Part shown: positions 1-64,000 of the stretch, one piece after another | How positions within the stretch are numbered: the stretch's first letter is position 1 | How the letters are laid out: every line of letters begins with the position of its first letter | Assembly (NCBI GenBank): GCA_021802775.1 | Contig: JAJZRJ010000009.1 | Coordinates: forward strand, 1 to 64,000 | Direction of reading: 5' to 3' | Source: Deltaproteobacteria bacterium | Lineage (GTDB): Bacteria; Desulfobacterota; Desulfobulbia; Desulfobulbales; Desulfurivibrionaceae | Length of the DNA: 64,000 bases | Notes under the pieces: model-generated | Seen by the model: only the letters and a program-made list of their open reading frames with translations | Database searches by the model: none | What the model was told of the DNA's origin: nothing | Made by a program: the position numbers and the translations under genes

Positions 1-1563
1 CGGGACATCCTGCGCCGCTACAAGAAGAAACACGATTCCTTCGACCAGTTCAGCGATTCCGTGGCCGTGCAGTTGAACGACACCCATCCCAGCATCGCCA
101 TTCCCGAACTGATGCGGCTGCTCATCGACGTCGAAGGGATAGCGTGGGAAAAGGCCTGGGACATCTGCGTCAACACCTTCGGCTACACCAACCACACCCT
201 GATGCCCGAGGCCCTGGAGACCTGGCCGGTGGAACTCATGGGCCGCATGCTGCCGCGCCACCTTGAGATCATCTACGAGATCAACCACCATTTCCTGCAG
301 GAGGTGGCGGCGCGCTTTCCCGACGATACCGACAAGCTGCGCGAGCTTTCCCTCATCGAAGAAGGGCCGGTCAAAAGGGTGCGCATGGCGCATCTGGCCA
401 TTGTCGGCAGCCATTCGGTCAACGGCGTGGCCGCGCTGCATTCCCACCTGATGCGGACCAGGATCTTCCGGCATTTTTACCAGCTCTATCCCGACCGCTT
501 CAACAACAAGACCAACGGCATCACCCAGCGTCGCTGGCTGCTCAAGTGCAATCCCGCATTGTCCGGCCTTATTACCGAAACCATCGGCGGGAATTGGGTG
601 ACGAATCTGGAGACCTTGCGCCAGCTGGAACGGCACGCTGCCAACAAAAAATTCCAGCAGCAGTGGCAGGCGGTGAAACTCGCCAACAAAAAACGCCTTG
701 CCCATCACATCGGCGAGGCATGCGGGGTGGAGGTCGATCCGGCCAGTCTCTTCGATGTCCAGATCAAGCGCATCCACGAGTACAAGCGGCAGCTCCTGAA
801 CATCCTCCACGTCATCATCCTCTACCACCGCATCATCCACGGCCGGGATCAGGCTTCGCCGCCGCGCACCGTGATCTTTGCCGGCAAGGCGGCGCCGTCC
901 TATGCCCGCGCCAAGCTGATCATCAAGCTCATCACCTCGGTCGCCGAGGTGGTGAACAGCGACCCGCTCACCGGCAACCGGCTGCGGGTGGTCTTTATCC
1001 CCAATTACGGCGTTTCGCTGGCGGAGAAGATCATTCCGGCCGCCGATCTCTCCGAGCAGATCTCCACCGCCGGCACCGAGGCCTCGGGCACCGGCAACAT
1101 GAAGCTGGCCTTGAACGGGGCGCTCACCATCGGGACGCTGGATGGCGCCAATATCGAGATCCGCGAGGAGGTGGGCGCGGAGAACATCTTCATCTTCGGC
1201 CTGACCGCCGACGAGGTGGCCAGCGAGCGGCAGCGGCCGACCCGGACGTCCGAGCAGATCTATCGCAACAGCCAGGAGGTGCGCGCCGCAGTGGACAGCA
1301 TCCGAAACGGCGCCTTCAGCCAGGGCGACACCTATCTCTTCGCCCCGATCATCGAGGCGCTGCTCAACCCGCGCGATCCCTATCTGCTGCTGCTCGATCT
1401 GGAGGATTACTGCCGCTGTCAGCAGGAGGTGGGGCAGCTCTATCTCGACCGCCAGGCGTGGACCAGGCGGTCGATTCTGAATGTGGCCCGCATGGGCAAG
1501 TTCTCCACCGACCGCACCATTCGGGAGTATGCCGGGGACATCTGGGGCGTGCGGCTCGATTGA
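1..1563 (+). CDS. glgP: Glycogen/alpha-glucan phosphorylase, 3' part
   Basis: Releases glucose 1-phosphate from the non-reducing ends of glycogen with pyridoxal phosphate as cofactor, in the cytoplasm. The reading frame is already open at base 1, so the 5' part (roughly 300 residues) lies outside; 520 residues are visible. Seen: the family block VQLNDTHPSIAIPELMR, the NKTNGITQRRWL block, QIKRIHEYKRQLLN, and near the end EASGTGNMKLALNGALTIG, whose lysine is the PLP-anchoring residue in this family. It ends 51 bases before a flavodoxin-like gene with its own strong ribosome binding site. Family assignment is certain; the substrate could be glycogen or another alpha-glucan. Confidence 0.97.
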   Translation, partial: RDILRRYKKKHDSFDQFSDSVAVQLNDTHPSIAIPELMRLLIDVEGIAWEKAWDICVNTFGYTNHTLMPEALETWPVELMGRMLPRHLEIIYEINHHFLQEVAARFPDDTDKLRELSLIEEGPVKRVRMAHLAIVGSHSVNGVAALHSHLMRTRIFRHFYQLYPDRFNNKTNGITQRRWLLKCNPALSGLITETIGGNWVTNLETLRQLERHAANKKFQQQWQAVKLANKKRLAHHIGEACGVEVDPASLFDVQIKRIHEYKRQLLNILHVIILYHRIIHGRDQASPPRTVIFAGKAAPSYARAKLIIKLITSVAEVVNSDPLTGNRLRVVFIPNYGVSLAEKIIPAADLSEQISTAGTEASGTGNMKLALNGALTIGTLDGANIEIREEVGAENIFIFGLTADEVASERQRPTRTSEQIYRNSQEVRAAVDSIRNGAFSQGDTYLFAPIIEALLNPRDPYLLLLDLEDYCRCQQEVGQLYLDRQAWTRRSILNVARMGKFSTDRTIREYAGDIWGVRLD

Positions 1564-1614
1564 AACCGGCTGCGCAGCCCATCAACACTATCGTTTTGCA
1601 AGGAGGTTCCGGGT

Positions 1615-2190
1615 ATGAAGGTGGTGGCATTTTCCGGCAGCGCCCGTAAGGGCGGCAATACCGCACAACTCTTGAATCTGGCCCTGGCGGAGCTGGCGGC
1701 GGCCGGGATTGAAACCGAGCTGGTCGAACTCGCCGGCCAGCCGGTCCACGGCTGTATCGCCTGCTATCAGTGTTTCAAGGAAAAGAACCGGCGCTGTGCC
1801 GTGGAGAAGGACATCATCAACGACTGCCTTGCCAGGATGGACGCCGCGGACGGCATTCTGCTCGGTTCCCCCACCTATTTCGCCGATGTCTCGGCCGGCA
1901 TGAAGGCGTTGATCGAGCGCTGCGGCATGGTCTCCCGCGCCAACGGCGATATGTTCAAGCGCAAGGTCGGGGCCGGGGTGGTGGCGGTGCGGCGGGCCGG
2001 CGCCTACCACGTCTTCAGTTCCCTCAACGCCTTTTTCCTCATCGGCCAGATGATCGTGGTGGGCTCTTCCTACTGGAACATCGGCATCGGCCGGGAGCCC
2101 GGCGAGGCAATGGGCGACGAGGAGGGAGTGAAGACCATGAAGGACTTGGGCCGGAACATGGCCTGGCTGCTGGAGAAGGTGCGCGGGTAA
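1615..2190 (+). CDS. Flavodoxin-fold NAD(P)H-dependent FMN reductase family protein
   Basis: A 191-residue flavodoxin-like fold protein of the NADPH-dependent FMN reductase / iron-sulfur flavoprotein superfamily. Seen: N-terminal strand and FMN-phosphate loop (FSGSARKGGNT, residues 5-15), a CIACYQC segment near residue 46 that could be redox active, and GSPTYFADVSAGMKALIERCG in the position of the isoalloxazine-contacting loop. AAGGAGG sits about 7 bases before the ATG. It probably moves electrons between NAD(P)H, FMN and an unknown acceptor; no partner is encoded next to it. Its last 33 codons recur in degenerate form at 2908-3006, after the toxin gene, so this gene was once partly duplicated. 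Confidence 0.88.
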   Translation: MKVVAFSGSARKGGNTAQLLNLALAELAAAGIETELVELAGQPVHGCIACYQCFKEKNRRCAVEKDIINDCLARMDAADGILLGSPTYFADVSAGMKALIERCGMVSRANGDMFKRKVGAGVVAVRRAGAYHVFSSLNAFFLIGQMIVVGSSYWNIGIGREPGEAMGDEEGVKTMKDLGRNMAWLLEKVRG

Positions 2191-2211
2191 GCAGCGGCAA
2201 ATCCGTTTTGC

Positions 2212-2240
2212 TTGCGAGGGGATTATGACCATGTTACTAT
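2212..2240 (+). promoter_or_regulatory. Putative sigma70 promoter of the Phd/PIN module
   Basis: TTGCGA (2212-2217) and TACTAT (2235-2240) are separated by exactly 17 bases. Each matches four of six consensus positions. The -10 box lies in the spacer and right arm of the palindrome 2222-2249, as expected for an autoregulated toxin-antitoxin promoter. Inference from sequence only. Confidence 0.5.
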
Positions 2241-2249
2241 GGTCATAAT
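2222..2249. promoter_or_regulatory. Perfect 11-bp palindrome, probable antitoxin operator
   Basis: ATTATGACCAT (2222-2232) and ATGGTCATAAT (2239-2249) form a perfect inverted repeat with a 6-base spacer. It ends 17 bases before the antitoxin ATG and overlaps the predicted -10 box. Phd/YefM antitoxins repress their own operon by binding such palindromes, so this is the likely binding site; binding itself is inferred. Confidence 0.65.
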
Positions 2250-2266
2250 TGGCAAGGAGGTGCCGT

Positions 2267-2500
2267 ATGCCGCAAATCGTCTCGAAATCCCAATTCAAAC
2301 CGCATTCGCTGGAGTATTTCCGCAAAATCGAGCAGACCGGTGAGGAGTTGATCATCACCGACCATGGCCGTCCGGTTCTTAAAGTGGTCCCCTTTGTGGA
2401 AGATCCGGAGGAATGCTTCCGGGGGCTGCGCAACACCGTTTTGAAATATGATGCCCCGCTGGAGCCGGTGGGGGCGGAAGAGTGGGAGGCGCTCAAGTGA
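2267..2500 (+). CDS. Phd/YefM-family antitoxin
   Basis: A 77-residue antitoxin that should neutralise the PIN toxin encoded next and repress the operon. The ATG at 2267 is chosen over the upstream TTG at 2249 because AAGGAGG (2254-2260) is correctly spaced and the upstream codons lie in the operator. The N-terminal half has the Phd pattern: SKSQFKPHSLEYFRKIE followed by LIITDHGRPVLKVVPF, typical of the DNA-binding beta-alpha fold. The acidic C-terminal part (EPVGAEEWEAL) would wrap the toxin. The stop codon overlaps the toxin start (GTGA), implying translational coupling. The family is clear although the protein is short. Confidence 0.85.
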   Translation: MPQIVSKSQFKPHSLEYFRKIEQTGEELIITDHGRPVLKVVPFVEDPEECFRGLRNTVLKYDAPLEPVGAEEWEALK

Positions 2501-2892
2501 TCGTGCTGGATACGCATGTCCTGCTCTGGTGGGTGAATGGCTCCACCGCCCTGAGCAAACCGGCGAAAAAGGCGATAGACGCCGCGGTCCGCTCAAAGTC
2601 GGTGCAGGTCTCCTGCATCAGTTCCTGGGAGATCGCCTTGCTGGTGGAACGGGGCCGCCTGCGGCTGGCCCTCGATGTGCGGGACTGGCTCCACCGTTGC
2701 GAGACCTTGCCGTTTCTCACCTTTGTGCCGGTGAGCAATGCCATTGCCGTCGAATCCGTCAGGCTGCCGGACTTCCCCCACGCCGATCCGGCCGACCGGA
2801 TCATCGCGGCCACCGCCTTGTCCCTCGGCGCGGCCCTGGTGACCAAGGACGACAAGCTGCGTGGTTATCCCCATCTGAAAACGGTTTGGTGA
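2497..2892 (+). CDS. PIN-domain ribonuclease toxin (VapC family)
   Basis: A 131-residue PIN-domain toxin, presumed to be a magnesium-dependent endoribonuclease. The GTG at 2497 overlaps the antitoxin stop; an in-frame GTG at 2482 lies inside the antitoxin gene and is less likely. The four acidic PIN positions are visible: Asp5 in VLDTHVLLWW, Glu45 in SSWEIALL, Asp100 in DPADRIIAATAL, and Asp118/119 in VTKDDKL, so the toxin looks intact. The DTHxLLWW signature is that of the subgroup paired with Phd-type rather than AbrB-type antitoxins. Sequence homologous to the 3' end of the upstream reductase gene begins about 15 bases after its stop. Confidence 0.9.
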   Translation: MIVLDTHVLLWWVNGSTALSKPAKKAIDAAVRSKSVQVSCISSWEIALLVERGRLRLALDVRDWLHRCETLPFLTFVPVSNAIAVESVRLPDFPHADPADRIIAATALSLGAALVTKDDKLRGYPHLKTVW

Positions 2893-2907
2893 GTATGAGG
2901 GCCGCCA

Positions 2908-3006
2908 GGACGGAAACCGGGCGAGGTGGCAAACGACGAGGAAGGAACGAAGACCATGCGGGACCTGGGCTGGAACATGGCCTGGCTGCGCAAGAAGGTG
3001 CGCTGA
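2908..3006 (+). pseudogene. Degenerate 3' fragment of the flavodoxin-like gene
   Basis: Translation of this stretch, in the same frame as the toxin but after its stop, gives a 32-residue peptide matching the last 33 residues of the reductase at 2089-2190. About 23 of 32 positions are identical, including DEEG, KTM, DLG and NMAWL, and it ends in a stop at the equivalent place. There is no start codon or body of the gene: an in-frame TGA lies at 2896-2898 and the toxin gene precedes it. It is therefore a relic of a second reductase copy, with the toxin-antitoxin module sitting where its body would have been. Confidence 0.8.
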
Positions 3007-3312
3007 GGCAGCGTGCAACCGGGAACCACAAAAGAAGGTAGCGCGTTACGGGCCGGGTTTTGCGTGATCCGCGAGGGGGGCAGGCAGTATTTCCTTACCG
3101 GACAGCCTGTGGTAGAAGAAAGGGGTGCCTGCGACGGTAGCGACGGCAGGCAACAGATCAGCAAGAAGCCGGACCGCGGAAAAATGCCCGCCAGCCATCC
3201 GGGGATTTTTGAAAACAGAGTTTTTCTACAGACTTGTTTGGCTCAAAAAAATGTTAACACAAGTGCAACTATATATTAGTTGCAAAGTCCACTTCCACTA
3301 TGGTAGGATTTA
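3007..3312. other. Gene-free stretch before hicA
   Basis: About 300 bases with no convincing gene; the short open frames here lack a ribosome binding site and resemble nothing known. Composition shifts from GC-rich to AT-rich around 3200. The only structure noted is the inverted repeat at 3264-3284, upstream of hicA. The hicA promoter should lie here, but no well-spaced -35/-10 pair stands out. Confidence 0.6.
3264..3284. promoter_or_regulatory. Inverted repeat upstream of hicA, possible operator
   Basis: TGCAACT (3264-3270) and AGTTGCA (3278-3284) form a perfect 7-bp inverted repeat around a 7-base AT-only spacer containing TATATT, which could be a -10 element. It lies 28 bases before the hicA start. 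HicB antitoxins with a ribbon-helix-helix C-terminus bind palindromes of this kind. Functional role is inferred. Confidence 0.45.
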
Positions 3313-3567
3313 ATGTCTAAAAAAGAAAAACTCTTGGCCAGGCTGTGTGCCAGCCCATCACCCAAAGATTTCCCTTGGCATTCTCTTGTCACGCTCATGG
3401 GTTACTACGGGTTTGAAAGCACATGCGACGGTGGATCGCACTATATGTTTGAGCATTCGAGTGGTTTTCGTTTTGGCATGTCAAAAACTCACCCGTCTGG
3501 GGTTTTGAAATCTTATCAGGTACGCGATGCAAAGAACGCACTTAAACATATAGGGGTAATATTATGA
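3313..3567 (+). CDS. hicA: HicA-family mRNA interferase toxin
   Basis: An 84-residue protein of the HicA toxin family, which cleaves mRNA independently of translation. The dsRBD-like fold signature is visible: KDFPWHSLVTLMGYYGF followed by DGGSHYMFEH, where His43 in GSHY is the catalytic residue of the family. The C-terminus (HPSGVLKSYQVRDAKNALKHIG) matches the usual final helix. Its stop overlaps the start of hicB as ATGA, so the two are translationally coupled. Base composition is clearly more AT-rich than the flanking core genes, suggesting horizontal acquisition. Slightly longer than the minimal ~60-residue HicA. Confidence 0.88.
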   Translation: MSKKEKLLARLCASPSPKDFPWHSLVTLMGYYGFESTCDGGSHYMFEHSSGFRFGMSKTHPSGVLKSYQVRDAKNALKHIGVIL

Positions 3568-4022
3568 ACAAGCTTACCTACAAAGGCTACACCGGCACTA
3601 TTGAGGCAAGCATTGAGGATAGTTGTTTGCATGGACAAATCCTCTTCATTGAAGACATCGTTACCTATGAGGGCGAGACTGTCGAGGAAATCAAAACATC
3701 CTTCAAGCAAGCCGTTGACCGTTATCTTGCATATTGTAAAGAAACTGGGAATCCTGCCAACAAGCCATATAGCGGCACTTTCAACGTAAGGGTTGGGCAA
3801 GAACTCCACAGAAAAGCCGCAGAAATCGCTTGTCATCAAGGTGTTACCTTGAATGACTTCGTTGCTCAATCTATCAAAAGTGCTATAGTGCAAAATAGTG
3901 TTATAAGGTTAGAACATACTCATCATCATAATATTACTATATCAGATAGGCAATCATCAACAACCTTTGTTGCTACTACTGACAAACCGCTTGCTTGGGA
4001 GAAAGTCAATGCAATCCAATGA
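3564..4022 (+). CDS. hicB: HicB-family antitoxin with DNA-binding C-terminus
   Basis: A 152-residue HicB-type antitoxin. Residues 1-70 show the partially degraded RNase H-like fold typical of HicB (YKGYTGTIEAS, then GQILFIEDIVTYEGETVEE and FKQAVDRYLAYCKETG). Residues 75-112 (FNVRVGQELHRKAAEIACHQG, then TLNDFVAQSIKSAI) fit a ribbon-helix-helix DNA-binding segment. About 35 further residues, including HTHHH, extend beyond the usual end. It should bind HicA and repress the operon. The final 14 bases overlap the third gene of the operon. AT-rich like hicA. Confidence 0.87.
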   Translation: MNKLTYKGYTGTIEASIEDSCLHGQILFIEDIVTYEGETVEEIKTSFKQAVDRYLAYCKETGNPANKPYSGTFNVRVGQELHRKAAEIACHQGVTLNDFVAQSIKSAIVQNSVIRLEHTHHHNITISDRQSSTTFVATTDKPLAWEKVNAIQ

Positions 4023-4305
4023 GAACAATCCAAGCATGACAGCTGAGTTTTCGCTTATCGAACTTACTGAGATACTCGTTAAGCATAAAAATATTCATGA
4101 AGGGCTTTACAACTTATCTTTAGAGTTTCAGTTCGCCATTGGAGCTGTAGGGCCTACTCCTGAGTTAATATGTCCAGGAGCAATGATAGGCGTTTCGCGC
4201 TTCGGGTTGTCAAAAACAGAAAAAGAAAAAACGAATATCCATACAGTTGACGCGGCCAAGGTTAATCCAGCCCCTAAAAAGAGGGCGAGAAAAAGTAAAG
4301 AATGA
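4009..4305 (+). CDS. Third protein of the hic operon, function unknown
   Basis: A 98-residue protein not assignable to a characterised family. It starts inside the 3' end of hicB (14-base overlap) and is preceded by GGGAGAAAG about 4 bases before the ATG, a plausible ribosome binding site, so expression with hicAB is likely. Seen: a polar N-terminus, an amphipathic segment (LIELTEILVKHKNIHEGLYN), a compact central block rich in glycine and proline (FAIGAVGPTPELICPGAMIG) and a lysine/arginine-rich tail (PAPKKRARKSKE) that could contact nucleic acid. No signal peptide or membrane segment. It could be an accessory regulator or adaptor of the HicAB pair; that is inference from position. Confidence 0.7.
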   Translation: MQSNENNPSMTAEFSLIELTEILVKHKNIHEGLYNLSLEFQFAIGAVGPTPELICPGAMIGVSRFGLSKTEKEKTNIHTVDAAKVNPAPKKRARKSKE

Positions 4306-4354
4306 ACTTGCGAGCCAGCCAAACAGCCGCTACACCTTGACTCAAGTGGTTTCG

Positions 4355-4385
4355 GGCTAACAGCCTGTAGCCTCTTTTGTTTTTT
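4355..4385 (+). terminator. Weak rho-independent terminator candidate after the hic operon
   Basis: GGCTA (4355-4359) can pair with TAGCC (4368-4372), 8-base loop, followed by a T-rich run TCTTTTGTTTTTT. The stem is short, so termination efficiency is doubtful. Confidence 0.4.
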
Positions 4386-4472
4386 GCTCAACGAAACACA
4401 AAAAAACCACCCAACAAAGCGCTCAACCTGACCGCGAGAACATCTGCGGCGCTGCGCGGCAAGCTCAAGGTC

Positions 4473-4514
4473 ATCATGGGGTCAAATCATGGGGTCAGTC
4501 AAATCATGGGGTCA
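4473..4514 (+). repeat. Three direct copies of ATCATGGGGTCA
   Basis: ATCATGGGGTCA occurs at 4473-4484, 4487-4498 and 4503-4514, separated by 2 and 4 bases. Similar GGGGTCA-containing tails occur around REP-associated tyrosine transposase and other small mobile elements in many proteobacteria. No transposase gene remains here, so the origin is inferred. Confidence 0.7.
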
Positions 4515-4711
4515 GGCTTCCAAGTTGACAAGTTGAACAAAAATTAGGGGGGGGTGTCGATTCAGAGAGTGCTTTCGGTTGACACTGCCGAGTAAATATT
4601 GTCCCTCTTGTTCACTCCCATCATCGTCCGTCAGTTGCTGAACAAACATGGAAGAGACCGCTGTTCGAACAGGTCTCCCGTTGCAATTCGCGGAATTTTC
4701 GTGCCGGTAGC

Positions 4712-5479
4712 CTATCCTGCCAGCGGCAGGCTGGCCAGGAAGTGGGGCCAGGAGTTGATTTCCCGCTGGAGCAGGTGATGGTCGTAGCGACGCAGCAGGG
4801 TGAGCGACTCGCGGACGGCGTCCGGCGAGAAATGCAGACGGTCAAGCTTGTTGCCTGCCATGTGCTGGGCAGCATGGAGAAGCCGCGCCGTTTCCAGGGA
4901 GACCGGCACTTGGCCATGTTCGGTTTCGCGGTTGCATGCCTTGCAGATGAGCCCGCTTCTGCTGGTGCTGAAATGGTAGGGCCGCTGGGCCGGGGTGAGA
5001 TGGCCGCAACGCAGGCAGCCGGAGAGATCGGGTTTGTAGCCGAGGAGGTCGAGCATCCGGATCTCGAAGAGGATCACGGTGGCAAAGGCTGGCTGTCCCT
5101 GTTCGAGATTGGTGAGAGCCCAGCGCAGCAGGGCGAAGAGATCGGGATCGGCATCGTGCTCTCTGGTCCATTGGAGCATCTGTTCACAGAGCAGGGTGGC
5201 GGCGGTGTAACGGTGGTAGTTGCTGCGCAGGGTGGGAAAGGCGCTGACCAGTTCGGCCTGGTCGATCCGCATCAGTGAGCTGGTGCGGCTTTCCTCGTAG
5301 GAGAGGTCGAGGAGCGAAAAGGGTTCCAGCTTGTTGACGAACCGCTTTTTGCTCCGCTTGGCGCCCTTGGCGATACCGGAGAGTTTGCCCAGGTTCTCGC
5401 TGTAACAGGTGACGATCTTATCGGCATCGCCGTGGTCCATGACCTGGAGGACCACGGCGAGCGTTTGCTGGAGAGACAT
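4712..5479 (-). CDS. recO: DNA repair protein RecO
   Basis: Recombination mediator that, with RecR and RecF, loads RecA onto SSB-coated single-stranded DNA and anneals strands in the RecFOR gap-repair pathway. 255 residues, near the usual length. Seen: the N-terminal OB-fold block (residues 1-80, including YSENLGKLSGIAKGAKRSKKRF), a helical middle part with LLCEQMLQW, and a four-cysteine zinc motif at C155, C158, C179 and C182. It begins immediately after the stop of the rodZ-like gene (no gap), so it is the last gene of the long minus-strand run. Identification is firm. Confidence 0.95.
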   Translation of the reverse strand: MSLQQTLAVVLQVMDHGDADKIVTCYSENLGKLSGIAKGAKRSKKRFVNKLEPFSLLDLSYEESRTSSLMRIDQAELVSAFPTLRSNYHRYTAATLLCEQMLQWTREHDADPDLFALLRWALTNLEQGQPAFATVILFEIRMLDLLGYKPDLSGCLRCGHLTPAQRPYHFSTSRSGLICKACNRETEHGQVPVSLETARLLHAAQHMAGNKLDRLHFSPDAVRESLTLLRRYDHHLLQREINSWPHFLASLPLAG

Positions 5480-6979
5480 TTAACGCTGGTCAAGCTGCGG
5501 CTGGATGGTTATCCGGGTGGTATTGCCGGGCTTGCCCAGCGGCGGCAGTTTGGTGTTGTTCAAGGTCAGATCGACCCCGCCGGCATTGCCGATGAAGAGT
5601 TGGATCTTGTTGTTGGCCTGCCATGCCGATTTTTCGCCGGCGCGGAAGTATTGCGGCTTGGGTTTCGCGCCGTCCACCTGAATGCGAACCCAGGTATCCT
5701 CGCGGAAGGTGGCCTCCAGGGCATAAGGCGGTTGCATCGGTTTGATGGCGGCGATCAGTTTTTCCGCCTTGCTCGGTTCCTTGGCCGGCTTTTCGGCCAC
5801 GGCGGTTGGTGCCGGTGCGGCTGTTTTTTCCTTTTTGATGGGGCCTGCCGGCGCCAGTTCCTTCAGCGGCGCCTTGACGGTTGCGGTGGTGGCCGGCGCC
5901 GGCGCGATTGCTGCCGGTGGGGCGGCTGGGGCAATCTTGGCCGGGGTTGCCGTCGCGGCAGGTGCGGGCGCGGGCGGCGGAACCGGGGTTTTGGTCGGCG
6001 TGGGGACCTTTGCCTGGAGGCTCTGGCTGGCCGCCGGGGCGGCGACCTTCGTGGGCGCGGCTGTTACTGGGGGAGTGGCAGCCGGAAGCGCAGGTTTCGA
6101 CTGCATAGCCGTCTTGGCTGGCGCGGGTTGGGTCTGCGGGAGCAAGGCTGCCGGCGCCTGAGTGGCTTGCGGAGCCAACCTCTGTCCCGGGGCAGAGGCC
6201 GGGGGCGCAAGCGGTGCGGGCGGTGGTGTCGCCGGGATAGCGGGCCTGGGTAAGGCAGACGGCGCCACCTTGGCGGTTTTCGTCGGAACAGCCGGGAGGG
6301 CTGGTTGTGTGGCGGCGGGTGCGGCCGGCAAAGCCTGTGCAGCCGGTGGTGCCGGCGGGGGCTGAACCGAGGTCGGCACCGGGGCCGGAGGAGCTGCGGG
6401 TATGGTCGCGGCCGGTGCAACATCCTGTGAGGCGGTTGCAGTTTTTTCAGCCGGCGGCAGCGTTTCCGGCAGGGCCAGTCGGGGCGGCAACCGCGGTTCG
6501 GCTATCTGGGCCGGCGCTGGCGGTTCCGGTGGCGGAGCAGTGATCTTGTAGCCCAGATAGAGAATCAGGGAAACGAGAATCACCACCGCAGCGGTGAAGA
6601 GATGGCGTTCGGCGTGGAAACTCGGGGCCTCGGCCATGGTCTCGCCAGCCAGCACCTCCTGGGCATTGACCTTTTCGTTGGGAATGGCCGTCTTTTCCCC
6701 CCGTCGCTGCAGATAGAGGCGCAGCATCGCGTCCGGATCGAGCCCCAGATACTGGGCGTAAATCTTGATGAAGCCGCGGGTGAAGACCTCGGCCGGCAGT
6801 TCGTCGCGGACATCCTCTTCCAGCGCCTTCAGGGTCGTGGCATGGATGCGGGTGTCCTTGGCTGCCACCTCAAGGGCCACCCTCTTGTCCTGCCGGGCGC
6901 GGCGCAGAAGGCTACCGAGGGTTTCGGTTTGTTCGGGGACGGGGCGTGCCTTTTCAGGGCTCTCCGGTTCTGTGGTCAT
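5480..6979 (-). CDS. rodZ: RodZ-like membrane protein: HTH, TM, long Ala/Pro linker, DUF4115
   Basis: A 499-residue RodZ-type protein; RodZ links MreB to the membrane and helps rod-shape maintenance. Residues 20-92 form the RodZ helix-turn-helix domain (LGSLLRRARQDKRVALEVAAKD...), residues 127-145 a single transmembrane helix (LFTAAVVILVSLILYLGYK), residues ~149-400 an extreme alanine/proline-rich periplasmic linker, and residues ~410-499 the beta-rich DUF4115 domain (DTWVRIQVDGAKPKPQYFRAGE). Orientation would place the HTH in the cytoplasm. Linker length is far above that of E. coli RodZ. It lies between surA and recO; no mre genes are in this window. Confidence 0.9.
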   Translation of the reverse strand: MTTEPESPEKARPVPEQTETLGSLLRRARQDKRVALEVAAKDTRIHATTLKALEEDVRDELPAEVFTRGFIKIYAQYLGLDPDAMLRLYLQRRGEKTAIPNEKVNAQEVLAGETMAEAPSFHAERHLFTAAVVILVSLILYLGYKITAPPPEPPAPAQIAEPRLPPRLALPETLPPAEKTATASQDVAPAATIPAAPPAPVPTSVQPPPAPPAAQALPAAPAATQPALPAVPTKTAKVAPSALPRPAIPATPPPAPLAPPASAPGQRLAPQATQAPAALLPQTQPAPAKTAMQSKPALPAATPPVTAAPTKVAAPAASQSLQAKVPTPTKTPVPPPAPAPAATATPAKIAPAAPPAAIAPAPATTATVKAPLKELAPAGPIKKEKTAAPAPTAVAEKPAKEPSKAEKLIAAIKPMQPPYALEATFREDTWVRIQVDGAKPKPQYFRAGEKSAWQANNKIQLFIGNAGGVDLTLNNTKLPPLGKPGNTTRITIQPQLDQR

Positions 6980-7015
6980 GTGGCGGATGGTCGCGGTTTG
7001 AGTTGGAAAGCGGAA

Positions 7016-7999
7016 TTACAGCATGGTTTTGATGTAGGCCTCGTCGCGCAGTTCCTTGACCCACTTGCTGTAGTGAGCCTCCATGGTCTGCTGGTAGAGC
7101 AGGTCGCGAATCTCGTCATGCACGGCATCCAGCGGTTGCTGAGCCCGGATGTTGCCCTTGTCCGAGAGCAGTTTGAAAAGTTGGTACCCGGTGAAGGTCT
7201 CCACGATGGGGCTCAATTGGCCCGGCGCCAGCGAAAGCACGTGCTGCTTCAGGGAGGGGGAAAGCTCCTCTTTTTTGAAGACCCCGATATCTCCGCCGTC
7301 GGCGGCCGAGGGCAGGTCGGACATCTTCCGCGCTACCGAGCGGAAATCTTCACCGCCGGCCACCAGGCGCCGGGCCTCTTCCGCCTTGGCCAGGGCCTGG
7401 GCTTTGGCAGCCGGGGTGCTTTCTTTCCAGGAGAAGCCCATCTGGAGGATGTGATAGGAATCGGGCGAGACTTTGTCGGTGTAATGCTTCTCGTAGTACT
7501 CCTTGATCTTTTCTTCGGTGATGACCACCTTGGCGCGGATTTCCTGGCCAACGAGCTTGTTCTGCAGAATCTGGATGCGCAGTGAATTGCGGTACCGCTT
7601 TTCGTTGGAGCCCATCATTGCAAGGTCTTGAAGGAATTTATCCCGGCTGATCTTATTGCGGGCGAGGATGCGGTTGATCGCCTCGTCCAGCTCGTTGTCC
7701 GTCACGGTAATGTTGAGTTTGGCGGCGCGCTGTTCCACGATGAGCTTGTCGATCAGGCTGGAGAGTATTTCCTGGCGGGCCTGGAGCAGGGCGGCATTGA
7801 TCTGATCCGGCGGGGCCTGCTGGGTGATGCGCTTGAAGAGAGCGGCGCCTTCCCGATTCAGGTCGGAGAAGGTGATGACATCGTCGTTGACCACGGCAAT
7901 CACCCGGTCGACAATTTCGGCGGCAACGATGGCTGGAGCAGTAAGGAGGTGGATGAGGGCGAGGAGAACGAGGAGCGGAAGGGAACGCGTTTTGGTCAT
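7016..7999 (-). CDS. surA: SurA-like periplasmic peptidyl-prolyl isomerase/chaperone
   Basis: Periplasmic chaperone that escorts outer-membrane beta-barrel precursors to the Bam complex. The ATG at 7999 is preferred because it starts directly with a signal peptide (MTKTRSLPLLVLLALIHLLTAPAIVAA); an in-frame TTG 45 bases upstream would bury it. The N-terminal SurA domain follows (EIVDRVIAVVNDDVITFSDL), then one parvulin domain (YHILQMGFS ... AADGGDIGVFKKEEL ... GQLSPIVETFTGYQLFKL). 327 residues with a single parvulin domain, shorter than the two-domain E. coli SurA. It sits with mfd and bamA in one co-directional run, which supports an outer-membrane biogenesis role. Confidence 0.92.
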   Translation of the reverse strand: MTKTRSLPLLVLLALIHLLTAPAIVAAEIVDRVIAVVNDDVITFSDLNREGAALFKRITQQAPPDQINAALLQARQEILSSLIDKLIVEQRAAKLNITVTDNELDEAINRILARNKISRDKFLQDLAMMGSNEKRYRNSLRIQILQNKLVGQEIRAKVVITEEKIKEYYEKHYTDKVSPDSYHILQMGFSWKESTPAAKAQALAKAEEARRLVAGGEDFRSVARKMSDLPSAADGGDIGVFKKEELSPSLKQHVLSLAPGQLSPIVETFTGYQLFKLLSDKGNIRAQQPLDAVHDEIRDLLYQQTMEAHYSKWVKELRDEAYIKTML

Positions 8000-8070
8000 G
8001 GGATTCTCGGGTGCGAGTGAATCAGAATCAGCTAACTTCTGCAAATTACGTCCTTATACCATATTTTTCA

Positions 8071-11000
8071 TTAGATAGCACCCTCCGAGAGCGCCCGCAA
8101 GATATTTTTGGCCGCGGTACAGATGGCCGCAGCGGTATCGAGCCCGGCGGCCGGCACCAGCAGTTTGTGATCCGGCGTAAAGCGCAGGGTCTCGGGCTGG
8201 GCGCCGACGAGGCCGAGGATGCGTTCCGGCGGAATCGGCGTGGAGGGGTGGAAGGTGAAGACCAGCGACTTGGGCCCCTGTTCGAATTTCGCGATCTTGA
8301 GTTGCCGCAGATACCGCTTGAGATCGATGACTGCCAGCAGATTTCCGGTCTCGACCGGGATGGGGCCATAGCGATCCTCGAGTTCCGCGGTGAGATCGAG
8401 GAGAGCCTCCTCGCTGTCGGCGCCCGAGAGTTTGCGATAGGCGATGTAGCGCTGATCGGTGTCGCTGATGTAGAAGGCCGGGATATAGGCGGAGAAGCGC
8501 AGGTTGATCTCCGGCTCCACCTCCTCCTCGGCGGTGATCTCTTCGCCCTGCTGGGCGCGGCGCTTGAGGTCGAGCACCGTCTTTTGCAGCAGGTCGAGGT
8601 AGAGGTCGTAGCCCACCGCCGCGATGGTGCCGCTCTGGGATTCGCCGAGGATGTTGCCGCCGCCGCGGATCTGCAGGTCGCTCATGGCGAGCTTGAAGCC
8701 GCCGCCCAGGTCGTTGTAGTCCATCAGCGCCCGCAGCCGCTGCTGGGCATCCTTGGAGAGGCCGTCCAGGGACGGGACCAGCAGGTAGGCATAGGCCTGT
8801 TCGCTGCTGCGACCCACCCGGCCGCGCAGTTGGTAGATCTCGGCAAGTCCCAGCCGGTCGGCCCGGGTGATGATGATGGTGTTGGCATTGGGAATGTCGA
8901 GGCCGGATTCGATGATGGTGGTGCAGACCAGCACGTTCACCTCGCGCCGGACAAAGCGGATCATGATCTCTTCGAGCGGCTTGCTCGCCATCTGGCCGTG
9001 CGCGATGGCCACCTTGGCCTCCGGCACCAGCAGGTTGACCTTGCGGGCGATGTCGTGGATGGACTGCACCCGGTTGTGGACCAGAAAGACCTGGCCGCCG
9101 CGAGCCAGTTCGCGGGTTACCGCCTCCTTGATTACCAGGTCGTCGTGGCGGGCGATGAAGGTCTTCACCGTCCGGCGGTGGGCCGGCGGCGAGCTGATCA
9201 CCGAGAGATCGCGCACGCCCAGGAGCGAGAGTTGCAGGGTACGGGGAATTGGCGTGGCGGTAAGGGTGAGCACATCGACCTGGGTACGGAGTTTTTTCAA
9301 TTTCTCCTTGTGGACCACGCCGAAACGATGCTCCTCGTCGATGATCAGCAGCCCCAGCTTTTTGAAGACCACGTCCTTCGAAAGCAGGCGGTGGGTGCCG
9401 ATGACGATGTCGATCCGGCCGGCAGCCAGGTCGCTGACGATCTTCTTCTGCTCCGCCGGGGTACGGAAGCGGTTCAGGGACTCGATGCGGAGCGGAAAGC
9501 CGCGGAGCCGCTCGCGAAAGGTGGTGGTGTGCTGTTCGGCCAGCACGGTGGTCGGCACCAGCACTGCCACCTGGCGGTTGTCTTCCACTGCCTTGAAGGC
9601 GGCGCGCACCGCCACCTCGGTCTTGCCGTAGCCCACGTCGCCGCAGACCAGGCGGTCCATGGGGCGCTCGCCGGTGAGATCGTCCAGCACCTCGTTGATC
9701 GCCTTGAGCTGGCCCGGGGTCTCGTCGAAGGGAAAGGACTCCTCCAGCTCGTGGAAGAGTTCGTCCGGCTGAGAAAAGGCATGGCCTTTGGCCAACTGTC
9801 GGCGGGCGTAGAGGTTGAGCAGATCCTGCGCCACCTCCCATACCGCTTTTTTGACCTTCTGCTGCGTCGCCTGCCACACCTTGCCGCCCAGCTTGTCGAG
9901 GCCTGGCTCCCGGTCGTTGATTCCCTTGTATTTGCTCACCGCGGCGAGCTGATCCACCGGCACGTAGAGTTTGTCCGCGTCTTTGTATTCGATGAGCAGG
10001 AAGTCGTTGGGGATGCCGTTTAGTTCGAGGGTGATGAGGCCCTGATAGATGCCGATGCCGTGGTCGCGGTGAACGACGTAATCGCCGATAGCCAGTTCGT
10101 CGAAACGGACCACCGCCTCCCCGATCGGCTGGCGACTCTGCTTGCGGGCGCCCAGTCGTTGTTCGCCGAAGAGTTCGCTTTCCGAGAGCCAGTGGACTTT
10201 TTCCTCGGGCAGGTCGAAACCGGCGGAAAGGGGATGGTCAAAGAGCAGGATGCCGCCGGTGGTGGCCTGTTGATCGTGCCGGATTGGGGTCGGGGCGAGT
10301 GTGGCGGTGATGCCGTATTGGCCGAGCATCTCGGCCATGTGTTCGGCGTGACGCATGGTGCGGCAGGCAAAAAAGACCTGATCGCCCTGATCGAGCCAGG
10401 CCACGATCTCTCGTGCCAGGGGCGGCAAGAGTCCCTGCTGGTGGCGGTGCAGTTCCAGTTGCTGTTTGAGGAGCAGATGGTTGCCGGAGCGGATCGCGAG
10501 GGCATTCGTCGATGCGGCGGTGGTCCCGGCAATGGCGTGACAGCGGATGAGTTGACGCGTCTCCACGCCATTGAAGAAGCCGTCGGCGGTCAGAAAGAGG
10601 CGTTCCGGCGGCAGGGCCGGTCTGTGACTGGCCCTTGCCTCGGCGAAGTTGGCGTGGATGCGCTCCCAGACTAAATCCAGGGCTTGCCGGATGACAATGG
10701 GTTCGAGAAGAAAGAGCAGGGCCTCCTGCGGCAGGAAATCAAGCGGCAGGGCCGGCGCGTCATAGAGGAGGGGCAGGAAGAATTCACTGCCGGGAAAATC
10801 GCGGCCCATGGCGATTTTTTCCCGGATGGTTCCGCTTTCATCCTCGTCCCACCCGTATTCGGCCACGGCGGCATCGAAGCGGTTCAGCAATGTCCCGTGC
10901 CGGTCGCTGCCGGGAGCCGGAAAGAGGATATCCGAGGCCGGCAGGATCACCGCCTCGGCGAGTTCCGCCACCGAACGCTGGCTGATGGGGTCGAAGAGGC

Positions 11001-11574
11001 GCAGCGATTCGAGCAGATCGCCCAGAAAATCGAGGCGCAGCGGGTGGTCGAAACCGGGCGGGAAGATGTCCATGATGCCGCCGCGGGTACTCATCTCGCC
11101 GACGTTCTGCACCAGGGCCACGGGCTCGTAACCAGCGATGAGGAGGTTTTTCCGCAAGGCTTCCTGGTCGATCTCCTCGCCGCGGATGATCAGTTCCGCC
11201 AGGGTGTTGAGCAGATGTTTCGGGATGGTCCGGCGGATCATGGCCTCGGCCGAGGCGATGAAGCAGAAGGGGGAGTCGGCGGTGAGGGCCTTGTTCAGGG
11301 CGGCCAGGCGGGCCGCGGTGGTGGACGGGTCGGGGGCGAGCGGGGTGTAGGGCGGGATCTCGTAGCCCGGGTAGAGGGCCACCGGCAAGGCCGAGAAGAG
11401 GGCGAGATCCTGCTCCAGGGTTTGGGCCGCCCGCTCGCTGGCGCAGAGACAGACCACAGGGCGCGTGGCCTTGTGCGCGGCCCTGGCGATCTGCAGGGCC
11501 GCGGCACTGCCACTTACCCCGATGACCTCCAGCGGGAACTTATCCCGGTTGAGCGCGGCATGAAAGGACACCAT
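8071..11574 (-). CDS. mfd: Transcription-repair coupling factor Mfd
   Basis: DNA translocase that removes RNA polymerase stalled at lesions and recruits UvrA. 1167 residues, full length. Seen in order: UvrB-like N-terminal region (YPGYEIPPYTPLAPDP), RNA-polymerase-interacting domain (VHRDHGIGIYQGL), helicase domain with Walker A GDVGYGKTEVA, DEEH box (LLIIDEEHRFGV), TATPIPRTLQ, then helicase motifs QLRGRVGRSSEQAYAYLL, the TRG region, and a C-terminal regulatory domain. The bamA stop lies 18 bases upstream on the same strand and surA follows, so it shares their transcription unit. No Shine-Dalgarno is evident before the ATG. Confidence 0.98.
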   Translation of the reverse strand: MVSFHAALNRDKFPLEVIGVSGSAAALQIARAAHKATRPVVCLCASERAAQTLEQDLALFSALPVALYPGYEIPPYTPLAPDPSTTAARLAALNKALTADSPFCFIASAEAMIRRTIPKHLLNTLAELIIRGEEIDQEALRKNLLIAGYEPVALVQNVGEMSTRGGIMDIFPPGFDHPLRLDFLGDLLESLRLFDPISQRSVAELAEAVILPASDILFPAPGSDRHGTLLNRFDAAVAEYGWDEDESGTIREKIAMGRDFPGSEFFLPLLYDAPALPLDFLPQEALLFLLEPIVIRQALDLVWERIHANFAEARASHRPALPPERLFLTADGFFNGVETRQLIRCHAIAGTTAASTNALAIRSGNHLLLKQQLELHRHQQGLLPPLAREIVAWLDQGDQVFFACRTMRHAEHMAEMLGQYGITATLAPTPIRHDQQATTGGILLFDHPLSAGFDLPEEKVHWLSESELFGEQRLGARKQSRQPIGEAVVRFDELAIGDYVVHRDHGIGIYQGLITLELNGIPNDFLLIEYKDADKLYVPVDQLAAVSKYKGINDREPGLDKLGGKVWQATQQKVKKAVWEVAQDLLNLYARRQLAKGHAFSQPDELFHELEESFPFDETPGQLKAINEVLDDLTGERPMDRLVCGDVGYGKTEVAVRAAFKAVEDNRQVAVLVPTTVLAEQHTTTFRERLRGFPLRIESLNRFRTPAEQKKIVSDLAAGRIDIVIGTHRLLSKDVVFKKLGLLIIDEEHRFGVVHKEKLKKLRTQVDVLTLTATPIPRTLQLSLLGVRDLSVISSPPAHRRTVKTFIARHDDLVIKEAVTRELARGGQVFLVHNRVQSIHDIARKVNLLVPEAKVAIAHGQMASKPLEEIMIRFVRREVNVLVCTTIIESGLDIPNANTIIITRADRLGLAEIYQLRGRVGRSSEQAYAYLLVPSLDGLSKDAQQRLRALMDYNDLGGGFKLAMSDLQIRGGGNILGESQSGTIAAVGYDLYLDLLQKTVLDLKRRAQQGEEITAEEEVEPEINLRFSAYIPAFYISDTDQRYIAYRKLSGADSEEALLDLTAELEDRYGPIPVETGNLLAVIDLKRYLRQLKIAKFEQGPKSLVFTFHPSTPIPPERILGLVGAQPETLRFTPDHKLLVPAAGLDTAAAICTAAKNILRALSEGAI

Positions 11575-11592
11575 GGCGGGAAGGGGTGGCTG

Positions 11593-14340
11593 CTAGAAAC
11601 CGCCGCCGATGCTGAAGTCCCAGACCCCCTGATCCTCGCCCGGCGCCGGGTCGATGTTGTAGCCCCACTCCAGGCGCAGCGGCCCCATGGGCGAGAGCCA
11701 GCGGAAACCGAGGCCCACCGCCTTCTTGAGGTCGCCCACGTCCCACGTTTCGGAGTCGGTATAGACGTTGCCGGCGTCGAAGAAGGCAACACCTTTGAGG
11801 CCGATCTCCTGGGCAATGGGGAAGATCCACTCGGCGTTCATGTACCACATCTTCTCGCCGCCGATCCGCTCGCCGGTACCCGGGTCCAGCGGGCTGATCT
11901 TGCTGCTGTCGAAGCCGCGGATGGTGTTGAGGCCGCCGAGGTAGAACTTTTCGTAGACCGGCAGTTTGCCTTCCTCGTTCTCGATGGCATAGCCGGCCGC
12001 GCCCTTGAGGTGCAGAACCGTGTCGTTGAACCAGGGCCGATTGATTTCCTTGAGGCCCGGTACCCCGGTCCAGGGGAAGAACCAGCTGGTCGATGCCTCC
12101 CACTTGGTGAAGGAGCTGTCGCCGCCGATCACCCCGCCGGCATGCTTGACCGAAACGTTGTGCAGCGCGCCCTTGGAGGTGTCGGAGAGGCGGTTGCGGG
12201 TGTCGCGGGCCGCTCCGAGCCGGATATAGCTGGTGGTGTTGATGTTGGCCGAATCCCTGATCACCTGGGCCGCCGTTGGTTTGAGGTCGGAGAGCTGGGT
12301 GTCGTCGAAGCCGTAGCCCCAGAAGAGGCGCCATTTCTCCCACACCGGGTAGCCGAAGCGCAGGGCGCCGCCGTTGGAATCCTTGGTGTAGTCGTCGTAT
12401 TCCCGGCGCCAGTTGTAGGCGTCGAAGCCGAAGAGCAGCTTACTGTCGTCCAGGTGCGGCTCGGTGAAGCTGAAGTTGAACCGGGTGGAGGCGGAGCTCA
12501 GGTTCGCCGCCAGCGAGACGCGCTGGCCCTTGCCCATGAAGTTGTTCTGGCTCACCTCGCCCATGAAGGAGAGGTGATCGACCGAGCTGTAGCCGGCACC
12601 GACGCTGAAGGTGCCGGTGGGCTTCTCCTTGACGTCCACGATGACGTCCATCAGGTCGTCCTGCACCGTGGGTTCGGGGTTGATGTTCACCTCTTCGAAA
12701 TATTCGAGCCGCTGGAGTTTCTCGGTGCTCTTGCGCATGGCGGTGGCGTCGAAGATGGCGCCCTCCTTGAGCTGCACCTCGCGGCGGATGACCTTGTCGC
12801 GGGTGCGGGAGTTGCCCTTGATGATGATGCGATTCACATGGACCAAGCTCCCCTTCCTGACGTCGATCATCACATCCATGCGTTTGAGATCCGGGTTTTT
12901 CTGCAGGCGCGGGTTGACCTCGGCAAAGGCATAGCCATGCTCGGCATAGCGGTCGGTGAGGCGCATCACGTCCTCACGCAGCACCTGGCGGCTGAAGAAT
13001 TTTTCCTCGCCGAGTTTGACCTGCTCCAGAAGATCGTTTTTGTCCTCGATCAGGTCGCCGGCAAGATCGATGGTGCCGACCCGGTAGCGGTCGCCCTCGG
13101 AAACGTTGAAGGTGACGAAGAGCCATTCGCCTTCGCGGGTCACCTCCGGCTCGCCGACCTGGGCCTCGATGTAGCCTTGGTTGTGGTAGAAGGCGCCGAT
13201 CCGCGAACGGTCCTGATCGAGGATGTCGCGTTTCAGCCGGCCCGATTCGGTGATCCAGGAGAGCAGCCCCTTTTCCGAGGTGGCCATGACTTTCTTGAGT
13301 TCCTTTTCGCTGAAGGCCGTGTTACCGGCAATGCGGATCTCCTTGATGTAGACCTTGACGCCCTCGGTGATGGCGAACTGGATATTGACCCGCTCCGGCT
13401 TGGGATAGTCGAGCTTGGCCGTGACCTCGGTATTGTAGAACCCCTTTTCCTTGTAGAGTTTCTTGATGTTCTCCACCGAGTTCTGCATTTCCTTGGTGCT
13501 CAGGATGGTGTTGGGATGGACCGAGAGGACGTCCTTGATCTCCTTTTCTTCCATCTCCTTGTTGCCGGCGAGATTGACCCGGCCGATCACCGCCTTCTCG
13601 GTGAGAACAAAGGTCACCTCGCGACCCTGCTCGGTGTCGGCGACCTCAAGCTGCACATCCTCGAAATAGCCCATCTTGAAGATGTTTTTGATGTCGTCGC
13701 GGAGTTGGCCCGCGGCGTAGACATCGCCGGCCTGGCTCTTGATCTGCCTCATGATGGCGCCGGAATCGGTTTTCTGATTGCCGCGAATCTCGATTTTCGC
13801 GATCAGCAGGTCGCGGTCGGTGTAGGCCAGCACCTCTTTGACCGCCCGGTCGAGGGCACCGGCCAAGGCCGCGGCCGAATCGGCCTTCTGGTAGACATAA
13901 CGCGGCGGTTCCTGGCCGAGCAGATCGAGCACGACAAGATCGATGCTCACCGTTTCACCGAGTTGGGTCAGGCTGCCGGCTGCCGCGTAGTTGGCGCTCT
14001 TGGCGTCGGCGAGGCCCATGACGGCATCGACGCTCGGCGGCCAGCTCTTCTGGTAGTTGATGTGCTTCGTCACCTCATTGCGGGAGAGCATGGCAATACC
14101 CTTGGCCGCGAGCACCTCCTGCAAAGCCTTGTCGGCCTGGTTCGCCAGCGCTTCCGGAGAGACGGCACTGTTGACCTTGAGCGGCAGGAAGAGGGCGGCG
14201 GAACGGGCCGGCGCGGCGTGGGCGGAGAAGGGCGCAACAGCAAGAGAGCAGAGGCTCAACAGAAGTCCGATCAGGGCGGGAAGGCCAGCACGGCGCAGAG
14301 AGGCGAAATACCGGTCATCGGAGGATGTCGAGTGTTTCAT
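11593..14340 (-). CDS. bamA: BamA outer-membrane protein assembly factor with extra N-terminal domain
   Basis: Central component of the outer-membrane beta-barrel insertase. The ATG at 14340 is chosen because AGGTG lies just before it and a signal peptide follows (LPALIGLLLSLCSLAVAPFSAHA); an ATG at 14364 is possible. Five POTRA domains are visible (for example IAKIEIRGNQKTDSGAIMRQ, IGRVNLAGNKEMEEKEI, IKEIRIAGNTAFSEKEL), then a 16-stranded barrel ending in phenylalanine (WDFSIGGGF), with the conserved loop motif RGF in NTIRGFDSS. Between signal peptide and POTRA1 lie about 120 extra residues (AALFLPLKVN ... LTQLGETVSIDLVVLD) absent from E. coli BamA and resembling a TolB N-terminal-like alpha/beta domain. 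Confidence 0.96.
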   Translation of the reverse strand: MKHSTSSDDRYFASLRRAGLPALIGLLLSLCSLAVAPFSAHAAPARSAALFLPLKVNSAVSPEALANQADKALQEVLAAKGIAMLSRNEVTKHINYQKSWPPSVDAVMGLADAKSANYAAAGSLTQLGETVSIDLVVLDLLGQEPPRYVYQKADSAAALAGALDRAVKEVLAYTDRDLLIAKIEIRGNQKTDSGAIMRQIKSQAGDVYAAGQLRDDIKNIFKMGYFEDVQLEVADTEQGREVTFVLTEKAVIGRVNLAGNKEMEEKEIKDVLSVHPNTILSTKEMQNSVENIKKLYKEKGFYNTEVTAKLDYPKPERVNIQFAITEGVKVYIKEIRIAGNTAFSEKELKKVMATSEKGLLSWITESGRLKRDILDQDRSRIGAFYHNQGYIEAQVGEPEVTREGEWLFVTFNVSEGDRYRVGTIDLAGDLIEDKNDLLEQVKLGEEKFFSRQVLREDVMRLTDRYAEHGYAFAEVNPRLQKNPDLKRMDVMIDVRKGSLVHVNRIIIKGNSRTRDKVIRREVQLKEGAIFDATAMRKSTEKLQRLEYFEEVNINPEPTVQDDLMDVIVDVKEKPTGTFSVGAGYSSVDHLSFMGEVSQNNFMGKGQRVSLAANLSSASTRFNFSFTEPHLDDSKLLFGFDAYNWRREYDDYTKDSNGGALRFGYPVWEKWRLFWGYGFDDTQLSDLKPTAAQVIRDSANINTTSYIRLGAARDTRNRLSDTSKGALHNVSVKHAGGVIGGDSSFTKWEASTSWFFPWTGVPGLKEINRPWFNDTVLHLKGAAGYAIENEEGKLPVYEKFYLGGLNTIRGFDSSKISPLDPGTGERIGGEKMWYMNAEWIFPIAQEIGLKGVAFFDAGNVYTDSETWDVGDLKKAVGLGFRWLSPMGPLRLEWGYNIDPAPGEDQGVWDFSIGGGF

Positions 14341-14504
14341 GGTCACCTGGGATTGTTCAATCATCGTTCTGACATGAGCGGGTTGTCCGGATGGCTGGCG
14401 GTGGCCCGGCGAAGCTCTATATTTCGGCGCCTACACGCCGGCCATGATGGCGTTGACTCCATTCTTTACCACGCTGGCAAACGAAAGAGAAGCCGAAATT
14501 CGCC

Positions 14505-15194
14505 TCAGTCGATCCCCTCGCGGAGCAGGCCGTCGGCCAGGGTGAGGCAGTGATCCATCCGGCGGGCCAGGCTGTGGTTGTGGGTGACCATCACCGTGGC
14601 GAGCCCCAGGGCCTGATTGAGTTCCTGCATGAGGGTAAAGACCTTTTCCCCGGTTTTCGGATCGAGGTTGCCGGTGGGTTCGTCGGCGAGCAGCAGGGCG
14701 GGTTTCATGACCAGAGCCCGGGCGATGGCCACCCGCTGCTGTTCGCCGCCGGAAAGCTCGCCTACCTTGTGCCGGGTCCGGTCACCAAGTCCTACCCGGT
14801 CGAGCAACTCGCGGGCGCGATCCGTAATCTCGGGAAGCGGGAGTTCGGCGATCATCCCCGGCAGCATCACGTTTTCCAGGGCGGTGAATTCGGGCAGCAG
14901 GTGGTGGAACTGGAAGACAAAACCGATACTCCGATTGCGGAAGGCGGAAAGGCGTTGGTCGTCCAGGCCGAAGATGTCGGTGCCCTGGTGGAGCAGGGTG
15001 CCGCCGCTCGGCCGGTCGAGGGTGCCGAGAATGTGGAGCAGGGTGGTTTTGCCGGTGCCGGAGGTACCGACAATGGCGGCCATCTCCCCCTTGCGGAGGG
15101 TGAGGTCGATGCCGCGCAGCACGGCAAGACGCTGGGGCGAAAGGAACTCCTTGGTCAGCCCCTGGGCGATGAAAAGCGGTGCGTCGTTATTCAT
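14505..15194 (-). CDS. lolD: Lipoprotein-releasing ABC transporter ATPase LolD
   Basis: ATPase of the LolCDE system that extracts lipoproteins from the inner membrane for delivery to the outer membrane. 229 residues. Seen: Walker [10 protein letters not shown] (residues 43-51), Q-loop [11 protein letters not shown], signature [15 protein letters not shown], Walker [12 protein letters not shown], and H-loop [10 protein letters not shown]. The start overlaps the 3' end of the permease gene by 8 bases, the normal lolC-lolD arrangement with tight coupling. The MacB/LolD family is broad, but the neighbouring permease and bamA make LolD the natural reading. Confidence 0.95.
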
Positions 15195-16416
15195 AGCGCA
15201 GGGCCACCGCCGGGTCGATTTTTGCCGCCTGGCGCGACGGGTAGAGGGTGGCCAGGAAGGTGATCAGCACGGCGGCGAACGCGATCAGGCCGACATCCAG
15301 CGGCAGTACCTTGACCGGCAGGGTGGAGATGGGATAGACCTCGGGCAGTTTGATGAACTGGTAGCGGCTCAGAATCTCGCAGAGGGTGAGGCCGCCGGCG
15401 ATACCCAGCACGGTGCCGGTAAGCCCGATGACCAGGCCTTCGTACATGAAGATGCGCATGATGCTGCCCGAGGTGGCGCCCATGGATTTCAATATCGCGA
15501 TGTCCTTGGTCTTTTCCATCACCACCATAATCAGGGTGCTGACGATGTTGAAGGCCGCCACCAGCACCACCAGGGCCATGATCACCGAGAGCGCGGTCTT
15601 TTCGAGTTTCAGGGCCGAGAAGATGTTGCGGTTCATCCGCATCCAGTCCTTGGCGAGATAGCCCGGCCCCAGGGCCTGTTCAATCCGGTCGGCGACCTCG
15701 GCGGCGGTGTCGATATCCGCCACCTTGATCTCGATGCCGTGGACCGCGCTGCCGAGGTCGAGGAACTCCTGCGCCGTGGTGAGATTCACGTAGGCGAGGG
15801 AGGAGTCGTATTCGTACATGCCGGTGTCAAAGACCCCGGCCACCTGACAGGCCTTGATCCTGGGCAATACCCCCATGGGGGTCAGGGGGCCGGCGGCGGA
15901 GATGAGCTTCACCCGGTCACCCACCGTGACTTGCAGTTGGTTGGCCAGTTCCTTGCCAAGGATGATGCCCGGCACGCCGCTGTTTTGGTTGCCCTCGCCG
16001 AGAGCCGCGATGGTGCCTGCCATCATGTAGCGGTCGATGTCGAGCACGCTCACGGCCGAGGCCGGGTCGAGGCCGCGCAGCACGACGCCGGTGCCACCCG
16101 CTCCGCCGGTCAGCATGGCCTGCGAGTAGATGTAGGGGGTAAGCCCGACTACGCCGGGTACCTTGCCGATGGCGGCGGCCGCCCGCGGATAGTCGGTGAG
16201 CACGCCACCCAGATCCTGGACCACCACATGGGAGTTGATGCCGAGGATCTTGTTGCGGAATTCCGAGGTGAAGCCGGTCATCACCGCCAGCACCACGATC
16301 AGGGCCGTCACCCCGACCATGACGCCAGCCACCGAGATGAGCGAAATGAGCGAGATGAAGCTCTGTTTCCGCTTGGCCTTCAGGTACCGGAGGCAGATGA
16401 ACCACTCGAAGCGCAT
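15187..16416 (-). CDS. lolC: Lipoprotein-releasing ABC permease LolC/LolE
   Basis: Inner-membrane permease partner of LolD. 409 residues: an N-terminal transmembrane segment ([27 protein letters not shown] split over residues 20-48), a large periplasmic domain (about residues 50-270), then three helices near the C-terminus ([54 protein letters not shown]), the FtsX/MacB topology. Ends in the family motif [17 protein letters not shown]. Only one permease gene is present, so the complex is probably a homodimer (LolF-like). It lies 8 bases after lysS on the same strand. Confidence 0.95.
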
Positions 16417-16424
16417 GGCGGCTC

Positions 16425-17903
16425 CTACTTTTTTTCCGGCCGGAGATGCGGGAAGAGGATGACGTCGCGGATGGAGGGCGAGTCGGTGAGCAGCATGGCC
16501 AGACGGTCGATGCCGATACCCTGGCCGGCCGCCGGCGGCATGCCGTATTCCAGGGCCCGCAGGAAGTCTTCGTCCACCTCCGGGAAGATCTCCTCGTCGT
16601 CGCCGCGCTCGGCGATCTGTTTTTCCAGGCGCTGGCGCTGGTCGCCGGGGTCATTCAGCTCGCTGAAGGCATTGGCCATCTCGCGGCCGGTGATGAAGAG
16701 CTCGAAGCGGTCGGTGACCTCGGGGTTCTTTTCGTTGCGCCGGGCCAGGGGCGAGACCTCGGTGGGGTAGGCGGTGATGAAGGTGGGGCTGATGAGTTTT
16801 TCCTCCACCAGCAGTTCGAAGAGCTCGGTCTTCACCTTGCCGTGGCCGGCCTGGGGTTGCAGCTGGATGCCCTTGGCCAGGGCAAATTCCCGGGTCTTGG
16901 CCTCGTCGGCCAGGAGGGCCGGGGCGAGCCTGGCGACCTTGATCAAGGCCTCGTCGAGGGTATAGCGCTGCCAGGGCGGGGAGAGGTCCACCTCCTGGCC
17001 CTGGTAGGTGATGACCATGGTGCCGCACACCTCGGCGGCGATCCACGAGACCATCTCCTCGGTGAGGTCCATCAGGTCCTCGTAGGTGGCGTAGGCCTGG
17101 TAGAACTCCAGCATGGTGAATTCCGGATTGTGGCGGGTGGAAAGGCCTTCGTTCCTGAAGTTGCGGTTGATCTCGAAGACCCGCTCGAAGCCGCCGACCA
17201 GGAGGCGCTTGAGATAGAGTTCCGGCGCGATGCGCAGGTAAAGGTCCATGCCTAAGGCGTTGTGGTGGGTCTTGAAGGGCCGGGCGGTGGCGCCGCCGGC
17301 AATCGCCTGCATCATCGGGGTTTCCACCTCGAGGAAGCCGCGGTTGGTGAGAAAATCGCGGACCAGCCGGATGATCTCCACCCGCTTGCGGAAGGTGCCG
17401 CGGACCTCGGGGTTGACCATGAGGTCCACGTAGCGCTGGCGGTAGCGGGTTTCCACGTCGGTGAGGCCGTGAAATTTCTCCGGCAGCGGCCGCAGGGACT
17501 TGGTCAGCGGTTTGATGGTGACTGCCTGGATGGTGGGTTCGCCGGTCTTGGTGCGGAACAGGGTGCCGGAAAAACCGACGATGTCGCCGATGTCGAGCTT
17601 CTTGAAAAGGGCGTAGGGTGTTTCGCCGATCTCGTCGCGCTTCACGTAGACCTGCATCCGGCCGGTCTCGTCCTGCACCTGCACAAAGGCGGCCTTGCCG
17701 AAGCTGCGGATCGCCATGATTCGGCCGGCGATTACCTTGACCCCTTCGGGCAGCGGGGCGTCGCCCGCCGGGTCTTCCTGGGGCAGGATGTCCCGGATGC
17801 GGTGCATCGGCTTGAAATCGTTGGCATAGAGGTTGATGCCCTGGCTGCCGAGTTCTTGCGCCTTCTCCCGGCGCTGCTGTAAAATCTGGCTTAAATCTTC
17901 CAT
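16425..17903 (-). CDS. lysS: Lysyl-tRNA synthetase, class II
   Basis: Charges tRNA-Lys in the cytoplasm. 492 residues from the ATG at 17903; the open frame continues far upstream, but that is only an out-of-frame shadow of the next gene. Seen: anticodon-binding OB fold ([31 protein letters not shown]), class II motif 1 region ([21 protein letters not shown]), motif 2 ([20 protein letters not shown]) and motif 3 ([15 protein letters not shown]). Co-directional with lolC 8 bases downstream. The lysS-lolCDE adjacency is common in delta-proteobacteria. Confidence 0.98.
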
Positions 17904-17941
17904 ATGACGAGCTCTTTGCGGTGCAACAGGCTGGTTGCGGG

Positions 17942-19024
17942 TTAGAGGTTCAGATAGGTGGCGCGCAGGCTGGCGGAGACGTCGCGCGTCAGTTCCAGCA
18001 CCTTTGTGGCATAGGGCAGCGGCAGCGAACCGGTGCCGCAACTCGGGGTGATCAGGGCCTGGCGCAGCAGGGCGGCCTTGTCCCAACCGGCATTGACGAG
18101 TTGGCCGGCCTGGTGTTGCCAACGGGCCACGAGTGAGGTAGCGGACTCCTGGTCGATCCGCTCTTTTTCCGAGGTGGGCACAATGCCCCAGGCGAGGATG
18201 CCGCCCCGGTCGAGGAAAGCATGGAGCTGCTCCTTGCAGACGGTGAGCCGGTCGAAGAAACTGTAGGCATCGAAGCTCAGGATGTCGAGGGGCAGCGAGA
18301 GCAGGAACTCCCAGTCGGTATTGGCGCAGACATGGATGCCGGCCAGCCCGCCGCTCTGGTGCACCGCCTCGATCACCTCGGTGAGGTCCTGGCGGATCTC
18401 GTCGAGGGACATGGTGATGAACGACGAGGAGCCGAGGCCGGCCAGGGCCGGTTCGTCGATGAAGACGATGGCCGGGGTGCCGAGCTGGCCCAGGAACTGG
18501 GCCTGCCACGCCGCCTTGAGGCTCAGTCCCTTGACCACCACCTCATGAATGGCGGGCTCATAGTAACCAAGCCGCTTGTTCTCGTCCATGAGGCCGGTGA
18601 GCAGGGTGAAGGGGCCGGTGATCTGTCCCTTGAGGGCGTTGATGGCCGGCTGTTCCTTGGCGACCGCCAGCAGCTCGTAGAGGCCGCGGGCCCGCTCCTT
18701 GCTCACGGCAAAGGGCGAGGCGTTCAATGCCTCCGGCGATTCCATGGCCGCCAGATACTGCTCGAAAAAGGCGAGCTGGTCGGTGGGGAAGTGCTCGGTG
18801 TGAATATTGAAATAGGTGCGGTCCCCTTCCTCGACCACGCCGGGAAAGCCCTCGATGAACTGGTTCAGCATCCCTTCCTTGGGATTCATCGGCAACTGCG
18901 GCCAGAGCGGCACGTCCGGGGTATGGGCAAAGATGATTCGGAGCGCCTCGCGGTGGTCGGCGACCGGCAGGCTGCCGATCAGGGTGGCGAGTCCGTTGGC
19001 AATGAAAGGGCGTGGCGTGGTCAT
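17942..19024 (-). CDS. Core-MetE-like methionine synthase (catalytic domain only)
   Basis: A 360-residue MetE/UROD-superfamily protein equivalent to the C-terminal catalytic barrel of cobalamin-independent methionine synthase, without the N-terminal duplicate domain of MetE (about 750 residues). Likely zinc ligands and active-site residues are present: His231 and Cys233 in IHVCANTDW, Cys329 in PSCGTGSLP, and Glu191 in FIDEPAL. Characterised short 'core-MetE' enzymes take the methyl group from a methylated corrinoid protein rather than methyltetrahydrofolate-polyglutamate; applying that to this gene is inference. It is the first gene of the minus-strand run, 38 bases before lysS. A different methyltransferase of the same fold cannot be excluded. 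Confidence 0.8.
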   Translation of the reverse strand: MTTPRPFIANGLATLIGSLPVADHREALRIIFAHTPDVPLWPQLPMNPKEGMLNQFIEGFPGVVEEGDRTYFNIHTEHFPTDQLAFFEQYLAAMESPEALNASPFAVSKERARGLYELLAVAKEQPAINALKGQITGPFTLLTGLMDENKRLGYYEPAIHEVVVKGLSLKAAWQAQFLGQLGTPAIVFIDEPALAGLGSSSFITMSLDEIRQDLTEVIEAVHQSGGLAGIHVCANTDWEFLLSLPLDILSFDAYSFFDRLTVCKEQLHAFLDRGGILAWGIVPTSEKERIDQESATSLVARWQHQAGQLVNAGWDKAALLRQALITPSCGTGSLPLPYATKVLELTRDVSASLRATYLNL

Positions 19025-19074
19025 GCGTATGCCTGCGACGAATTAAGGTGGCTGCATCGTTTTTATCGGCCTTC

Positions 19075-19103
19075 TTGCTAGCAATAATGGGCTGAAAAGT
19101 CAA
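19075..19103 (-). promoter_or_regulatory. Possible promoter of the core-MetE/lysS run
   Basis: On the minus strand TTGACT (19098-19103) is followed after 17 bases by TAGCAA (19075-19080). The -35 matches well, the -10 poorly. It lies about 50 bases before the first start codon of the run. Confidence 0.3.
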
Positions 19104-19211
19104 CGAAATTCGCCGGAGGCGGCCGGTGGCCAAGCCCCGCTGTGCCGGGGGAGCCGGCATGGTGAAAAGGCGGGGCGGAGTCGTGCAGCCGGCGGGCTTC
19201 CGTGGCTTTAC

Positions 19212-19240
19212 TTGACGGGTTTCATAAAGTTGATTATTTT
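19212..19240 (+). promoter_or_regulatory. Promoter of tRNA-Leu
   Basis: TTGACG (19212-19217), a 17-base spacer and TATTTT (19235-19240), ending 11 bases before the tRNA 5' end. Position and spacing fit a sigma70 promoter. Confidence 0.6.
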
Positions 19241-19251
19241 TATGCGGTTGA

Positions 19252-19334
19252 GCGAGAGTGGCGGAACTGGCAGACGCACTGGACTTAGGATCCAGCGGGC
19301 AACCATGGGGGTTCGACTCCCCCCTCTCGCACCA
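19252..19334 (+). tRNA. tRNA-Leu (anticodon UAG)
   Basis: An 83-nt tRNA including an encoded CCA. The acceptor arms GCGAGAG and CTCTCGC pair fully. The anticodon stem CTGGA/TCCAG encloses loop CTTAGGA, giving anticodon UAG. The T-loop GGTTCGACTCC and a short variable arm are visible. It lies between the minus-strand run and tig. Confidence 0.95.
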
Positions 19335-19498
19335 TGCGTCTGCGGTGGCAGGGCATGCGAGAGGATCCACAGGTTGATGAGCAGGGGAGAGCACCCTTTA
19401 CGCGTTCGAGTGCGAATCACATTCCAGGCCGTAGGTTTTCCTGTTTTTCCCCTGCCGTCAGTACAGAATAACCGGAACACGCATAAGGAAGGGTACCC

Positions 19499-20794
19499 AT
19501 GCAGGTAAGTGTTGAAGATGTCAGTGCATTGAGCAAGCGGATGCGCATCATTCTGCCGCAGGATTATGTCGCCAAGGCGCTTGAGGCCGCCTATGACAAG
19601 CTGAAAAGCGAGGTGAACCTCAAGGGCTTCCGCAAGGGCAGGATTCCGCACCAGATCCTGGAGAAGAACTACGGCGCCAAGGTGGAATACGATGTGGCCG
19701 ACAAGATGATCCAGGACACCTATTTCGATGCCCTGGAAAAGGTCAACCTCGACGCGGTGACGCACCCCGAGATCCGCGACTACAAGTACGAAACCGACGG
19801 CTCTTTTGCCTATCAGGCCGAGGTGGATGTGCGGCCCCAGTTTGAGTTGGGCGAGTACAAGGGGCTTACGATCGAGCAGCCGGAAGTCGCGGTGATCGAC
19901 GCCGAGGTCGATCAGGAGCTGGAGGCGTTGCGCAAGCAGATGGCGCCGCTCAAGGGCGTGGAGGAGCGCGGCATTGTCGAGGGCGATATCGCCATCATCG
20001 ATTTCGCCGGCTTCCACCAGGGCGAGGCCATGAAGGAAGTGAGGGGCGAGAACTACTCGGTCGACGTGGGCTCGGGCCGCAACGGCAAGGAGTTCGAGGA
20101 GAAGCTCGTCGGTCTCAAAAAGGGCGAGGAGGCGGTGCAGAACGTGGAGTTCCCGGCCGGCTTCTCGAATCCGGTGCTGGCCGGGAAGTCGGTGGAGTTC
20201 CGCATCACCGTGAAGGACGTCAAGGAACGGGTATTGCCGGCGTTGGACGATGATTTTGCCAAGGAGGTGGGCGAGGAGTTCAAGAGCCTCGACGACCTCA
20301 GGCGGCAGATTCGCGAGCGCCGGACCAGGAAGAAGGAAGAGGCCCAGCGCGGCGATCTCACCGACCGGCTCATGGCCAAGCTGCTCGAGAACCATCCTTT
20401 CGAGGTGCCGCCGCGCCTGGTGGCCTATGAGATCGATGCGCTGATCAAGGAGCTGGAGGGCAATCTCGACCGTCAGGGCATGACCCTGGAATCCGCCGGG
20501 CTGACCAAGGAAAAGCTCATCGAGCAGTACAAGGAAGCGGCCGAAAAGCGGGTGCGCGGCGACTTCCTGCTCAAGAAGATTGCGGAGAAAGAGGGAATCA
20601 AGCTGGAGAACGAAGATATTGAAAAGGGTTTCCAGCGGATTGCCGATCAGTATAATATGCCCAGGGACGAGGTGAAGAAATTCTTCCAGAGCCGCAACGA
20701 GCTCTTGCCCTTCATGAGCGAGTTGTTGAGCGAGAAGATTCTGAGCTTCCTGGTCGAAAACGCCGCGGTCAAACGCGTGGCTGCCACGGCCTGA
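19499..20794 (+). CDS. tig: Trigger factor
   Basis: Ribosome-bound chaperone and peptidyl-prolyl isomerase that meets nascent chains at the exit tunnel. 431 residues. The N-terminal domain has the ribosome-binding signature ([19 protein letters not shown], residues 39-57). A PPIase FKBP-like domain follows (residues ~150-240, [17 protein letters not shown] ... [17 protein letters not shown]), then the helical C-terminal arm domain. AAGGAAG precedes the ATG. It is followed by clpP, clpX and lon, the common tig-clp-lon chaperone/protease cluster. Firm. Confidence 0.98.
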
Positions 20795-20823
20795 GGAATA
20801 ATCCAGCACGAAAGGAAAGGTAC

Positions 20824-21426
20824 ATGAGCCTGATCCCCTTTGTCATCGAACAGACCCCGCGCGGTGAGCGCTCCTACGACATCTATTCGCGCTTGCTCAA
20901 GGAACGGATCATCTTCCTCGGCACCGCGGTGAACGACGAGGTGGCCAACGTGGTCATCGCCCAGATGTTGTTCCTTGAGGCCGAGGACCCGGACAAGGAC
21001 ATCACTTTCTACATCAACTCGCCGGGCGGGGTGGTGACCGCCGGGCTCGCCATCTACGACACCATGCGCTACGTGAAGTGCGGCATCGCCACCCTCTGCC
21101 TCGGCCAGGCCGCCAGCATGGGCGCGGTGCTGCTCGCTGCCGGCAACAAGGGCAAGCGCTACTCGCTGCCCAACTCGCGCATCCTCATCCACCAGCCCAT
21201 GGGCGGTTTTCAGGGCCAGGCCACCGACATCGATATTCATGCCCGGGAAATCCTCAAGATTCGCCAGAGCCTCAACAAGATCCTGGCGGACCACAGCGGC
21301 CAGAAGCTCAGGAAGATCGAGGCCGACACCGAACGGGACTATTTTATGAGTGCGGAAGAAGCCAAGAATTATGGTATAATTGATAAAGTATTGGTCGAAC
21401 GGTCAAACCCCAGCGAGGAGTCGTAA
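20824..21426 (+). CDS. clpP: ATP-dependent Clp protease proteolytic subunit
   Basis: Serine protease that forms the tetradecameric chamber used by ClpX (and ClpA). 200 residues. Seen: [23 protein letters not shown], the glycine-rich strand [11 protein letters not shown], the nucleophile in [14 protein letters not shown], the catalytic histidine in ILIHQPMGG, and the C-terminal aspartate region ending in [18 protein letters not shown] lies before the ATG. The gap to clpX is two bases, so the two are translationally linked. Confidence 0.98.
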
Positions 21427-21428
21427 GC

Positions 21429-22697
21429 ATGGCCAAGAACCACAACGGCGAGATCGAGGTGACCTGTTCTTTCTGCGGTAAGACGCAGGACGAGGTCAAG
21501 AAGCTCATTGCCGGCCCGACGGTTTATATCTGCAACGAGTGCATCGACCTCTGCAACGAGATCGTCAGCGAGGACCGGCAGCAGGAACTGGAGGCCCAGG
21601 CCGAGGCGGTCACCATGAAACCGGTGGACATCAGGGCGCACCTTGATGGCTATGTGATCGCTCAGGAGCAGGCCAAGCGGATTCTCGCCGTGGCGGTGCA
21701 TAACCACTACAAGCGGATCGAGGCCCAGGGCCTGGGCGACGGCAACGAGGTGGAACTCCAGAAGAGCAACATCCTGCTGGTCGGCCCCACCGGCAGCGGC
21801 AAGACCCTGCTGGCCCAGACCCTGGCCCGCATTCTGAACGTGCCCTTCACCATTGCCGACGCCACCACCCTCACCGAGGCGGGGTATGTGGGCGAGGACG
21901 TGGAGAACATCCTGGTGAGCCTGCTTCAGGCGGCGGATCACGACGTGCAGCGGGCCCAGCGCGGTATTGTCTACATCGATGAGATCGACAAGATCGCCCG
22001 CAAGTCCGATTCCGCCTCGATCACCCGCGATGTCTCCGGCGAGGGCGTGCAGCAGGCGCTGTTGAAGATCATCGAGGGCACCATTGCCAATGTACCGCCC
22101 AAGGGGGGGCGCAAGCACCCCCAGCAGGAATACATCAAGATCGACACCTCGAACATCCTCTTCATCTGCGGCGGCGCCTTTGTCGGCCTCGAAAACGTCA
22201 TCCGCCAGCGGGTCGGCACCAAGTCCATGGGCTTCGGCGCCAAGGTGGTGGGCAAGACCAAGAAAAAGATGGGCGAACTCCTGGCCCAGACCGAGTCCGA
22301 GGATCTGTTGCGTTTTGGTCTCATTCCCGAGCTGGTGGGGCGGCTCCCGGTGGTGGCCACCATGGAGGAACTGCGGGAGGAGGATCTGGTCCGCATCCTG
22401 CGCGAGCCCAAGAATGCGCTGACCAAGCAGTACGAAAAACTCTTCGAGTACGACGGCATCCGGCTGCGTTTCACTGAAGGAGCGCTGAACGCCATCGCCA
22501 AGGAGGCGATCCGCCGCAAGTCCGGCGCCCGCGGTCTGCGGGCGGTGATGGAGGAGGCGATGCTCGACGTGATGTACGAGTTGCCTTCCAAGTCCAATGT
22601 CCGCGAATGCGTGATCAGCGAGCAGGTGATCGTCAACCGCGATTACCCGGTGGTGCTCTTCGACAACGAGGAAACCAAGAAGAGCGCCTTAGCGTGA
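21429..22697 (+). CDS. clpX: ATP-dependent Clp protease ATPase subunit ClpX
   Basis: AAA+ unfoldase that recognises substrates and feeds them to ClpP. 422 residues. N-terminal four-cysteine zinc domain (CSFCGK ... CNECIDLC, residues 11-38), Walker A GPTGSGKT, Walker [11 protein letters not shown], the pore-loop region following [13 protein letters not shown], sensor and IGF-type ClpP-docking loop further on, and a C-terminal helical domain. The ribosome binding site (GAGGAG) lies inside the end of clpP. Firm. Confidence 0.98.
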
Positions 22698-22722
22698 CCC
22701 GGCCTCTCTTCCATCTATCATC

Positions 22723-25131
<2,409 letters not shown>

Positions 25132-25205
25132 CGGGAGGTTACGCGTCTGCCGCCGCTGGTCGATGATGGCGGCCGGATATTTTCACCGGGAGCCCAGTTT
25201 TTTCC

Positions 25206-25234
25206 TTGACGAAACAAGGGCTACGTGGTTTAAA
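25206..25234 (+). promoter_or_regulatory. Putative promoter of tRNA-Val/tRNA-Asp
   Basis: TTGACG (25206-25211), a 17-base spacer and TTTAAA (25229-25234), 17 bases before the tRNA-Val 5' end. The -10 is imperfect, but the spacing and position fit. Confidence 0.45.
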
Positions 25235-25251
25235 AGGTGCCACATTTGCGT

Positions 25252-25327
25252 GGGCGAATAGCTCAGCTGGGAGAGCGTCGGCCTTACAAGCCGAGGGTCA
25301 CAGGTTCGATCCCTGTTTCGCCCACCA
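25252..25327 (+). tRNA. tRNA-Val (anticodon UAC)
   Basis: A 76-nt tRNA with encoded CCA. Acceptor GGGCGAA pairs with TTCGCCC; the anticodon stem TCGGC/GCCGA encloses CTTACAA, giving UAC; the T-arm CAGGTTCGATCCCTG is standard. tRNA-Asp follows after nine bases, so both are probably processed from one transcript. Confidence 0.96.
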
Positions 25328-25336
25328 GATTATAAC

Positions 25337-25413
25337 GGGGTCGTAGTTCAGTCGGTTAGAACGCCGGCCTGTCACGCCGGAGGTCGCGAGTTCGAGCCTC
25401 GTCGGCCCCGCCA
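25337..25413 (+). tRNA. tRNA-Asp (anticodon GUC)
   Basis: A 77-nt tRNA with encoded CCA. Acceptor GGGGTCG pairs with CGGCCCC (one T-G pair), with the G discriminator usual for Asp; the anticodon stem CCGGC/GCCGG encloses CTGTCAC, giving GUC. It is followed by a strong terminator. Confidence 0.96.
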
Positions 25414-25425
25414 GCAGAACAGAGA

Positions 25426-25455
25426 GGGATCAACGGAACGGTTGATCCCTTTTTT
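25426..25455 (+). terminator. Rho-independent terminator after tRNA-Asp
   Basis: GGGATCAAC (25426-25434) and GTTGATCCC (25441-25449) form a perfect 9-bp stem with a 6-base loop, followed by six T. Ends the tRNA-Val/Asp transcript. Confidence 0.9.
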
Positions 25456-25511
25456 GTTTTCTGCGTCCCGCCAACAGCGGGAAAAGAGTCTCATTCCGGG
25501 CGATAATCCGC

Positions 25512-25540
25512 TTGACAAGGGGGGGTGTCGTCTGTATATC
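25512..25540 (+). promoter_or_regulatory. Sigma70 promoter of the mla operon
   Basis: A consensus TTGACA (25512-25517), a 17-base spacer and TATATC (25535-25540). It starts after the tRNA terminator and about 77 bases before the mlaE ATG, so mlaEFD have their own promoter. Confidence 0.7.
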
Positions 25541-25616
25541 CTTGTTAGGTTTTGTCTTGATTGGATTTTTTGAGGAAAGGGCGGGCGCCTCCGGTTCGCC
25601 ATGATAAGAGCATACC

Positions 25617-26405
25617 ATGCTGCAACGGATTGAGCGACTCGGCAACAACACACTCTACTATCTGCAGGACTTGGGCCGGATGGGGCTCTTCCTGTTTCAT
25701 GCCATTGGCGGCATGTTCAAGCGGCCTTTCCGTTTTCAGGCCACGGTCCGGCAAGCGCAGCTTATCGGCGCCAATTCCTTTGCCGTCATCTTTTTCACCG
25801 CGGCCTTCACCGGCATGGTTCTTGGTCTTCAGGGTTATTACACCCTCCGTAAGTTCGGTTCCGAGGGGGCGCTCGGTTCGGCGGTGGCCCTCTCGCTCAT
25901 CCGCGAACTGGGGCCGGTGCTCACCGCCCTTATGGTGACCGGCCGGGCCGGTTCGGCCATGTGCGCGGAAATCGGCATCATGCGCAACTCCGAGCAGATC
26001 GACGCCCTGGAGTGCATGGCGGTGGATCCCTTCCGCTACCTCATCACCCCGAAACTCCTGGCCACCATCATCTCCATCCCGATCCTCACCATGATGTTCA
26101 ATGTGGTCGGCATTTTTGGCGGCTACGTCGCCGGGGTCGAGTTGCTGGGCGTTAACCCGGGCGCCTATTTTACCGGCATGGAGCAGAGTGTCGTCAACAA
26201 GGACATCAACATGAGCATCGTCAAGTCCTTTGTTTTTGCCCTGCTGGTGGTCTGGATCTGCACCGGCCGCGGCTACTTTGTCCACGCTATCCGCGGGGCC
26301 GGTTTTGGCGCCGAAGGAGTGAGTCGCGTAACCACCCAGGCGGTGGTTCTCTCCTCCATCAGCATCCTCATCTGGGACTATCTGCTGACCGCGATCATGC
26401 TATGA
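25617..26405 (+). CDS. mlaE: Mla ABC transporter permease MlaE
   Basis: Inner-membrane permease of the Mla phospholipid transport system that maintains outer-membrane lipid asymmetry. 262 residues with about five hydrophobic segments, including FAVIFFTAAFTGMVLGLQGY, and the family block LIRELGPVLTALMVTGRAGSA plus EIGIMRNSEQIDALE. The start is consistent with the promoter at 25512-25540. Its stop overlaps the start of mlaF by 4 bases, showing tight coupling. Confidence 0.96.
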   Translation: MLQRIERLGNNTLYYLQDLGRMGLFLFHAIGGMFKRPFRFQATVRQAQLIGANSFAVIFFTAAFTGMVLGLQGYYTLRKFGSEGALGSAVALSLIRELGPVLTALMVTGRAGSAMCAEIGIMRNSEQIDALECMAVDPFRYLITPKLLATIISIPILTMMFNVVGIFGGYVAGVELLGVNPGAYFTGMEQSVVNKDINMSIVKSFVFALLVVWICTGRGYFVHAIRGAGFGAEGVSRVTTQAVVLSSISILIWDYLLTAIML

Positions 26406-27169
26406 ACGAACCGATCATCCGCTTCAATGGTGTCAGCAAATCATTCGGCCGCCAGCAGGTGCTGGATGGGGTGGATTTTGCCATTCCGGCTGGAAAGACC
26501 ACGGTCATTGCCGGGGCCAGCGGCCAGGGCAAGAGCGTGACCCTGAAACTCATCCTGGGGCTTCTGAAGCCGGATGCGGGAGAGATTCTGGTCAAGGGGC
26601 AGGATGTGGCGCAGATGGGCGCTGGCGAACTCAATGCAATCCGGATGCATTTCGGGGTCCTTTTTCAGGGGGCGGCCCTTCTTGATTCACTCTCGGTCTT
26701 CGACAACGTGGCCCTGCCCCTGGAGGAGCGTACCAAGATGCCCCGCGAGGAGATCAGGGCGAAGGTGCTTGCCATACTGGAGCAGCTCGGGCTTTCCGGC
26801 CACGATGGCAAGTTCCCGGCCCAGCTTTCCGGTGGCATGAAAAAGCGCGTGGGGCTCGCCCGGGCGCTTATGCTCCAGCCGGAGATCATGCTCTTCGACG
26901 AACCGACCACCGGCCTGGATCCTGAAAAATCCATGGAGATCTATCAGCTCTTTGCCAGAACGCAGCAACAGTTCGGCTATACCTCCATCATCGTGAGCCA
27001 CGACATCCCCAAGATTTTCAACCTGGCCGATCAGGTTATCATCATGGACAAGGGGAAGATTTCCTCGTTCGAGACTCCCGAGGCCATCCAGCATAGTGCC
27101 GATCCGGATATCAGGGACTTTGTCCGTACCACCATGGGCAACATCTATCGAAGCAGGGAAATGGAATAG
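26402..27169 (+). CDS. mlaF: Mla ABC transporter ATPase MlaF
   Basis: ATPase powering the MlaEFD complex. 255 residues. Seen: Walker A GASGQGKS, Q-loop region LFQGAALLDSLSVFDNVALPL, signature LSGGMKKRVGLARAL (the GGMKKR variant is typical of MlaF/Mkl), Walker B IMLFDEPTTGLDP and the switch histidine in IIVSHDIPK. It overlaps mlaE at its start and precedes mlaD by 4 bases. Confidence 0.97.
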   Translation: MNEPIIRFNGVSKSFGRQQVLDGVDFAIPAGKTTVIAGASGQGKSVTLKLILGLLKPDAGEILVKGQDVAQMGAGELNAIRMHFGVLFQGAALLDSLSVFDNVALPLEERTKMPREEIRAKVLAILEQLGLSGHDGKFPAQLSGGMKKRVGLARALMLQPEIMLFDEPTTGLDPEKSMEIYQLFARTQQQFGYTSIIVSHDIPKIFNLADQVIIMDKGKISSFETPEAIQHSADPDIRDFVRTTMGNIYRSREME

Positions 27170-27173
27170 CGCC

Positions 27174-27620
27174 ATGAAAAAACTCAATGTGGATCTCATC
27201 GTCGGGCTTTTTGTCGTGGCCGGTTTTCTGGCCTTTGTCTATCTCTCCTTGCAGCTGGGCGAGTTTTCGCCCTTTTCCATGGAGAAAAACTACAAGGTGA
27301 CGGCGGAGTTTACCAACATCTCCGGCCTCAAGCCGGGGGCGGTGGTGGAGATCGCCGGCGTGCCCGTGGGCAAGGTCGCGAAAATCGACTTGGGCAAGGC
27401 CGATCGGGCGGTGATCACCCTCTCCATCAAGCAGCAGGTGCAGATCAGCGAGGATGCCATTGCCTCGGTCCGGACCCAGGGGATCATCGGTGACAAGTAC
27501 GTGCGGATCAGCCAGGGTGGCGCCGAGGAATACCTCAAGGAAGGCTCCGTGATCACGGAGACCGAGTCGGTGGTCGACCTTGAGGAACTGGTCAGCAAGT
27601 ACATCTTCGGCAAGGTGTGA
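27174..27620 (+). CDS. mlaD: MCE-domain lipid-binding protein MlaD
   Basis: Periplasmic-facing, membrane-anchored MCE protein that binds phospholipid and forms the hexameric ring on MlaE. 148 residues from the ATG at 27174; upstream in-frame codons lie inside mlaF. Seen: an N-terminal transmembrane anchor (DLIVGLFVVAGFLAFVYLSL), then one MCE domain (VTAEFTNISGLKPGAVVEIA, VPVGKVAKIDLG, GIIGDKYVRISQGG). The short length with a single MCE domain is normal for MlaD. Confidence 0.96.
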   Translation: MKKLNVDLIVGLFVVAGFLAFVYLSLQLGEFSPFSMEKNYKVTAEFTNISGLKPGAVVEIAGVPVGKVAKIDLGKADRAVITLSIKQQVQISEDAIASVRTQGIIGDKYVRISQGGAEEYLKEGSVITETESVVDLEELVSKYIFGKV

Positions 27621-27777
27621 CCCGAGGGATTCTCGGCCGCTTTCGGTAGGATTGTTTTTCGCGCTTGTGACTTCGGGCAAACTGCGCGATGATGATTTCG
27701 GGTGTTTTGGTTTTCAGGGCGCGGGGGGCGCACGGGCCGCCGGGTGTGAATCCGGCAATCAGGGTGAGGATCTTTGT

Positions 27778-28581
27778 ATGAACTGCAGGAAAGGCATTGT
27801 TGTTGTCGCGGGTCTCTTCGTGGCCCTGCTGGGGGGGATGCGTACGGCTCCGGTCCAGGCGGCTGCGGACCCCTACTATGTGGATGATATGGCCAGTGCC
27901 AACGAGGTGAACGGAGCGGCGATTGCCGATCCGCTGGAACCGGTGAACCGGTTCTTCTTCGAGTTCAATGACCGCCTCTATTTTTGGGTACTGAAGCCCG
28001 TGTCTACCGGATATTCCAATGTGGTGGCTGAAGATGTGCGGATGAGTATCCGCGACTTCTTCCACAATCTGCTCGCCCCGGTGCGCATTGTCAACAACCT
28101 CCTGCAGGGCAAGATGAAGAACACCGCCACGGAGGTGGGCCGTTTTGTCATCAACTCCACCCTCGGTGTGGCAGGATTCGGCGATCCGGCCAAGAACGAA
28201 TTCGGGCTGGAGCGCAAGGAGGAAGACCTGGGGCAGACCCTGGGGGTCTATGGGGCCGGCGAGGGATTCTATATCTGCTGGCCGCTGCTGGGGCCCTCCT
28301 CGCTGCGTGATACCGTCGGCTTGGCGGGAGATTCCTTCCTGAATCCGCTTGCCTATGTCATGGCCTCGGACTTTGGTGCCGGCGCCGGTGCGTATGGCGG
28401 CCGTGAGGTGAACAATACCTCATTGACCCTTGGTGATTATGAGGATTTCAAGGAGGCGGCCTTTGACCCCTATCTGGCGGTGCGGGACGCCTATCAGCAA
28501 TATCGGCGCAACAAGGTGATCGACGCCAGCCAGAACGGTTCCCTTTATAAGGAGCAAACGAGCGGGGAAAAGCAGCCGTAA
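27778..28581 (+). CDS. mlaA: MlaA (VacJ)-family phospholipid transport protein
   Basis: In E. coli, MlaA is an outer-membrane lipoprotein that removes misplaced phospholipids from the outer leaflet. 267 residues from the ATG at 27778 (GAGGA upstream); the open frame reaches further upstream, but no signal peptide would fit. Seen: DPLEPVNRFFFEFND, RDFFHNLLAPVRIVNNLLQG, VGRFVINSTLGVAGFGDPA, and DLGQTLGVYGAGEG ... WPLLGPSSLRDTVG, all MlaA hallmarks. The signal peptide ends ...APVQAAADPYY and has no cleavage-site cysteine, so it appears not to be a lipoprotein. Confidence 0.94.
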   Translation: MNCRKGIVVVAGLFVALLGGMRTAPVQAAADPYYVDDMASANEVNGAAIADPLEPVNRFFFEFNDRLYFWVLKPVSTGYSNVVAEDVRMSIRDFFHNLLAPVRIVNNLLQGKMKNTATEVGRFVINSTLGVAGFGDPAKNEFGLERKEEDLGQTLGVYGAGEGFYICWPLLGPSSLRDTVGLAGDSFLNPLAYVMASDFGAGAGAYGGREVNNTSLTLGDYEDFKEAAFDPYLAVRDAYQQYRRNKVIDASQNGSLYKEQTSGEKQP

Positions 28582-28590
28582 GCCGTCCCC

Positions 28591-28627
28591 CTTTTTCCCC
28601 GGAAGGCGGTTTCGACCGGGGAAAGAG
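28591..28627 (+). other. Hairpin between mlaA and mlaC
   Basis: CTTTTTCCCCGG (28591-28602) and CCGGGGAAAGAG (28616-28627) can form a 12-bp stem with one mismatch and a 13-base loop. No T run follows on the plus strand, so it may be an RNA processing or partial termination element rather than a terminator. Confidence 0.5.
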
Positions 28628-28692
28628 AGGTTGCGACGTTCGGTGTATCCCGGTATAAATTCATTCAGCGGGTCCATGTTTGAAGATGGACT

Positions 28693-28721
28693 TTGCCATC
28701 ACCAACTCACCAGCATACAAT
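28693..28721 (+). promoter_or_regulatory. Putative internal promoter of mlaC
   Basis: TTGCCA (28693-28698), a 17-base spacer and TACAAT (28716-28721), each matching five of six consensus bases. It lies about 87 bases before the mlaC ATG and after the hairpin, so mlaC and the following gene may be expressed separately from mlaEFD-mlaA. Confidence 0.6.
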
Positions 28722-28807
28722 TTGTCTATCGGTGCGTCGCGTCTTCCTGGTTGTCCTGATTCGCCGCGCATCCGGGAGACAGGGAACATAAACAGAGAGA
28801 GTACCCC

Positions 28808-29467
28808 ATGCGTTTTCCGCGGAACATTCTGGTAATCGGCTTAAGTCTTTTCTTTATGGTCACCGCGCCGGGCGGTCGGGTTGTCGCTGCGCCGGCCGAG
28901 CCACTGGCCGTGGTAAGGCAGGCAGTGGACAGCATCCTCGTCATCATGCAGGACAAGAAGCTCTCCGGCGCCGCGAAGAAGGAGGAACGCCGGAAACGGA
29001 TCAGCGTCGTGGTGGGCGGCTATTTCGACTTCGAAGAGATGTCCATGCGTACCCTTGCCCGTCATTGGAAGGACCGGACTCCCGAGGAGCGCAAACAGTT
29101 TGTCGGGCTCTTCCGGCAACTGCTGGAACGCACCTATATCGACAAGGTCGACAACTACTGCCGGGAACTCGATGCCTCCTGCACCGGCAAGGTCGTGGTC
29201 TTCAAGCGCCAGGAGCAACAGGGCAACAAGGCCGTGGTCTACACCGTTTTTGTCCGGAACAACGTCGAGACCCCGGTGGAGTACAAGCTCAAAAATGAGG
29301 CCGGCAAATGGCAGGTCTACGATGTGGTTATCGAAGGGGTGAGCCTGGTCCGCAATTACCGGACCCAGTTTGAGAGCATCATCACCAGGGAGCAGTTTTC
29401 CGGGCTCATCGTCAAGATGGAAGAGAAGATCAAGAAGGGCGAGCCGATGGAGAATGCGAGGAAATGA
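28808..29467 (+). CDS. mlaC: Periplasmic phospholipid shuttle MlaC
   Basis: Soluble periplasmic carrier that moves phospholipid between the MlaA and MlaFEDB complexes. 219 residues: signal peptide (NILVIGLSLFFMVTAPGGRVVAA region, residues 6-28), then the MlaC/Ttg2D domain with RRKRISVVVGGYFDFEEMSM, LARHWKDRTPEERKQFVGLF and VYTVFVRNN ... WQVYDVVIEGVSLVRNYR. Its stop overlaps the start of the next gene as ATGA. Separated from mlaA by 226 bases with a hairpin and promoter. Confidence 0.95.
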   Translation: MRFPRNILVIGLSLFFMVTAPGGRVVAAPAEPLAVVRQAVDSILVIMQDKKLSGAAKKEERRKRISVVVGGYFDFEEMSMRTLARHWKDRTPEERKQFVGLFRQLLERTYIDKVDNYCRELDASCTGKVVVFKRQEQQGNKAVVYTVFVRNNVETPVEYKLKNEAGKWQVYDVVIEGVSLVRNYRTQFESIITREQFSGLIVKMEEKIKKGEPMENARK

Positions 29468-29949
29468 CAGCCTCGGCCGCAACCGAGGGCGGCAATGCCA
29501 TGGTGCCGCCCTCGCATCATGAGTTGACGGCGGTGTTCCCGTTTCTTTCGGCCTCGGAGGCGGAAGAACTGCTGCCCTGCCTGACCATGCGGACGGTTGC
29601 CGCCGATGAGGTGCTCATGCGGGCCGGTGATCCGGCGGACTTCATGGCGTTTCTCTTGGCTGGCCGATTGGCGGTGAAAAAGGAGACTTCCTTTCCAGGT
29701 AAATACATCCTGGTGGCGGTGATTGAGTCAGGCGGCATGATCGGTGAATTGGCGGCGGTGGAAAAGGGGGCTCGCAGCACCACAGTGGTGGCCATGGAGG
29801 CATGCCGGCTGCTGGTTCTTTCCTCGGATGCCATGGCACGGCTGCTCGTTGAAAAAAACACCGTGGGGGTGGCGTTGCTCAAGCGGATCATCCATGTTCA
29901 AGGGCACCGGCTGCGCCGGGCCAGCGAACGGCTCTCCTGGATCCTCTAA
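29464..29949 (+). CDS. Cyclic-nucleotide-binding domain protein without DNA-binding domain
   Basis: A 161-residue protein consisting of one cNMP-binding (CRP/PKA-R type) beta-roll. Seen: FPFLSASEAEELLPCLTMRT, then VLMRAGDPADFMAFLLAGRLAV, and a phosphate-binding-cassette-like segment (GGMIGELAAVEKGARSTTVVA) with the Gly-Glu-Leu and downstream Arg expected for nucleotide binding. After the roll only a short helix remains (LLKRIIHVQGHRLRRASERL), so there is no helix-turn-helix and it is not a transcription factor of the CRP type. It overlaps mlaC by 4 bases. It might sense a cyclic nucleotide and act on the Mla system; that is inference from position. Confidence 0.85.
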   Translation: MTASAATEGGNAMVPPSHHELTAVFPFLSASEAEELLPCLTMRTVAADEVLMRAGDPADFMAFLLAGRLAVKKETSFPGKYILVAVIESGGMIGELAAVEKGARSTTVVAMEACRLLVLSSDAMARLLVEKNTVGVALLKRIIHVQGHRLRRASERLSWIL

Positions 29950-30160
29950 CCAGAACCCGTTCGGTCGTCTGGTTTCTGACGTAATTCCATTGGGTACGAT
30001 ATCGCAGTGGCATCTGGCCGCATGGCTGGGTCGCCCCCGGCCTTTGCTGATGACCGGATTCGCTTGGTCAAAAAGGCTGCGGAATTCCTCGCTCACCACC
30101 GCAAGCCGGGTGCCGGGACAGGCGGTGGCCTCTGCCTGTCGCAGCAGGCAGGGGAGGCAC

Positions 30161-30910
30161 TCAGGGGCGGTTCGCATCGCGGTCGCGGAGCGGCTTGAGC
30201 AGGTAATCGGTCCGCACCTGGCCGAGGGCGGCGAAGATGTTGGCCTTGATCCGGGGATTCTGCGCCGAGAGGGAGTCAAGCAGGCCGCGGACTGTCTCCC
30301 GTTTCGAGTCGCCGGCCAGCGGGCAGGGGTTGGCCACCGGCGCCACGCCGAAGAGCCCGCCCAGTTCCCGCACCTGTTCCTTGTCGAGATAGGCCAGCGG
30401 CCGGATCAGGGTGAGGTCGCCGCCGAAGAGCTCCTGGCCGGGCACCATGGTGCTGATATTGCCGCCGTAGAGGAGGTTCAAAAAAAGGGTCTCGATGATG
30501 TCGTCCCGGTGATGGCCCAGGGCGAGCTTGGCGCAGCCGTGCTCGCGGGCCAGGGCGAAAAGGCGGTTGCGCCGTTGTTTGGCGCAGTGGTAGCAGCCGT
30601 TTTTGCCCTCCTCCGCGGCCAGGGCCTTTGGGCCAAAGTCGGTTTGTTCGATCAGGAACGGGAGGCCGCTTGACGTGATCTGCCCGACGACCGCGGCGGT
30701 GTCGGCACCAAAGCCCATGTCGAGATGGACCGCCAGCAATTCATAGCGGATCGGCGCCTTGCGTTGCCAGAGGGCCAGCACCTGGCAAAGCACCAGGCTG
30801 TCGATGCCGCCGGAAACGGCGACCATCACCCGGTCGCCGTCGGCCAGCATCCGGTAGTCGTGCAGGGCCTTGCCGATGCGATGGTTGCTGGGCGGAGGGA
30901 GTGTCGCCAC
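30161..30910 (-). CDS. ttcA: TtcA-family tRNA 2-thiocytidine biosynthesis protein
   Basis: PP-loop ATPase expected to thiolate cytidine 32 in tRNA using a 4Fe-4S cluster. 249 residues from the GTG at 30910, placed 10 bases after the lipoprotein gene; the longer frame upstream lies within that gene. Seen: PP-loop SGGIDS (residues 33-38), GCYHC with Cys106 and Cys109, and Cys196 in NPCPL, which would be the three cluster ligands; GHHRDDIIETLFLNLLYGG is a family block. No Shine-Dalgarno is clear before the GTG. A related thiolase role on another tRNA position is possible. Confidence 0.88.
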   Translation of the reverse strand: MATLPPPSNHRIGKALHDYRMLADGDRVMVAVSGGIDSLVLCQVLALWQRKAPIRYELLAVHLDMGFGADTAAVVGQITSSGLPFLIEQTDFGPKALAAEEGKNGCYHCAKQRRNRLFALAREHGCAKLALGHHRDDIIETLFLNLLYGGNISTMVPGQELFGGDLTLIRPLAYLDKEQVRELGGLFGVAPVANPCPLAGDSKRETVRGLLDSLSAQNPRIKANIFAALGQVRTDYLLKPLRDRDANRP

Positions 30911-30920
30911 CGCGGCGGGG

Positions 30921-31556
30921 CTACTTTTTGAGATAGGGGCAGTTGGAGAGGCGGTTTTCCATGCCTTCGCGGGCCAGGGCTTCGCCGGTGATCCACTTGA
31001 ATCCGCGCTTTGAGAAGCGGGCGAAATCCAGGATATTCTCGGACAAGGACCGCTGGGTTTCGTCGAAGACGCCGGCGCAGAGGGTGCGGCCGCTTCCAGC
31101 CTCGAGGAGTTTGTAGTCGAAGGCAACCGAGGCGGGCTGGGCCACGGAGTATTCGTTGCCTTGGCGGTCGCGGTAGCGGTTGAGGGTGACGAGCAGGACG
31201 GCCTCGCCGCCCACCTGCTGGCAGATGGTTATCGCGGCGCTGGTCCGGCACCGGGCAAAGGTCTTGCTGCCCAGGGCATCGCGCTCGGCAGCGGACATGA
31301 AGCGGACGTTCTTCTTGTCGGTCAGGTAGTCGGCAAGCAGGCTGTCGAGCAGCATCCGGCCCTTGTTGAGCGCCTCCTGCTCGGCCGCCGTGCGTTTCTT
31401 ACCCTCCTCGGCCGGCACGATGTCCACCGGCAGGATCACGATGGGTTTGAGGGCCGCCCCCTCCTCCCCGGCCGCCTGTTGCGAAGGTTCGGTGCTGGCG
31501 CAGCCGGCGAAGGCCAAAGAGGCGAGGATGGCGAGGCAGTAGAACAGACGTTTCAC
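30921..31556 (-). CDS. Putative lipoprotein of unknown function
   Basis: A 211-residue predicted lipoprotein. The GTG at 31556 is chosen because AAAGGAG precedes it and it begins directly with a signal peptide and lipobox (LASLAFAGC, cysteine near residue 19). The mature part contains a VILPVDIVP strand, LLDSLLADYLTDKKNVRFMS, CQQVGGEAVLLVTLNRYRDR and SVAFDYKLLEAGSGRTLCAG; this alternation resembles the TolB-N/CsgG/LpoB type of periplasmic alpha/beta fold, but no specific family is recognised. It sits between hisB and ttcA, 10 bases before the latter. Residues after the cysteine (ASTEPS) do not carry an Asp at +2, so outer-membrane sorting is likely. Confidence 0.82.
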   Translation of the reverse strand: MKRLFYCLAILASLAFAGCASTEPSQQAAGEEGAALKPIVILPVDIVPAEEGKKRTAAEQEALNKGRMLLDSLLADYLTDKKNVRFMSAAERDALGSKTFARCRTSAAITICQQVGGEAVLLVTLNRYRDRQGNEYSVAQPASVAFDYKLLEAGSGRTLCAGVFDETQRSLSENILDFARFSKRGFKWITGEALAREGMENRLSNCPYLKK

Positions 31557-31575
31557 AGCGGACTCCTTTCCCTGC

Positions 31576-32172
31576 TTACAGGGAGCCTTTGGAGGAAAGC
31601 GGGCCGGCGGCGCGCGGATTGGTGCTGGTGGCCTGGTCGAGGGCGCGGCCCAGTGCCTTGAAGATCGCCTCCAGGATATGGTGGGTGTTCTCGCCGTGCA
31701 GCAATTCAATATGGAGGGTGATGCCGCCATGCAGGGCAAAGGCGCGGAGGAACTCCTTGGCCAGAGCGGTGTCGAACTCGCCGACCTTCTGATCCGGCAC
31801 CATGACCCCGTAGTGGAGATGGGGGCGGTTAGAGCAGTCGAGCGTCACCCGGGCCAGGGCCTCATCCATCGGGACGCTGGCACAGCCATAGCGGGTGATG
31901 CCGGCAAAATCGCCCAGTGCCTTTTTGAGGGCCTGGCCAAGGCAGATGCCGACATCCTCCACCGTGTGGTGGGCGTCGATCTCGGTATCGCCGGCGGCGG
32001 TGATGGTCAGGTTGAAATAGCCGTGCACCGCAAGCAAGGTCAGCATGTGGTCGAGAAAAGGCACACCGGTCTTGATTGATGCCTCTCCCCGCCCGTCGAG
32101 GGCTAGAGCGAGGGTAATGTCGGTTTCGCGCGTTTTGCGGTGGATGTCGCCGGTGCGTGGGGTGGATGCCAT
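31576..32172 (-). CDS. hisB: Imidazoleglycerol-phosphate dehydratase
   Basis: Dehydrates imidazole glycerol phosphate to imidazole acetol phosphate in histidine biosynthesis. 198 residues, the stand-alone dehydratase without a phosphatase domain. The ATG at 32172 is preferred: AAAGGAACG precedes it. An earlier in-frame ATG at 32196 is possible. Manganese-binding histidine motifs are present: FLDHML, DAHHTVEDVGI near residue 70 and LHGENTHHILEAIFK near the C-terminus. No other his gene is in the window, so the pathway is dispersed. Confidence 0.96.
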   Translation of the reverse strand: MASTPRTGDIHRKTRETDITLALALDGRGEASIKTGVPFLDHMLTLLAVHGYFNLTITAAGDTEIDAHHTVEDVGICLGQALKKALGDFAGITRYGCASVPMDEALARVTLDCSNRPHLHYGVMVPDQKVGEFDTALAKEFLRAFALHGGITLHIELLHGENTHHILEAIFKALGRALDQATSTNPRAAGPLSSKGSL

Positions 32173-32391
32173 GGCGTTCCTTTCGTTGGTGAGCATGATC
32201 TTTCTGCGATGGCGCAGGCCGCTGTCGTATGTCATTATCTATACCAAGGAGCAGGCGGCCGTGGCAAGGGTTGCCTCGGGAATTTTGTAAAAACAGGCCA
32301 GCATAACGGCATCGGCGGCGGTCGCCGGCGGGGTGGTCCGGTGGGACGGGGAATGCGGGGAAAAGAGCCGCCGAAAACAGAGGATTTTTTG

Positions 32392-32420
32392 TTGACATCA
32401 GGGGAACCCGCTGTTATATA
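32392..32420 (+). promoter_or_regulatory. Strong promoter of tRNA-Gly
   Basis: Consensus TTGACA (32392-32397), a 17-base spacer and TATATA (32415-32420), about 31 bases before the tRNA 5' end. This is the best -35/-10 pair in the window. Confidence 0.75.
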
Positions 32421-32451
32421 GAGTGCGTTTTTGGCACAGGCGACTGTATAA

Positions 32452-32526
<75 letters not shown>

Positions 32527-32540
32527 GCGAATTATGTTAA

Positions 32541-32567
32541 GGTTCGAACCCGGTTTCGAGCCTTTTT
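32541..32567 (+). terminator. Terminator after tRNA-Gly
   Basis: GGTTCGAA (32541-32548) pairs with TTCGAGCC (32555-32562; one G-T pair), 6-base loop, followed by five T. It lies 14 bases after the tRNA. A second, bulged hairpin (about 32582-32613) follows before rplM and may belong to the L13 mRNA leader. Confidence 0.75.
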
Positions 32568-32670
32568 CAGTTTAATCGGCACCCGGTTGCGAGGATGGCT
32601 CGCAGCAACGGGCCTTTTCGATTTTGAAGCGGGATGCCGGTAGCACGCGAACGGTTTTGAGGATGGAACG

Positions 32671-33099
32671 ATGAAGACACCAGTGACTCCCACCAAGGAG
32701 ATTGAACGCAAGTGGTATGTGGTGGACGCCGAGGATCTGATCCTGGGCCGACTCGCATCCGAGGTGGCATTCCGCCTGCGCGGCAAGCACAAGCCCAATT
32801 TCTGCACCTTTCTTGATGCCGGCGATTTCATCGTCGTCGTCAATGCCGGGAAGGTACGGCTGACCGGCCGGAAGTGGGACAATAAGATGTACTACCGGCA
32901 CACCGGCTACATGGGCGGCCTCAAGCAGCAGAGCGCCAAAGAGTTGCTGGTCAAGAAGCCGGAAGACTTGGTCTACCATGCCGTACGCGGCATGCTGCCG
33001 AAGAATCCGCTGGGCCGTAAGCAGCTCATGAAGCTCAAGGTCTATGCCGGGCCGGAACATCCCCACATGGCGCAGCAACCAGAGAAGCTTGCTCTGTAA
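32671..33099 (+). CDS. rplM: 50S ribosomal protein L13
   Basis: Large-subunit ribosomal protein L13, 142 residues, the standard length. Seen: [49 protein letters not shown], and [14 protein letters not shown]. It forms the usual L13-S9 pair with rpsI, 23 bases downstream. The 5' leader contains a GC-rich hairpin that could be an autoregulatory site, not shown. Confidence 0.98.
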
Positions 33100-33122
33100 C
33101 CGTTAGAGATTTGGAGTAAGGA

Positions 33123-33518
33123 ATGGCAAAAGGCAATTTTTACGCGACCGGCAAGAGGAAGACCGCCGTGGCCCGGGTGTGGCTCACCCCCGGCAGCGGC
33201 AAGATCGTCGTGAACCAGGTGTCGGTTGACGAGTACTTCGATGGCATCGAGCAGTCCCGCTCTGCCGTGGAGAAGCCCCTTAAGGTGACCGACACCGCGG
33301 CCAAGTTCGACATCCTGGCCACCCTGCGTGGCGGCGGCAAGTCCGCCCAGGCCGAGGCCCTGCGCCACGGGATTTCCCGGGCCCTGACCGTGGCTGATCC
33401 GGAATACCGTCAGGCGCTGAAGCGCGCCGGCCTCCTGACCCGCGATCCGCGTGCCAAGGAGCGGAAGAAATACGGCCAGCGGTCCGCCCGCGCCAGATTC
33501 CAGTTCTCCAAGCGTTAA
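33123..33518 (+). CDS. rpsI: 30S ribosomal protein S9
   Basis: Small-subunit ribosomal protein S9, 131 residues. Seen: [24 protein letters not shown], and the C-terminal tail [14 protein letters not shown] ending in the conserved Lys-Arg that contacts tRNA in the P site. Co-transcribed with rplM and followed by a terminator. Confidence 0.98.
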
Positions 33519-33577
33519 CCGCCACCGTTGGGCTGGCGCTTTTTTACGGCCGCCTCAACGAGATTCAGGAATCGCAA

Positions 33578-33611
33578 GGGAAGGTGCCTCGGGGGGCTCC
33601 TTCCCTTTTTT
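33578..33611 (+). terminator. Terminator after rplM-rpsI
   Basis: GGGAAGG (33578-33584) pairs with CCTTCCC (33599-33605), 14-base loop with possible further pairs, followed by six T. It lies 60 bases after rpsI. Confidence 0.8.
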
Positions 33612-33684
33612 ATGCCGGTTGGTGTGGGGGCGGTGGCGGCCTTGGCCAGCGACACGAGACAACGAGCAGAATGAGGAGCATCCT

Positions 33685-34722
33685 ATGATTCGGGTAGGTA
33701 TTGTGGGCGCTTCCGGCTATACCGGGGCGGAACTGGTCCGGCTTCTGGTGAACCACCCGGCGGTCGAGATCACCCTGGCCACCTCCCGGCAGTATGCCGA
33801 CAAACCCTTGAGCCAGGTCTTTCCCCATCTGGCCGGCCGTTGCGGTGTGGTCTGCCAGAATCTGCCGGTGGAAGAGTATGCCGCCATGGCAGACCTCTTC
33901 TTCACTGCCGTGCCGCACCAGACCGCCATGGCCCTGGTGCCCAAGCTGCTGGCCGCCGGCAGGAAGGTGGTGGATCTCTCCGCCGACTTCCGCATCCATG
34001 ATGCCGCGGTCTATGAGGCGTGGTATCAGCCCCATACGGCAGCGGAGTTGCTGGCCACCGCGGTCTATGGTCTGCCGGAGCTGCACCGGGCCGCGATCAA
34101 GGCGGCCAAGCTGGTGGCCAACCCCGGCTGCTACCCGACCAGCGTCATTCTCGGCCTCGCCCCGCTGCTCACGGCCGGGCTCATCGATTCCGAGACCCTG
34201 GTGGTGGATTCCAAGTCCGGCACCTCCGGCGCGGGCCGTGGTGCGGCGGTGGGCACCCTCTATTGCGAAGTGACCGACGGCTTCCGGGCCTACAAGGTGG
34301 CCGAGCACCGGCACACGCCGGAGATCGAGCAGGAACTCTCCAAGCTGGCGGGCAAGCCGGTGGTCATCTCTTTCACCCCGCATCTGGTGCCGATGTCGCG
34401 CGGCATTCTGAGCACGGTCTACGCCAAGGCCACGAAGGCCGTGAGTCAGCCCGAACTGGACACGCTCTATCAGGAGTTCTACCGCAACGAATCCTTTGTC
34501 CGGGTGTTGCCGCCGGGCGCCCTGCCGGCCACCCAGTACGTGCGGGGCAGCAACTACTGCGACCTCGCCGCGCGGTTCGACCAGCGCACCGGCCGGGTGA
34601 TCGTGCTCTCTGCCATCGACAATCTGGTCAAAGGCGCGGCCGGCCAGGCAGTGCAGAACATGAACCTCATCTGCGGCCTGCCCGAGGGGCAGGGACTTGA
34701 CGTGGTGCCGTTCTTTCCGTGA
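33685..34722 (+). CDS. argC: N-acetyl-gamma-glutamyl-phosphate reductase
   Basis: NADPH-dependent reduction of N-acetylglutamyl phosphate in arginine biosynthesis. 345 residues from the ATG at 33685, preceded by GAGGAG; the open frame continues upstream only as an artefact. Seen: Rossmann motif [28 protein letters not shown], catalytic cysteine in [18 protein letters not shown] and the histidine in [11 protein letters not shown]. truA starts within its stop codon. Confidence 0.97.
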
Positions 34723-35513
34723 TGACCGGCCGCAACCTCAAGCTGTTGCTCGCGTATGACGGCACTGCCTATGCCGGCTGGCAGCGGCAGAAGGGAGCGC
34801 CTACGGTGCAGGGGGTGGTGGAGGAGAAGCTCGCGGCCATGACCGGCCAGCCGGTGACTCTGCAGGGCGCCGGCCGTACCGACGCCGGGGTGCATGCCCT
34901 CGGCATGGTGGCGAATTTCCATACCGGGAGCACCATTCCCACCGATGGCCTGCGCCGCGGCCTGAACAGCATGCTGGCCGACGATATCCGCGTGCTGGCC
35001 GTGGAGGAAGTGGCGCCTGATTTCCACGCCCGCTTCAGCGCCACGGGCAAGGCGTATTGCTATCGCCTCACCTTTGAGGAGATCGTGCTGCCCAGCGAGC
35101 GCCTTTATCTGGCGCGCTTTCCCGGCCCCGGCGACTTCGACCGCATGGCTGCCTGCATGCCATACCTCCTTGGCGAACATGATTTTGCGAGCTTCGAGGC
35201 CACCGGCTCGCGCGACCTGGAACAAGAGGGCGGCCGTGGCGCGGTGCGCCGCATCGATTCCGCCGCCATCCTCCGCGACCAACAAAATGGCCTGCGCGGC
35301 CAATTTATCATTGCCGGCAACGGCTTTTTGCGCCATATGGTCCGCAACATCGCCGGCACCCTGGTGGAGGTGGGGCAGGGGCGCCGGACCCCGGAGGAAT
35401 TCGGGCGGCTTCTGGCGGCCCGCGATCGCACCCAGGCCGGCCCCACCGCGCCGGCCCAGGGGCTGTTCCTGCGCGAGGTCTTCTATGAGGGCCACCCCCG
35501 AGTTTCGGGGTGA
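34722..35513 (+). CDS. truA: tRNA pseudouridine(38-40) synthase TruA
   Basis: Converts uridines 38-40 of the tRNA anticodon arm to pseudouridine. 263 residues from the ATG at 34722; a GTG three bases earlier is also possible. The start overlaps the argC stop (TGATG). Seen: LAYDGTAYAGWQRQ, catalytic aspartate in GRTDAGVHA, FHARFSATGKAYCYRL, and GNGFLRHMVRNIAGTL. The pairing with argC has no metabolic logic and probably reflects shared transcription. Confidence 0.97.
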   Translation: MTGRNLKLLLAYDGTAYAGWQRQKGAPTVQGVVEEKLAAMTGQPVTLQGAGRTDAGVHALGMVANFHTGSTIPTDGLRRGLNSMLADDIRVLAVEEVAPDFHARFSATGKAYCYRLTFEEIVLPSERLYLARFPGPGDFDRMAACMPYLLGEHDFASFEATGSRDLEQEGGRGAVRRIDSAAILRDQQNGLRGQFIIAGNGFLRHMVRNIAGTLVEVGQGRRTPEEFGRLLAARDRTQAGPTAPAQGLFLREVFYEGHPRVSG

Positions 35514-35613
35514 AAAAAATATTGGCGCCTTGGCGGCCGCACGGTATAACTCAGCACTCCCGCACGGGAGCAGTCACGCACCACCCCAAACCTGAACTTG
35601 CACAGGAATCACC

Positions 35614-36822
35614 ATGACCACTTCGACCATTCCCCTGGCGGAACGTGTACGGCAGATCAAGGCCTCTCCCACCCTGGCGGTGGATGCCAAGGCCAAGGCG
35701 CTCAAGGCCTCGGGCGCCGATGTCCTGAACTTCAGCGTCGGCGAGCCGGATTTCGACACCCCGGAACACGTGCGCGCGGCCGGCAAGAAGGCCATCGACG
35801 ACGGTTTCACCCGCTATACCCCGGTGCCCGGCATCCTCGAACTGCGGCAGGCGATCTGCCGGCGTTTTGCCGAGGACCATGGCTGGCGCTACGAGCCGGA
35901 CCAGATCGAGGTCTGCTGCGGCGGCAAGCAGGGGCTGTACAACATGGCCCAGGCCCTTTTCGGACCCGGCGACGAGGTACTGGTGCCGGCGCCCTACTGG
36001 GTTTCCTATCCGCCCATCGTGCAACTGGCCGGCGCCACCCCGGTTGAGGTGCCGCTCGACGAGGCGCGGGATTTCGATCTTGATCCGGCGGTGCTGGCGC
36101 GCTACGTGACCCCGAAAACCCGGGGCATCATTCTGAACAGCCCCTCGAACCCGACCGGTTCGGTTTTCTCCGCCGCGACCCTTGAGGCCATCGGCAAGAT
36201 GGCTCTGGAAAAGGGCTGGATCGTCATCAGTGACGACATCTACGACACCATCGTCTACGGCGGCGAGAAGCTGCCGCATATCCTCGATGTCGATCCGCGT
36301 CTTGGCGAGCAGACCCTGGTGCTGAACGGCGTGTCCAAGTCCTTTGCCATGACCGGCTGGCGCATCGGCTACGTGGCCGGCCCCAAGCACATCATCGGCG
36401 CCATGAACAAGATTCAGAGCCAGTCCACCTCGAACCCCTCATCCGTGGCGCAGAAGGCGGCCTTGGCGGCGGTAACCGGTCCGCAGGACTTTCCCCGCAC
36501 CATGCGCGACGCCTTTGTGCCGCGGCTGGAGTACATCATGCAGGAATTGGCCTCGATCCCCGGCGTCACCTGCGTGCGGCCCAAGGGCGCCTTCTATGTG
36601 TTCCCCAACTTTTCCGCCTATTACGGCAAATCGGTGGACGGCAAAACCATCGCCAATTCGGTGGACATGGCCGATTACCTGCTCGACAGGGCGCTGCTCG
36701 CCACCGTGCCGGGGGCGGCCTTTGGCGCCGACCCATTCGTGCGCTTCTCGTTTGCCACCTCGATGACCATCATCGAAAAAGGGATGCAGCGGCTCAAGGA
36801 GGCGTTGGCAAAGCTCGCATAA
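35614..36822 (+). CDS. Class I pyridoxal-phosphate aminotransferase (aspartate type)
   Basis: A 402-residue fold-type I aminotransferase close to bacterial AspC/AspB (subgroup I-gamma). Seen: FSVGEPDFDTPEHV, the substrate-region segment RYTPVPGILELR, NSPSNPTGSVFS, SDDIYDTIVYGG, PLP-lysine in LNGVSKSFAMTGWRIGY and the C-terminal arginine in FVRFSFATS. Probably interconverts aspartate and oxaloacetate; prephenate or other keto acids are possible substrates in this subgroup. Monocistronic, with a terminator 30 bases after the stop. Confidence 0.93.
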   Translation: MTTSTIPLAERVRQIKASPTLAVDAKAKALKASGADVLNFSVGEPDFDTPEHVRAAGKKAIDDGFTRYTPVPGILELRQAICRRFAEDHGWRYEPDQIEVCCGGKQGLYNMAQALFGPGDEVLVPAPYWVSYPPIVQLAGATPVEVPLDEARDFDLDPAVLARYVTPKTRGIILNSPSNPTGSVFSAATLEAIGKMALEKGWIVISDDIYDTIVYGGEKLPHILDVDPRLGEQTLVLNGVSKSFAMTGWRIGYVAGPKHIIGAMNKIQSQSTSNPSSVAQKAALAAVTGPQDFPRTMRDAFVPRLEYIMQELASIPGVTCVRPKGAFYVFPNFSAYYGKSVDGKTIANSVDMADYLLDRALLATVPGAAFGADPFVRFSFATSMTIIEKGMQRLKEALAKLA

Positions 36823-36852
36823 TTGCTTCTGGAAGGGAGTAACAGAGGCTTT

Positions 36853-36897
36853 GGCCGCAGTGGCCCGGTTCGGGACTGACTGCGGCCGTTTTCGTTT
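36853..36897 (+). terminator. Terminator after the aminotransferase gene
   Basis: GGCCGCAG (36853-36860) and CTGCGGCC (36880-36887) form a perfect 8-bp stem with a 19-base loop, followed by GTTTTCGTTT. Confidence 0.7.
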
Positions 36898-36942
36898 GGA
36901 AGGGGGCAGGGCGTTTGCCCGTGAGGTGAAGAGCGAGTCAGG

Positions 36943-37140
36943 TTAATCGGCAATGCCCCTTTCGGGCCTGATCGTTTCGCTCAAGGCCCAAGTCCAGCTG
37001 TCCAGCGCCCGTTCCTTGGAAAGCGCCTTCATGCCGTTCTTGGTGTAGCAGACATAGACCCATTCCGGGCCACTGACGAATATGCGAATCAACCCCAGGC
37101 TGGGATGCGTGTACCAGCCTTCTTTAAACGTACCGTCCAT
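36943..37140 (-). CDS. Small protein of unknown function
   Basis: A 65-residue protein, not recognised. AGGAGA lies 9 bases before the ATG, which supports translation. It is rich in aromatic residues (WYTHPSLGLIRIFVSG, EWVYVCYTKNG, LDSWTWALSE), with a single cysteine and no signal peptide or membrane helix; the pattern suggests a small beta-sheet fold. It lies between the aminotransferase terminator and the DtxR-family gene, 54 bases after the latter, so it may be co-expressed with that regulator. Confidence 0.6.
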   Translation of the reverse strand: MDGTFKEGWYTHPSLGLIRIFVSGPEWVYVCYTKNGMKALSKERALDSWTWALSETIRPERGIAD

Positions 37141-37194
37141 GCTGAATCTCTCCTGAAACTGGCTGCGCGATGCCTCTATCCTACCTGGTAATTT

Positions 37195-37686
37195 TTATTT
37201 ATCAAGGCAAAGCGCGATGCATTCCTGGCATTTATCCACAGCCTTGCCGTGTTTGCAGTATCTGGCAAAGCTTTTGATCAGATCGTTGCCGCCGCGCGGG
37301 CACTCCTCGATGAACCGCACGAACTGAGTGAGCCGTTCGATAATCTGGCGCGGTGCCGCATGCTCGACCTTACAGGCACCCTCTTCGGCAAGCTTTTCGT
37401 CCACCGCCAGCACCTTGATAAAGAAATCTTTGAGCGCATCATGGCGGTGGATCACATCCTTGGCCAGTTTTTCGCCCTCCTTGGTGAGGGTGATGACCTC
37501 GTAGGGCGCGTAGTTGATGAGCCTTTTTTGCGAGAGTGAGCGAAAGGCCTCGGTCACCGAGGAGCGACTTACCTTGAGTCGGCTGGCGATCTCCTTGGCC
37601 CGCGCCACCTGCTTTTCCGCTACGATATGATAGATGGTCTCCAGATAGTCTTCGAGGCTGGCGCTCAGGTCTTTGTTCTTTTTCAT
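37195..37686 (-). CDS. DtxR/MntR-family metal-dependent transcriptional regulator
   Basis: A 163-residue iron- or manganese-responsive repressor. Residues 8-70 form the winged helix (SLEDYLETIYHIVAEKQVA ... LKVSRSSVTEAFRSL), residues 75-125 the metal-binding dimerisation domain, with Cys105, Glu108 and His109 in ACKVEHAAP plus His80/His82 as candidate ligands. A cysteine in this position is the DtxR/IdeR rather than MntR state. No SH3 domain; instead the C-terminus has four cysteines (C144, C153, C156, C160) that could bind another metal or be redox active. No metal transporter is adjacent, so its targets lie elsewhere. Confidence 0.9.
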   Translation of the reverse strand: MKKNKDLSASLEDYLETIYHIVAEKQVARAKEIASRLKVSRSSVTEAFRSLSQKRLINYAPYEVITLTKEGEKLAKDVIHRHDALKDFFIKVLAVDEKLAEEGACKVEHAAPRQIIERLTQFVRFIEECPRGGNDLIKSFARYCKHGKAVDKCQECIALCLDK

Positions 37687-37766
37687 GGGGACCCTTGGGG
37701 TGGGGGTGAAGGTGATGGCCGATATTGCCTGTACAGCATGTGCCCGAAGAGAATTAGGCCATTCAA

Positions 37767-37795
37767 AAACTATTAAGGAGCGATGGATTTGTCAA
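37767..37795 (-). promoter_or_regulatory. Putative promoter of the DtxR-family gene
   Basis: On the minus strand TTGACA (37790-37795), a 17-base spacer and TAGTTT (37767-37772), about 80 bases before the start codon. The -35 is perfect, the -10 weak, as often seen where an activator or repressor acts. Confidence 0.45.
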
Positions 37796-37853
37796 GGATT
37801 TCATCAGCAGGCAGGAGAGAAGAAAGTCTTCGGTATGAAAAGGATGGAGAACC

Positions 37854-39719
37854 TTAACGAATAGGACGCGGGTAATCAATGGAGTCAATCATCTTCCGGA
37901 TAAGAATTCGGGAGTTCTTTTCCTTACTCAAGGTCAGAGCCGTTTCGTAGTGGTGGATCGCCTTAGCCGGGTTTTTCCGGAGGAGGGCCAGATCCCCAAG
38001 GCGGAGATAGATCTCGATAAATTCCGGGAGAATGGTGAGTGAGCGCAGGTAGAGTTGCTCCGCTTGGCTGAATTCACCCTTTCCGGTGTGGGCAACCGCC
38101 AGGTTCAATTGGGCGTTGACGAGGTTGGGATAGCTCTTCAGGACATCGTTGAGAACCAGCACCGCCTCGTCATATGCGCCAACAGCGATATATGCCCTGC
38201 CGACCTCGGAAAGATTTTTTTTGTTTTCCGGTGCCCAATAAATCGCCTGCAAGCCCTCGAAGAGCGCCTGATTCCAGTCCTGGTGCATGGCAAAACGTTT
38301 CGCCGTAAGGGCGTGTTTGTCCGCGATGATGGCACGGTAGTGGTAGCCACCAACAGCGATTGCGCCGACCATGGCGGTGATTCCCAAATAAAGAGGGATG
38401 CGGCGTGACAGCACGGGAAACGTCCTTGGTGCGTCGCTTGTCATGACATGCATGATCCCCAGGAGAGTGGTGAGGTAAAAGGGAGGGATCGCCATCTGGA
38501 AGGGAAAGCCGAAGCATGAGGAAACAGCGAGGCCCACCACGGCGGCGTAAGCACCGGCGAGGATGATTCTGGTTTCGAAGCTGCTGTGGCGGAAACTTTG
38601 CCGGAAGTAGTGTTTGTCGATTACGAAGCAGAGCCAGGCCAGAAGGGGAAAGCCGACCATTCCGAGTTCCGCGATGAATTGCAGGAAATCATTATGGACG
38701 TTGATGAGCTGTGCCTCCAGCGAGAAGAGCGCATCTTTGAGCACGGCATGGTTGTAAAGGGGGTAGTAAATTTTGTGATTTCCCAACCCCACCCCGAGGA
38801 AGGGGTGATCCTTAATCATGGCCAGGGTGTTTTGCCAGATGGCGATTCTGTTGATGTTTTGTTCGGTGCTCGCCATGGAAGCGGCCCGCGCACCAATTTC
38901 CCCGAACTGCCAGCGGAAACCATCGGGACCGAGGTTGGCCAGAAGCAACACCATGATGATGGTAGTCAAGAGCGCCGTGTATTTGGCAGGGCTCCAGCGT
39001 TCTTTAAGCGCGGTTTTTTCCTTGCCTCTGGTTGCCCAAAGAAGAATGATCGTCATTTCGATGGAGACCGCCAACCAGGCTGCACGGGTACGGGTGTAGA
39101 TGAGAAAGACCGTCATGATGCCGCTGCTGAGGGCATAGGCCCAGGCTTCCTTGGGTTCACGATGTTTTAGAAAGAGCACAGCGGCCAATGGCAGGGTAAT
39201 GATGAGAAAGTCAGCGGCAATGTTTTTGTTGACGAAGGTGGCGGCCGGTGGGGCAACCTGCGGGACGGCCTTGAGAAGAAAGAGGTGCTGGGCGATACCG
39301 AGCAGGGCGGTGCCAAGACCGGCAACGATCAGGATATCCAGCAACGCGGGCAGATCATCTTTGCTCAGGGCATGGATGAAAAGAAAAAAGAAAAGGGTAC
39401 AGACCCCGTAATGGAAGAGGTGGCGGAGTCCCTCGAATTGGTTGATGGCGTAGGAAAGGGACGCGGCGGCCCAGAGCAGTAATGCAAGAAACGGCAACAC
39501 AAGAGAAGGGAACTGGATGCATGGTTTTTTTTCTTTGGCGAGCTGGAAGAGCCAAAGCGCCATGAAAAAAAGGATGCCGGTCTGCAGAAGCGCTCGCTTG
39601 GGTAATTCCGAGACCTCGCTGATCGTTGACAGGAAGGTGAATGGCGTTATGAGGCAGAAGAAAAGAATGCCCTGATACGGAAGACGCGAAAACCATGATT
39701 GGCGGGAGACTTTTACCAT
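37854..39719 (-). CDS. O-antigen-ligase-like (Wzy_C) membrane protein with C-terminal TPR
   Basis: A 621-residue polytopic membrane protein. Roughly residues 10-460 carry about twelve hydrophobic segments, with the Wzy_C region in the middle: TRTRAAWLAVSIEM, GVGLGNHKIYYPLYNH and the long periplasmic loop with NVHNDFLQFIAELGMVGF, the family's conserved histidine block. Residues ~470-610 are TPR-like repeats (AIYWAPENKKNLSEVGRAYI ... YDEAVLVLNDVLKSYPNLVN ... FSQAEQLYLRSLTILPEFIE). This family contains O-antigen ligases, polymerases and pilin O-oligosaccharyltransferases. Divergent from the major pilin gene 198 bases away, which favours the last; this is inference. Confidence 0.85.
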   Translation of the reverse strand: MVKVSRQSWFSRLPYQGILFFCLITPFTFLSTISEVSELPKRALLQTGILFFMALWLFQLAKEKKPCIQFPSLVLPFLALLLWAAASLSYAINQFEGLRHLFHYGVCTLFFFLFIHALSKDDLPALLDILIVAGLGTALLGIAQHLFLLKAVPQVAPPAATFVNKNIAADFLIITLPLAAVLFLKHREPKEAWAYALSSGIMTVFLIYTRTRAAWLAVSIEMTIILLWATRGKEKTALKERWSPAKYTALLTTIIMVLLLANLGPDGFRWQFGEIGARAASMASTEQNINRIAIWQNTLAMIKDHPFLGVGLGNHKIYYPLYNHAVLKDALFSLEAQLINVHNDFLQFIAELGMVGFPLLAWLCFVIDKHYFRQSFRHSSFETRIILAGAYAAVVGLAVSSCFGFPFQMAIPPFYLTTLLGIMHVMTSDAPRTFPVLSRRIPLYLGITAMVGAIAVGGYHYRAIIADKHALTAKRFAMHQDWNQALFEGLQAIYWAPENKKNLSEVGRAYIAVGAYDEAVLVLNDVLKSYPNLVNAQLNLAVAHTGKGEFSQAEQLYLRSLTILPEFIEIYLRLGDLALLRKNPAKAIHHYETALTLSKEKNSRILIRKMIDSIDYPRPIR

Positions 39720-39917
39720 GTGTTGACGATACTAGAGCCCATGAAAAAAACAAATAAAAATAACAAGTTGAAGATCAGTGTTTAGTGGGTGCCGGCTTAA
39801 CTGATTGAGTTTTTTTGAAAAAACATGCGTAAAGTTGTTGCTAAAAGATGCCGATTTGCTTTATCTTTATTTTTATGGGAAGCTGCTTAATATGCAATTT
39901 TGTGGGGAGGGTCTCGT

Positions 39918-40316
39918 ATGATGGGGAACAAGGAGAAGGTTGTGGCACAGGGGCAGCAGGGTTTCACCCTGGTGGAGCTCATTGTGGTGATCGTGATTTT
40001 GGGCATTTTGGCAGTGGTGGCGATTCCCAAGTATATTGACCTCCAGGATGATGCCAAGAAATCCGCCGTCAAGGGCGTGGCTGCGGCCTTGAACGCGGCC
40101 TCGGCCATCAACAAGGCAGTGGAAAAATTGCCGGGCAAGGCGACGACCGTGACTACCTGTCAAGGTTATGCAGCGCTGTTGCAAGAGGGGGCGATGCCTA
40201 CTGGTTATGTGATTACAAATGCAGACCTGACAGGCGGCCAGGCGACCTGTACGGTAAGCAGCGACAGCGGAGCTTATACTGCTTCCTTTATTGGCTACAG
40301 CGTAACTGCCTCGTAA
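39918..40316 (+). CDS. mshA: MSHA-type major pilin (type IV prepilin)
   Basis: A 132-residue type IVa prepilin. The ATG at 39918 is chosen because GGAGGG lies 7 bases upstream; a TTG at 39900 is less likely. The short leader ends in QQG, with cleavage before Phe16, followed by FTLVELIVVIVILGILAVVA with Glu at +5. The C-terminal part has two cysteines (TTCQGYA and ATCTVSS) that could form the D-loop disulfide. The sequence DDAKKSAVKGVAAALNAAS resembles MshA pilins. It converges on the MSHA run and has its own strong bidirectional terminator, consistent with high expression. Confidence 0.92.
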   Translation: MMGNKEKVVAQGQQGFTLVELIVVIVILGILAVVAIPKYIDLQDDAKKSAVKGVAAALNAASAINKAVEKLPGKATTVTTCQGYAALLQEGAMPTGYVITNADLTGGQATCTVSSDSGAYTASFIGYSVTAS

Positions 40317-40344
40317 GTTGTTTTTACGCGATTTTGTTTTTCGC

Positions 40345-40380
40345 AAGACGGCTCGTCCGATTGGACGAGCCGTCTTTTTT
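40345..40380. terminator. Strong (possibly bidirectional) terminator between mshA and mshG
   Basis: AAGACGGCTCGTCC (40345-40358) and GGACGAGCCGTCTT (40363-40376) form a perfect 14-bp stem with loop GATT. T residues follow on the plus strand; on the minus strand the flanking sequence is less T-rich. The mshG stop codon is adjacent at 40379. Confidence 0.9.
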
Positions 40381-41614
40381 ATTTCCGCATCACCTGCATC
40401 ATGTCCCACATGGGCATGAAGATGGCCAGGGCGATGGTGCCGACAATGACGGCCAAGACCAGCAGCAGGATCGGCTCGATCATGGTGGAGAGATTCTTGA
40501 TGGCATAGTCGCTCTCCGCGTCGTAGTAATCCGCCACCTTGGCCAGCATGGCGTCGAGTTGGCCGGATTGTTCGCCCACCGCCACCATTTCCCGCACCAG
40601 CGGCGGCACGGCCGGATGCTTGCCCATGGCCTCGTTCAGGTTCACGCCCTTTTCCACGTCGTCCCGAATTTGCTCCATCATTAAAAAGAGTTCCCGATTC
40701 TCCAAGGCCGTGGAAGCCAGATCCAGGGTGCGGATGATGTCGATGCCGCTGGTGGTCAGCACGGCAAAGACCCGGCAGAAGCGGGACATGTAAATCTTTA
40801 TGGCGAGCGGACCGAAAACCGGTACCCGCAAGGCGAGACGGTCTCGCATCAGCACGAATTCCTCGTAGTTGAGCGCCAGCCGGTAGGCGACCACCAAGGC
40901 TACGATGAAAAGCGCGAGCAGGAAGAGGTGGTTGGCGAAAAAATCGCTTACGGCAACAAGAATACGGGTGGGCAGCGGCAATGCTACTTTGGCGCTGGCA
41001 AAGAGCTTGACGAACTTGGGCACCACGAAGGTCATCAAAAAGAAGATGGCGCCGAAGAGCGCGGTGACTACGATTTTGGGATAGCGGATCGCGGCCTTGA
41101 TCCGTTCGGTGACCATTTTCTCGTTCTCGTAAAGCGCGGCAAGGTATTCGAAGGAGCGATCCAGGGTGCCGGTCTCCTCGCCCACCCGGATGATGTTGTA
41201 GAAGAGCGGACTGAAAATCTTGGGGTAGCGGGCAAAGGCATCGCTCAAACTTGCGCCGCTTTCGACGCTGCCGATCATGTCGAGGATCGCCTGTTTGAGA
41301 ATGGGGTTTGCCACCTGCTGACTCATCACCTTGAGCGATTGCAGGATGGCGACGCCGGCGGCGAGCATGGTGGCGGTCTGGCGGCAGAAGAGGATGAGGT
41401 CGTCGAGCCGTACGCCGAGCAGGCGGTCGCGCAGGGTGACAATGTCACTGTCGGTGCCGGTTTCCTGGTGGGATTCGGCAGCGACCTGGATGGCGATAGG
41501 GCTTAGGCTGTTCTTGGACAGCCACGCCTCCACGTCGGGGATTGCCTCGGCAGTGAAGGTGCCGCTGACGATTTTGCCGGCAGCGTTGATCGCCTCGTAG
41601 CGGAAGGGCGGCAC
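40379..41614 (-). CDS. mshG: Type IV pilus inner-membrane platform protein MshG (GspF/PilC family)
   Basis: Inner-membrane platform on which the assembly ATPase acts. 411 residues with the duplicated GspF domain: first copy residues ~70-195 (LFCRQTATMLAAGVAILQSL ... FARYPKIFSPLFYNIIRVGEE), second copy residues ~275-400 (RFCRVFAVLTTSGIDIIRTL ... KHPAVPPLVREMVAVGEQSG). Three transmembrane helices, including FGAIFFLMTFVVPKF and the C-terminal ILLLVLAVIVGTIALAIFMPMW. It follows mshE by 3 bases; last gene of the MSHA run. Confidence 0.94.
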   Translation of the reverse strand: MPPFRYEAINAAGKIVSGTFTAEAIPDVEAWLSKNSLSPIAIQVAAESHQETGTDSDIVTLRDRLLGVRLDDLILFCRQTATMLAAGVAILQSLKVMSQQVANPILKQAILDMIGSVESGASLSDAFARYPKIFSPLFYNIIRVGEETGTLDRSFEYLAALYENEKMVTERIKAAIRYPKIVVTALFGAIFFLMTFVVPKFVKLFASAKVALPLPTRILVAVSDFFANHLFLLALFIVALVVAYRLALNYEEFVLMRDRLALRVPVFGPLAIKIYMSRFCRVFAVLTTSGIDIIRTLDLASTALENRELFLMMEQIRDDVEKGVNLNEAMGKHPAVPPLVREMVAVGEQSGQLDAMLAKVADYYDAESDYAIKNLSTMIEPILLLVLAVIVGTIALAIFMPMWDMMQVMRK

Positions 41615-41617
41615 GGT

Positions 41618-43258
41618 TTAACCCCGGGTGTCGAGGGTGACGCGCAGTACCTCATCGAGCGAGGTAACGCCGGCCAGCACCTTGGCTATGCCGGCCTGGC
41701 GGAGCGACTGCATGCCCTCGGCTTGAGCCTGCCGGAATATTTCGTGGCTGGTGGCCTTGTTCATGATGAGTTCCTCCACCGCCGTGGAAACCGGCAGGGT
41801 TTCGTAGATGGCGACCCGGCCCTTGAAGCCGCTGCCATCGCATTTGGGGCACCCCTTGGCGCGGTAGATGGTGCGGTTCGGATCAAAAGCGAGGCCCATC
41901 TCCTGCTGCAACGCTTCCGGTGGGCTGAAGGGTTCACGGCAGAGCGGGCAGAGCATTCGCACCAGCCGTTGGGCCAGCACCAGCCCCACCGCCGAGGCGA
42001 TGAGGAAGGGCGGAATGTCCATGTCGATCAGCCGGGTGATGGCGCCGGACGCATCGTTGGTGTGCAGAGTGGAGAGAACAAGATGGCCGGTAAGTGCGGA
42101 CTGGATCGCGATCTCGGCGGTTTCCGCGTCGCGGATTTCGCCGATCATGATCACGTCCGGGTCCTGGCGCAGGATGGAGCGCAGCGAGTTGGCAAAGGTG
42201 AGGTCGGCCTTGCGGTTCACCTGCACCTGATTGATGCCGGTAAGCTCGTATTCCACCGGGTCTTCCACGGTGACGATATTCTTTTCGATGGCATTGATGT
42301 GGTTGAGGGCGCCGTAAAGGGTGGTGGTTTTGCCGCTGCCGGTCGGGCCGGTAACCAGGATGATCTCGTGCGGCCGGTGGAGGTGTTCGACAAAGAGCTT
42401 GAGGTGGTCGGGTTCGAAGCCGAGGCTGCTGAGATCGATCTTGACCTGGCTCTTGTCGAGCAGGCGCAGCACTACTTTTTCGCCGTTGTTGAGCGGCAGG
42501 ATCGAGACGCGCACATCGAATTCGCGGCCCGAGACCGGGATCTCTAAGCGGCCGTCCTGCGGTTTGCGGCGTTCGCCGATGTCGAGCTGCGACATGATTT
42601 TGAGACGGGAGACCATGCTGGGATGCATCTCCAGCGGAAACTGGCCGGCACTGCGGAGCAGCCCGTCCACCCGGTAGCGGACCCGCAGGTTCTCGGCGGT
42701 GGGCTCGATATGGATGTCGCTCGCGCCTTGGCGCACCGCCTGGAGGATGAGGTCGTTCACCACCGAGACCGCGGCGGATTCCTCTTCCACCTCGCGTTCC
42801 ATCTTGGCGACCGGCTTCTGACCGGCATAGACGCGGTCGATGGCCGCCATGATCTGCGATTCGATGCCCACGCAGGTGACGACCTTGTCCGTTACGTAAC
42901 GGGCGATGTCGTCGGCGGCAAAGATGTTGAGCGGATCGGCGAAGGCGACCAGCACCTCGCCCGGCCGCTTGCCCAGGGCGATCACCTTGTACTTGCGGGC
43001 CACCGTCTCCGGCACGAGCCTGGCCACCTCGGGATCGACCACGATCTTGTCGAAATCGACAAAGGGGATCTTGAGCTGTTTGGCAACGGTGCGCGCCACC
43101 GCCATCTCATTGACGAAGCCCAGGGCAAGAAGGGCCTCGCCCAGCTTGATGTCCCGCTCCTTGCCGTGGGCAAGCGCCTGATGGAGCTGGGTGGCGGTGA
43201 TGAGTCCGCCTTCCACCAGGATGTCGCCGAATTTTTTGCGTTTGCCGGGAGCGTCCAT
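41618..43258 (-). CDS. mshE: MSHA extension ATPase MshE (GspE/PilB family) with MshEN domain
   Basis: Cytoplasmic hexameric ATPase driving pilus extension. 546 residues. Residues 8-65 carry two tandem MshEN-like motifs (KFGDILVEGGLITATQLHQAL and KLGEALLALGFVNEMAVARTV), the c-di-GMP-binding module of this family. Further on: Walker A GPTGSGKT (304-311), Asp box TVEDPVEYE, Walker B QDPDVIMIGEIRD, His box TGHLVLSTLHTNDA and a four-cysteine zinc motif (CPLC ... CPKC). It lies between mshM and mshG. Confidence 0.95.
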   Translation of the reverse strand: MDAPGKRKKFGDILVEGGLITATQLHQALAHGKERDIKLGEALLALGFVNEMAVARTVAKQLKIPFVDFDKIVVDPEVARLVPETVARKYKVIALGKRPGEVLVAFADPLNIFAADDIARYVTDKVVTCVGIESQIMAAIDRVYAGQKPVAKMEREVEEESAAVSVVNDLILQAVRQGASDIHIEPTAENLRVRYRVDGLLRSAGQFPLEMHPSMVSRLKIMSQLDIGERRKPQDGRLEIPVSGREFDVRVSILPLNNGEKVVLRLLDKSQVKIDLSSLGFEPDHLKLFVEHLHRPHEIILVTGPTGSGKTTTLYGALNHINAIEKNIVTVEDPVEYELTGINQVQVNRKADLTFANSLRSILRQDPDVIMIGEIRDAETAEIAIQSALTGHLVLSTLHTNDASGAITRLIDMDIPPFLIASAVGLVLAQRLVRMLCPLCREPFSPPEALQQEMGLAFDPNRTIYRAKGCPKCDGSGFKGRVAIYETLPVSTAVEELIMNKATSHEIFRQAQAEGMQSLRQAGIAKVLAGVTSLDEVLRVTLDTRG

Positions 43259-43289
43259 AGATCGATGTCGATTGGGCCTCTGATGCGGT

Positions 43290-44207
43290 CTAGCCGGGGA
43301 AAAGGAAGAAGTAGACCACCGAGCCGGCGGTGGCGATCACGCAGGCGGCTATCGCGAACCAGAGCCAGCGGGGCAGCCGCTTCCGGTAAGCCCGCGACTC
43401 TTCCAGCGAGTCGAGGGATTCCTGGAGAATGGCGCGGTCGATGTTTTTTTTCTGGTGGGCATAGGCCACCAGCAGCGCCCGGTTGAGCGCCTTGTTGATC
43501 AGGCGCGGGACCCCGCCGGAGTATTGCCAGAGCAGGTCGAGGGTGCCGTGGCTGAGGCGGAAATTGCGGCGGCCGGCGCGGCTCAGGCGGAAGTGGACAT
43601 ACTGGGAAAGCTCGTCTTTGGGCAATGGTCGCAGCCGCTCCATGATGGTGACCCGTTGCAGGAGCTGGCGCAGATGGGATTGCTCGACCCGGGCGTGGAG
43701 TTCGGGCTGGCCCACCAGCACGATCTGCAGGAGTTTTTGGGTGTCGGATTCGAAGTTCGAGAGGAGCCGGAGCTGTTCAAGGCTTTCGTCCGGCAGATTC
43801 TGCGCCTCGTCGATCACGATGATGAGCCGTTTTTTCTCCTTGGCGAGCCGGAAAAGATGCTCGTTGAAGCGCCGCAGCAGGTCGTCCATGCTGGCATCGC
43901 GGGCGGGAGGTTCCAGGCCGAGGTCTTGGATGATGGCGAATATCAGCTCTTTCGGCGCGAGATGCGGGGAGAGAATGAGCGCGGTGTCGAAGTGTTCCGG
44001 CAGTTCCGCCATGAGCAGCCGCAGCAGCATGGTCTTGCCGGTGCCCACCTCGCCGGTGATGACGATGAACCCCTCGCCTTCGTCGAGCCCGAAACGTACC
44101 ACCTCGCGTACCGCGGTGTGGCACGACGACGGGTAGTAGAAGTTGCGATCCGGCGTGAGCCGGAACGGTTCCTCCTGCAGGCCGAAGTAGGTCAGGTGGT
44201 TGTTCAT
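43290..44207 (-). CDS. mshM: MSHA biogenesis AAA ATPase MshM (ExeA-like)
   Basis: A 305-residue AAA ATPase of the ExeA/MshM type. Seen: TPDRNFYYPSSCHTAVREVV, Walker A GEVGTGKT (residues 52-59), Walker B LIIVIDEAQNL, sensor region IVLVGQPELHARVEQ and arginine-rich SGGVPRLINKALNRAL. A single C-terminal transmembrane helix (WLWFAIAACVIATAGSVVYF) ends the protein, with no periplasmic peptidoglycan-binding domain, unlike ExeA. Related proteins assist secretin passage through or assembly near peptidoglycan. Its start overlaps the mshL stop. Confidence 0.93.
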   Translation of the reverse strand: MNNHLTYFGLQEEPFRLTPDRNFYYPSSCHTAVREVVRFGLDEGEGFIVITGEVGTGKTMLLRLLMAELPEHFDTALILSPHLAPKELIFAIIQDLGLEPPARDASMDDLLRRFNEHLFRLAKEKKRLIIVIDEAQNLPDESLEQLRLLSNFESDTQKLLQIVLVGQPELHARVEQSHLRQLLQRVTIMERLRPLPKDELSQYVHFRLSRAGRRNFRLSHGTLDLLWQYSGGVPRLINKALNRALLVAYAHQKKNIDRAILQESLDSLEESRAYRKRLPRWLWFAIAACVIATAGSVVYFFLFPG

Positions 44208-45592
44208 TGGGCCTGACCGGGGGGTGCGGGGGGAGAGGGAACGGCCGGAGCCGGGACCTGCGGCGCGGAGGGAGTCTGCACCGCAGGCTGCGCCGGGCGC
44301 TGGCGTTCTTTCTGGCGGCTCATGAGTTTCTTGGCGTAGCCAGGGGTGGAGTCCTTGTCCACCACCGCCGACCTGAGATTGACGATGGTCGGGGTGATAA
44401 AGACCACCAGTTCGGTTTTGCCGTCGCTCTTGCGGGTGTTTTTAAAGAGGTTGCCGAGCAGGGGCAGATCGGCCAGGCCCGGCACCCCGGACTGCTGGTG
44501 ATTTTTGTTTTCCTGAAGGATACCACCAATCACCGCGGTGACGCCGTTCTTGAGGAAGAGGTTGGTGGAGATGCCCTGCTTGTTGATGAGCGGCTCGCCG
44601 GTTTTGGTGGTGCTCTGATCTACGGAGTCGTTGCTCACCACCAGCGCGAGGTCGATGAATTCCTCCTGGATGATGCGCGGCGTCACCTTGAGGGAGAGAT
44701 TCGCCTCGCGGAAGGAGGTGTTGATGAGGTCGCCCGATTGGGTCACATAGGGCACCTCCTTGCCCTGCTTGATTTCCGCCTCCTTGCCGTTCATCACCAT
44801 GACCCGCGGCGCCGAGAGGATTTCGAGCTTGTTGTTCTCCTGGAGCGCCTGCAGATCGATGTCCAGGGCCAGGTTGCTGCGCAGAAAGCCGAAGGTCAGG
44901 TTGGTGGTGGGGGCAATCAGCGAGAGATCGGAGTTGAACTTGGCCGAATCCCGCGTCTTCAGGTTATCGTAGCCCCAGACAATGCCAAGCTCCTTTTTGG
45001 CCTCGGTAGAGATGGAGACGATCCGCGCCTCGATGTGCACCTGCGGCATCGGCGTGTCGAGTTCCGCCAGCATCTCCTCGATGCGGGCGATATTGACGTC
45101 GCGGTCGCGGATGATGAGGCAGTTGCCGCGGTTGGCCACGGTGAGCGATCCGTTCCCGGTGAGCAGCGGCTTGAGCGCATCGAGATAATCGCCGGCATTG
45201 CCGTACTGGGTGCAGAGGCGCACGGTGAGCACGTCCTGCTGGCGGCCGTCCACGCCGCCGCCCTTGGCCACGAAGATGATGTTGTTCTTTTCGTAGTAGT
45301 GGAGCTGCCTGGTGTCGATGATGATGTGGAACACCTCGTAGAGGCTCACGTTGTCCACGTCGAGGGTAATGGTGTCGTCGATGGTCTCAGCCATGACGAT
45401 GTTGACCCCGGCCTGTTTGCCGATGCTGCGGAGCAGCAGATCAACCCTGAGGTTCTCGCTGCGGATGGAGGTGGGTTGCCCCTTGAGCTTGTCGAGCAGG
45501 CTGCCCCCGTTGCCGTTGGCCGCGACAGGCAAGGCAAAGCCGAGTGTCAACAGAAGCAGGATGAGGCCGGTTGCCCACGAAGGCGGTTTCAT
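44204..45592 (-). CDS. mshL: MSHA outer-membrane secretin MshL
   Basis: Outer-membrane ring through which the pilus passes. 462 residues from the ATG at 45592; the longer open frame upstream lies inside mshK. A signal peptide (WATGLILLLLTLGFALPVAA) has no lipobox cysteine. N-terminal domains include SENLRVDLLLRSIGKQAGVN and a STN/N1-like fold; the secretin domain spans about residues 180-420 (VHIEARIVSIS, LEILSAPRVMVMNGKEAEIKQG, VIGGILQENKNHQQSGVPGL, LPLLGNLFKNTRKSDGKTEL). A proline/alanine-rich tail ends the protein. It overlaps mshK at its start (ATGA). Confidence 0.94.
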   Translation of the reverse strand: MKPPSWATGLILLLLTLGFALPVAANGNGGSLLDKLKGQPTSIRSENLRVDLLLRSIGKQAGVNIVMAETIDDTITLDVDNVSLYEVFHIIIDTRQLHYYEKNNIIFVAKGGGVDGRQQDVLTVRLCTQYGNAGDYLDALKPLLTGNGSLTVANRGNCLIIRDRDVNIARIEEMLAELDTPMPQVHIEARIVSISTEAKKELGIVWGYDNLKTRDSAKFNSDLSLIAPTTNLTFGFLRSNLALDIDLQALQENNKLEILSAPRVMVMNGKEAEIKQGKEVPYVTQSGDLINTSFREANLSLKVTPRIIQEEFIDLALVVSNDSVDQSTTKTGEPLINKQGISTNLFLKNGVTAVIGGILQENKNHQQSGVPGLADLPLLGNLFKNTRKSDGKTELVVFITPTIVNLRSAVVDKDSTPGYAKKLMSRQKERQRPAQPAVQTPSAPQVPAPAVPSPPAPPGQAQ

Positions 45593-46026
45593 CGCGATTT
45601 TCCTTTTGCCGGCTGGAGGGGTACCGCTGAAGGTTGCAACCACAGGGTGTGGTAGACGCCCTCCTGCTCGAATACTACCATATCCTTGAGGATTTCCAAA
45701 ATGGTCGACCCCTTCACCGTATCACCCACCGATACAACACGGTCGTTGATGATGGCAAGCGGTTTCTTGCGATCCCAGATGATGCCCGAGAGCGTAAGAC
45801 CCGCCACGGTGCTGCTCCGCAGCTTGGGCTCCTGATCCTTGAAGCGATTGATCTGTTCCCGCGACCAGTTGAAAGGGTCGCGCTCCGGCACAGCGGCGGC
45901 GGCCGCCTGGTGCTGGAGTTTTTCCGGCCGGATGAGCAGTACCTCGGATTTTTCGGCCGGCGCGGCGAAGGGCCGCCAGCCAATGGAGGCCAGCGCACAG
46001 GCAAGCAGGATCAGCAGGCGGTTCAT
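45589..46026 (-). CDS. mshK: MshK-like periplasmic protein
   Basis: A 145-residue secreted protein in the MshK/PilP position. A signal peptide (LLILLACALASIGWRPFAA) is followed by a linker (VPERDPFNWSREQINRF) and a small HR-type beta domain (LTLSGIIWDRKKPLAIINDRVVSVGDTVKGSTILEIL), like the GspC/PilP homology region that contacts the secretin. Overlaps both neighbours by 4 bases. Function assigned by fold and position. Confidence 0.83.
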   Translation of the reverse strand: MNRLLILLACALASIGWRPFAAPAEKSEVLLIRPEKLQHQAAAAAVPERDPFNWSREQINRFKDQEPKLRSSTVAGLTLSGIIWDRKKPLAIINDRVVSVGDTVKGSTILEILKDMVVFEQEGVYHTLWLQPSAVPLQPAKGKSR

Positions 46027-46796
46027 GGCTTTTCCTCGCCGGCGGCCGCGGGTTGGGCAGGAATGGCCTGGGCGGCCGCGGGAGCGGGGGCCGCGGCGGC
46101 CTGGGGCTGGGGTGAGGGCGCAGTTGCTTCCGGCGGCTTTTCTTCGTAGGCCAGCCGGCCCATGACCACGTTGAAGTGCACTTTGGACGGCTTCTGGTAA
46201 TTACCCCCCGGCAGCCGCTCGATGGCCAGATCCTCGATGACGCTCACCTCGGGCTGCGCCTCGACATAGGCCAGATAACGGTAGAGTTCCTGGAAGGTCG
46301 CCTCCCCGGCCAGATTGACCGCATAGACGGCGAAACCGTCCTTGCTTTTCTTTTCGAGTTGGCTCATCTGTTTGATGCTGTTCTCCAGGTTTACCGGTGC
46401 CCTGGGCAGCAGGGTGAAGATAATCTTGGTGAAGCGTTCGGCATTGCTCCACAATTGCCACTGTTCCTTGAAGAATCCATCCTGGAGCGCGAGAATGGCA
46501 TTCTGCTCTTCCAGGCTCTGCTGTTCGCTTTTGAGCGCCCGCTGTTCCGCGGTCAATACCTGACTGGCCAGGCCGGGGTCCTTGGCCAGCAGTTCAGCGC
46601 GACGGGCGGTTTTCTGGGCCGCGGATTGTTCCAGCGGCTTGATGAACAGGGCGTTGCCGGCGTAGAAGATCACCAGACAGACTGCCAGCCCCAGCAGGAG
46701 ATGGCGCAGTTCCTGCAAGGTTTCCGCATCGCTTTTGATAACGAAATACCATTTCCGGAGGAGGCCGGTCAGCTCTTTGAGGTGACGTGGCGACAT
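46023..46796 (-). CDS. mshJ: MshJ/PilO-like inner-membrane alignment protein
   Basis: A 257-residue PilO-like protein. A single transmembrane helix near the N-terminus (HLLLGLAVCLVIFYAGNALF), then a coiled-coil segment with many Ala, Gln and Glu residues (about 55-110), then a ferredoxin-like domain (FAVYAVNLAGEATFQELYRYLAYVEA), and an alanine/proline-rich C-terminal tail of about 35 residues. It would pair with the PilN-like protein in the alignment complex. It follows that gene by 3 bases. Confidence 0.87.
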   Translation of the reverse strand: MSPRHLKELTGLLRKWYFVIKSDAETLQELRHLLLGLAVCLVIFYAGNALFIKPLEQSAAQKTARRAELLAKDPGLASQVLTAEQRALKSEQQSLEEQNAILALQDGFFKEQWQLWSNAERFTKIIFTLLPRAPVNLENSIKQMSQLEKKSKDGFAVYAVNLAGEATFQELYRYLAYVEAQPEVSVIEDLAIERLPGGNYQKPSKVHFNVVMGRLAYEEKPPEATAPSPQPQAAAAPAPAAAQAIPAQPAAAGEEKP

Positions 46797-46799
46797 GGC

Positions 46800-47357
46800 C
46801 TACTTGACCTCGACGGCGATAGTGAAGAGGAAGCGGCCCTCGGTGGCCTGGCTGTTGCGGTCTATATCCTGAAGCGTTACCCGTTTGAAGATGGGATTGG
46901 CCTGCAGCCGGCTCACCAGTTCCGGCAGTTCCCGGTATTGCACGGCACTGCCGTTGATGAGGCCGGCGTTTTCCTTGAAGGCGATTTTGTCGCATTTGAC
47001 CGACGACGGCATCTCCTCGCTGATGGCGGCAAGTACTCTGGAGAATCGGCGTTTTTCCTCGATCTGGCGGGAAAGGGCCGTCACCTGTGTCTGCAATTCG
47101 CCCTGCCGTTGCTTGCGCTGACTCACCGAATCGGCGAGCTGTTTGAGGTCGGTGGCAAGGCTGGTGGAGTGCTGGACTCGCGCCTCGATTTGGGCGATCT
47201 CTGCGTCGAGTTGCCGGATCTTGGTGGTAAGGCGCAGATGGTCGAAGTAGAGGAAGGCGACGATCAGCATCAACAAAGCGGCGAGAGAAAGCGGCAGCGC
47301 CTTTCTGATCTTCTGCGGAACCGGGGTCTGCGGGACGAGGTTGATCCGTTGGAGCAT
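46800..47357 (-). CDS. PilN-like inner-membrane protein of the MSHA system
   Basis: A 185-residue protein. The ATG at 47357 is preceded by GAGGGTG; the open frame upstream is out-of-frame shadow of the PilM-like gene. It begins MLQRINLVPQ, the short N-terminal segment by which PilN docks to PilM, followed by one transmembrane helix (LSLAALLMLIVAFLYF), a coiled coil (QLDAEIAQIEARVQHS ... TALSRQIEEKRR) and a small ferredoxin-like domain. It corresponds to the second half of the MshI split in this system. Confidence 0.87.
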   Translation of the reverse strand: MLQRINLVPQTPVPQKIRKALPLSLAALLMLIVAFLYFDHLRLTTKIRQLDAEIAQIEARVQHSTSLATDLKQLADSVSQRKQRQGELQTQVTALSRQIEEKRRFSRVLAAISEEMPSSVKCDKIAFKENAGLINGSAVQYRELPELVSRLQANPIFKRVTLQDIDRNSQATEGRFLFTIAVEVK

Positions 47358-47358
47358 A

Positions 47359-48414
47359 TCACCCTCGCGTCCCGGTGCCGATGGAGATCGCCTGCAGCAT
47401 GGGCGGGCAGTCGGCGGTTTCCGGCAGGGTGGTGAGTGATTCGAGTTCGAGTTCGAGGGAGGTACGGCCCCAGCGCTGCAATTCCTGCCAGAACGATTCG
47501 GCCCCGCCGACCACTGCCCGTTTGATGGCGCCGCCCTTGACCACCGAGGCATAGTAGTCACGGGTGCGCATGATTTCGAGGCCGATGTGCTGAAGGTAGT
47601 CGGCCCAAGTGGTGTCTACCGGAGCGGTGTTGATGGCGGCAGCAGCCCTCTGGGCCGAATCGGCACCGGAAAGGATGTCGAAGCCGGCCAGCAACGAATC
47701 GACCTCGCCGGAATCCAGATGGTGGTCCAGTGCCGTGAGCGATGGCCCCTCATGGGGTGTGGTCGGCTGGTCGTTTTTGTTGTGGGCGGGGGTGCCTTGC
47801 GGTTGGGTGGCTGACACGGTGCGCACCAAGGTCAGCAGGCTCTTTTCATAGACCGCCAGGGAAAGGCTGTTTTTCCAGATTAAGGCGCAGAGGGTGGCGG
47901 TGTCGGGCCGCAGCCGGTTCTCCCGGGCGAGCAGACTGAAGGCGGCAAAGACATCTGCCTCCAGATATTTGATGTCGAGGTGCTTGCGGGCGAACTCGGA
48001 ACGCAGAACCTGGAATTGGGCGGCCGGAAAGAGATAAACCGTGACCTGAAGCCGGTCGCGGTGGCGCTCGACGATCTGCCAATCGTAAATAAAGTCGGAA
48101 AGCGGCCGGTTGACCGCCTTGGCCAGATGGTAGGGCAGGGCCTTGCCCACCGCGCCGTCGGGCATGGCCGGCAGGGCGATGGTGACGATTTCCAGGAAAT
48201 GGAGCGGCACTGCCAGCGAGACCTCGCCGCGCAGGTTGTTGAGGGTGGAAAGCAGGCGCGGTGCCGCCACTTCGCTGGTGATCGGGGTGTCGGTGCGGGC
48301 GTGGATGGTCAGCGCGGCGGTGCCCACCGACGAGCGGGTTACCTCGCCAAGAAAGCAGGCATTGTCGGAGCTGGCCAGGGTGAAGAGGCGTTTATTGAGC
48401 AGCGGCAGCGCCAT
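47359..48414 (-). CDS. mshI: MshI/PilM-like actin-fold protein
   Basis: A 351-residue cytoplasmic protein in the MshI/PilM position that should bind the N-terminal peptide of the PilN-like protein. Actin-like ATPase features are only weakly visible (LTIHARTDTPI ... EVSLAVPLHFLEIVTIALPAM ... ALPYHLAKAVNRPLSDFIYDW ... YLFPAAQFQVLRSEF). The glycine-rich phosphate loops are degenerate, so nucleotide binding is doubtful. A proline/threonine-rich stretch near residues 215-240 may be a linker. It follows mshN by 4 bases. Confidence 0.8.
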   Translation of the reverse strand: MALPLLNKRLFTLASSDNACFLGEVTRSSVGTAALTIHARTDTPITSEVAAPRLLSTLNNLRGEVSLAVPLHFLEIVTIALPAMPDGAVGKALPYHLAKAVNRPLSDFIYDWQIVERHRDRLQVTVYLFPAAQFQVLRSEFARKHLDIKYLEADVFAAFSLLARENRLRPDTATLCALIWKNSLSLAVYEKSLLTLVRTVSATQPQGTPAHNKNDQPTTPHEGPSLTALDHHLDSGEVDSLLAGFDILSGADSAQRAAAAINTAPVDTTWADYLQHIGLEIMRTRDYYASVVKGGAIKRAVVGGAESFWQELQRWGRTSLELELESLTTLPETADCPPMLQAISIGTGTRG

Positions 48415-48418
48415 GGCT

Positions 48419-49075
48419 TCACCGTCCCTGCCGGGCGCCCGGCCCTGGGCCGCGCAGCTTTGATTGCAGCGTGTCATCAAGCCGGCCGGCCTCGGCCAGG
48501 ATGGCGAGATTGCGACGTAATGCCGGGTCGTCGGGGGCAAGGGCGTGCGCCTCGCGAAAAATCCGGTTGGCAGGGCCATAGAGGCCGAGTTCGCTCAAGG
48601 CGACCGCCATGTTGATGAGCGGTTCCACTGCCCGGGGATTCAGTTGATGGGCCCGGTCAAAGTGGTAGATGCTGCGCCAGTGGTCGTTGTTGCGGAAGAA
48701 GGCGATGCCGGCTGCGCTTTGGCGTGCCGCCTCTTCCGCCGCCGAGGCAGGTGCGTTCCCGCCTTGCGGGGGTGTTCCGGGCGAGGTGGAAGCTGCCGGG
48801 GATGCGGTGCGGGTTGCCTCCGGTCCGGGCAGCAGGTGGAGCGAGGTCAGCACCTGACGGACAGCGGCATCAAACGGCGCCAGGTTGATTTTGGTCGAAA
48901 GCAGGGCGGTGTAGAGCACCACCACGGCGAGCATCGCCACCAGCAGTATCGAAAGAAAGCGGGGCGGTCCGGATTTGCCGGTCGCGGCGGGTTTCCGGAC
49001 GGTGGCGCGTCGGGTCGGCTCGCTGCTGGTCTCGTGGTGCCGGATTTTTTCCAGGGTGTTGAAAAGTTTGCTCAC
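48419..49075 (-). CDS. mshN: MshN-like TPR protein
   Basis: A 218-residue inner-membrane protein. The N-terminal 38 residues are basic and cytoplasmic, then one transmembrane helix (FLSILLVAMLAVVVLYTALL), a proline/alanine/serine-rich linker (about residues 85-115), and a TPR-like domain (AGIAFFRNNDHWRSIYHFDRA and AVALSELGLYGPANRIFREA). This is the topology of MshN. It precedes mshI. Confidence 0.82.
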   Translation of the reverse strand: MSKLFNTLEKIRHHETSSEPTRRATVRKPAATGKSGPPRFLSILLVAMLAVVVLYTALLSTKINLAPFDAAVRQVLTSLHLLPGPEATRTASPAASTSPGTPPQGGNAPASAAEEAARQSAAGIAFFRNNDHWRSIYHFDRAHQLNPRAVEPLINMAVALSELGLYGPANRIFREAHALAPDDPALRRNLAILAEAGRLDDTLQSKLRGPGPGARQGR

Positions 49076-49084
49076 AGGGCTACG

Positions 49085-49681
49085 TCACCAGGCAGAGGGC
49101 CGGCGGTCGGCGGCATCGATGTTGTCCGAATAGGGGCGGTCGTCGTTGATATAAAAAAGGGCATCCACCACGCGACCATTGCTGTCCCGTTCGTTGCCCG
49201 GGTAGTAGGCCCAGCCGCTGGCCTCGTCGGCCTGCCGCGGATTGACCAGGATGTCGGCGAGGGTCCGGCCGGTGACCCCTGAAGGGGCGGCCGCCATGCC
49301 GGGAGCGAGATCGGGGAGGTCACAGGAGGGCAGCGCTTCATTGGGCACGGTGGAATAAAAATCGCCGCGCACCATCCGGTAGCCCTTGAGCGCTGCCGGT
49401 CTCGTCGCAAGAGAGAGTTCGTTGCGCTGCACCTCTTCCAAGGTCGGCCAGTCCGGGTTGGTGCCATCCGGCCCGGTATTGATGCCGGAAACGAGGATTT
49501 TGGCGTGGGCCAGTTCGATGCCGCCCCGGATGGCGGCGAGTTTGCCCTTGACCGCGGCGATTTTCGCTTCTTTCTGCATGTTGAGGTAGTAGGGAATGGC
49601 GGTGGCGGAGATGATACCGAGGATGATGATGACGATGATCAGTTCGAGCAGGGTAAAGCCCCGGCTGTTACGGATCGTCAT
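49085..49681 (-). CDS. MSHA minor prepilin (MshB-like)
   Basis: A 198-residue type IV prepilin. The ATG at 49681 gives the short leader MTIRNSRG, with cleavage before FTLLELIIVIIILGIISATA (Glu at +5). The mature part (IPYYLNMQKEAKIAAVKGKLAAIRGGIELAHAK) is typical of MshB-type pilins. The soluble domain ends with ADRRPSAW. The 5' untranslated region on the minus strand contains a perfect 12-bp hairpin (49708-49737). Between mshP and mshN. Confidence 0.88.
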   Translation of the reverse strand: MTIRNSRGFTLLELIIVIIILGIISATAIPYYLNMQKEAKIAAVKGKLAAIRGGIELAHAKILVSGINTGPDGTNPDWPTLEEVQRNELSLATRPAALKGYRMVRGDFYSTVPNEALPSCDLPDLAPGMAAAPSGVTGRTLADILVNPRQADEASGWAYYPGNERDSNGRVVDALFYINDDRPYSDNIDAADRRPSAW

Positions 49682-49707
49682 GGTCGGTCGTCCCTTCCCG
49701 CTGTTGG

Positions 49708-49737
49708 TGCACGGAGAAACCCCCATTTCTCCGTGCA
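49708..49737 (-). other. Perfect 12-bp hairpin in the prepilin leader
   Basis: TGCACGGAGAAA (49708-49719) and TTTCTCCGTGCA (49726-49737) form a perfect 12-bp stem with a 6-base loop. It lies between the mshP-like stop and the prepilin start on the minus strand, about 27 bases before the start codon. No T run follows, so it is probably an RNA stability or processing element rather than a terminator. Confidence 0.75.
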
Positions 49738-49844
49738 TGTTTGTATCAACTTACTGATCTTGCAGAAAAATATCAAGCAGTTAAAGAGGGGAAGGGGCGG
49801 CCGGCCGCGGAAAATTGTGGGATGTTTGCAATAATTATCCGGAA

Positions 49845-50246
49845 TTACAGGATATATTTCACTTCAATCTCGCGACTGATGGTTTCCGTCGGGCTGACCG
49901 GCTGGCTGGCAAGAACCCGGATGGTGGTGGGCGTGCCGGGGCCTCCCAAGGTGCCGCCGACGATGGTGCGGGAGGTGGTGAATCCGGCCACCGACGGATT
50001 GCCGGGATAGGCGCCTCCACCGCCGCCTGCATCGTGGAAGAGGATGGTGCGCTGGGCCGTGGTGTCTGCCGCGTAGATCGCTTGCGTCCAGAGGTAGTCC
50101 TCGGCGGAGGAGAGGGCGCCGATCTGGATATAGCGGGCGATGAGCAGGCCGAACAGGGCCAGCACGACGATGACGAAGACGGCGGTCATCAGGCCGAAGC
50201 CGCGCTGGTCAATGGTTGGCTGGCGGCGAGGGAGGTCAAGGCGCAT
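49845..50246 (-). CDS. mshP: MshP-like protein
   Basis: A 133-residue protein with the MshP layout: a short basic N-terminus, QRGFGLMTAVFVIVVLALFG as the hydrophobic segment, and a small periplasmic domain. It resembles a PilX-type minor component but lacks the usual Glu at +5. The ATG at 50246 overlaps the end of mshO by 11 bases. The soluble part has a glycine-rich loop (DAGGGGGAYPGNP). Confidence 0.8.
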   Translation of the reverse strand: MRLDLPRRQPTIDQRGFGLMTAVFVIVVLALFGLLIARYIQIGALSSAEDYLWTQAIYAADTTAQRTILFHDAGGGGGAYPGNPSVAGFTTSRTIVGGTLGGPGTPTTIRVLASQPVSPTETISREIEVKYIL

Positions 50247-51048
50247 TGCGGATCTGTACCTCCTTGTGAAAGTCGATGGCTTCACCATTGCGCTCGATGG
50301 TGAAGCGGATGGATACCAGGGCGCTGCTGGTCAGCGAGCCAGGGGTGAAGTCGAAGGTAAGGCTGCTGACGTTTTCGGCCAGCGGGTTGCCGGCCGGAAA
50401 GGTGATGGGGTTGAGATAGTTGCTGCTGTCGATGGTCACCGCGGCACGGGTCAGGGTGGTGCTGTTGAGGAAATAGCGCACCGCCCGGTTCACCGCGTGG
50501 AAGCGATTGCCGGGCGAGGCAGCGATGATGCTGCGGTCGAGGTCCATCCGGTTGATTGGAGCGGTGATGCTGGTCACCCGGTAAAGCCGGCGCTGGTTGG
50601 GATTGGTGTCGCTGAAGTCGCTCCAGTTGCGGTTGTAGATCGAGACAATGCTGCCCACCGGCAGGGGATTGGTCTGATCGCGGATGAACTGCTTGCCGGC
50701 CGGATTGTTGTCGAGGTAATGGCCAAAGGCGCAGTCCTGCGGGTCGGCCGCCGCCGGACAGGTCATGGCGTTCTCGTCGATCATGCCGAACTGAAGGCCG
50801 CTGTTGCCCGGTTCCACCTGGATGGCATTGGGCAGCGTGATCCGCAGCTCCCGTTCCATTCGCGCCAGGACGAGCTGGCCTTCTTCGTAAATTTCGGTGC
50901 GGGCATCGGTGTCGGAAAACCCCTTGAAGGCCTGGGTGATGAATTCGGCCCCCATGGTGCCCAGGATGCCGAGGAGCACGATGACGATGATCAGCTCCAC
51001 CAGGGTGAAACCACCTTGGCGGTTACGCGGGCGGCGGGCTGATGTCAT
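50236..51048 (-). CDS. mshO: MSHA minor prepilin MshO
   Basis: A 270-residue prepilin of the MshO/GspJ type. Leader MTSARRPRNRQGG, cleavage before FTLVELIIVIVLLGILGTMG with Glu at +5. The mature N-terminal helix continues AEFITQAFKGFSDTDARTEIYEEGQLVLARMERELR, a MshO hallmark. Two cysteines (CPAAADPQDC) lie close together. Its start overlaps the mshD stop (ATGA) and its end overlaps mshP. Confidence 0.9.
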   Translation of the reverse strand: MTSARRPRNRQGGFTLVELIIVIVLLGILGTMGAEFITQAFKGFSDTDARTEIYEEGQLVLARMERELRITLPNAIQVEPGNSGLQFGMIDENAMTCPAAADPQDCAFGHYLDNNPAGKQFIRDQTNPLPVGSIVSIYNRNWSDFSDTNPNQRRLYRVTSITAPINRMDLDRSIIAASPGNRFHAVNRAVRYFLNSTTLTRAAVTIDSSNYLNPITFPAGNPLAENVSSLTFDFTPGSLTSSALVSIRFTIERNGEAIDFHKEVQIRNAP

Positions 51049-51656
51049 ATATTGGCCATCGCGGCGACAAAGGTGAAGGTTTCGGCATTGGGCGAGGTCA
51101 CCTCGACGATGATGAGCTTGGTGTCGGTGGTGCTGCCGGCAGCCGTGGTGTTCCGGTCGATGGTGGCCAGGTTGCTCGCAATGTAACGGACCATGGCCTT
51201 GCGGCGGTAGCCGGGCAGCGAGAAGGCGGTACCCTGCTGGTCGTGGAAGGTATCGACTTCTTCCGCCATGGCGTTATAGTCATCCACATCGTCGTAAAGG
51301 GTGCGCTGCGTTTCGCCGGTGTCCGCGCCGATGGCCGAGGCAGTCCGCGCCCCTGGCGCCGCGCAGTTGTCAACGAGCGAGGGGCGCGCCCCTTTGCTCG
51401 GGCTCTCGCCGGAGCAGATGGGGCCGGCGCCCACCGGCGTATTCTCGTCCCAGCGTTTGGCCACGATCTCGTCCATCAGCGCCTGCCCCAGGGCCACGGC
51501 GCGCTGGCGGAGCATGGGGTCCGGGCTGTGGATGATGGAGTTGACAAAGGGGATGAAGATCAGCGAGACCGCGCCGAGGATGACGATGGTCAGTACCAGT
51601 TCGACAAGCGTGAAGCCGCAGCTTGGGCCATGGAGCGGGCGATTGGTCAGGGACAT
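51045..51656 (-). CDS. mshD: MSHA minor prepilin MshD
   Basis: A 203-residue prepilin. The ATG at 51656 gives leader MSLTNRPLHGPSCG and cleavage before FTLVELVLTIVILGAVSLIF (Glu at +5). The remainder includes PFVNSIIHSPDPMLRQRAVALGQALMDEI, the extended helix typical of MshD. It overlaps mshC upstream by 10 bases and mshO downstream by 4. Confidence 0.88.
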   Translation of the reverse strand: MSLTNRPLHGPSCGFTLVELVLTIVILGAVSLIFIPFVNSIIHSPDPMLRQRAVALGQALMDEIVAKRWDENTPVGAGPICSGESPSKGARPSLVDNCAAPGARTASAIGADTGETQRTLYDDVDDYNAMAEEVDTFHDQQGTAFSLPGYRRKAMVRYIASNLATIDRNTTAAGSTTDTKLIIVEVTSPNAETFTFVAAMANI

Positions 51657-52120
51657 GCGCCGCCCTCGTTGAGATACCCGGTTTCCGGGCAAAGGGTGAG
51701 CAGATTGGCCCCGCCGATGGTGTAGGTGGCACTGGACAGTGGCGTGCCCGTCGAGGTGATCGGTTCACCCAGGCCATTGAACCAGACCGATGGGCCGGTG
51801 AGAGTGAGGTCGCAGTCGTCCAGCAGGCAGCGGTTCTGGTATTGCGGGTCAGCGGGTCCGGCAGTGCCCTGCTGGATAGTGTAACGGTTGCTGTCGATCA
51901 CGAAGCCCCAGGCATTGGCCGTGCCGGTAAAGGGCCGGGTCATGGCCTTGTGCTGGGCCAGGCGGAAGATGCGCTTGAACTCCTTGGCTGCGGCCTCCTC
52001 CTTCATGCCGGAGGGCCATTTTTCGACCACCACCACCGCGAGGACGCCCAGGATGACGATGATGAGCACCAGTTCGGTGAGGGTAAAACCCTGTTCGTAG
52101 CGCGTGCGGGATCGGGTCAT
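51647..52120 (-). CDS. mshC: MSHA minor prepilin MshC-like
   Basis: A 157-residue prepilin. Leader MTRSRTRYEQG, cleavage before FTLTELVLIIVILGVLAVVV with Glu at +5. The mature domain has a helix (MKEEAAAKEFKRIFRLAQHKA) and a beta region with four cysteines (CLLDDC and LCPETGYLNEGGAC). It follows mshQ by 5 bases. The C-D-O-P order after it matches MSHA loci of Vibrio and Shewanella. Confidence 0.87.
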   Translation of the reverse strand: MTRSRTRYEQGFTLTELVLIIVILGVLAVVVVEKWPSGMKEEAAAKEFKRIFRLAQHKAMTRPFTGTANAWGFVIDSNRYTIQQGTAGPADPQYQNRCLLDDCDLTLTGPSVWFNGLGEPITSTGTPLSSATYTIGGANLLTLCPETGYLNEGGACP

Positions 52121-52125
52121 GATGG

Positions 52126-54723
52126 TTACCGCTGGATCTCCTTCCAGTTGATGATGCGGTTGTTGCCGCGCCAGATGCCGAAGGTCGCCTCGCCCACCGG
52201 GTCGGGTTCCAGCCAGGTGGCGACATCGCCCTGGATGATGACGGTGCCGCCGAGCGGGGCCGGGTCGTTGACCGGGGTCAGGGTGATGGCCGCGGTGCCG
52301 CCGGAGAGGGTGAGTGGCGAGGCTGGCACAGTCGAGACCGCGATCGTCCCGTTTTCCACCTTGGTATAGGCAAAAACCGAGCAGTTGTCCAGAGTGTTGG
52401 TGTGCCAGGCAGCGCCGTCGTAGTAGAGGGCCAGGAAGGGCATGGTAAGCGCTTCGTTCTCCGGGCCAAAGGTGTTCTGGATTATTCCTTCGCCATAGCG
52501 GATGGTATTGCCCAGCGGGGTGATGGTCTTGGGCAGGTCGCCGGTGGCGGTGGTGACGCCGTCGGTGTCAACGAGGCTGTTCACGATGATGGCCAGTCTT
52601 GCGGTGAAGGGGCCGATTCGGGCCTGGTCCGTCTCGGTCGGCAAGGTGCGGGTGTAGGTGAAGGAGTCGTTGCCCAGGGTCACGGTGAGCGGGACCACCG
52701 TATCGGTGATCACCGCGGTGGCCTGGTCCGGCACCGCGTTCACCACCATCTTGGTCAGATTGTCTTTCCCGTTCTGGAGCAGGTCGCTGGCAGGATAGCC
52801 GAGACCAAGGTTGGCGATGGTGAATTTCCGGAAGTCGTCCCGGTAGTTCTGTACCTGGCCAAGCAGGGTATTCCAGGCCGCGACCGCGAGCTGCGGCCGC
52901 ACGGCATAGGAAAAGGGCTGGCCGGTGTAGGTGAAGCCGTTGCAGAGGTTGGCCAGGGAACCATTGACCGCCACCGCGGTGGTGAACTGGTCCGGATAGA
53001 AGCGGCCGATGGCGGCGCTGGTGGAGGCTGGGATGGTGACGCCGGGCACCAGGTAATCGGGCGGGGCAGCGGTGATGGTGAAGACCCCCACCTCGGAGAT
53101 GCTCTGGTTGTCGATGGTTTTTGAGCCGTTGTCCGTGGCTGCGATGGAGATCGTGCTCTGGCCGAGGGAGCCGGTGCTGCCGCCGGCCGGCGCTACCAGA
53201 TTGAGCGATAGGGGGATGTTGTTGAGCGCGAAGTTCGGGGTGACCGCGTTATCGCAAAAATCGCTGTTGGCCTCGCTGTCCGCCACCCACTGCACCCCCT
53301 TGACCCGCAGGTTGAAGGATTCCCCCGCCTTTTTGAACTTGGTGCACGAGCCGTTCGTGCTGGCGCAGTCGGCGTTCGGGTCCGGGCTTTCGACGCAGAG
53401 CCCGGCGGGCCGCACCACGAAAGTATCGTTGCCGTCAAGGATGGTGCTGCCGTCGTTGTAGGAGAGATCCAGGCGAATCTGACCGGCGTCGCTGTATTTG
53501 ACGGTGAAGGTGGCATCGCCGCTGGCATTGAAGGTAAGCGGCACGGTGGTGGGATTCCCGGCATTGACTTGAGTGCCGTTAATAAAGATCGGCATGGTAC
53601 CGGTGGCCGGATTGACGTAGCTCAGCAGGAAGGTGATGTTCCTGGTCACCGAGGTGAAGACGTCCTGGCAACGCCGCGGCGAGCCGCTGCGGCTGGCCGC
53701 GGTCAGGGTGATGGCACTGGAGGTCTTGTTGGCGATCTGGGTGGGGACGCTGAAGAGAAAGCCGCTGTCGGAAAATTCCATGGTGCAGTCGCCAGCTATC
53801 CCGTTTTCCCGGCACAGGTAACTCACGTTGGGATTGGCGCTGTTGATGCCGAAGGTAACGATGCCGGGGCTGTTCTGCCGGAAGCGCATGCCCAGGCTGC
53901 CGTTGCTGAAGGTCCTGGTCTGGCCGTCCACCCAGCCTGTGGAGGGGGACATGGTCACCGTGACCGCGCCGGTATAAAGTTGGGAGCAGTCGGCATTCTG
54001 GCACACCTTCACCGTAATGGTCTCGGTGTCGCAGGTCAGCCCCTGGCCGTCATGCCAGATCTCGTAATGATCCACATTGCTGGTTGGTGTGGTGTTGGTC
54101 GCGCCCTCGGTGGGCGTCGAGCCGGTATCGGTCCAGGAGCCGGAGCCGTTGGGCACCCGGCCGATGTCCTTGCTGCTGGAGGTGTGGTCTGCCAGGGTGA
54201 GGCTACAGTCCGACGGCACACTCCACTCGTTGGTCGGTGAATTGCTGTAGTAGCGGAGATGGTCCACCACCACGGCGGCATTGGTGGTGAGTTGCTGGGT
54301 GGTATCGGTGAGCAGCAGCTCCCCGCGCTCGGAACTGATGTTGTTGATGCGATAGACAATGAAGCTGCCGGCCGGAAAGGTGGTTGCAGTGGTACAGACC
54401 TGGCCGGGACAGTTGTTGTCCGAATACTCTCCGCCGCCGGGCAGGTAGGAGGTTGCCTGGTTGCTGCCCTGACCGAGCACCACGCTGCTGTTGGTGTTGT
54501 TGTCGTGGAAATAGAGTTTCCAGCCGGAGATATTGGTTGGTTGCAGGAAGTATATCTCGACGAACTCCAGGTTGCCCTGGCCGCCGCCGCCGGAAAAAAG
54601 TTCGTTCAATACCACCTTGCCGCTGTTGGTGGTCGAACATTGCAGATTGAGGGCAGCGGCGCTGGTGGCCACGCCAAGGAGCAGCAGGAGCGCAAACAGC
54701 AGGTGGCGGAGTGGTCTGCCCAT
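52126..54723 (-). CDS. mshQ: MshQ-like large adhesin-type protein with lamin-tail-like N-terminus
   Basis: An 865-residue secreted protein. The ATG at 54723 starts the signal peptide (HLLFALLLLLGVATSAAA). Residues ~25-190 look like a lamin-tail/LTD beta sandwich (KVVLNELFSGGGG, LEFVEIYFLQPTNISGWKLYF, GSFIVYRINNI). The middle is made of beta-rich repeats (ITLTAASRSGSP, ATFTVKYSDAGQIRLDLSYN). The C-terminal ~250 residues match the DUF6701 region of MshQ (FTARLAIIVNSLVDTDGV, GNTIRYGEGIIQNTFGPENE). In Vibrio, MshQ carries a LamG-like domain instead. It follows dusB by 4 bases, heading the run. Confidence 0.85.
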   Translation of the reverse strand: MGRPLRHLLFALLLLLGVATSAAALNLQCSTTNSGKVVLNELFSGGGGQGNLEFVEIYFLQPTNISGWKLYFHDNNTNSSVVLGQGSNQATSYLPGGGEYSDNNCPGQVCTTATTFPAGSFIVYRINNISSERGELLLTDTTQQLTTNAAVVVDHLRYYSNSPTNEWSVPSDCSLTLADHTSSSKDIGRVPNGSGSWTDTGSTPTEGATNTTPTSNVDHYEIWHDGQGLTCDTETITVKVCQNADCSQLYTGAVTVTMSPSTGWVDGQTRTFSNGSLGMRFRQNSPGIVTFGINSANPNVSYLCRENGIAGDCTMEFSDSGFLFSVPTQIANKTSSAITLTAASRSGSPRRCQDVFTSVTRNITFLLSYVNPATGTMPIFINGTQVNAGNPTTVPLTFNASGDATFTVKYSDAGQIRLDLSYNDGSTILDGNDTFVVRPAGLCVESPDPNADCASTNGSCTKFKKAGESFNLRVKGVQWVADSEANSDFCDNAVTPNFALNNIPLSLNLVAPAGGSTGSLGQSTISIAATDNGSKTIDNQSISEVGVFTITAAPPDYLVPGVTIPASTSAAIGRFYPDQFTTAVAVNGSLANLCNGFTYTGQPFSYAVRPQLAVAAWNTLLGQVQNYRDDFRKFTIANLGLGYPASDLLQNGKDNLTKMVVNAVPDQATAVITDTVVPLTVTLGNDSFTYTRTLPTETDQARIGPFTARLAIIVNSLVDTDGVTTATGDLPKTITPLGNTIRYGEGIIQNTFGPENEALTMPFLALYYDGAAWHTNTLDNCSVFAYTKVENGTIAVSTVPASPLTLSGGTAAITLTPVNDPAPLGGTVIIQGDVATWLEPDPVGEATFGIWRGNNRIINWKEIQR

Positions 54724-54727
54724 GTTA

Positions 54728-55675
54728 TTATGTCTGGTCCGGGTTCGGCAACGGCGATGCCGCGATGAGGTGTTCCAGTTCTTCCATGCTTCTTGTCGCA
54801 TAAATCGCCCGGCGAATCAAGCTGCCGCCGGCAATACCGCGGAAGTATTTGCCCGCGTGATTTTTCACCGGGGCGAGATGGGTATGCGGCCGGTATTGCC
54901 GGATCAGCTCCAGGTGGCGGCGCAGAGCCTGTTGCCGGAAGGCGAGGGAGGGCGATTCCGGCGCCGCCGGGTCGAAGATCCACGGCTCGCCCACCGCGGC
55001 CCGGCCGATCATTACGCCGTCGCAGCCGGTTTCCGCCATCATGGCCAGCCCCTTGGCGCGGGATTTGATATCGCCGTTGCCGATCACCGGGATGGCGACC
55101 GCTTCCTTCACCCGCCGGATCACCGACCAGTCCACGATGCCGCCGAAGCCATCGCTCCACGTGCGGGCATGGATGATGAGGGCGGCGGCACCGTTCGCCT
55201 CGGCCATCCTGGCAAAATCCGGGGCGATGAGCTGTTGATGGTTCCAGCCGGAACGGAATTTCACTGTCACCGGCAGGGTGGTGTTCCTGACCACCGCGCT
55301 GATGATCGCCCCTGCGATCTTCGGCTCCCGCATCAGGGCGCAGCCGGCACCCTTTCTGGTCACCTTCTTTACCGGGCAGCCCATGTTGATGTCGATGGCG
55401 TCGATGGGCATAGCCGAGAGGATGGCCGCCGCCTCGCCCATGGTCTCGGGTTCAGCGCCGAAGAGCTGCATTACCACCGGCCGTTCCGCGGGAATGGTGG
55501 CAATCATGTCCAGGGTGTTTTTTTGCCGGAAGACCAGGCCATGGCAGCTGATCATCTCGGAATAACAGAGATCGGCGCCGTATTCGCGGCAGAGCAGGCG
55601 GAAGGGCAGGTCGGTAAAACCGGCCAGCGGCGCCAGGATGAAGGGGTTGTCCAGGATGAGGGGGCCAAGGCGCAT
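54728..55675 (-). CDS. dusB: tRNA-dihydrouridine synthase (DusB type)
   Basis: FMN enzyme that reduces uridines in the tRNA D-arm to dihydrouridine. 315 residues. Seen: LAPLAGFTDLPFRLLCREYGADL, catalytic cysteine in NMGCPVKKVTRKGAGCALM, VTVKFRSGWN, HARTWSDGFGG and IPVIGNGDIKS, with the FMN-phosphate motif GVMIGRAAVGEPWIF. It lies between tkt and mshQ on the same strand, with only 4 bases to mshQ, which suggests read-through into the pilus genes. Confidence 0.95.
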   Translation of the reverse strand: MRLGPLILDNPFILAPLAGFTDLPFRLLCREYGADLCYSEMISCHGLVFRQKNTLDMIATIPAERPVVMQLFGAEPETMGEAAAILSAMPIDAIDINMGCPVKKVTRKGAGCALMREPKIAGAIISAVVRNTTLPVTVKFRSGWNHQQLIAPDFARMAEANGAAALIIHARTWSDGFGGIVDWSVIRRVKEAVAIPVIGNGDIKSRAKGLAMMAETGCDGVMIGRAAVGEPWIFDPAAPESPSLAFRQQALRRHLELIRQYRPHTHLAPVKNHAGKYFRGIAGGSLIRRAIYATRSMEELEHLIAASPLPNPDQT

Positions 55676-55696
55676 GGTGTTGGGGATAGGAGAATA

Positions 55697-55775
55697 CAGG
55701 AGTCAGAAGCCGGGAGACAGAATGTTCATTCTCCTGCTGCTGTTGCTCGACTTCTGGCTCCTGACTTCCGGCTTC
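55697..55775. repeat. Imperfect inverted repeat between tkt and dusB
   Basis: A left arm of about 28 bases (55697-55724, including CAGGAGTCAGAAGCCGG) is matched imperfectly by a right arm (55727-55775, including CTTCTGGCTCCTGACTTCC), with AATG-TT-CATT at the centre. The motif CAGGAGTCAGAAG is typical of small dispersed palindromic repeats in environmental genomes. It may act as a MITE-like relic or an RNA hairpin after tkt. Confidence 0.6.
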
Positions 55776-55781
55776 TTTTTG

Positions 55782-57776
55782 TCACAACACTTCTTCCACG
55801 GCCTGGGCCACATTCTCCACGGTGAAGCCGAAGAGTTTGAAGAGCTGCTCGGCCGGGGCGGATTCGCCGAAGCGGTCGAGCCCCACCACCTTGCCCGTAA
55901 GGCCCACGTACTTGTACCAGCCGCCGCTGACCCCGGCCTCCACCGCCACGCGGGCAGTGACCGCGGCGGGCAGCACCGATTCGCGGTAGGCGACATCCTG
56001 GGCGTCGAAGACATTGGTGCAGGGCATCGAGACCACCCGCACCTTTTTGCCCTTGTCGGCCAGGGTCTTGGCCGCGTTCATGGCCAGTTCCACCTCGGAG
56101 CCGGTGGCAATGAGGATGGCATCCGGCGAGCCACAGCCGCAGTCGTGGAGGATATAGCCGCCGCGGCTGATGTTCTTGAGCTGCTCGTCGGTGCGGGCCA
56201 TGTGCGGCAGGTTCTGGCGGGAAAGCGCCAGGCAGCTCGGGCCGTCCTGCTTCTCCACCGCGGCCTTCCAGGCCACGGCCGTTTCCACCCCGTCGCAGGG
56301 CCGCCAGAGGTTGGTGTTGGGAATCAGGCGCAGGGTGGCCACCTGCTCCACCGGCTGGTGGGTGGGGCCGTCCTCGCCCAGGCCGATGGAGTCGTGGGTG
56401 AGCACCTGGATGGTGTGCGCCTTCATCAGGGCCGACATGCGGATGGCGTTGCGGGCGTATTCCGAGAAGATGAGGAAGGTGGCGCCATAGGGGATGAAGC
56501 CGCCGTGCAGGGCGATACCGTTCATGATCGCAGCCATGCCGAACTCGCGCACCCCGTAGAAGACGTAGTTGCCGCCGGCCTCGTTCTGGATGCCCTTGCT
56601 GCCCGACCAGAGGGTGAGGTTGGAGCCGGCAAGGTCGGCCGAGCCGCCGAGGAATTCGGGCAGCAGCGGGCCATAGCCGTTGAGGCAGTTCTGCGAGGCC
56701 TTGCGGGTGGCGACCTTTTCCGCCTTGGCGTTGACCGCGGCGATGAAGGCCTCCGCCTTCTGCGGCCAGTCGGCCGGCAGCGTGCCGGCCAGGCGGCGAG
56801 CAAGCTCGGCGGCCAGTTCCGGATGAGCCGTCTTGTAGGCAGCGAAACGCTGATTCCAGGCGGCCTCGCGCTCGGCGCCCCTCTTCTTGGCATCCCAACC
56901 GGCGTAAATCTCGGCCGGTATCTCGAAGGGGGCATGGGGCCAATTGATGGTTTTGCGGGTGAGGGCGATCTCGTCGTCGCCCAGGGGCGCGCCGTGGCAT
57001 ACCTCCTTGCCCTGCTTGTTGGGCGAACCAAAGCCGATGATGGTCTTGCAGCAGATCAGCGAGGGCTGGTCCGTGACCCGTTTGGCCTCGGCCGTCGCCT
57101 TTTTCACTGCCTCGGCGTCGTGGCCGTCCACCCCTTCGATCACGTGCCAGCCGTAGGCGCGGAAGCGGGCCGGGGTGTTGTCGGTGAACCAGCCCTCCAC
57201 CTCACCGTCGATGGAGATGCCGTTGTCGTCGTAGAAGACGATGAGCTTGCCGAGTTTGAGCGTCCCGGCCAGCGAGCACGCCTCATGGGAGAGGCCCTCC
57301 ATCATGCAGCCGTCGCCCATGAAGACGTAGGTGTGGTGGTCGATGATCTCGTGACCGGGGCGATTGAACTGGCCAGCCAGGGTCTTTTCGGCGATGGCCA
57401 TGCCCACTGCGTTGGCAATGCCCTGGCCCAGGGGACCGGTGGTGGTCTCCACCCCGGGGGTGTAGCCGTATTCCGGATGGCCCGGGGTCTTGGCGTGGAG
57501 CTGGCGGAAATTCTTGATCTCCGCCATGGGCAGGTCGTAGCCGGAGAGATGCAGCAGCGAGTAGATCAGCATGGAGCCGTGGCCGTTGGAGAGTACGAAG
57601 CGGTCGCGGTTGGCCCACTTGGGGTTGGCCGGATTGTGGCTCAGGAAGTCGTTCCACAAGACCTCGGCGATGTCGGCCATGCCCATGGGCGCGCCGGGGT
57701 GGCCGGATTTTGCCTTCTGGACGGCGTCCATGCTGAGGGCGCGGATGGCGTTGGCGAGTTCTCTGCGGGTGGGCAT
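55782..57776 (-). CDS. tkt: Transketolase
   Basis: Thiamine-diphosphate enzyme of the non-oxidative pentose phosphate pathway. 664 residues, full length. Seen: [36 protein letters not shown], the TPP motif GDGCMMEG (residues 154-161) ending in [22 protein letters not shown] and the C-terminal domain ([18 protein letters not shown]). GGAGG lies 8 bases before the ATG. It precedes dusB by about 106 bases holding an inverted repeat. Confidence 0.98.
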
Positions 57777-57817
57777 AGGGTCCTCCGGATGGTGATCGGT
57801 ATCGTTGCGAACAAATC

Positions 57818-58444
57818 CTAGCGAATGGTGGTGTTGGCCGGCGCCGGCGCGATGGTCGGGGCGGTCGTTGTGGCCGGGGGCGTCTTGGGTAGGCCGCCGC
57901 GGCGCTGCTGTTTCGACAGCACCCGGAAGAGGCGGATGTAGATCTGCTCGCCCAGTTTGTCGGTGAGCGTCTGCAGGGCCTGGCGCTTGTTGCTGTCGGT
58001 CTGCGCGGTGCTGCCCCCCAGGTTATAAGTTTCTTCCAGGCTGTAGCCGTTCATCTGCCAGATGGTGCGGCCGGTGGCCACTTCCTTGATGGTGTAGTTG
58101 ACGGTCAGCACCGCCTTCAAGGTCTTGGCGGTATCGGTGACGTCGTAGGAAAGGCCGGGATAGCTCACCGAGGCAACGGTGCCGTTGAGCACGTAATCCG
58201 CCTCGGTCTGGCTCCCCGCCAGGGTGATGCGTTTCGCCTGCATCAGCCAGTCGCTGATGGCGTTGCGGATGTTCGATTCGAGGTTCAGTTCATTGGTGGA
58301 ATTGGGCCACACCGGCACATAGAGGCGCACCTGCGCCCCCAGTTCCTCGTCGGGCAGCATGTTGGGGTTGTAGTAACCGCACCCCGCCAGGGTGAGGAGG
58401 AAGAGCAGCGGCAGCAGAGAGAACGGGACGAGCTTCCTTGCCAT
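57818..58444 (-). CDS. lptE: LPS-assembly lipoprotein LptE-like
   Basis: A 208-residue outer-membrane lipoprotein, the plug partner of LptD in lipopolysaccharide export. Signal peptide with lipobox LTLAGC (cysteine at residue 22), followed by GYY. The mature domain has the LptE pattern ([67 protein letters not shown]). A proline/threonine/alanine-rich tail ends it. It follows leuS by 3 bases, the leuS-lptE arrangement widespread in proteobacteria. Confidence 0.9.
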
Positions 58445-58447
58445 GGG

Positions 58448-60940
58448 CTACACCACGATGTTGATCAGTTTGTTGGGCACGACGATGACCTTCTTGGCCG
58501 GTTTGCCTTCCATGAATTTCCGCACCTTGTCGTCGGCCAGTGCCAGGGCCTTGAGTTCTTCTTCATTGGTTTCCGGCGCCACGGTGAGCCGGCTGCGCAC
58601 CTTGCCGCAGATCTGCACCACAATGGTCAACTCCTCCTCTTTCGCCGCCTCCGGATCGAAGGCTGGCCAGGGCAGGCCGTCGAGGGCTTCGGTATGCCCG
58701 ATCCGCTGCCACAGCTCGGCGGTGAGATGGGGCACCATGGGCGACAGCAGGATGAGGATCGCCTCCACCGCGGCGCGGACCACCACCGGCTCCACCGGTT
58801 CCCTGGCTTCCTCGGCGGTGAGGGCGAAGAGGGTGTTGGTCAGCTCCATCACCGCGCTGATGGCGGTGTTGAAGTGGAACTTAGCGTCGAGGTCGGAACC
58901 CACCTTGCGGATGGTCTGGTGGGTCTTGCGGTGCAGGCTGCGGCTCGGGTCGTTGAGCGCGGCCGGGATCGCGGTTGGCGCCTGTTGCAAGGCAGCCAGG
59001 CGGTCGCTGACAAAACGGAAGATCCGGTTCAAAAAGCGGTAGGCGCCCTCGACCCCCTGGTCGTTCCAGTCGAGGTCGCGCTCCGGCGGCGCGGCAAAGA
59101 GGCTGAAGAGGCGGACGGTATCGGCGCCGTAGCGGTCGATCAGTTCGTTGGGGTCCACCACGTTGCCCTTGGATTTGCTCATCTTGGCGCCGTCCTTGAT
59201 CACCATGCCCTGGGTGAGCAGGTTGGTGAAGGGCTCGTCCACCGTGAGGTAGCCGAGGTCGCGCAGCACCTTGGTGAAGAAGCGGGCGTAGAGCAGGTGG
59301 AGGATGGCGTGCTCCACCCCGCCGATGTACTGATCCACCGGCAGCCAGTAGTCCACCGCCTTTTTTTCCAGCGGGCCGTCGGTGAACTCCGGGCAGGCGT
59401 AACGGGCAAAGTACCAGGAGGACTCGACAAAGGTGTCCATGGTATCGGTTTCCCGCCGGGCCGGGCCGCCGCACTGGGGACAACTTGTCTTATAAAAGCT
59501 CTCCAGGGTGTGGAGCGGCGACTTGCCGGATTTGTCGAACTGCACGTCGGTGGGCAGGGTCACTGGCAGGTCCTTTTCGGGAACCGGCTGTGCCCCGCAT
59601 TTCTCGCAGTAGAGCATGGGGATGGGCGCGCCCCAGTACCGCTGGCGGGAGATGCCCCAGTCGCGCAGCCGGTAGGTGGTGCGGGCCTGGCCCACGCCCT
59701 CCTTGGCGGCGTGGTCGGTGATCGCCTTTTTCGCTGCCTCGGAGGCAAGGCCGGTGAAGGAACCGGAGGCAACCAGGGTGCCCGTCCCTTCGTGGGCCGC
59801 AGGCATGGTGGCCGGATCGAGCGGTTCGCCGCCAGGCTGCACCACCACCGTGATCGGCAGCTTGTATTTCCTGGCAAACTCGAAATCGCGCTGGTCGTGG
59901 GCCGGCACCGCCATCACCGCGCCGGTGCCGTATTCCATGAGCACGAAGTTGGCGGCATAGACCGGCAGCTTGTCGCCGGTAAAGGGGTTGACGCAGTAGC
60001 CGCCGGTGAAGACCCCTTCCTTTTCTACCTCCTCGTCCGGCTTGCGGCGCTGTTTTTCCTGGCGGGTGCGTTCCACGAATTCCCGTACCGCCGCCTCCTG
60101 CCCGGTACCCTGGCTCAACTGGTTCACCAGCGGATGTTCGGGGGCCACCGACATGAAGGTGGCGCCGAAGATGGTGTCCGGCCGGGTGGTGAAGATGGTG
60201 AGGCTGCCGGTGCCGGAAGCGAGCGGGAAATTGATCTCGGCGCCGACGCTCTTGCCGATCCAGTTGCGCTGCATGGTGAGCACCTTCTCCGGCCAGCCGG
60301 TGAGGCGGTCGCAGTCGGCGAGCAGTTCGTCGGCATAGGCGGTGATCTTGAAGAACCAGCCGTTCATCTCCCGCGGCGTGACCGGCTGGTCGCAGCGCCA
60401 GCAGGTGCCGTCGATGACCTGCTCGTTGGCGAGCACGGTCTGGCAGGTCTCGCACCAGTTGACCGTGGTCACCTTCTGGTAGACCAGCCCTTTCTCGTAC
60501 ATCCTGGTGAAGAAGAGCTGCTCCCAGCGGTAGTATTCCGGGGTGCAGGTGGCGAGCTCGCGGTCCCAGTCGTAGCTCAAGCCCATGCGCTGGAGCTGCT
60601 TCTTCATGTAGTCGATGTTCTCGAAGGTCCAGCGGGCCGGATGGGTGTCGTGCTTGATGGCGGCGTTCTCCGCCGGCAGGCCGAAGGCGTCCCAGCCCAT
60701 GGGGTGGATGACGTTGCAGCCTTGCATTCGCTGATAGCGGGCCACCACGTCGCCGATGGTGTAGTTGCGCACGTGGCCCATGTGGATGCGGCCCGAGGGG
60801 TAGGGGAACATCTCCAGCAGGTAGTATTTCTTGCGGCCAGGGTCGGCCTGCACCTTGAAGGTCTTGTCGGTGAGCCAATGGGTGCGCCATTTTTCTTCAA
60901 TGGCCTGGAAATCGTAGCGCGTGGTGTCGGGCGTGGTCAT
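58448..60940 (-). CDS. leuS: Leucyl-tRNA synthetase
   Basis: Class Ia synthetase charging tRNA-Leu. 830 residues. Seen: the HIGH-type motif [21 protein letters not shown]1 editing domain with [21 protein letters not shown], two zinc-binding CxxC pairs ([17 protein letters not shown]), [16 protein letters not shown] in [12 protein letters not shown], and the anticodon-binding domain. It lies 104 bases after the dnaB stop on the same strand. Confidence 0.98.
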
Positions 60941-61044
60941 GAGATCGCTATCACATGTTCGTTGGTTTCAGTCGATGCGCCGACGGGAGTGCCGCGCCGC
61001 GCACCTTGGTTATTACTTGACCGGCGCCCAAAACACAAGCCTTC

Positions 61045-63705
61045 CTACCGGGGCATGGGGAAATCGTGATGCGCCAGATTCTCGAAGGTGGTGAACTGGT
61101 TGAGGAAGGCCAACTCCACCGTGCCGGTGGGGCCGTTGCGCTGCTTGCCGACGATCAGCTCGGCAATGCCGCGCTTGGGATTGTCTTCGGCCTTGTTGTA
61201 GACCTCGTCACGGTAGATGAAGCAGATGAGGTCGGCATCCTGCTCGATGGCGCCGGAATTGTGGGTGACGATGCCGTCGGCCAACCAACTGGCCGGCCCT
61301 GGCACGGTCAGGTCGAACACCTCGGCATCGCCGGCCGGCTCGATGGCGATCACCTTGTCCCAGAACAGGTCCGAATGGGCCCAGGTGCGGAGGATCGGGG
61401 CGTCCAGCAGATCGGCGTAAGTGGAGAGCGTTTCCCGTGACGGCGAGAAACGGAAATGGCTGGCGCCGCCGTAGGAGGTACCCCGTAACTTGGCCATTTG
61501 CCGGGTGGTGATGTTGCGCTGCTTCATGGCTGCCTTGACCAGATCGAACACGGTCATGGGCAGGGTGTCGACATTGGGATTGTTCCCGCTTTGGGCCAGT
61601 GCCTCGGCCAGGCGTTGGGCCGACGCCACCCTGGGACCGAACGCGCCGACGCGCGCGAGAAATTGTTGCTGCATGTCGCGGCCGGAGATGTCCACGTTGT
61701 AAAGCGGATTCCCGGTGGCTTGGCGTAAGGCCCGTACGCGGGCGACGATGCCGAGGCGCATGAGCAGAGCCGCTACGTCGTATGCGAGCCGGCGGCTGAT
61801 GGAGGCGAAATAGACGCGGGGGGAACCCTTCTGCCCGGGCGGACGAACATGAATGGAGCCGTCCGTCGCCCACAGGTGGCGGAGAAACAAGGCGATTTTC
61901 TCCTCGGAGAGGCGGAAGACCGGGTCGGGTACGCATTTGTCGGCCGAGCGCTGGTCATAGATGCCCAGTTCCCGCAGCCACCGGTTGATGCCTGCCAACT
62001 GCCACCGGTTGCCGTTACCGGAGAATACCAGCTGATGCCAAGCTCCCCGGCCGGCATGGCGGTTGACCGTGACGTTGAAAGCCTGTGTGGCGGCCATTGC
62101 CACCGCATCGCTGTTTTCCGGGGAGCTGGTGGTGTAGCGCAAGGGTTGTCCGGACAGATAGCTGCCATCACCAATGAGATGCGCGAGCAGCAGGCAGTGG
62201 GCCTCCGGCCAGTCGATTTCGTTTTGGGCCGTTGGCACCCGACGGGAGAGGGCAATACGGTCGCCGGCCGACAGGGCGTCGAGAGTCACCCATCCCTGGG
62301 CGCCGAAAACACGATGTTCGCCGGTCGCCGTCAGTTTGCGCCCGCTGGCCAGGCGTAATTCAAACACCGGTTTCCTGCCGACAGACCAGACCTGGTCCGC
62401 ATGGGCCGCCACGATTTTTTGCTGGTCGTCGATCGCCCAGACCTCGGGTTGGCTGCCAACCAGGCTGCTGATCGGCACCCGCCGACCGTTTGTCAGCAAT
62501 ACCAGGGTGTCGCCGGTCACGCATTCGCGCAGGTCGGAGAGCTGCGGCCGCTTGTTGGGGCGGTTTTCGAGGCTGCGGTTGAGCTGGGACAGGGCGATGA
62601 CCGGCACCTGGAGTTCCTTGGCCATGGCCTTGAGCGAGCGCGAGATCTCGCTGATCTCCTGCTCGCGGGAGGGGACGTTGTTGCGGCCGCGCATGAGCTG
62701 GAGGTAGTCCACCACCACGAGGCCGATGTTGTGCTCGGTCTTGAGCCGCCGCGCCTTGGCCCGCATCTCCAGCACCGTCAGCGCCGGGGTGTCGTCGATG
62801 TACATCGGCGCGTCGAGCAGCATGTTGTAGGCCCGGGTCAGCTTGGGCCAGTCCTGCTCCTTCAAGAAGCCGGTGCGCAGCCGCTGGGCGTCCACCCGGC
62901 TCACCGAGCAGAGCATGCGCAGCCCGAGTTGCTCCTTGGACATCTCCAGGCTGAAGATGCCCACCGGCACCTTGTGGATCATGGCGGCGTGCTGCACCAT
63001 GTTCATGGCCAGCGCGGTCTTGCCCATGCTGGGGCGGCCGGCCAGGATAATCAGATCCGAGCGCTGGAGGCCGGCGGTCAGCCTGTCGAAGTCGTGGTAC
63101 TCGGTGGGTACGCCGGTGATGTGCTCCTTGCGCTCGTAGAGCTGTTCCACGTACTTGAAGGTGGCGTTGATCACCGTCTTCATCGGGTGAACCGACTGGG
63201 CGCTCTTGGAGCGGGAGATGTCGAAGACGGTCTGCTCCACCTCGTCGAGCAGGCCGTCGATGTCGTCCTGTTCCTCGTAGCAGCGGCTGGCGATCTCGGT
63301 GCTGGTGCGGATCAGCCGGCGCAGGATCGCCTTTTCGCGGACGATCTTGGCGTAATAGGCGATGTTGGCCGCCACCGGCACGGTGTCGGAGAGGGCGGCG
63401 AGATACCCGGGGCCGCCGGCGACGTCGAGTTTGCGGGCGTCTTTTAAGGCGTTGCTGACGGTGACGAGATCGAGCGGCTCCCCCTTTTCAAAGAGGGCGG
63501 TCATGGTGGCGAAGATGACCTTGTGGCCGTCGCGGTAGAAATCGTCTTCGGTGAGGAGTTCGGCGGCCTTGGCCATGGCGCCGGGTTGCAGGAGCGCGGA
63601 GCCGAGCACGCACTGTTCCGCCTCGAGGTTCTGGGGCGGCAGCCGGTGGATGGACGAGGAAAAGACGGTGTTCCCAGCTTCCATGGTGTCGGTTGCGCTG
63701 GGCAC
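61045..63705 (-). CDS. dnaB: Replicative DNA helicase DnaB interrupted by an intein
   Basis: Hexameric helicase that unwinds the replication fork. 886 residues in one frame: exteins 1-394 and 817-886 (464 residues, close to E. coli DnaB) plus a 422-residue intein. Extein features: RLPPQNLEAEQCVLGSALL, Walker A GRPSMGKT (223-230), Walker B VVVDYLQLM, SLEMSKEQL, then, after splicing, LSDLRE joined to SGAIEQDADLI. The GTG at 63705 is used; an ATG at 63684 is an alternative. Neither has a good ribosome binding site. The RE|SG site matches the one used by the cyanobacterial Ssp DnaB intein. Confidence 0.97.
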   Translation of the reverse strand: MPSATDTMEAGNTVFSSSIHRLPPQNLEAEQCVLGSALLQPGAMAKAAELLTEDDFYRDGHKVIFATMTALFEKGEPLDLVTVSNALKDARKLDVAGGPGYLAALSDTVPVAANIAYYAKIVREKAILRRLIRTSTEIASRCYEEQDDIDGLLDEVEQTVFDISRSKSAQSVHPMKTVINATFKYVEQLYERKEHITGVPTEYHDFDRLTAGLQRSDLIILAGRPSMGKTALAMNMVQHAAMIHKVPVGIFSLEMSKEQLGLRMLCSVSRVDAQRLRTGFLKEQDWPKLTRAYNMLLDAPMYIDDTPALTVLEMRAKARRLKTEHNIGLVVVDYLQLMRGRNNVPSREQEISEISRSLKAMAKELQVPVIALSQLNRSLENRPNKRPQLSDLRECVTGDTLVLLTNGRRVPISSLVGSQPEVWAIDDQQKIVAAHADQVWSVGRKPVFELRLASGRKLTATGEHRVFGAQGWVTLDALSAGDRIALSRRVPTAQNEIDWPEAHCLLLAHLIGDGSYLSGQPLRYTTSSPENSDAVAMAATQAFNVTVNRHAGRGAWHQLVFSGNGNRWQLAGINRWLRELGIYDQRSADKCVPDPVFRLSEEKIALFLRHLWATDGSIHVRPPGQKGSPRVYFASISRRLAYDVAALLMRLGIVARVRALRQATGNPLYNVDISGRDMQQQFLARVGAFGPRVASAQRLAEALAQSGNNPNVDTLPMTVFDLVKAAMKQRNITTRQMAKLRGTSYGGASHFRFSPSRETLSTYADLLDAPILRTWAHSDLFWDKVIAIEPAGDAEVFDLTVPGPASWLADGIVTHNSGAIEQDADLICFIYRDEVYNKAEDNPKRGIAELIVGKQRNGPTGTVELAFLNQFTTFENLAHHDFPMPR
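61258..62523 (-). mobile_element. DnaB intein with LAGLIDADG homing endonuclease
   Basis: 422 residues (DnaB residues 395-816). It starts with Cys in CVTGDTLVLLTNG (block A), has block B GRKLTATGEHRVFGAQGW with the conserved Thr and His, and ends FDLTVPGPASWLADGIVTHN with the terminal His-Asn, then Ser as the +1 residue. Two LAGLIDADG-type motifs lie between: LLLAHLIGDGSYL and LFLRHLWATDGSIHV, both with the catalytic Asp, so homing endonuclease activity is plausible. The frame is uninterrupted. Confidence 0.95.
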
Positions 63706-63718
63706 GAGAAGCGATGCG

Positions 63719-63746
63719 GGGCGGGAGGGTGCCCGTCCTCCCGCCC
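63719..63746. other. Perfect 10-bp hairpin between rplI and dnaB
   Basis: GGGCGGGAGG (63719-63728) and CCTCCCGCCC (63737-63746) with an 8-base loop. It lies 13 bases before the dnaB GTG and 21 bases after the rplI stop on the minus strand. No T run on either side, so it is not a standard terminator. Confidence 0.75.
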
Positions 63747-63767
63747 GTTGCTGAAAAGTGCTTTCGG

Positions 63768-64000
63768 TTATGCTTCGGCGGTCAGGGCGACGACCTCGAC
63801 CTTGACGTCGGCCTTGACCTGGTAGCCGACCTTGACCGGGATGGTTCTGCTGCCCAGGGTCTTGATCGGCTCGTCGAGCAGGATTTTCTTCTTATCGATC
63901 TCGATGCCTGCTTCAGCCAGTTTGGCCGCGATGTCGCTGGCAGTGACCGAGCCGAAGAGTTTGCCGTCGTCGCCGGTGCGCTGAGCGATGGTGATGGCCG
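63768..64000 (-). CDS. rplI: 50S ribosomal protein L9, 3' part
   Basis: The C-terminal 76 residues of L9; the start lies beyond the window. Seen: TIAQRTGDDGKLFGSVTASDIA, then KLAEAGIEIDKKKILLDEPIK and KTLGSRTIPVKVGYQVKADV, the typical C-terminal L9 domain. rplI-dnaB adjacency is common in bacteria. Confidence 0.95.
   Translation of the reverse strand, partial: AITIAQRTGDDGKLFGSVTASDIAAKLAEAGIEIDKKKILLDEPIKTLGSRTIPVKVGYQVKADVKVEVVALTAEA

Follow-up and report, generated by a model that had tools for sequence, protein, structure and literature searches.

Organization of the hicA-hicB-C operon

The window, by which we mean the whole 64,000-nucleotide stretch of DNA analyzed here, contains near its beginning three forward-strand genes that form a single operon. 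The first, hicA (3313–3567), codes for an 84-residue toxin (phrog_8887 toxin, 3.9e-16), and the second, hicB (3564–4022), for a 152-residue antitoxin with a ribbon-helix-helix domain and a C-terminal extension (PF05534, 2.7e-18; phrog_9151 HicB-like antitoxin, 3e-40). The third gene, here called C (4009–4305), codes for a 98-residue protein of an unnamed family that is probably a partner of the HicB tail. The hicA and hicB genes are joined by an ATGA overlap and hicB and C overlap by 14 bases, with a GGGAG Shine-Dalgarno sequence for C lying within hicB on the forward strand (3997–4001); comparable sites are present in the relatives. Both junctions, the 98-codon length of C and its own ribosome binding site had been given correctly in the initial annotation, and hicB/C overlaps of 11–14 bases are found again in most cassettes of the window's HicB subtype.

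A palindrome, TGCAACTA-N5-TAGTTGCA (3264–3284), lies 5' of hicA and is predicted to be the HicB operator; it is kept at similar spacing 5' of hicA in most of the compared cassettes, and motifs like it also precede some two-gene hicAB loci. A consensus scan places a terminator-like hairpin followed by a T-rich tract 3' of the operon on the forward strand (4354–4373), and scanning of the operon region for known structured RNAs returned none.

HicA toxins have a double-stranded RNA-binding-like fold (PF07927), and the window's HicA reaches an E-value of only 0.007 against this profile, which is below the cut-off; a relative of the same group (L034) is over it (6.6e-9). HicB has the partial RNase H fold and the DNA-binding domain of its family (PF05534, phrog_9151 and model), the AlphaFold2 model having a beta-beta-beta-beta-alpha core plus helices. 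Matches of HicA and HicB to PDB sequences were set aside as not meaningful.

The third gene codes for an unnamed protein family

Homologues of C with 54–85% identity occupy the same place in related cassettes. Where it does not overlap hicB, C has a pN/pS of 0.08–0.24 in close pairs, like that of hicA and hicB, and dN/dS is approximately 0.11 for window pairs with unsaturated dS. C is thus a genuine gene under purifying selection, and the homologues and the selection together rule out an orphan or spurious reading frame.

No family match to C was found in Pfam, NCBIfam, PHROG, PADLOC or the PDB sequences, where the matches obtained (E-values 0.06–1.6) are at chance level; the view that the protein matches no known family thus held up in these searches. 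Family members are 82–114 residues long and share Leu23, H-x-G at 30–32, G-x-x-G-P at 45–49, where the hairpin turns, and, close to the end, V-D/N-A-A-x-V-N-P. The K/R-rich C-terminal stretch that the initial annotation had pointed out is indeed present in the window's protein; it is variable, however, and since a number of homologues, such as L116 and L031, lack it, it is not essential to the family. The predicted model has one helix and a long beta hairpin. Of the five models just one is confident, and the fold must be regarded as tentative; a Foldseek search with it against PDB and viral models gave no match with an E-value of 0.001 or better, a negative result that is weak evidence.

C lies directly behind antitoxins with C-terminal extensions

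Homologues of C are present in nine of 97 related genomes, to which the window's own genome contributes a second copy, as well as at 23 loci in the GTDB contig collection and in viral contigs. The second copy belongs to a divergent hicA-hicB-C cassette on contig C22 (L010:730-1758). A profile search found homologues in eight of 297 genomes of the phylum, one of which (L042) is a weak match with no toxin-antitoxin genes beside it and was dropped. In the class to which L020 belongs, homologues occur in four of 274 genomes, a count that takes in the query genome itself and one C cut off by a contig end. No plasmid or isolate-phage homologues were found, a match on a Haladaptatus plasmid being weak (E-value 0.3). 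One locus attributed to Chloroflexota (L025) is probably mis-binned, since it is on a short contig and lies inside a Pseudomonadota clade in the HicB tree.

Leaving out two phage head modules, there are 38 distinct loci where C is complete and the DNA upstream of it can be read. At every one of the 38 an antitoxin gene immediately precedes C, with a gap of −29 to +1 in the 31 loci that were measured. This supports the proposal that the third gene belongs to the hic operon, and homologues lying mainly away from hicAB, a prospect that the initial annotation had raised, were not what we found. C is not, however, specific to this hicB subtype. The 36 HicB-type antitoxins in front of C represent several subtypes, whose HicA partners differ, and include a HicB_lk antitoxin (L115); the remaining two antitoxins, both long-tailed and of the XRE helix-turn-helix type, come from viral contigs L116 and L147. 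C is thus tied to antitoxins in general and not to one hicB, and the property common to these antitoxins is a C-terminal extension. In both viral cassettes (L116:2036-3225 and L147:1996-3300) the order is a first protein without assigned identity, the long-tailed XRE antitoxin and the C homologue.

The HicB tail and C occur together

The tail of the window's HicB comprises codons 112–152 (3897–4019, forward strand) and is confined to HicBs with a third gene behind them. We searched 297 genomes of the phylum with the HicB core, its tail removed, and counted the residues past the ribbon-helix-helix domain. Within the window's HicB subtype there are 31–61 such residues at the 26 loci with C and only 1–14 at the 59 loci without it, and the two ranges do not overlap; this stricter set excludes L106, a weak, distant homologue without C that has 25 residues. 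The window's own genome provides an internal control, since on contig C49 it carries a two-gene hicB relative (L074) that has neither tail nor C. On the HicB core tree the joint trait of tail plus C arises on two branches only, requiring two changes where shuffled labels need 22 on average. There are thus few independent events within this HicB subtype, and it is the other antitoxin families that give independent weight.

In the AlphaFold2 model the core of the window's HicB is ordered and its tail is predicted to be disordered, with pLDDT below 50 for residues 113–152. A short N-[IV]-T strand motif is kept in many tails, and nearly all contain a Trp. In the window's branch the codon for this Trp forms part of the Shine-Dalgarno sequence of C, but the residue is kept in L022, L025 and L026, where it lies well 5' of that sequence.

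Other genes, including SecB relatives, occupy the position of C

A search with a second HicB subtype yielded ten loci: one with C, three with long-tailed HicBs but no C, and six with short-tailed HicBs. C is absent from the six short-tailed loci, which have no convincing third gene behind hicB, whereas all three of the long-tailed HicBs that lack C have another gene in the third position. At L152 this is a SecB-family protein (PF02556, 1e-8, over the cut-off), and at L159 it is SecB-like, with a weak match, the nearest PDB sequence being Rv1957, the chaperone of a mycobacterial toxin-antitoxin-chaperone (TAC) system (E-value 0.38). At L153 the long-tailed hicB and the gene behind it (L153:1147-2472) are followed through to a 142-residue third protein that matches neither Pfam nor NCBIfam and is possibly another third-component family. 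Because SecB-like genes stand there behind long-tailed HicBs, C holds the position of the SecB chaperone of the TAC systems.

C itself is not SecB, and we rejected that identity: the sole PF02556 match in the window's genome is the SecB on contig C49, a profile-profile comparison of C with SecB using hhalign gave a probability of 0.2%, and Foldseek found no match for the tentative model of C.

Homologues of C in phage head modules

C homologues also lie in the head modules of two viral contigs (L161:3649-3966 and L162:10807-11109), with no toxin-antitoxin pair beside them. In both the order is portal, a sulfotransferase-like gene (assigned by eye), the C homologue, a protein of approximately 110 residues and scaffold, with the major head protein following the scaffold in L162. 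A profile built from the HicABC cassettes alone finds these two homologues with E-values of 1.6e-9 and 3.7e-9 (search space 100,000). Further viral scans and a collection of isolate phages (50,697 phage records) gave no more.

Comparison with known three-part systems

The closest parallel is with the TAC systems, such as the HicAB-SecB system Mmet-TAC of Methylomonas methanica (PMC5105189). Both have a type II toxin-antitoxin pair with a third gene directly downstream, and an antitoxin extension past the DNA-binding domain that is not present in two-gene relatives. TAC antitoxins, a HicB among them, depend on this extension, to which a SecB-like chaperone binds, and the dependence can be transferred by grafting it (PMC5105189; PMC6377645); in the operon described here the third protein is linked to the extension by co-occurrence. 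There are also differences. The TAC chaperones are SecB homologues of approximately 140–180 residues, whereas C is not SecB and is shorter, and dependence on the third protein, demonstrated for TAC, is here a prediction. TAC antitoxins end in LAA, a ClpXP recognition sequence (PMC11618068), which is absent here, the window's HicB ending in NAIQ and its relatives in NAIN, RH, VH and similar sequences. Because C is not homologous to SecB, we set the system outside the TAC group despite its TAC-like position and tail.

CmdTAC likewise has three genes and an antitoxin with a long unstructured C-terminal part, and its third protein is required for antitoxin stability, but the toxin is an ADP-ribosyltransferase and the chaperone a true SecB homologue (PMC11618068). 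Two-gene HicAB systems with a ribbon-helix-helix HicB (Class 4, PMC10865869) share the HicA and HicB families, the gene order and the autoregulatory DNA-binding domain, but have neither the third gene nor the HicB tail. Text searches of the open literature found no description of C, and the searchable text of a 2024 survey of HicA contexts (PMC10865869) mentions neither a third gene nor SecB.

A probable role for C and the alternatives

These associations suggest that C is a so far unnamed helper of the antitoxin, with a role comparable to that of SecB in the known three-part systems. We think it probable that the operon is a three-part toxin-antitoxin system in which C is a dedicated antitoxin partner that binds the HicB tail and stabilizes HicB in a chaperone-like manner. 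The tail is the likelier partner of C because the toxin types vary while the tail and C stay together, and the pairing recurs across unrelated antitoxins, with ribbon-helix-helix HicB, HicB_lk (L115) and XRE (L116 and L147) proteins all accompanied by C. HicA would act as an RNase toxin, which HicB would counteract while also repressing its own operon. C, a small protein dedicated to HicB, would recognize the C-terminal tail of the antitoxin, possibly by pairing its long beta hairpin with a short strand of the tail. Binding of C would keep HicB folded or protected from proteases so that HicA is neutralized, and if C were drawn away or lost, HicB would presumably fail and HicA be released. The logic would be that of the SecB-like TAC systems, achieved by a different and much smaller protein; since no relation to SecB was found, the chaperone action of C rests on analogy of position.

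The initial annotation left the choice between chaperone, regulator and second inhibitor open, and by association the evidence favors a chaperone-like role. We regard it as unlikely that C is a co-repressor or conditional regulator that would act together with operator-bound HicB to adjust operon transcription, without chaperoning. The conserved palindrome 5' of hicA and the K/R-rich end of the window's C would suit such a role, and the tail adjoins the DNA-binding domain and could recruit C there; but the basic end is variable and missing in several members (L116 and L031 among them), a comparable operator motif precedes some two-gene hicAB loci, and the third position is common to C and the SecB-like chaperones. 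Direct binding of the toxin by C as a second inhibitor seems very unlikely. C is small and co-translated, and HipBST is reportedly a three-part operon with two inhibitory proteins; C, however, follows different HicA subtypes as well as two unassigned upstream proteins paired with XRE antitoxins, and its constant neighbor is a tailed antitoxin.

The phage homologues raise the further prospect that C is kin to a phage head-assembly protein and that head proteins draw it off the tail during infection, freeing HicA. The head-module location of C homologues on two viral contigs, with portal genes on one side and scaffold genes on the other, fits this, and there is a precedent in CmdTAC, where the antitoxin loses its SecB-like chaperone to the T4 capsid protein (PMC11618068), which makes a connection between C and head assembly a lead worth testing. 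There are only two phage examples, however, on contigs without isolates and with no match in the 50,697 phage records, and the operon's third protein has no PADLOC match; we consider phage sensing highly unlikely, although it is compatible with C being a chaperone-like partner of HicB. A broader proposal, also quite unlikely, is that C represents an undescribed minimal antitoxin chaperone family, unrelated to SecB and shared by several toxin-antitoxin families and phage head modules, in which a helper of phage head assembly may have been taken over by toxin-antitoxin systems, such that head assembly during infection would draw C off the tail and free the toxin.

The chaperone-dependent toxin-antitoxin systems described so far have, to our knowledge, SecB homologues. 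If C is a partner of the HicB tail as we propose, a non-SecB protein of approximately 90 residues in the SecB position would mean that antitoxin addiction to a helper has evolved more than once, and C would be a very small partner with which to study how a disordered tail makes a protein helper-dependent. Its homologues in phage head modules also allow a connection of toxin release with head assembly to be tested directly.

Acquisition of the operon and flanking features

The hicA-hicB-C cassette is 42% GC compared to 61% for its flanks, and the 2,537 bp (2187–4723) of the window that contain the operon correspond to just 97 bp in a same-genus genome. Acquisition of the AT-rich operon, as had been proposed, or else its loss in the relative, is therefore supported.

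A second toxin-antitoxin pair lies just 5' of the operon, consisting of a Phd/YefM-type antitoxin (2249–2500; PF02604, 6.8e-8) and its partner, a PIN-domain toxin (2482–2892; PF01850, 2.3e-15), and both this pair and hicABC are inside the 2.5 kb absent from the same-genus genome. The 3' end of the upstream flavoprotein-like gene (1615–2190) is repeated on the 3' side of the Phd/PIN pair, with 2115–2200 and 2934–3018 sharing 83% identity over 87 bases, perhaps a trace of the insertion of this pair. Repeated 'tcaaatcatggggtca' units 3' of the operon (4476–4520) may be left over from a repetitive or transposon-associated element.
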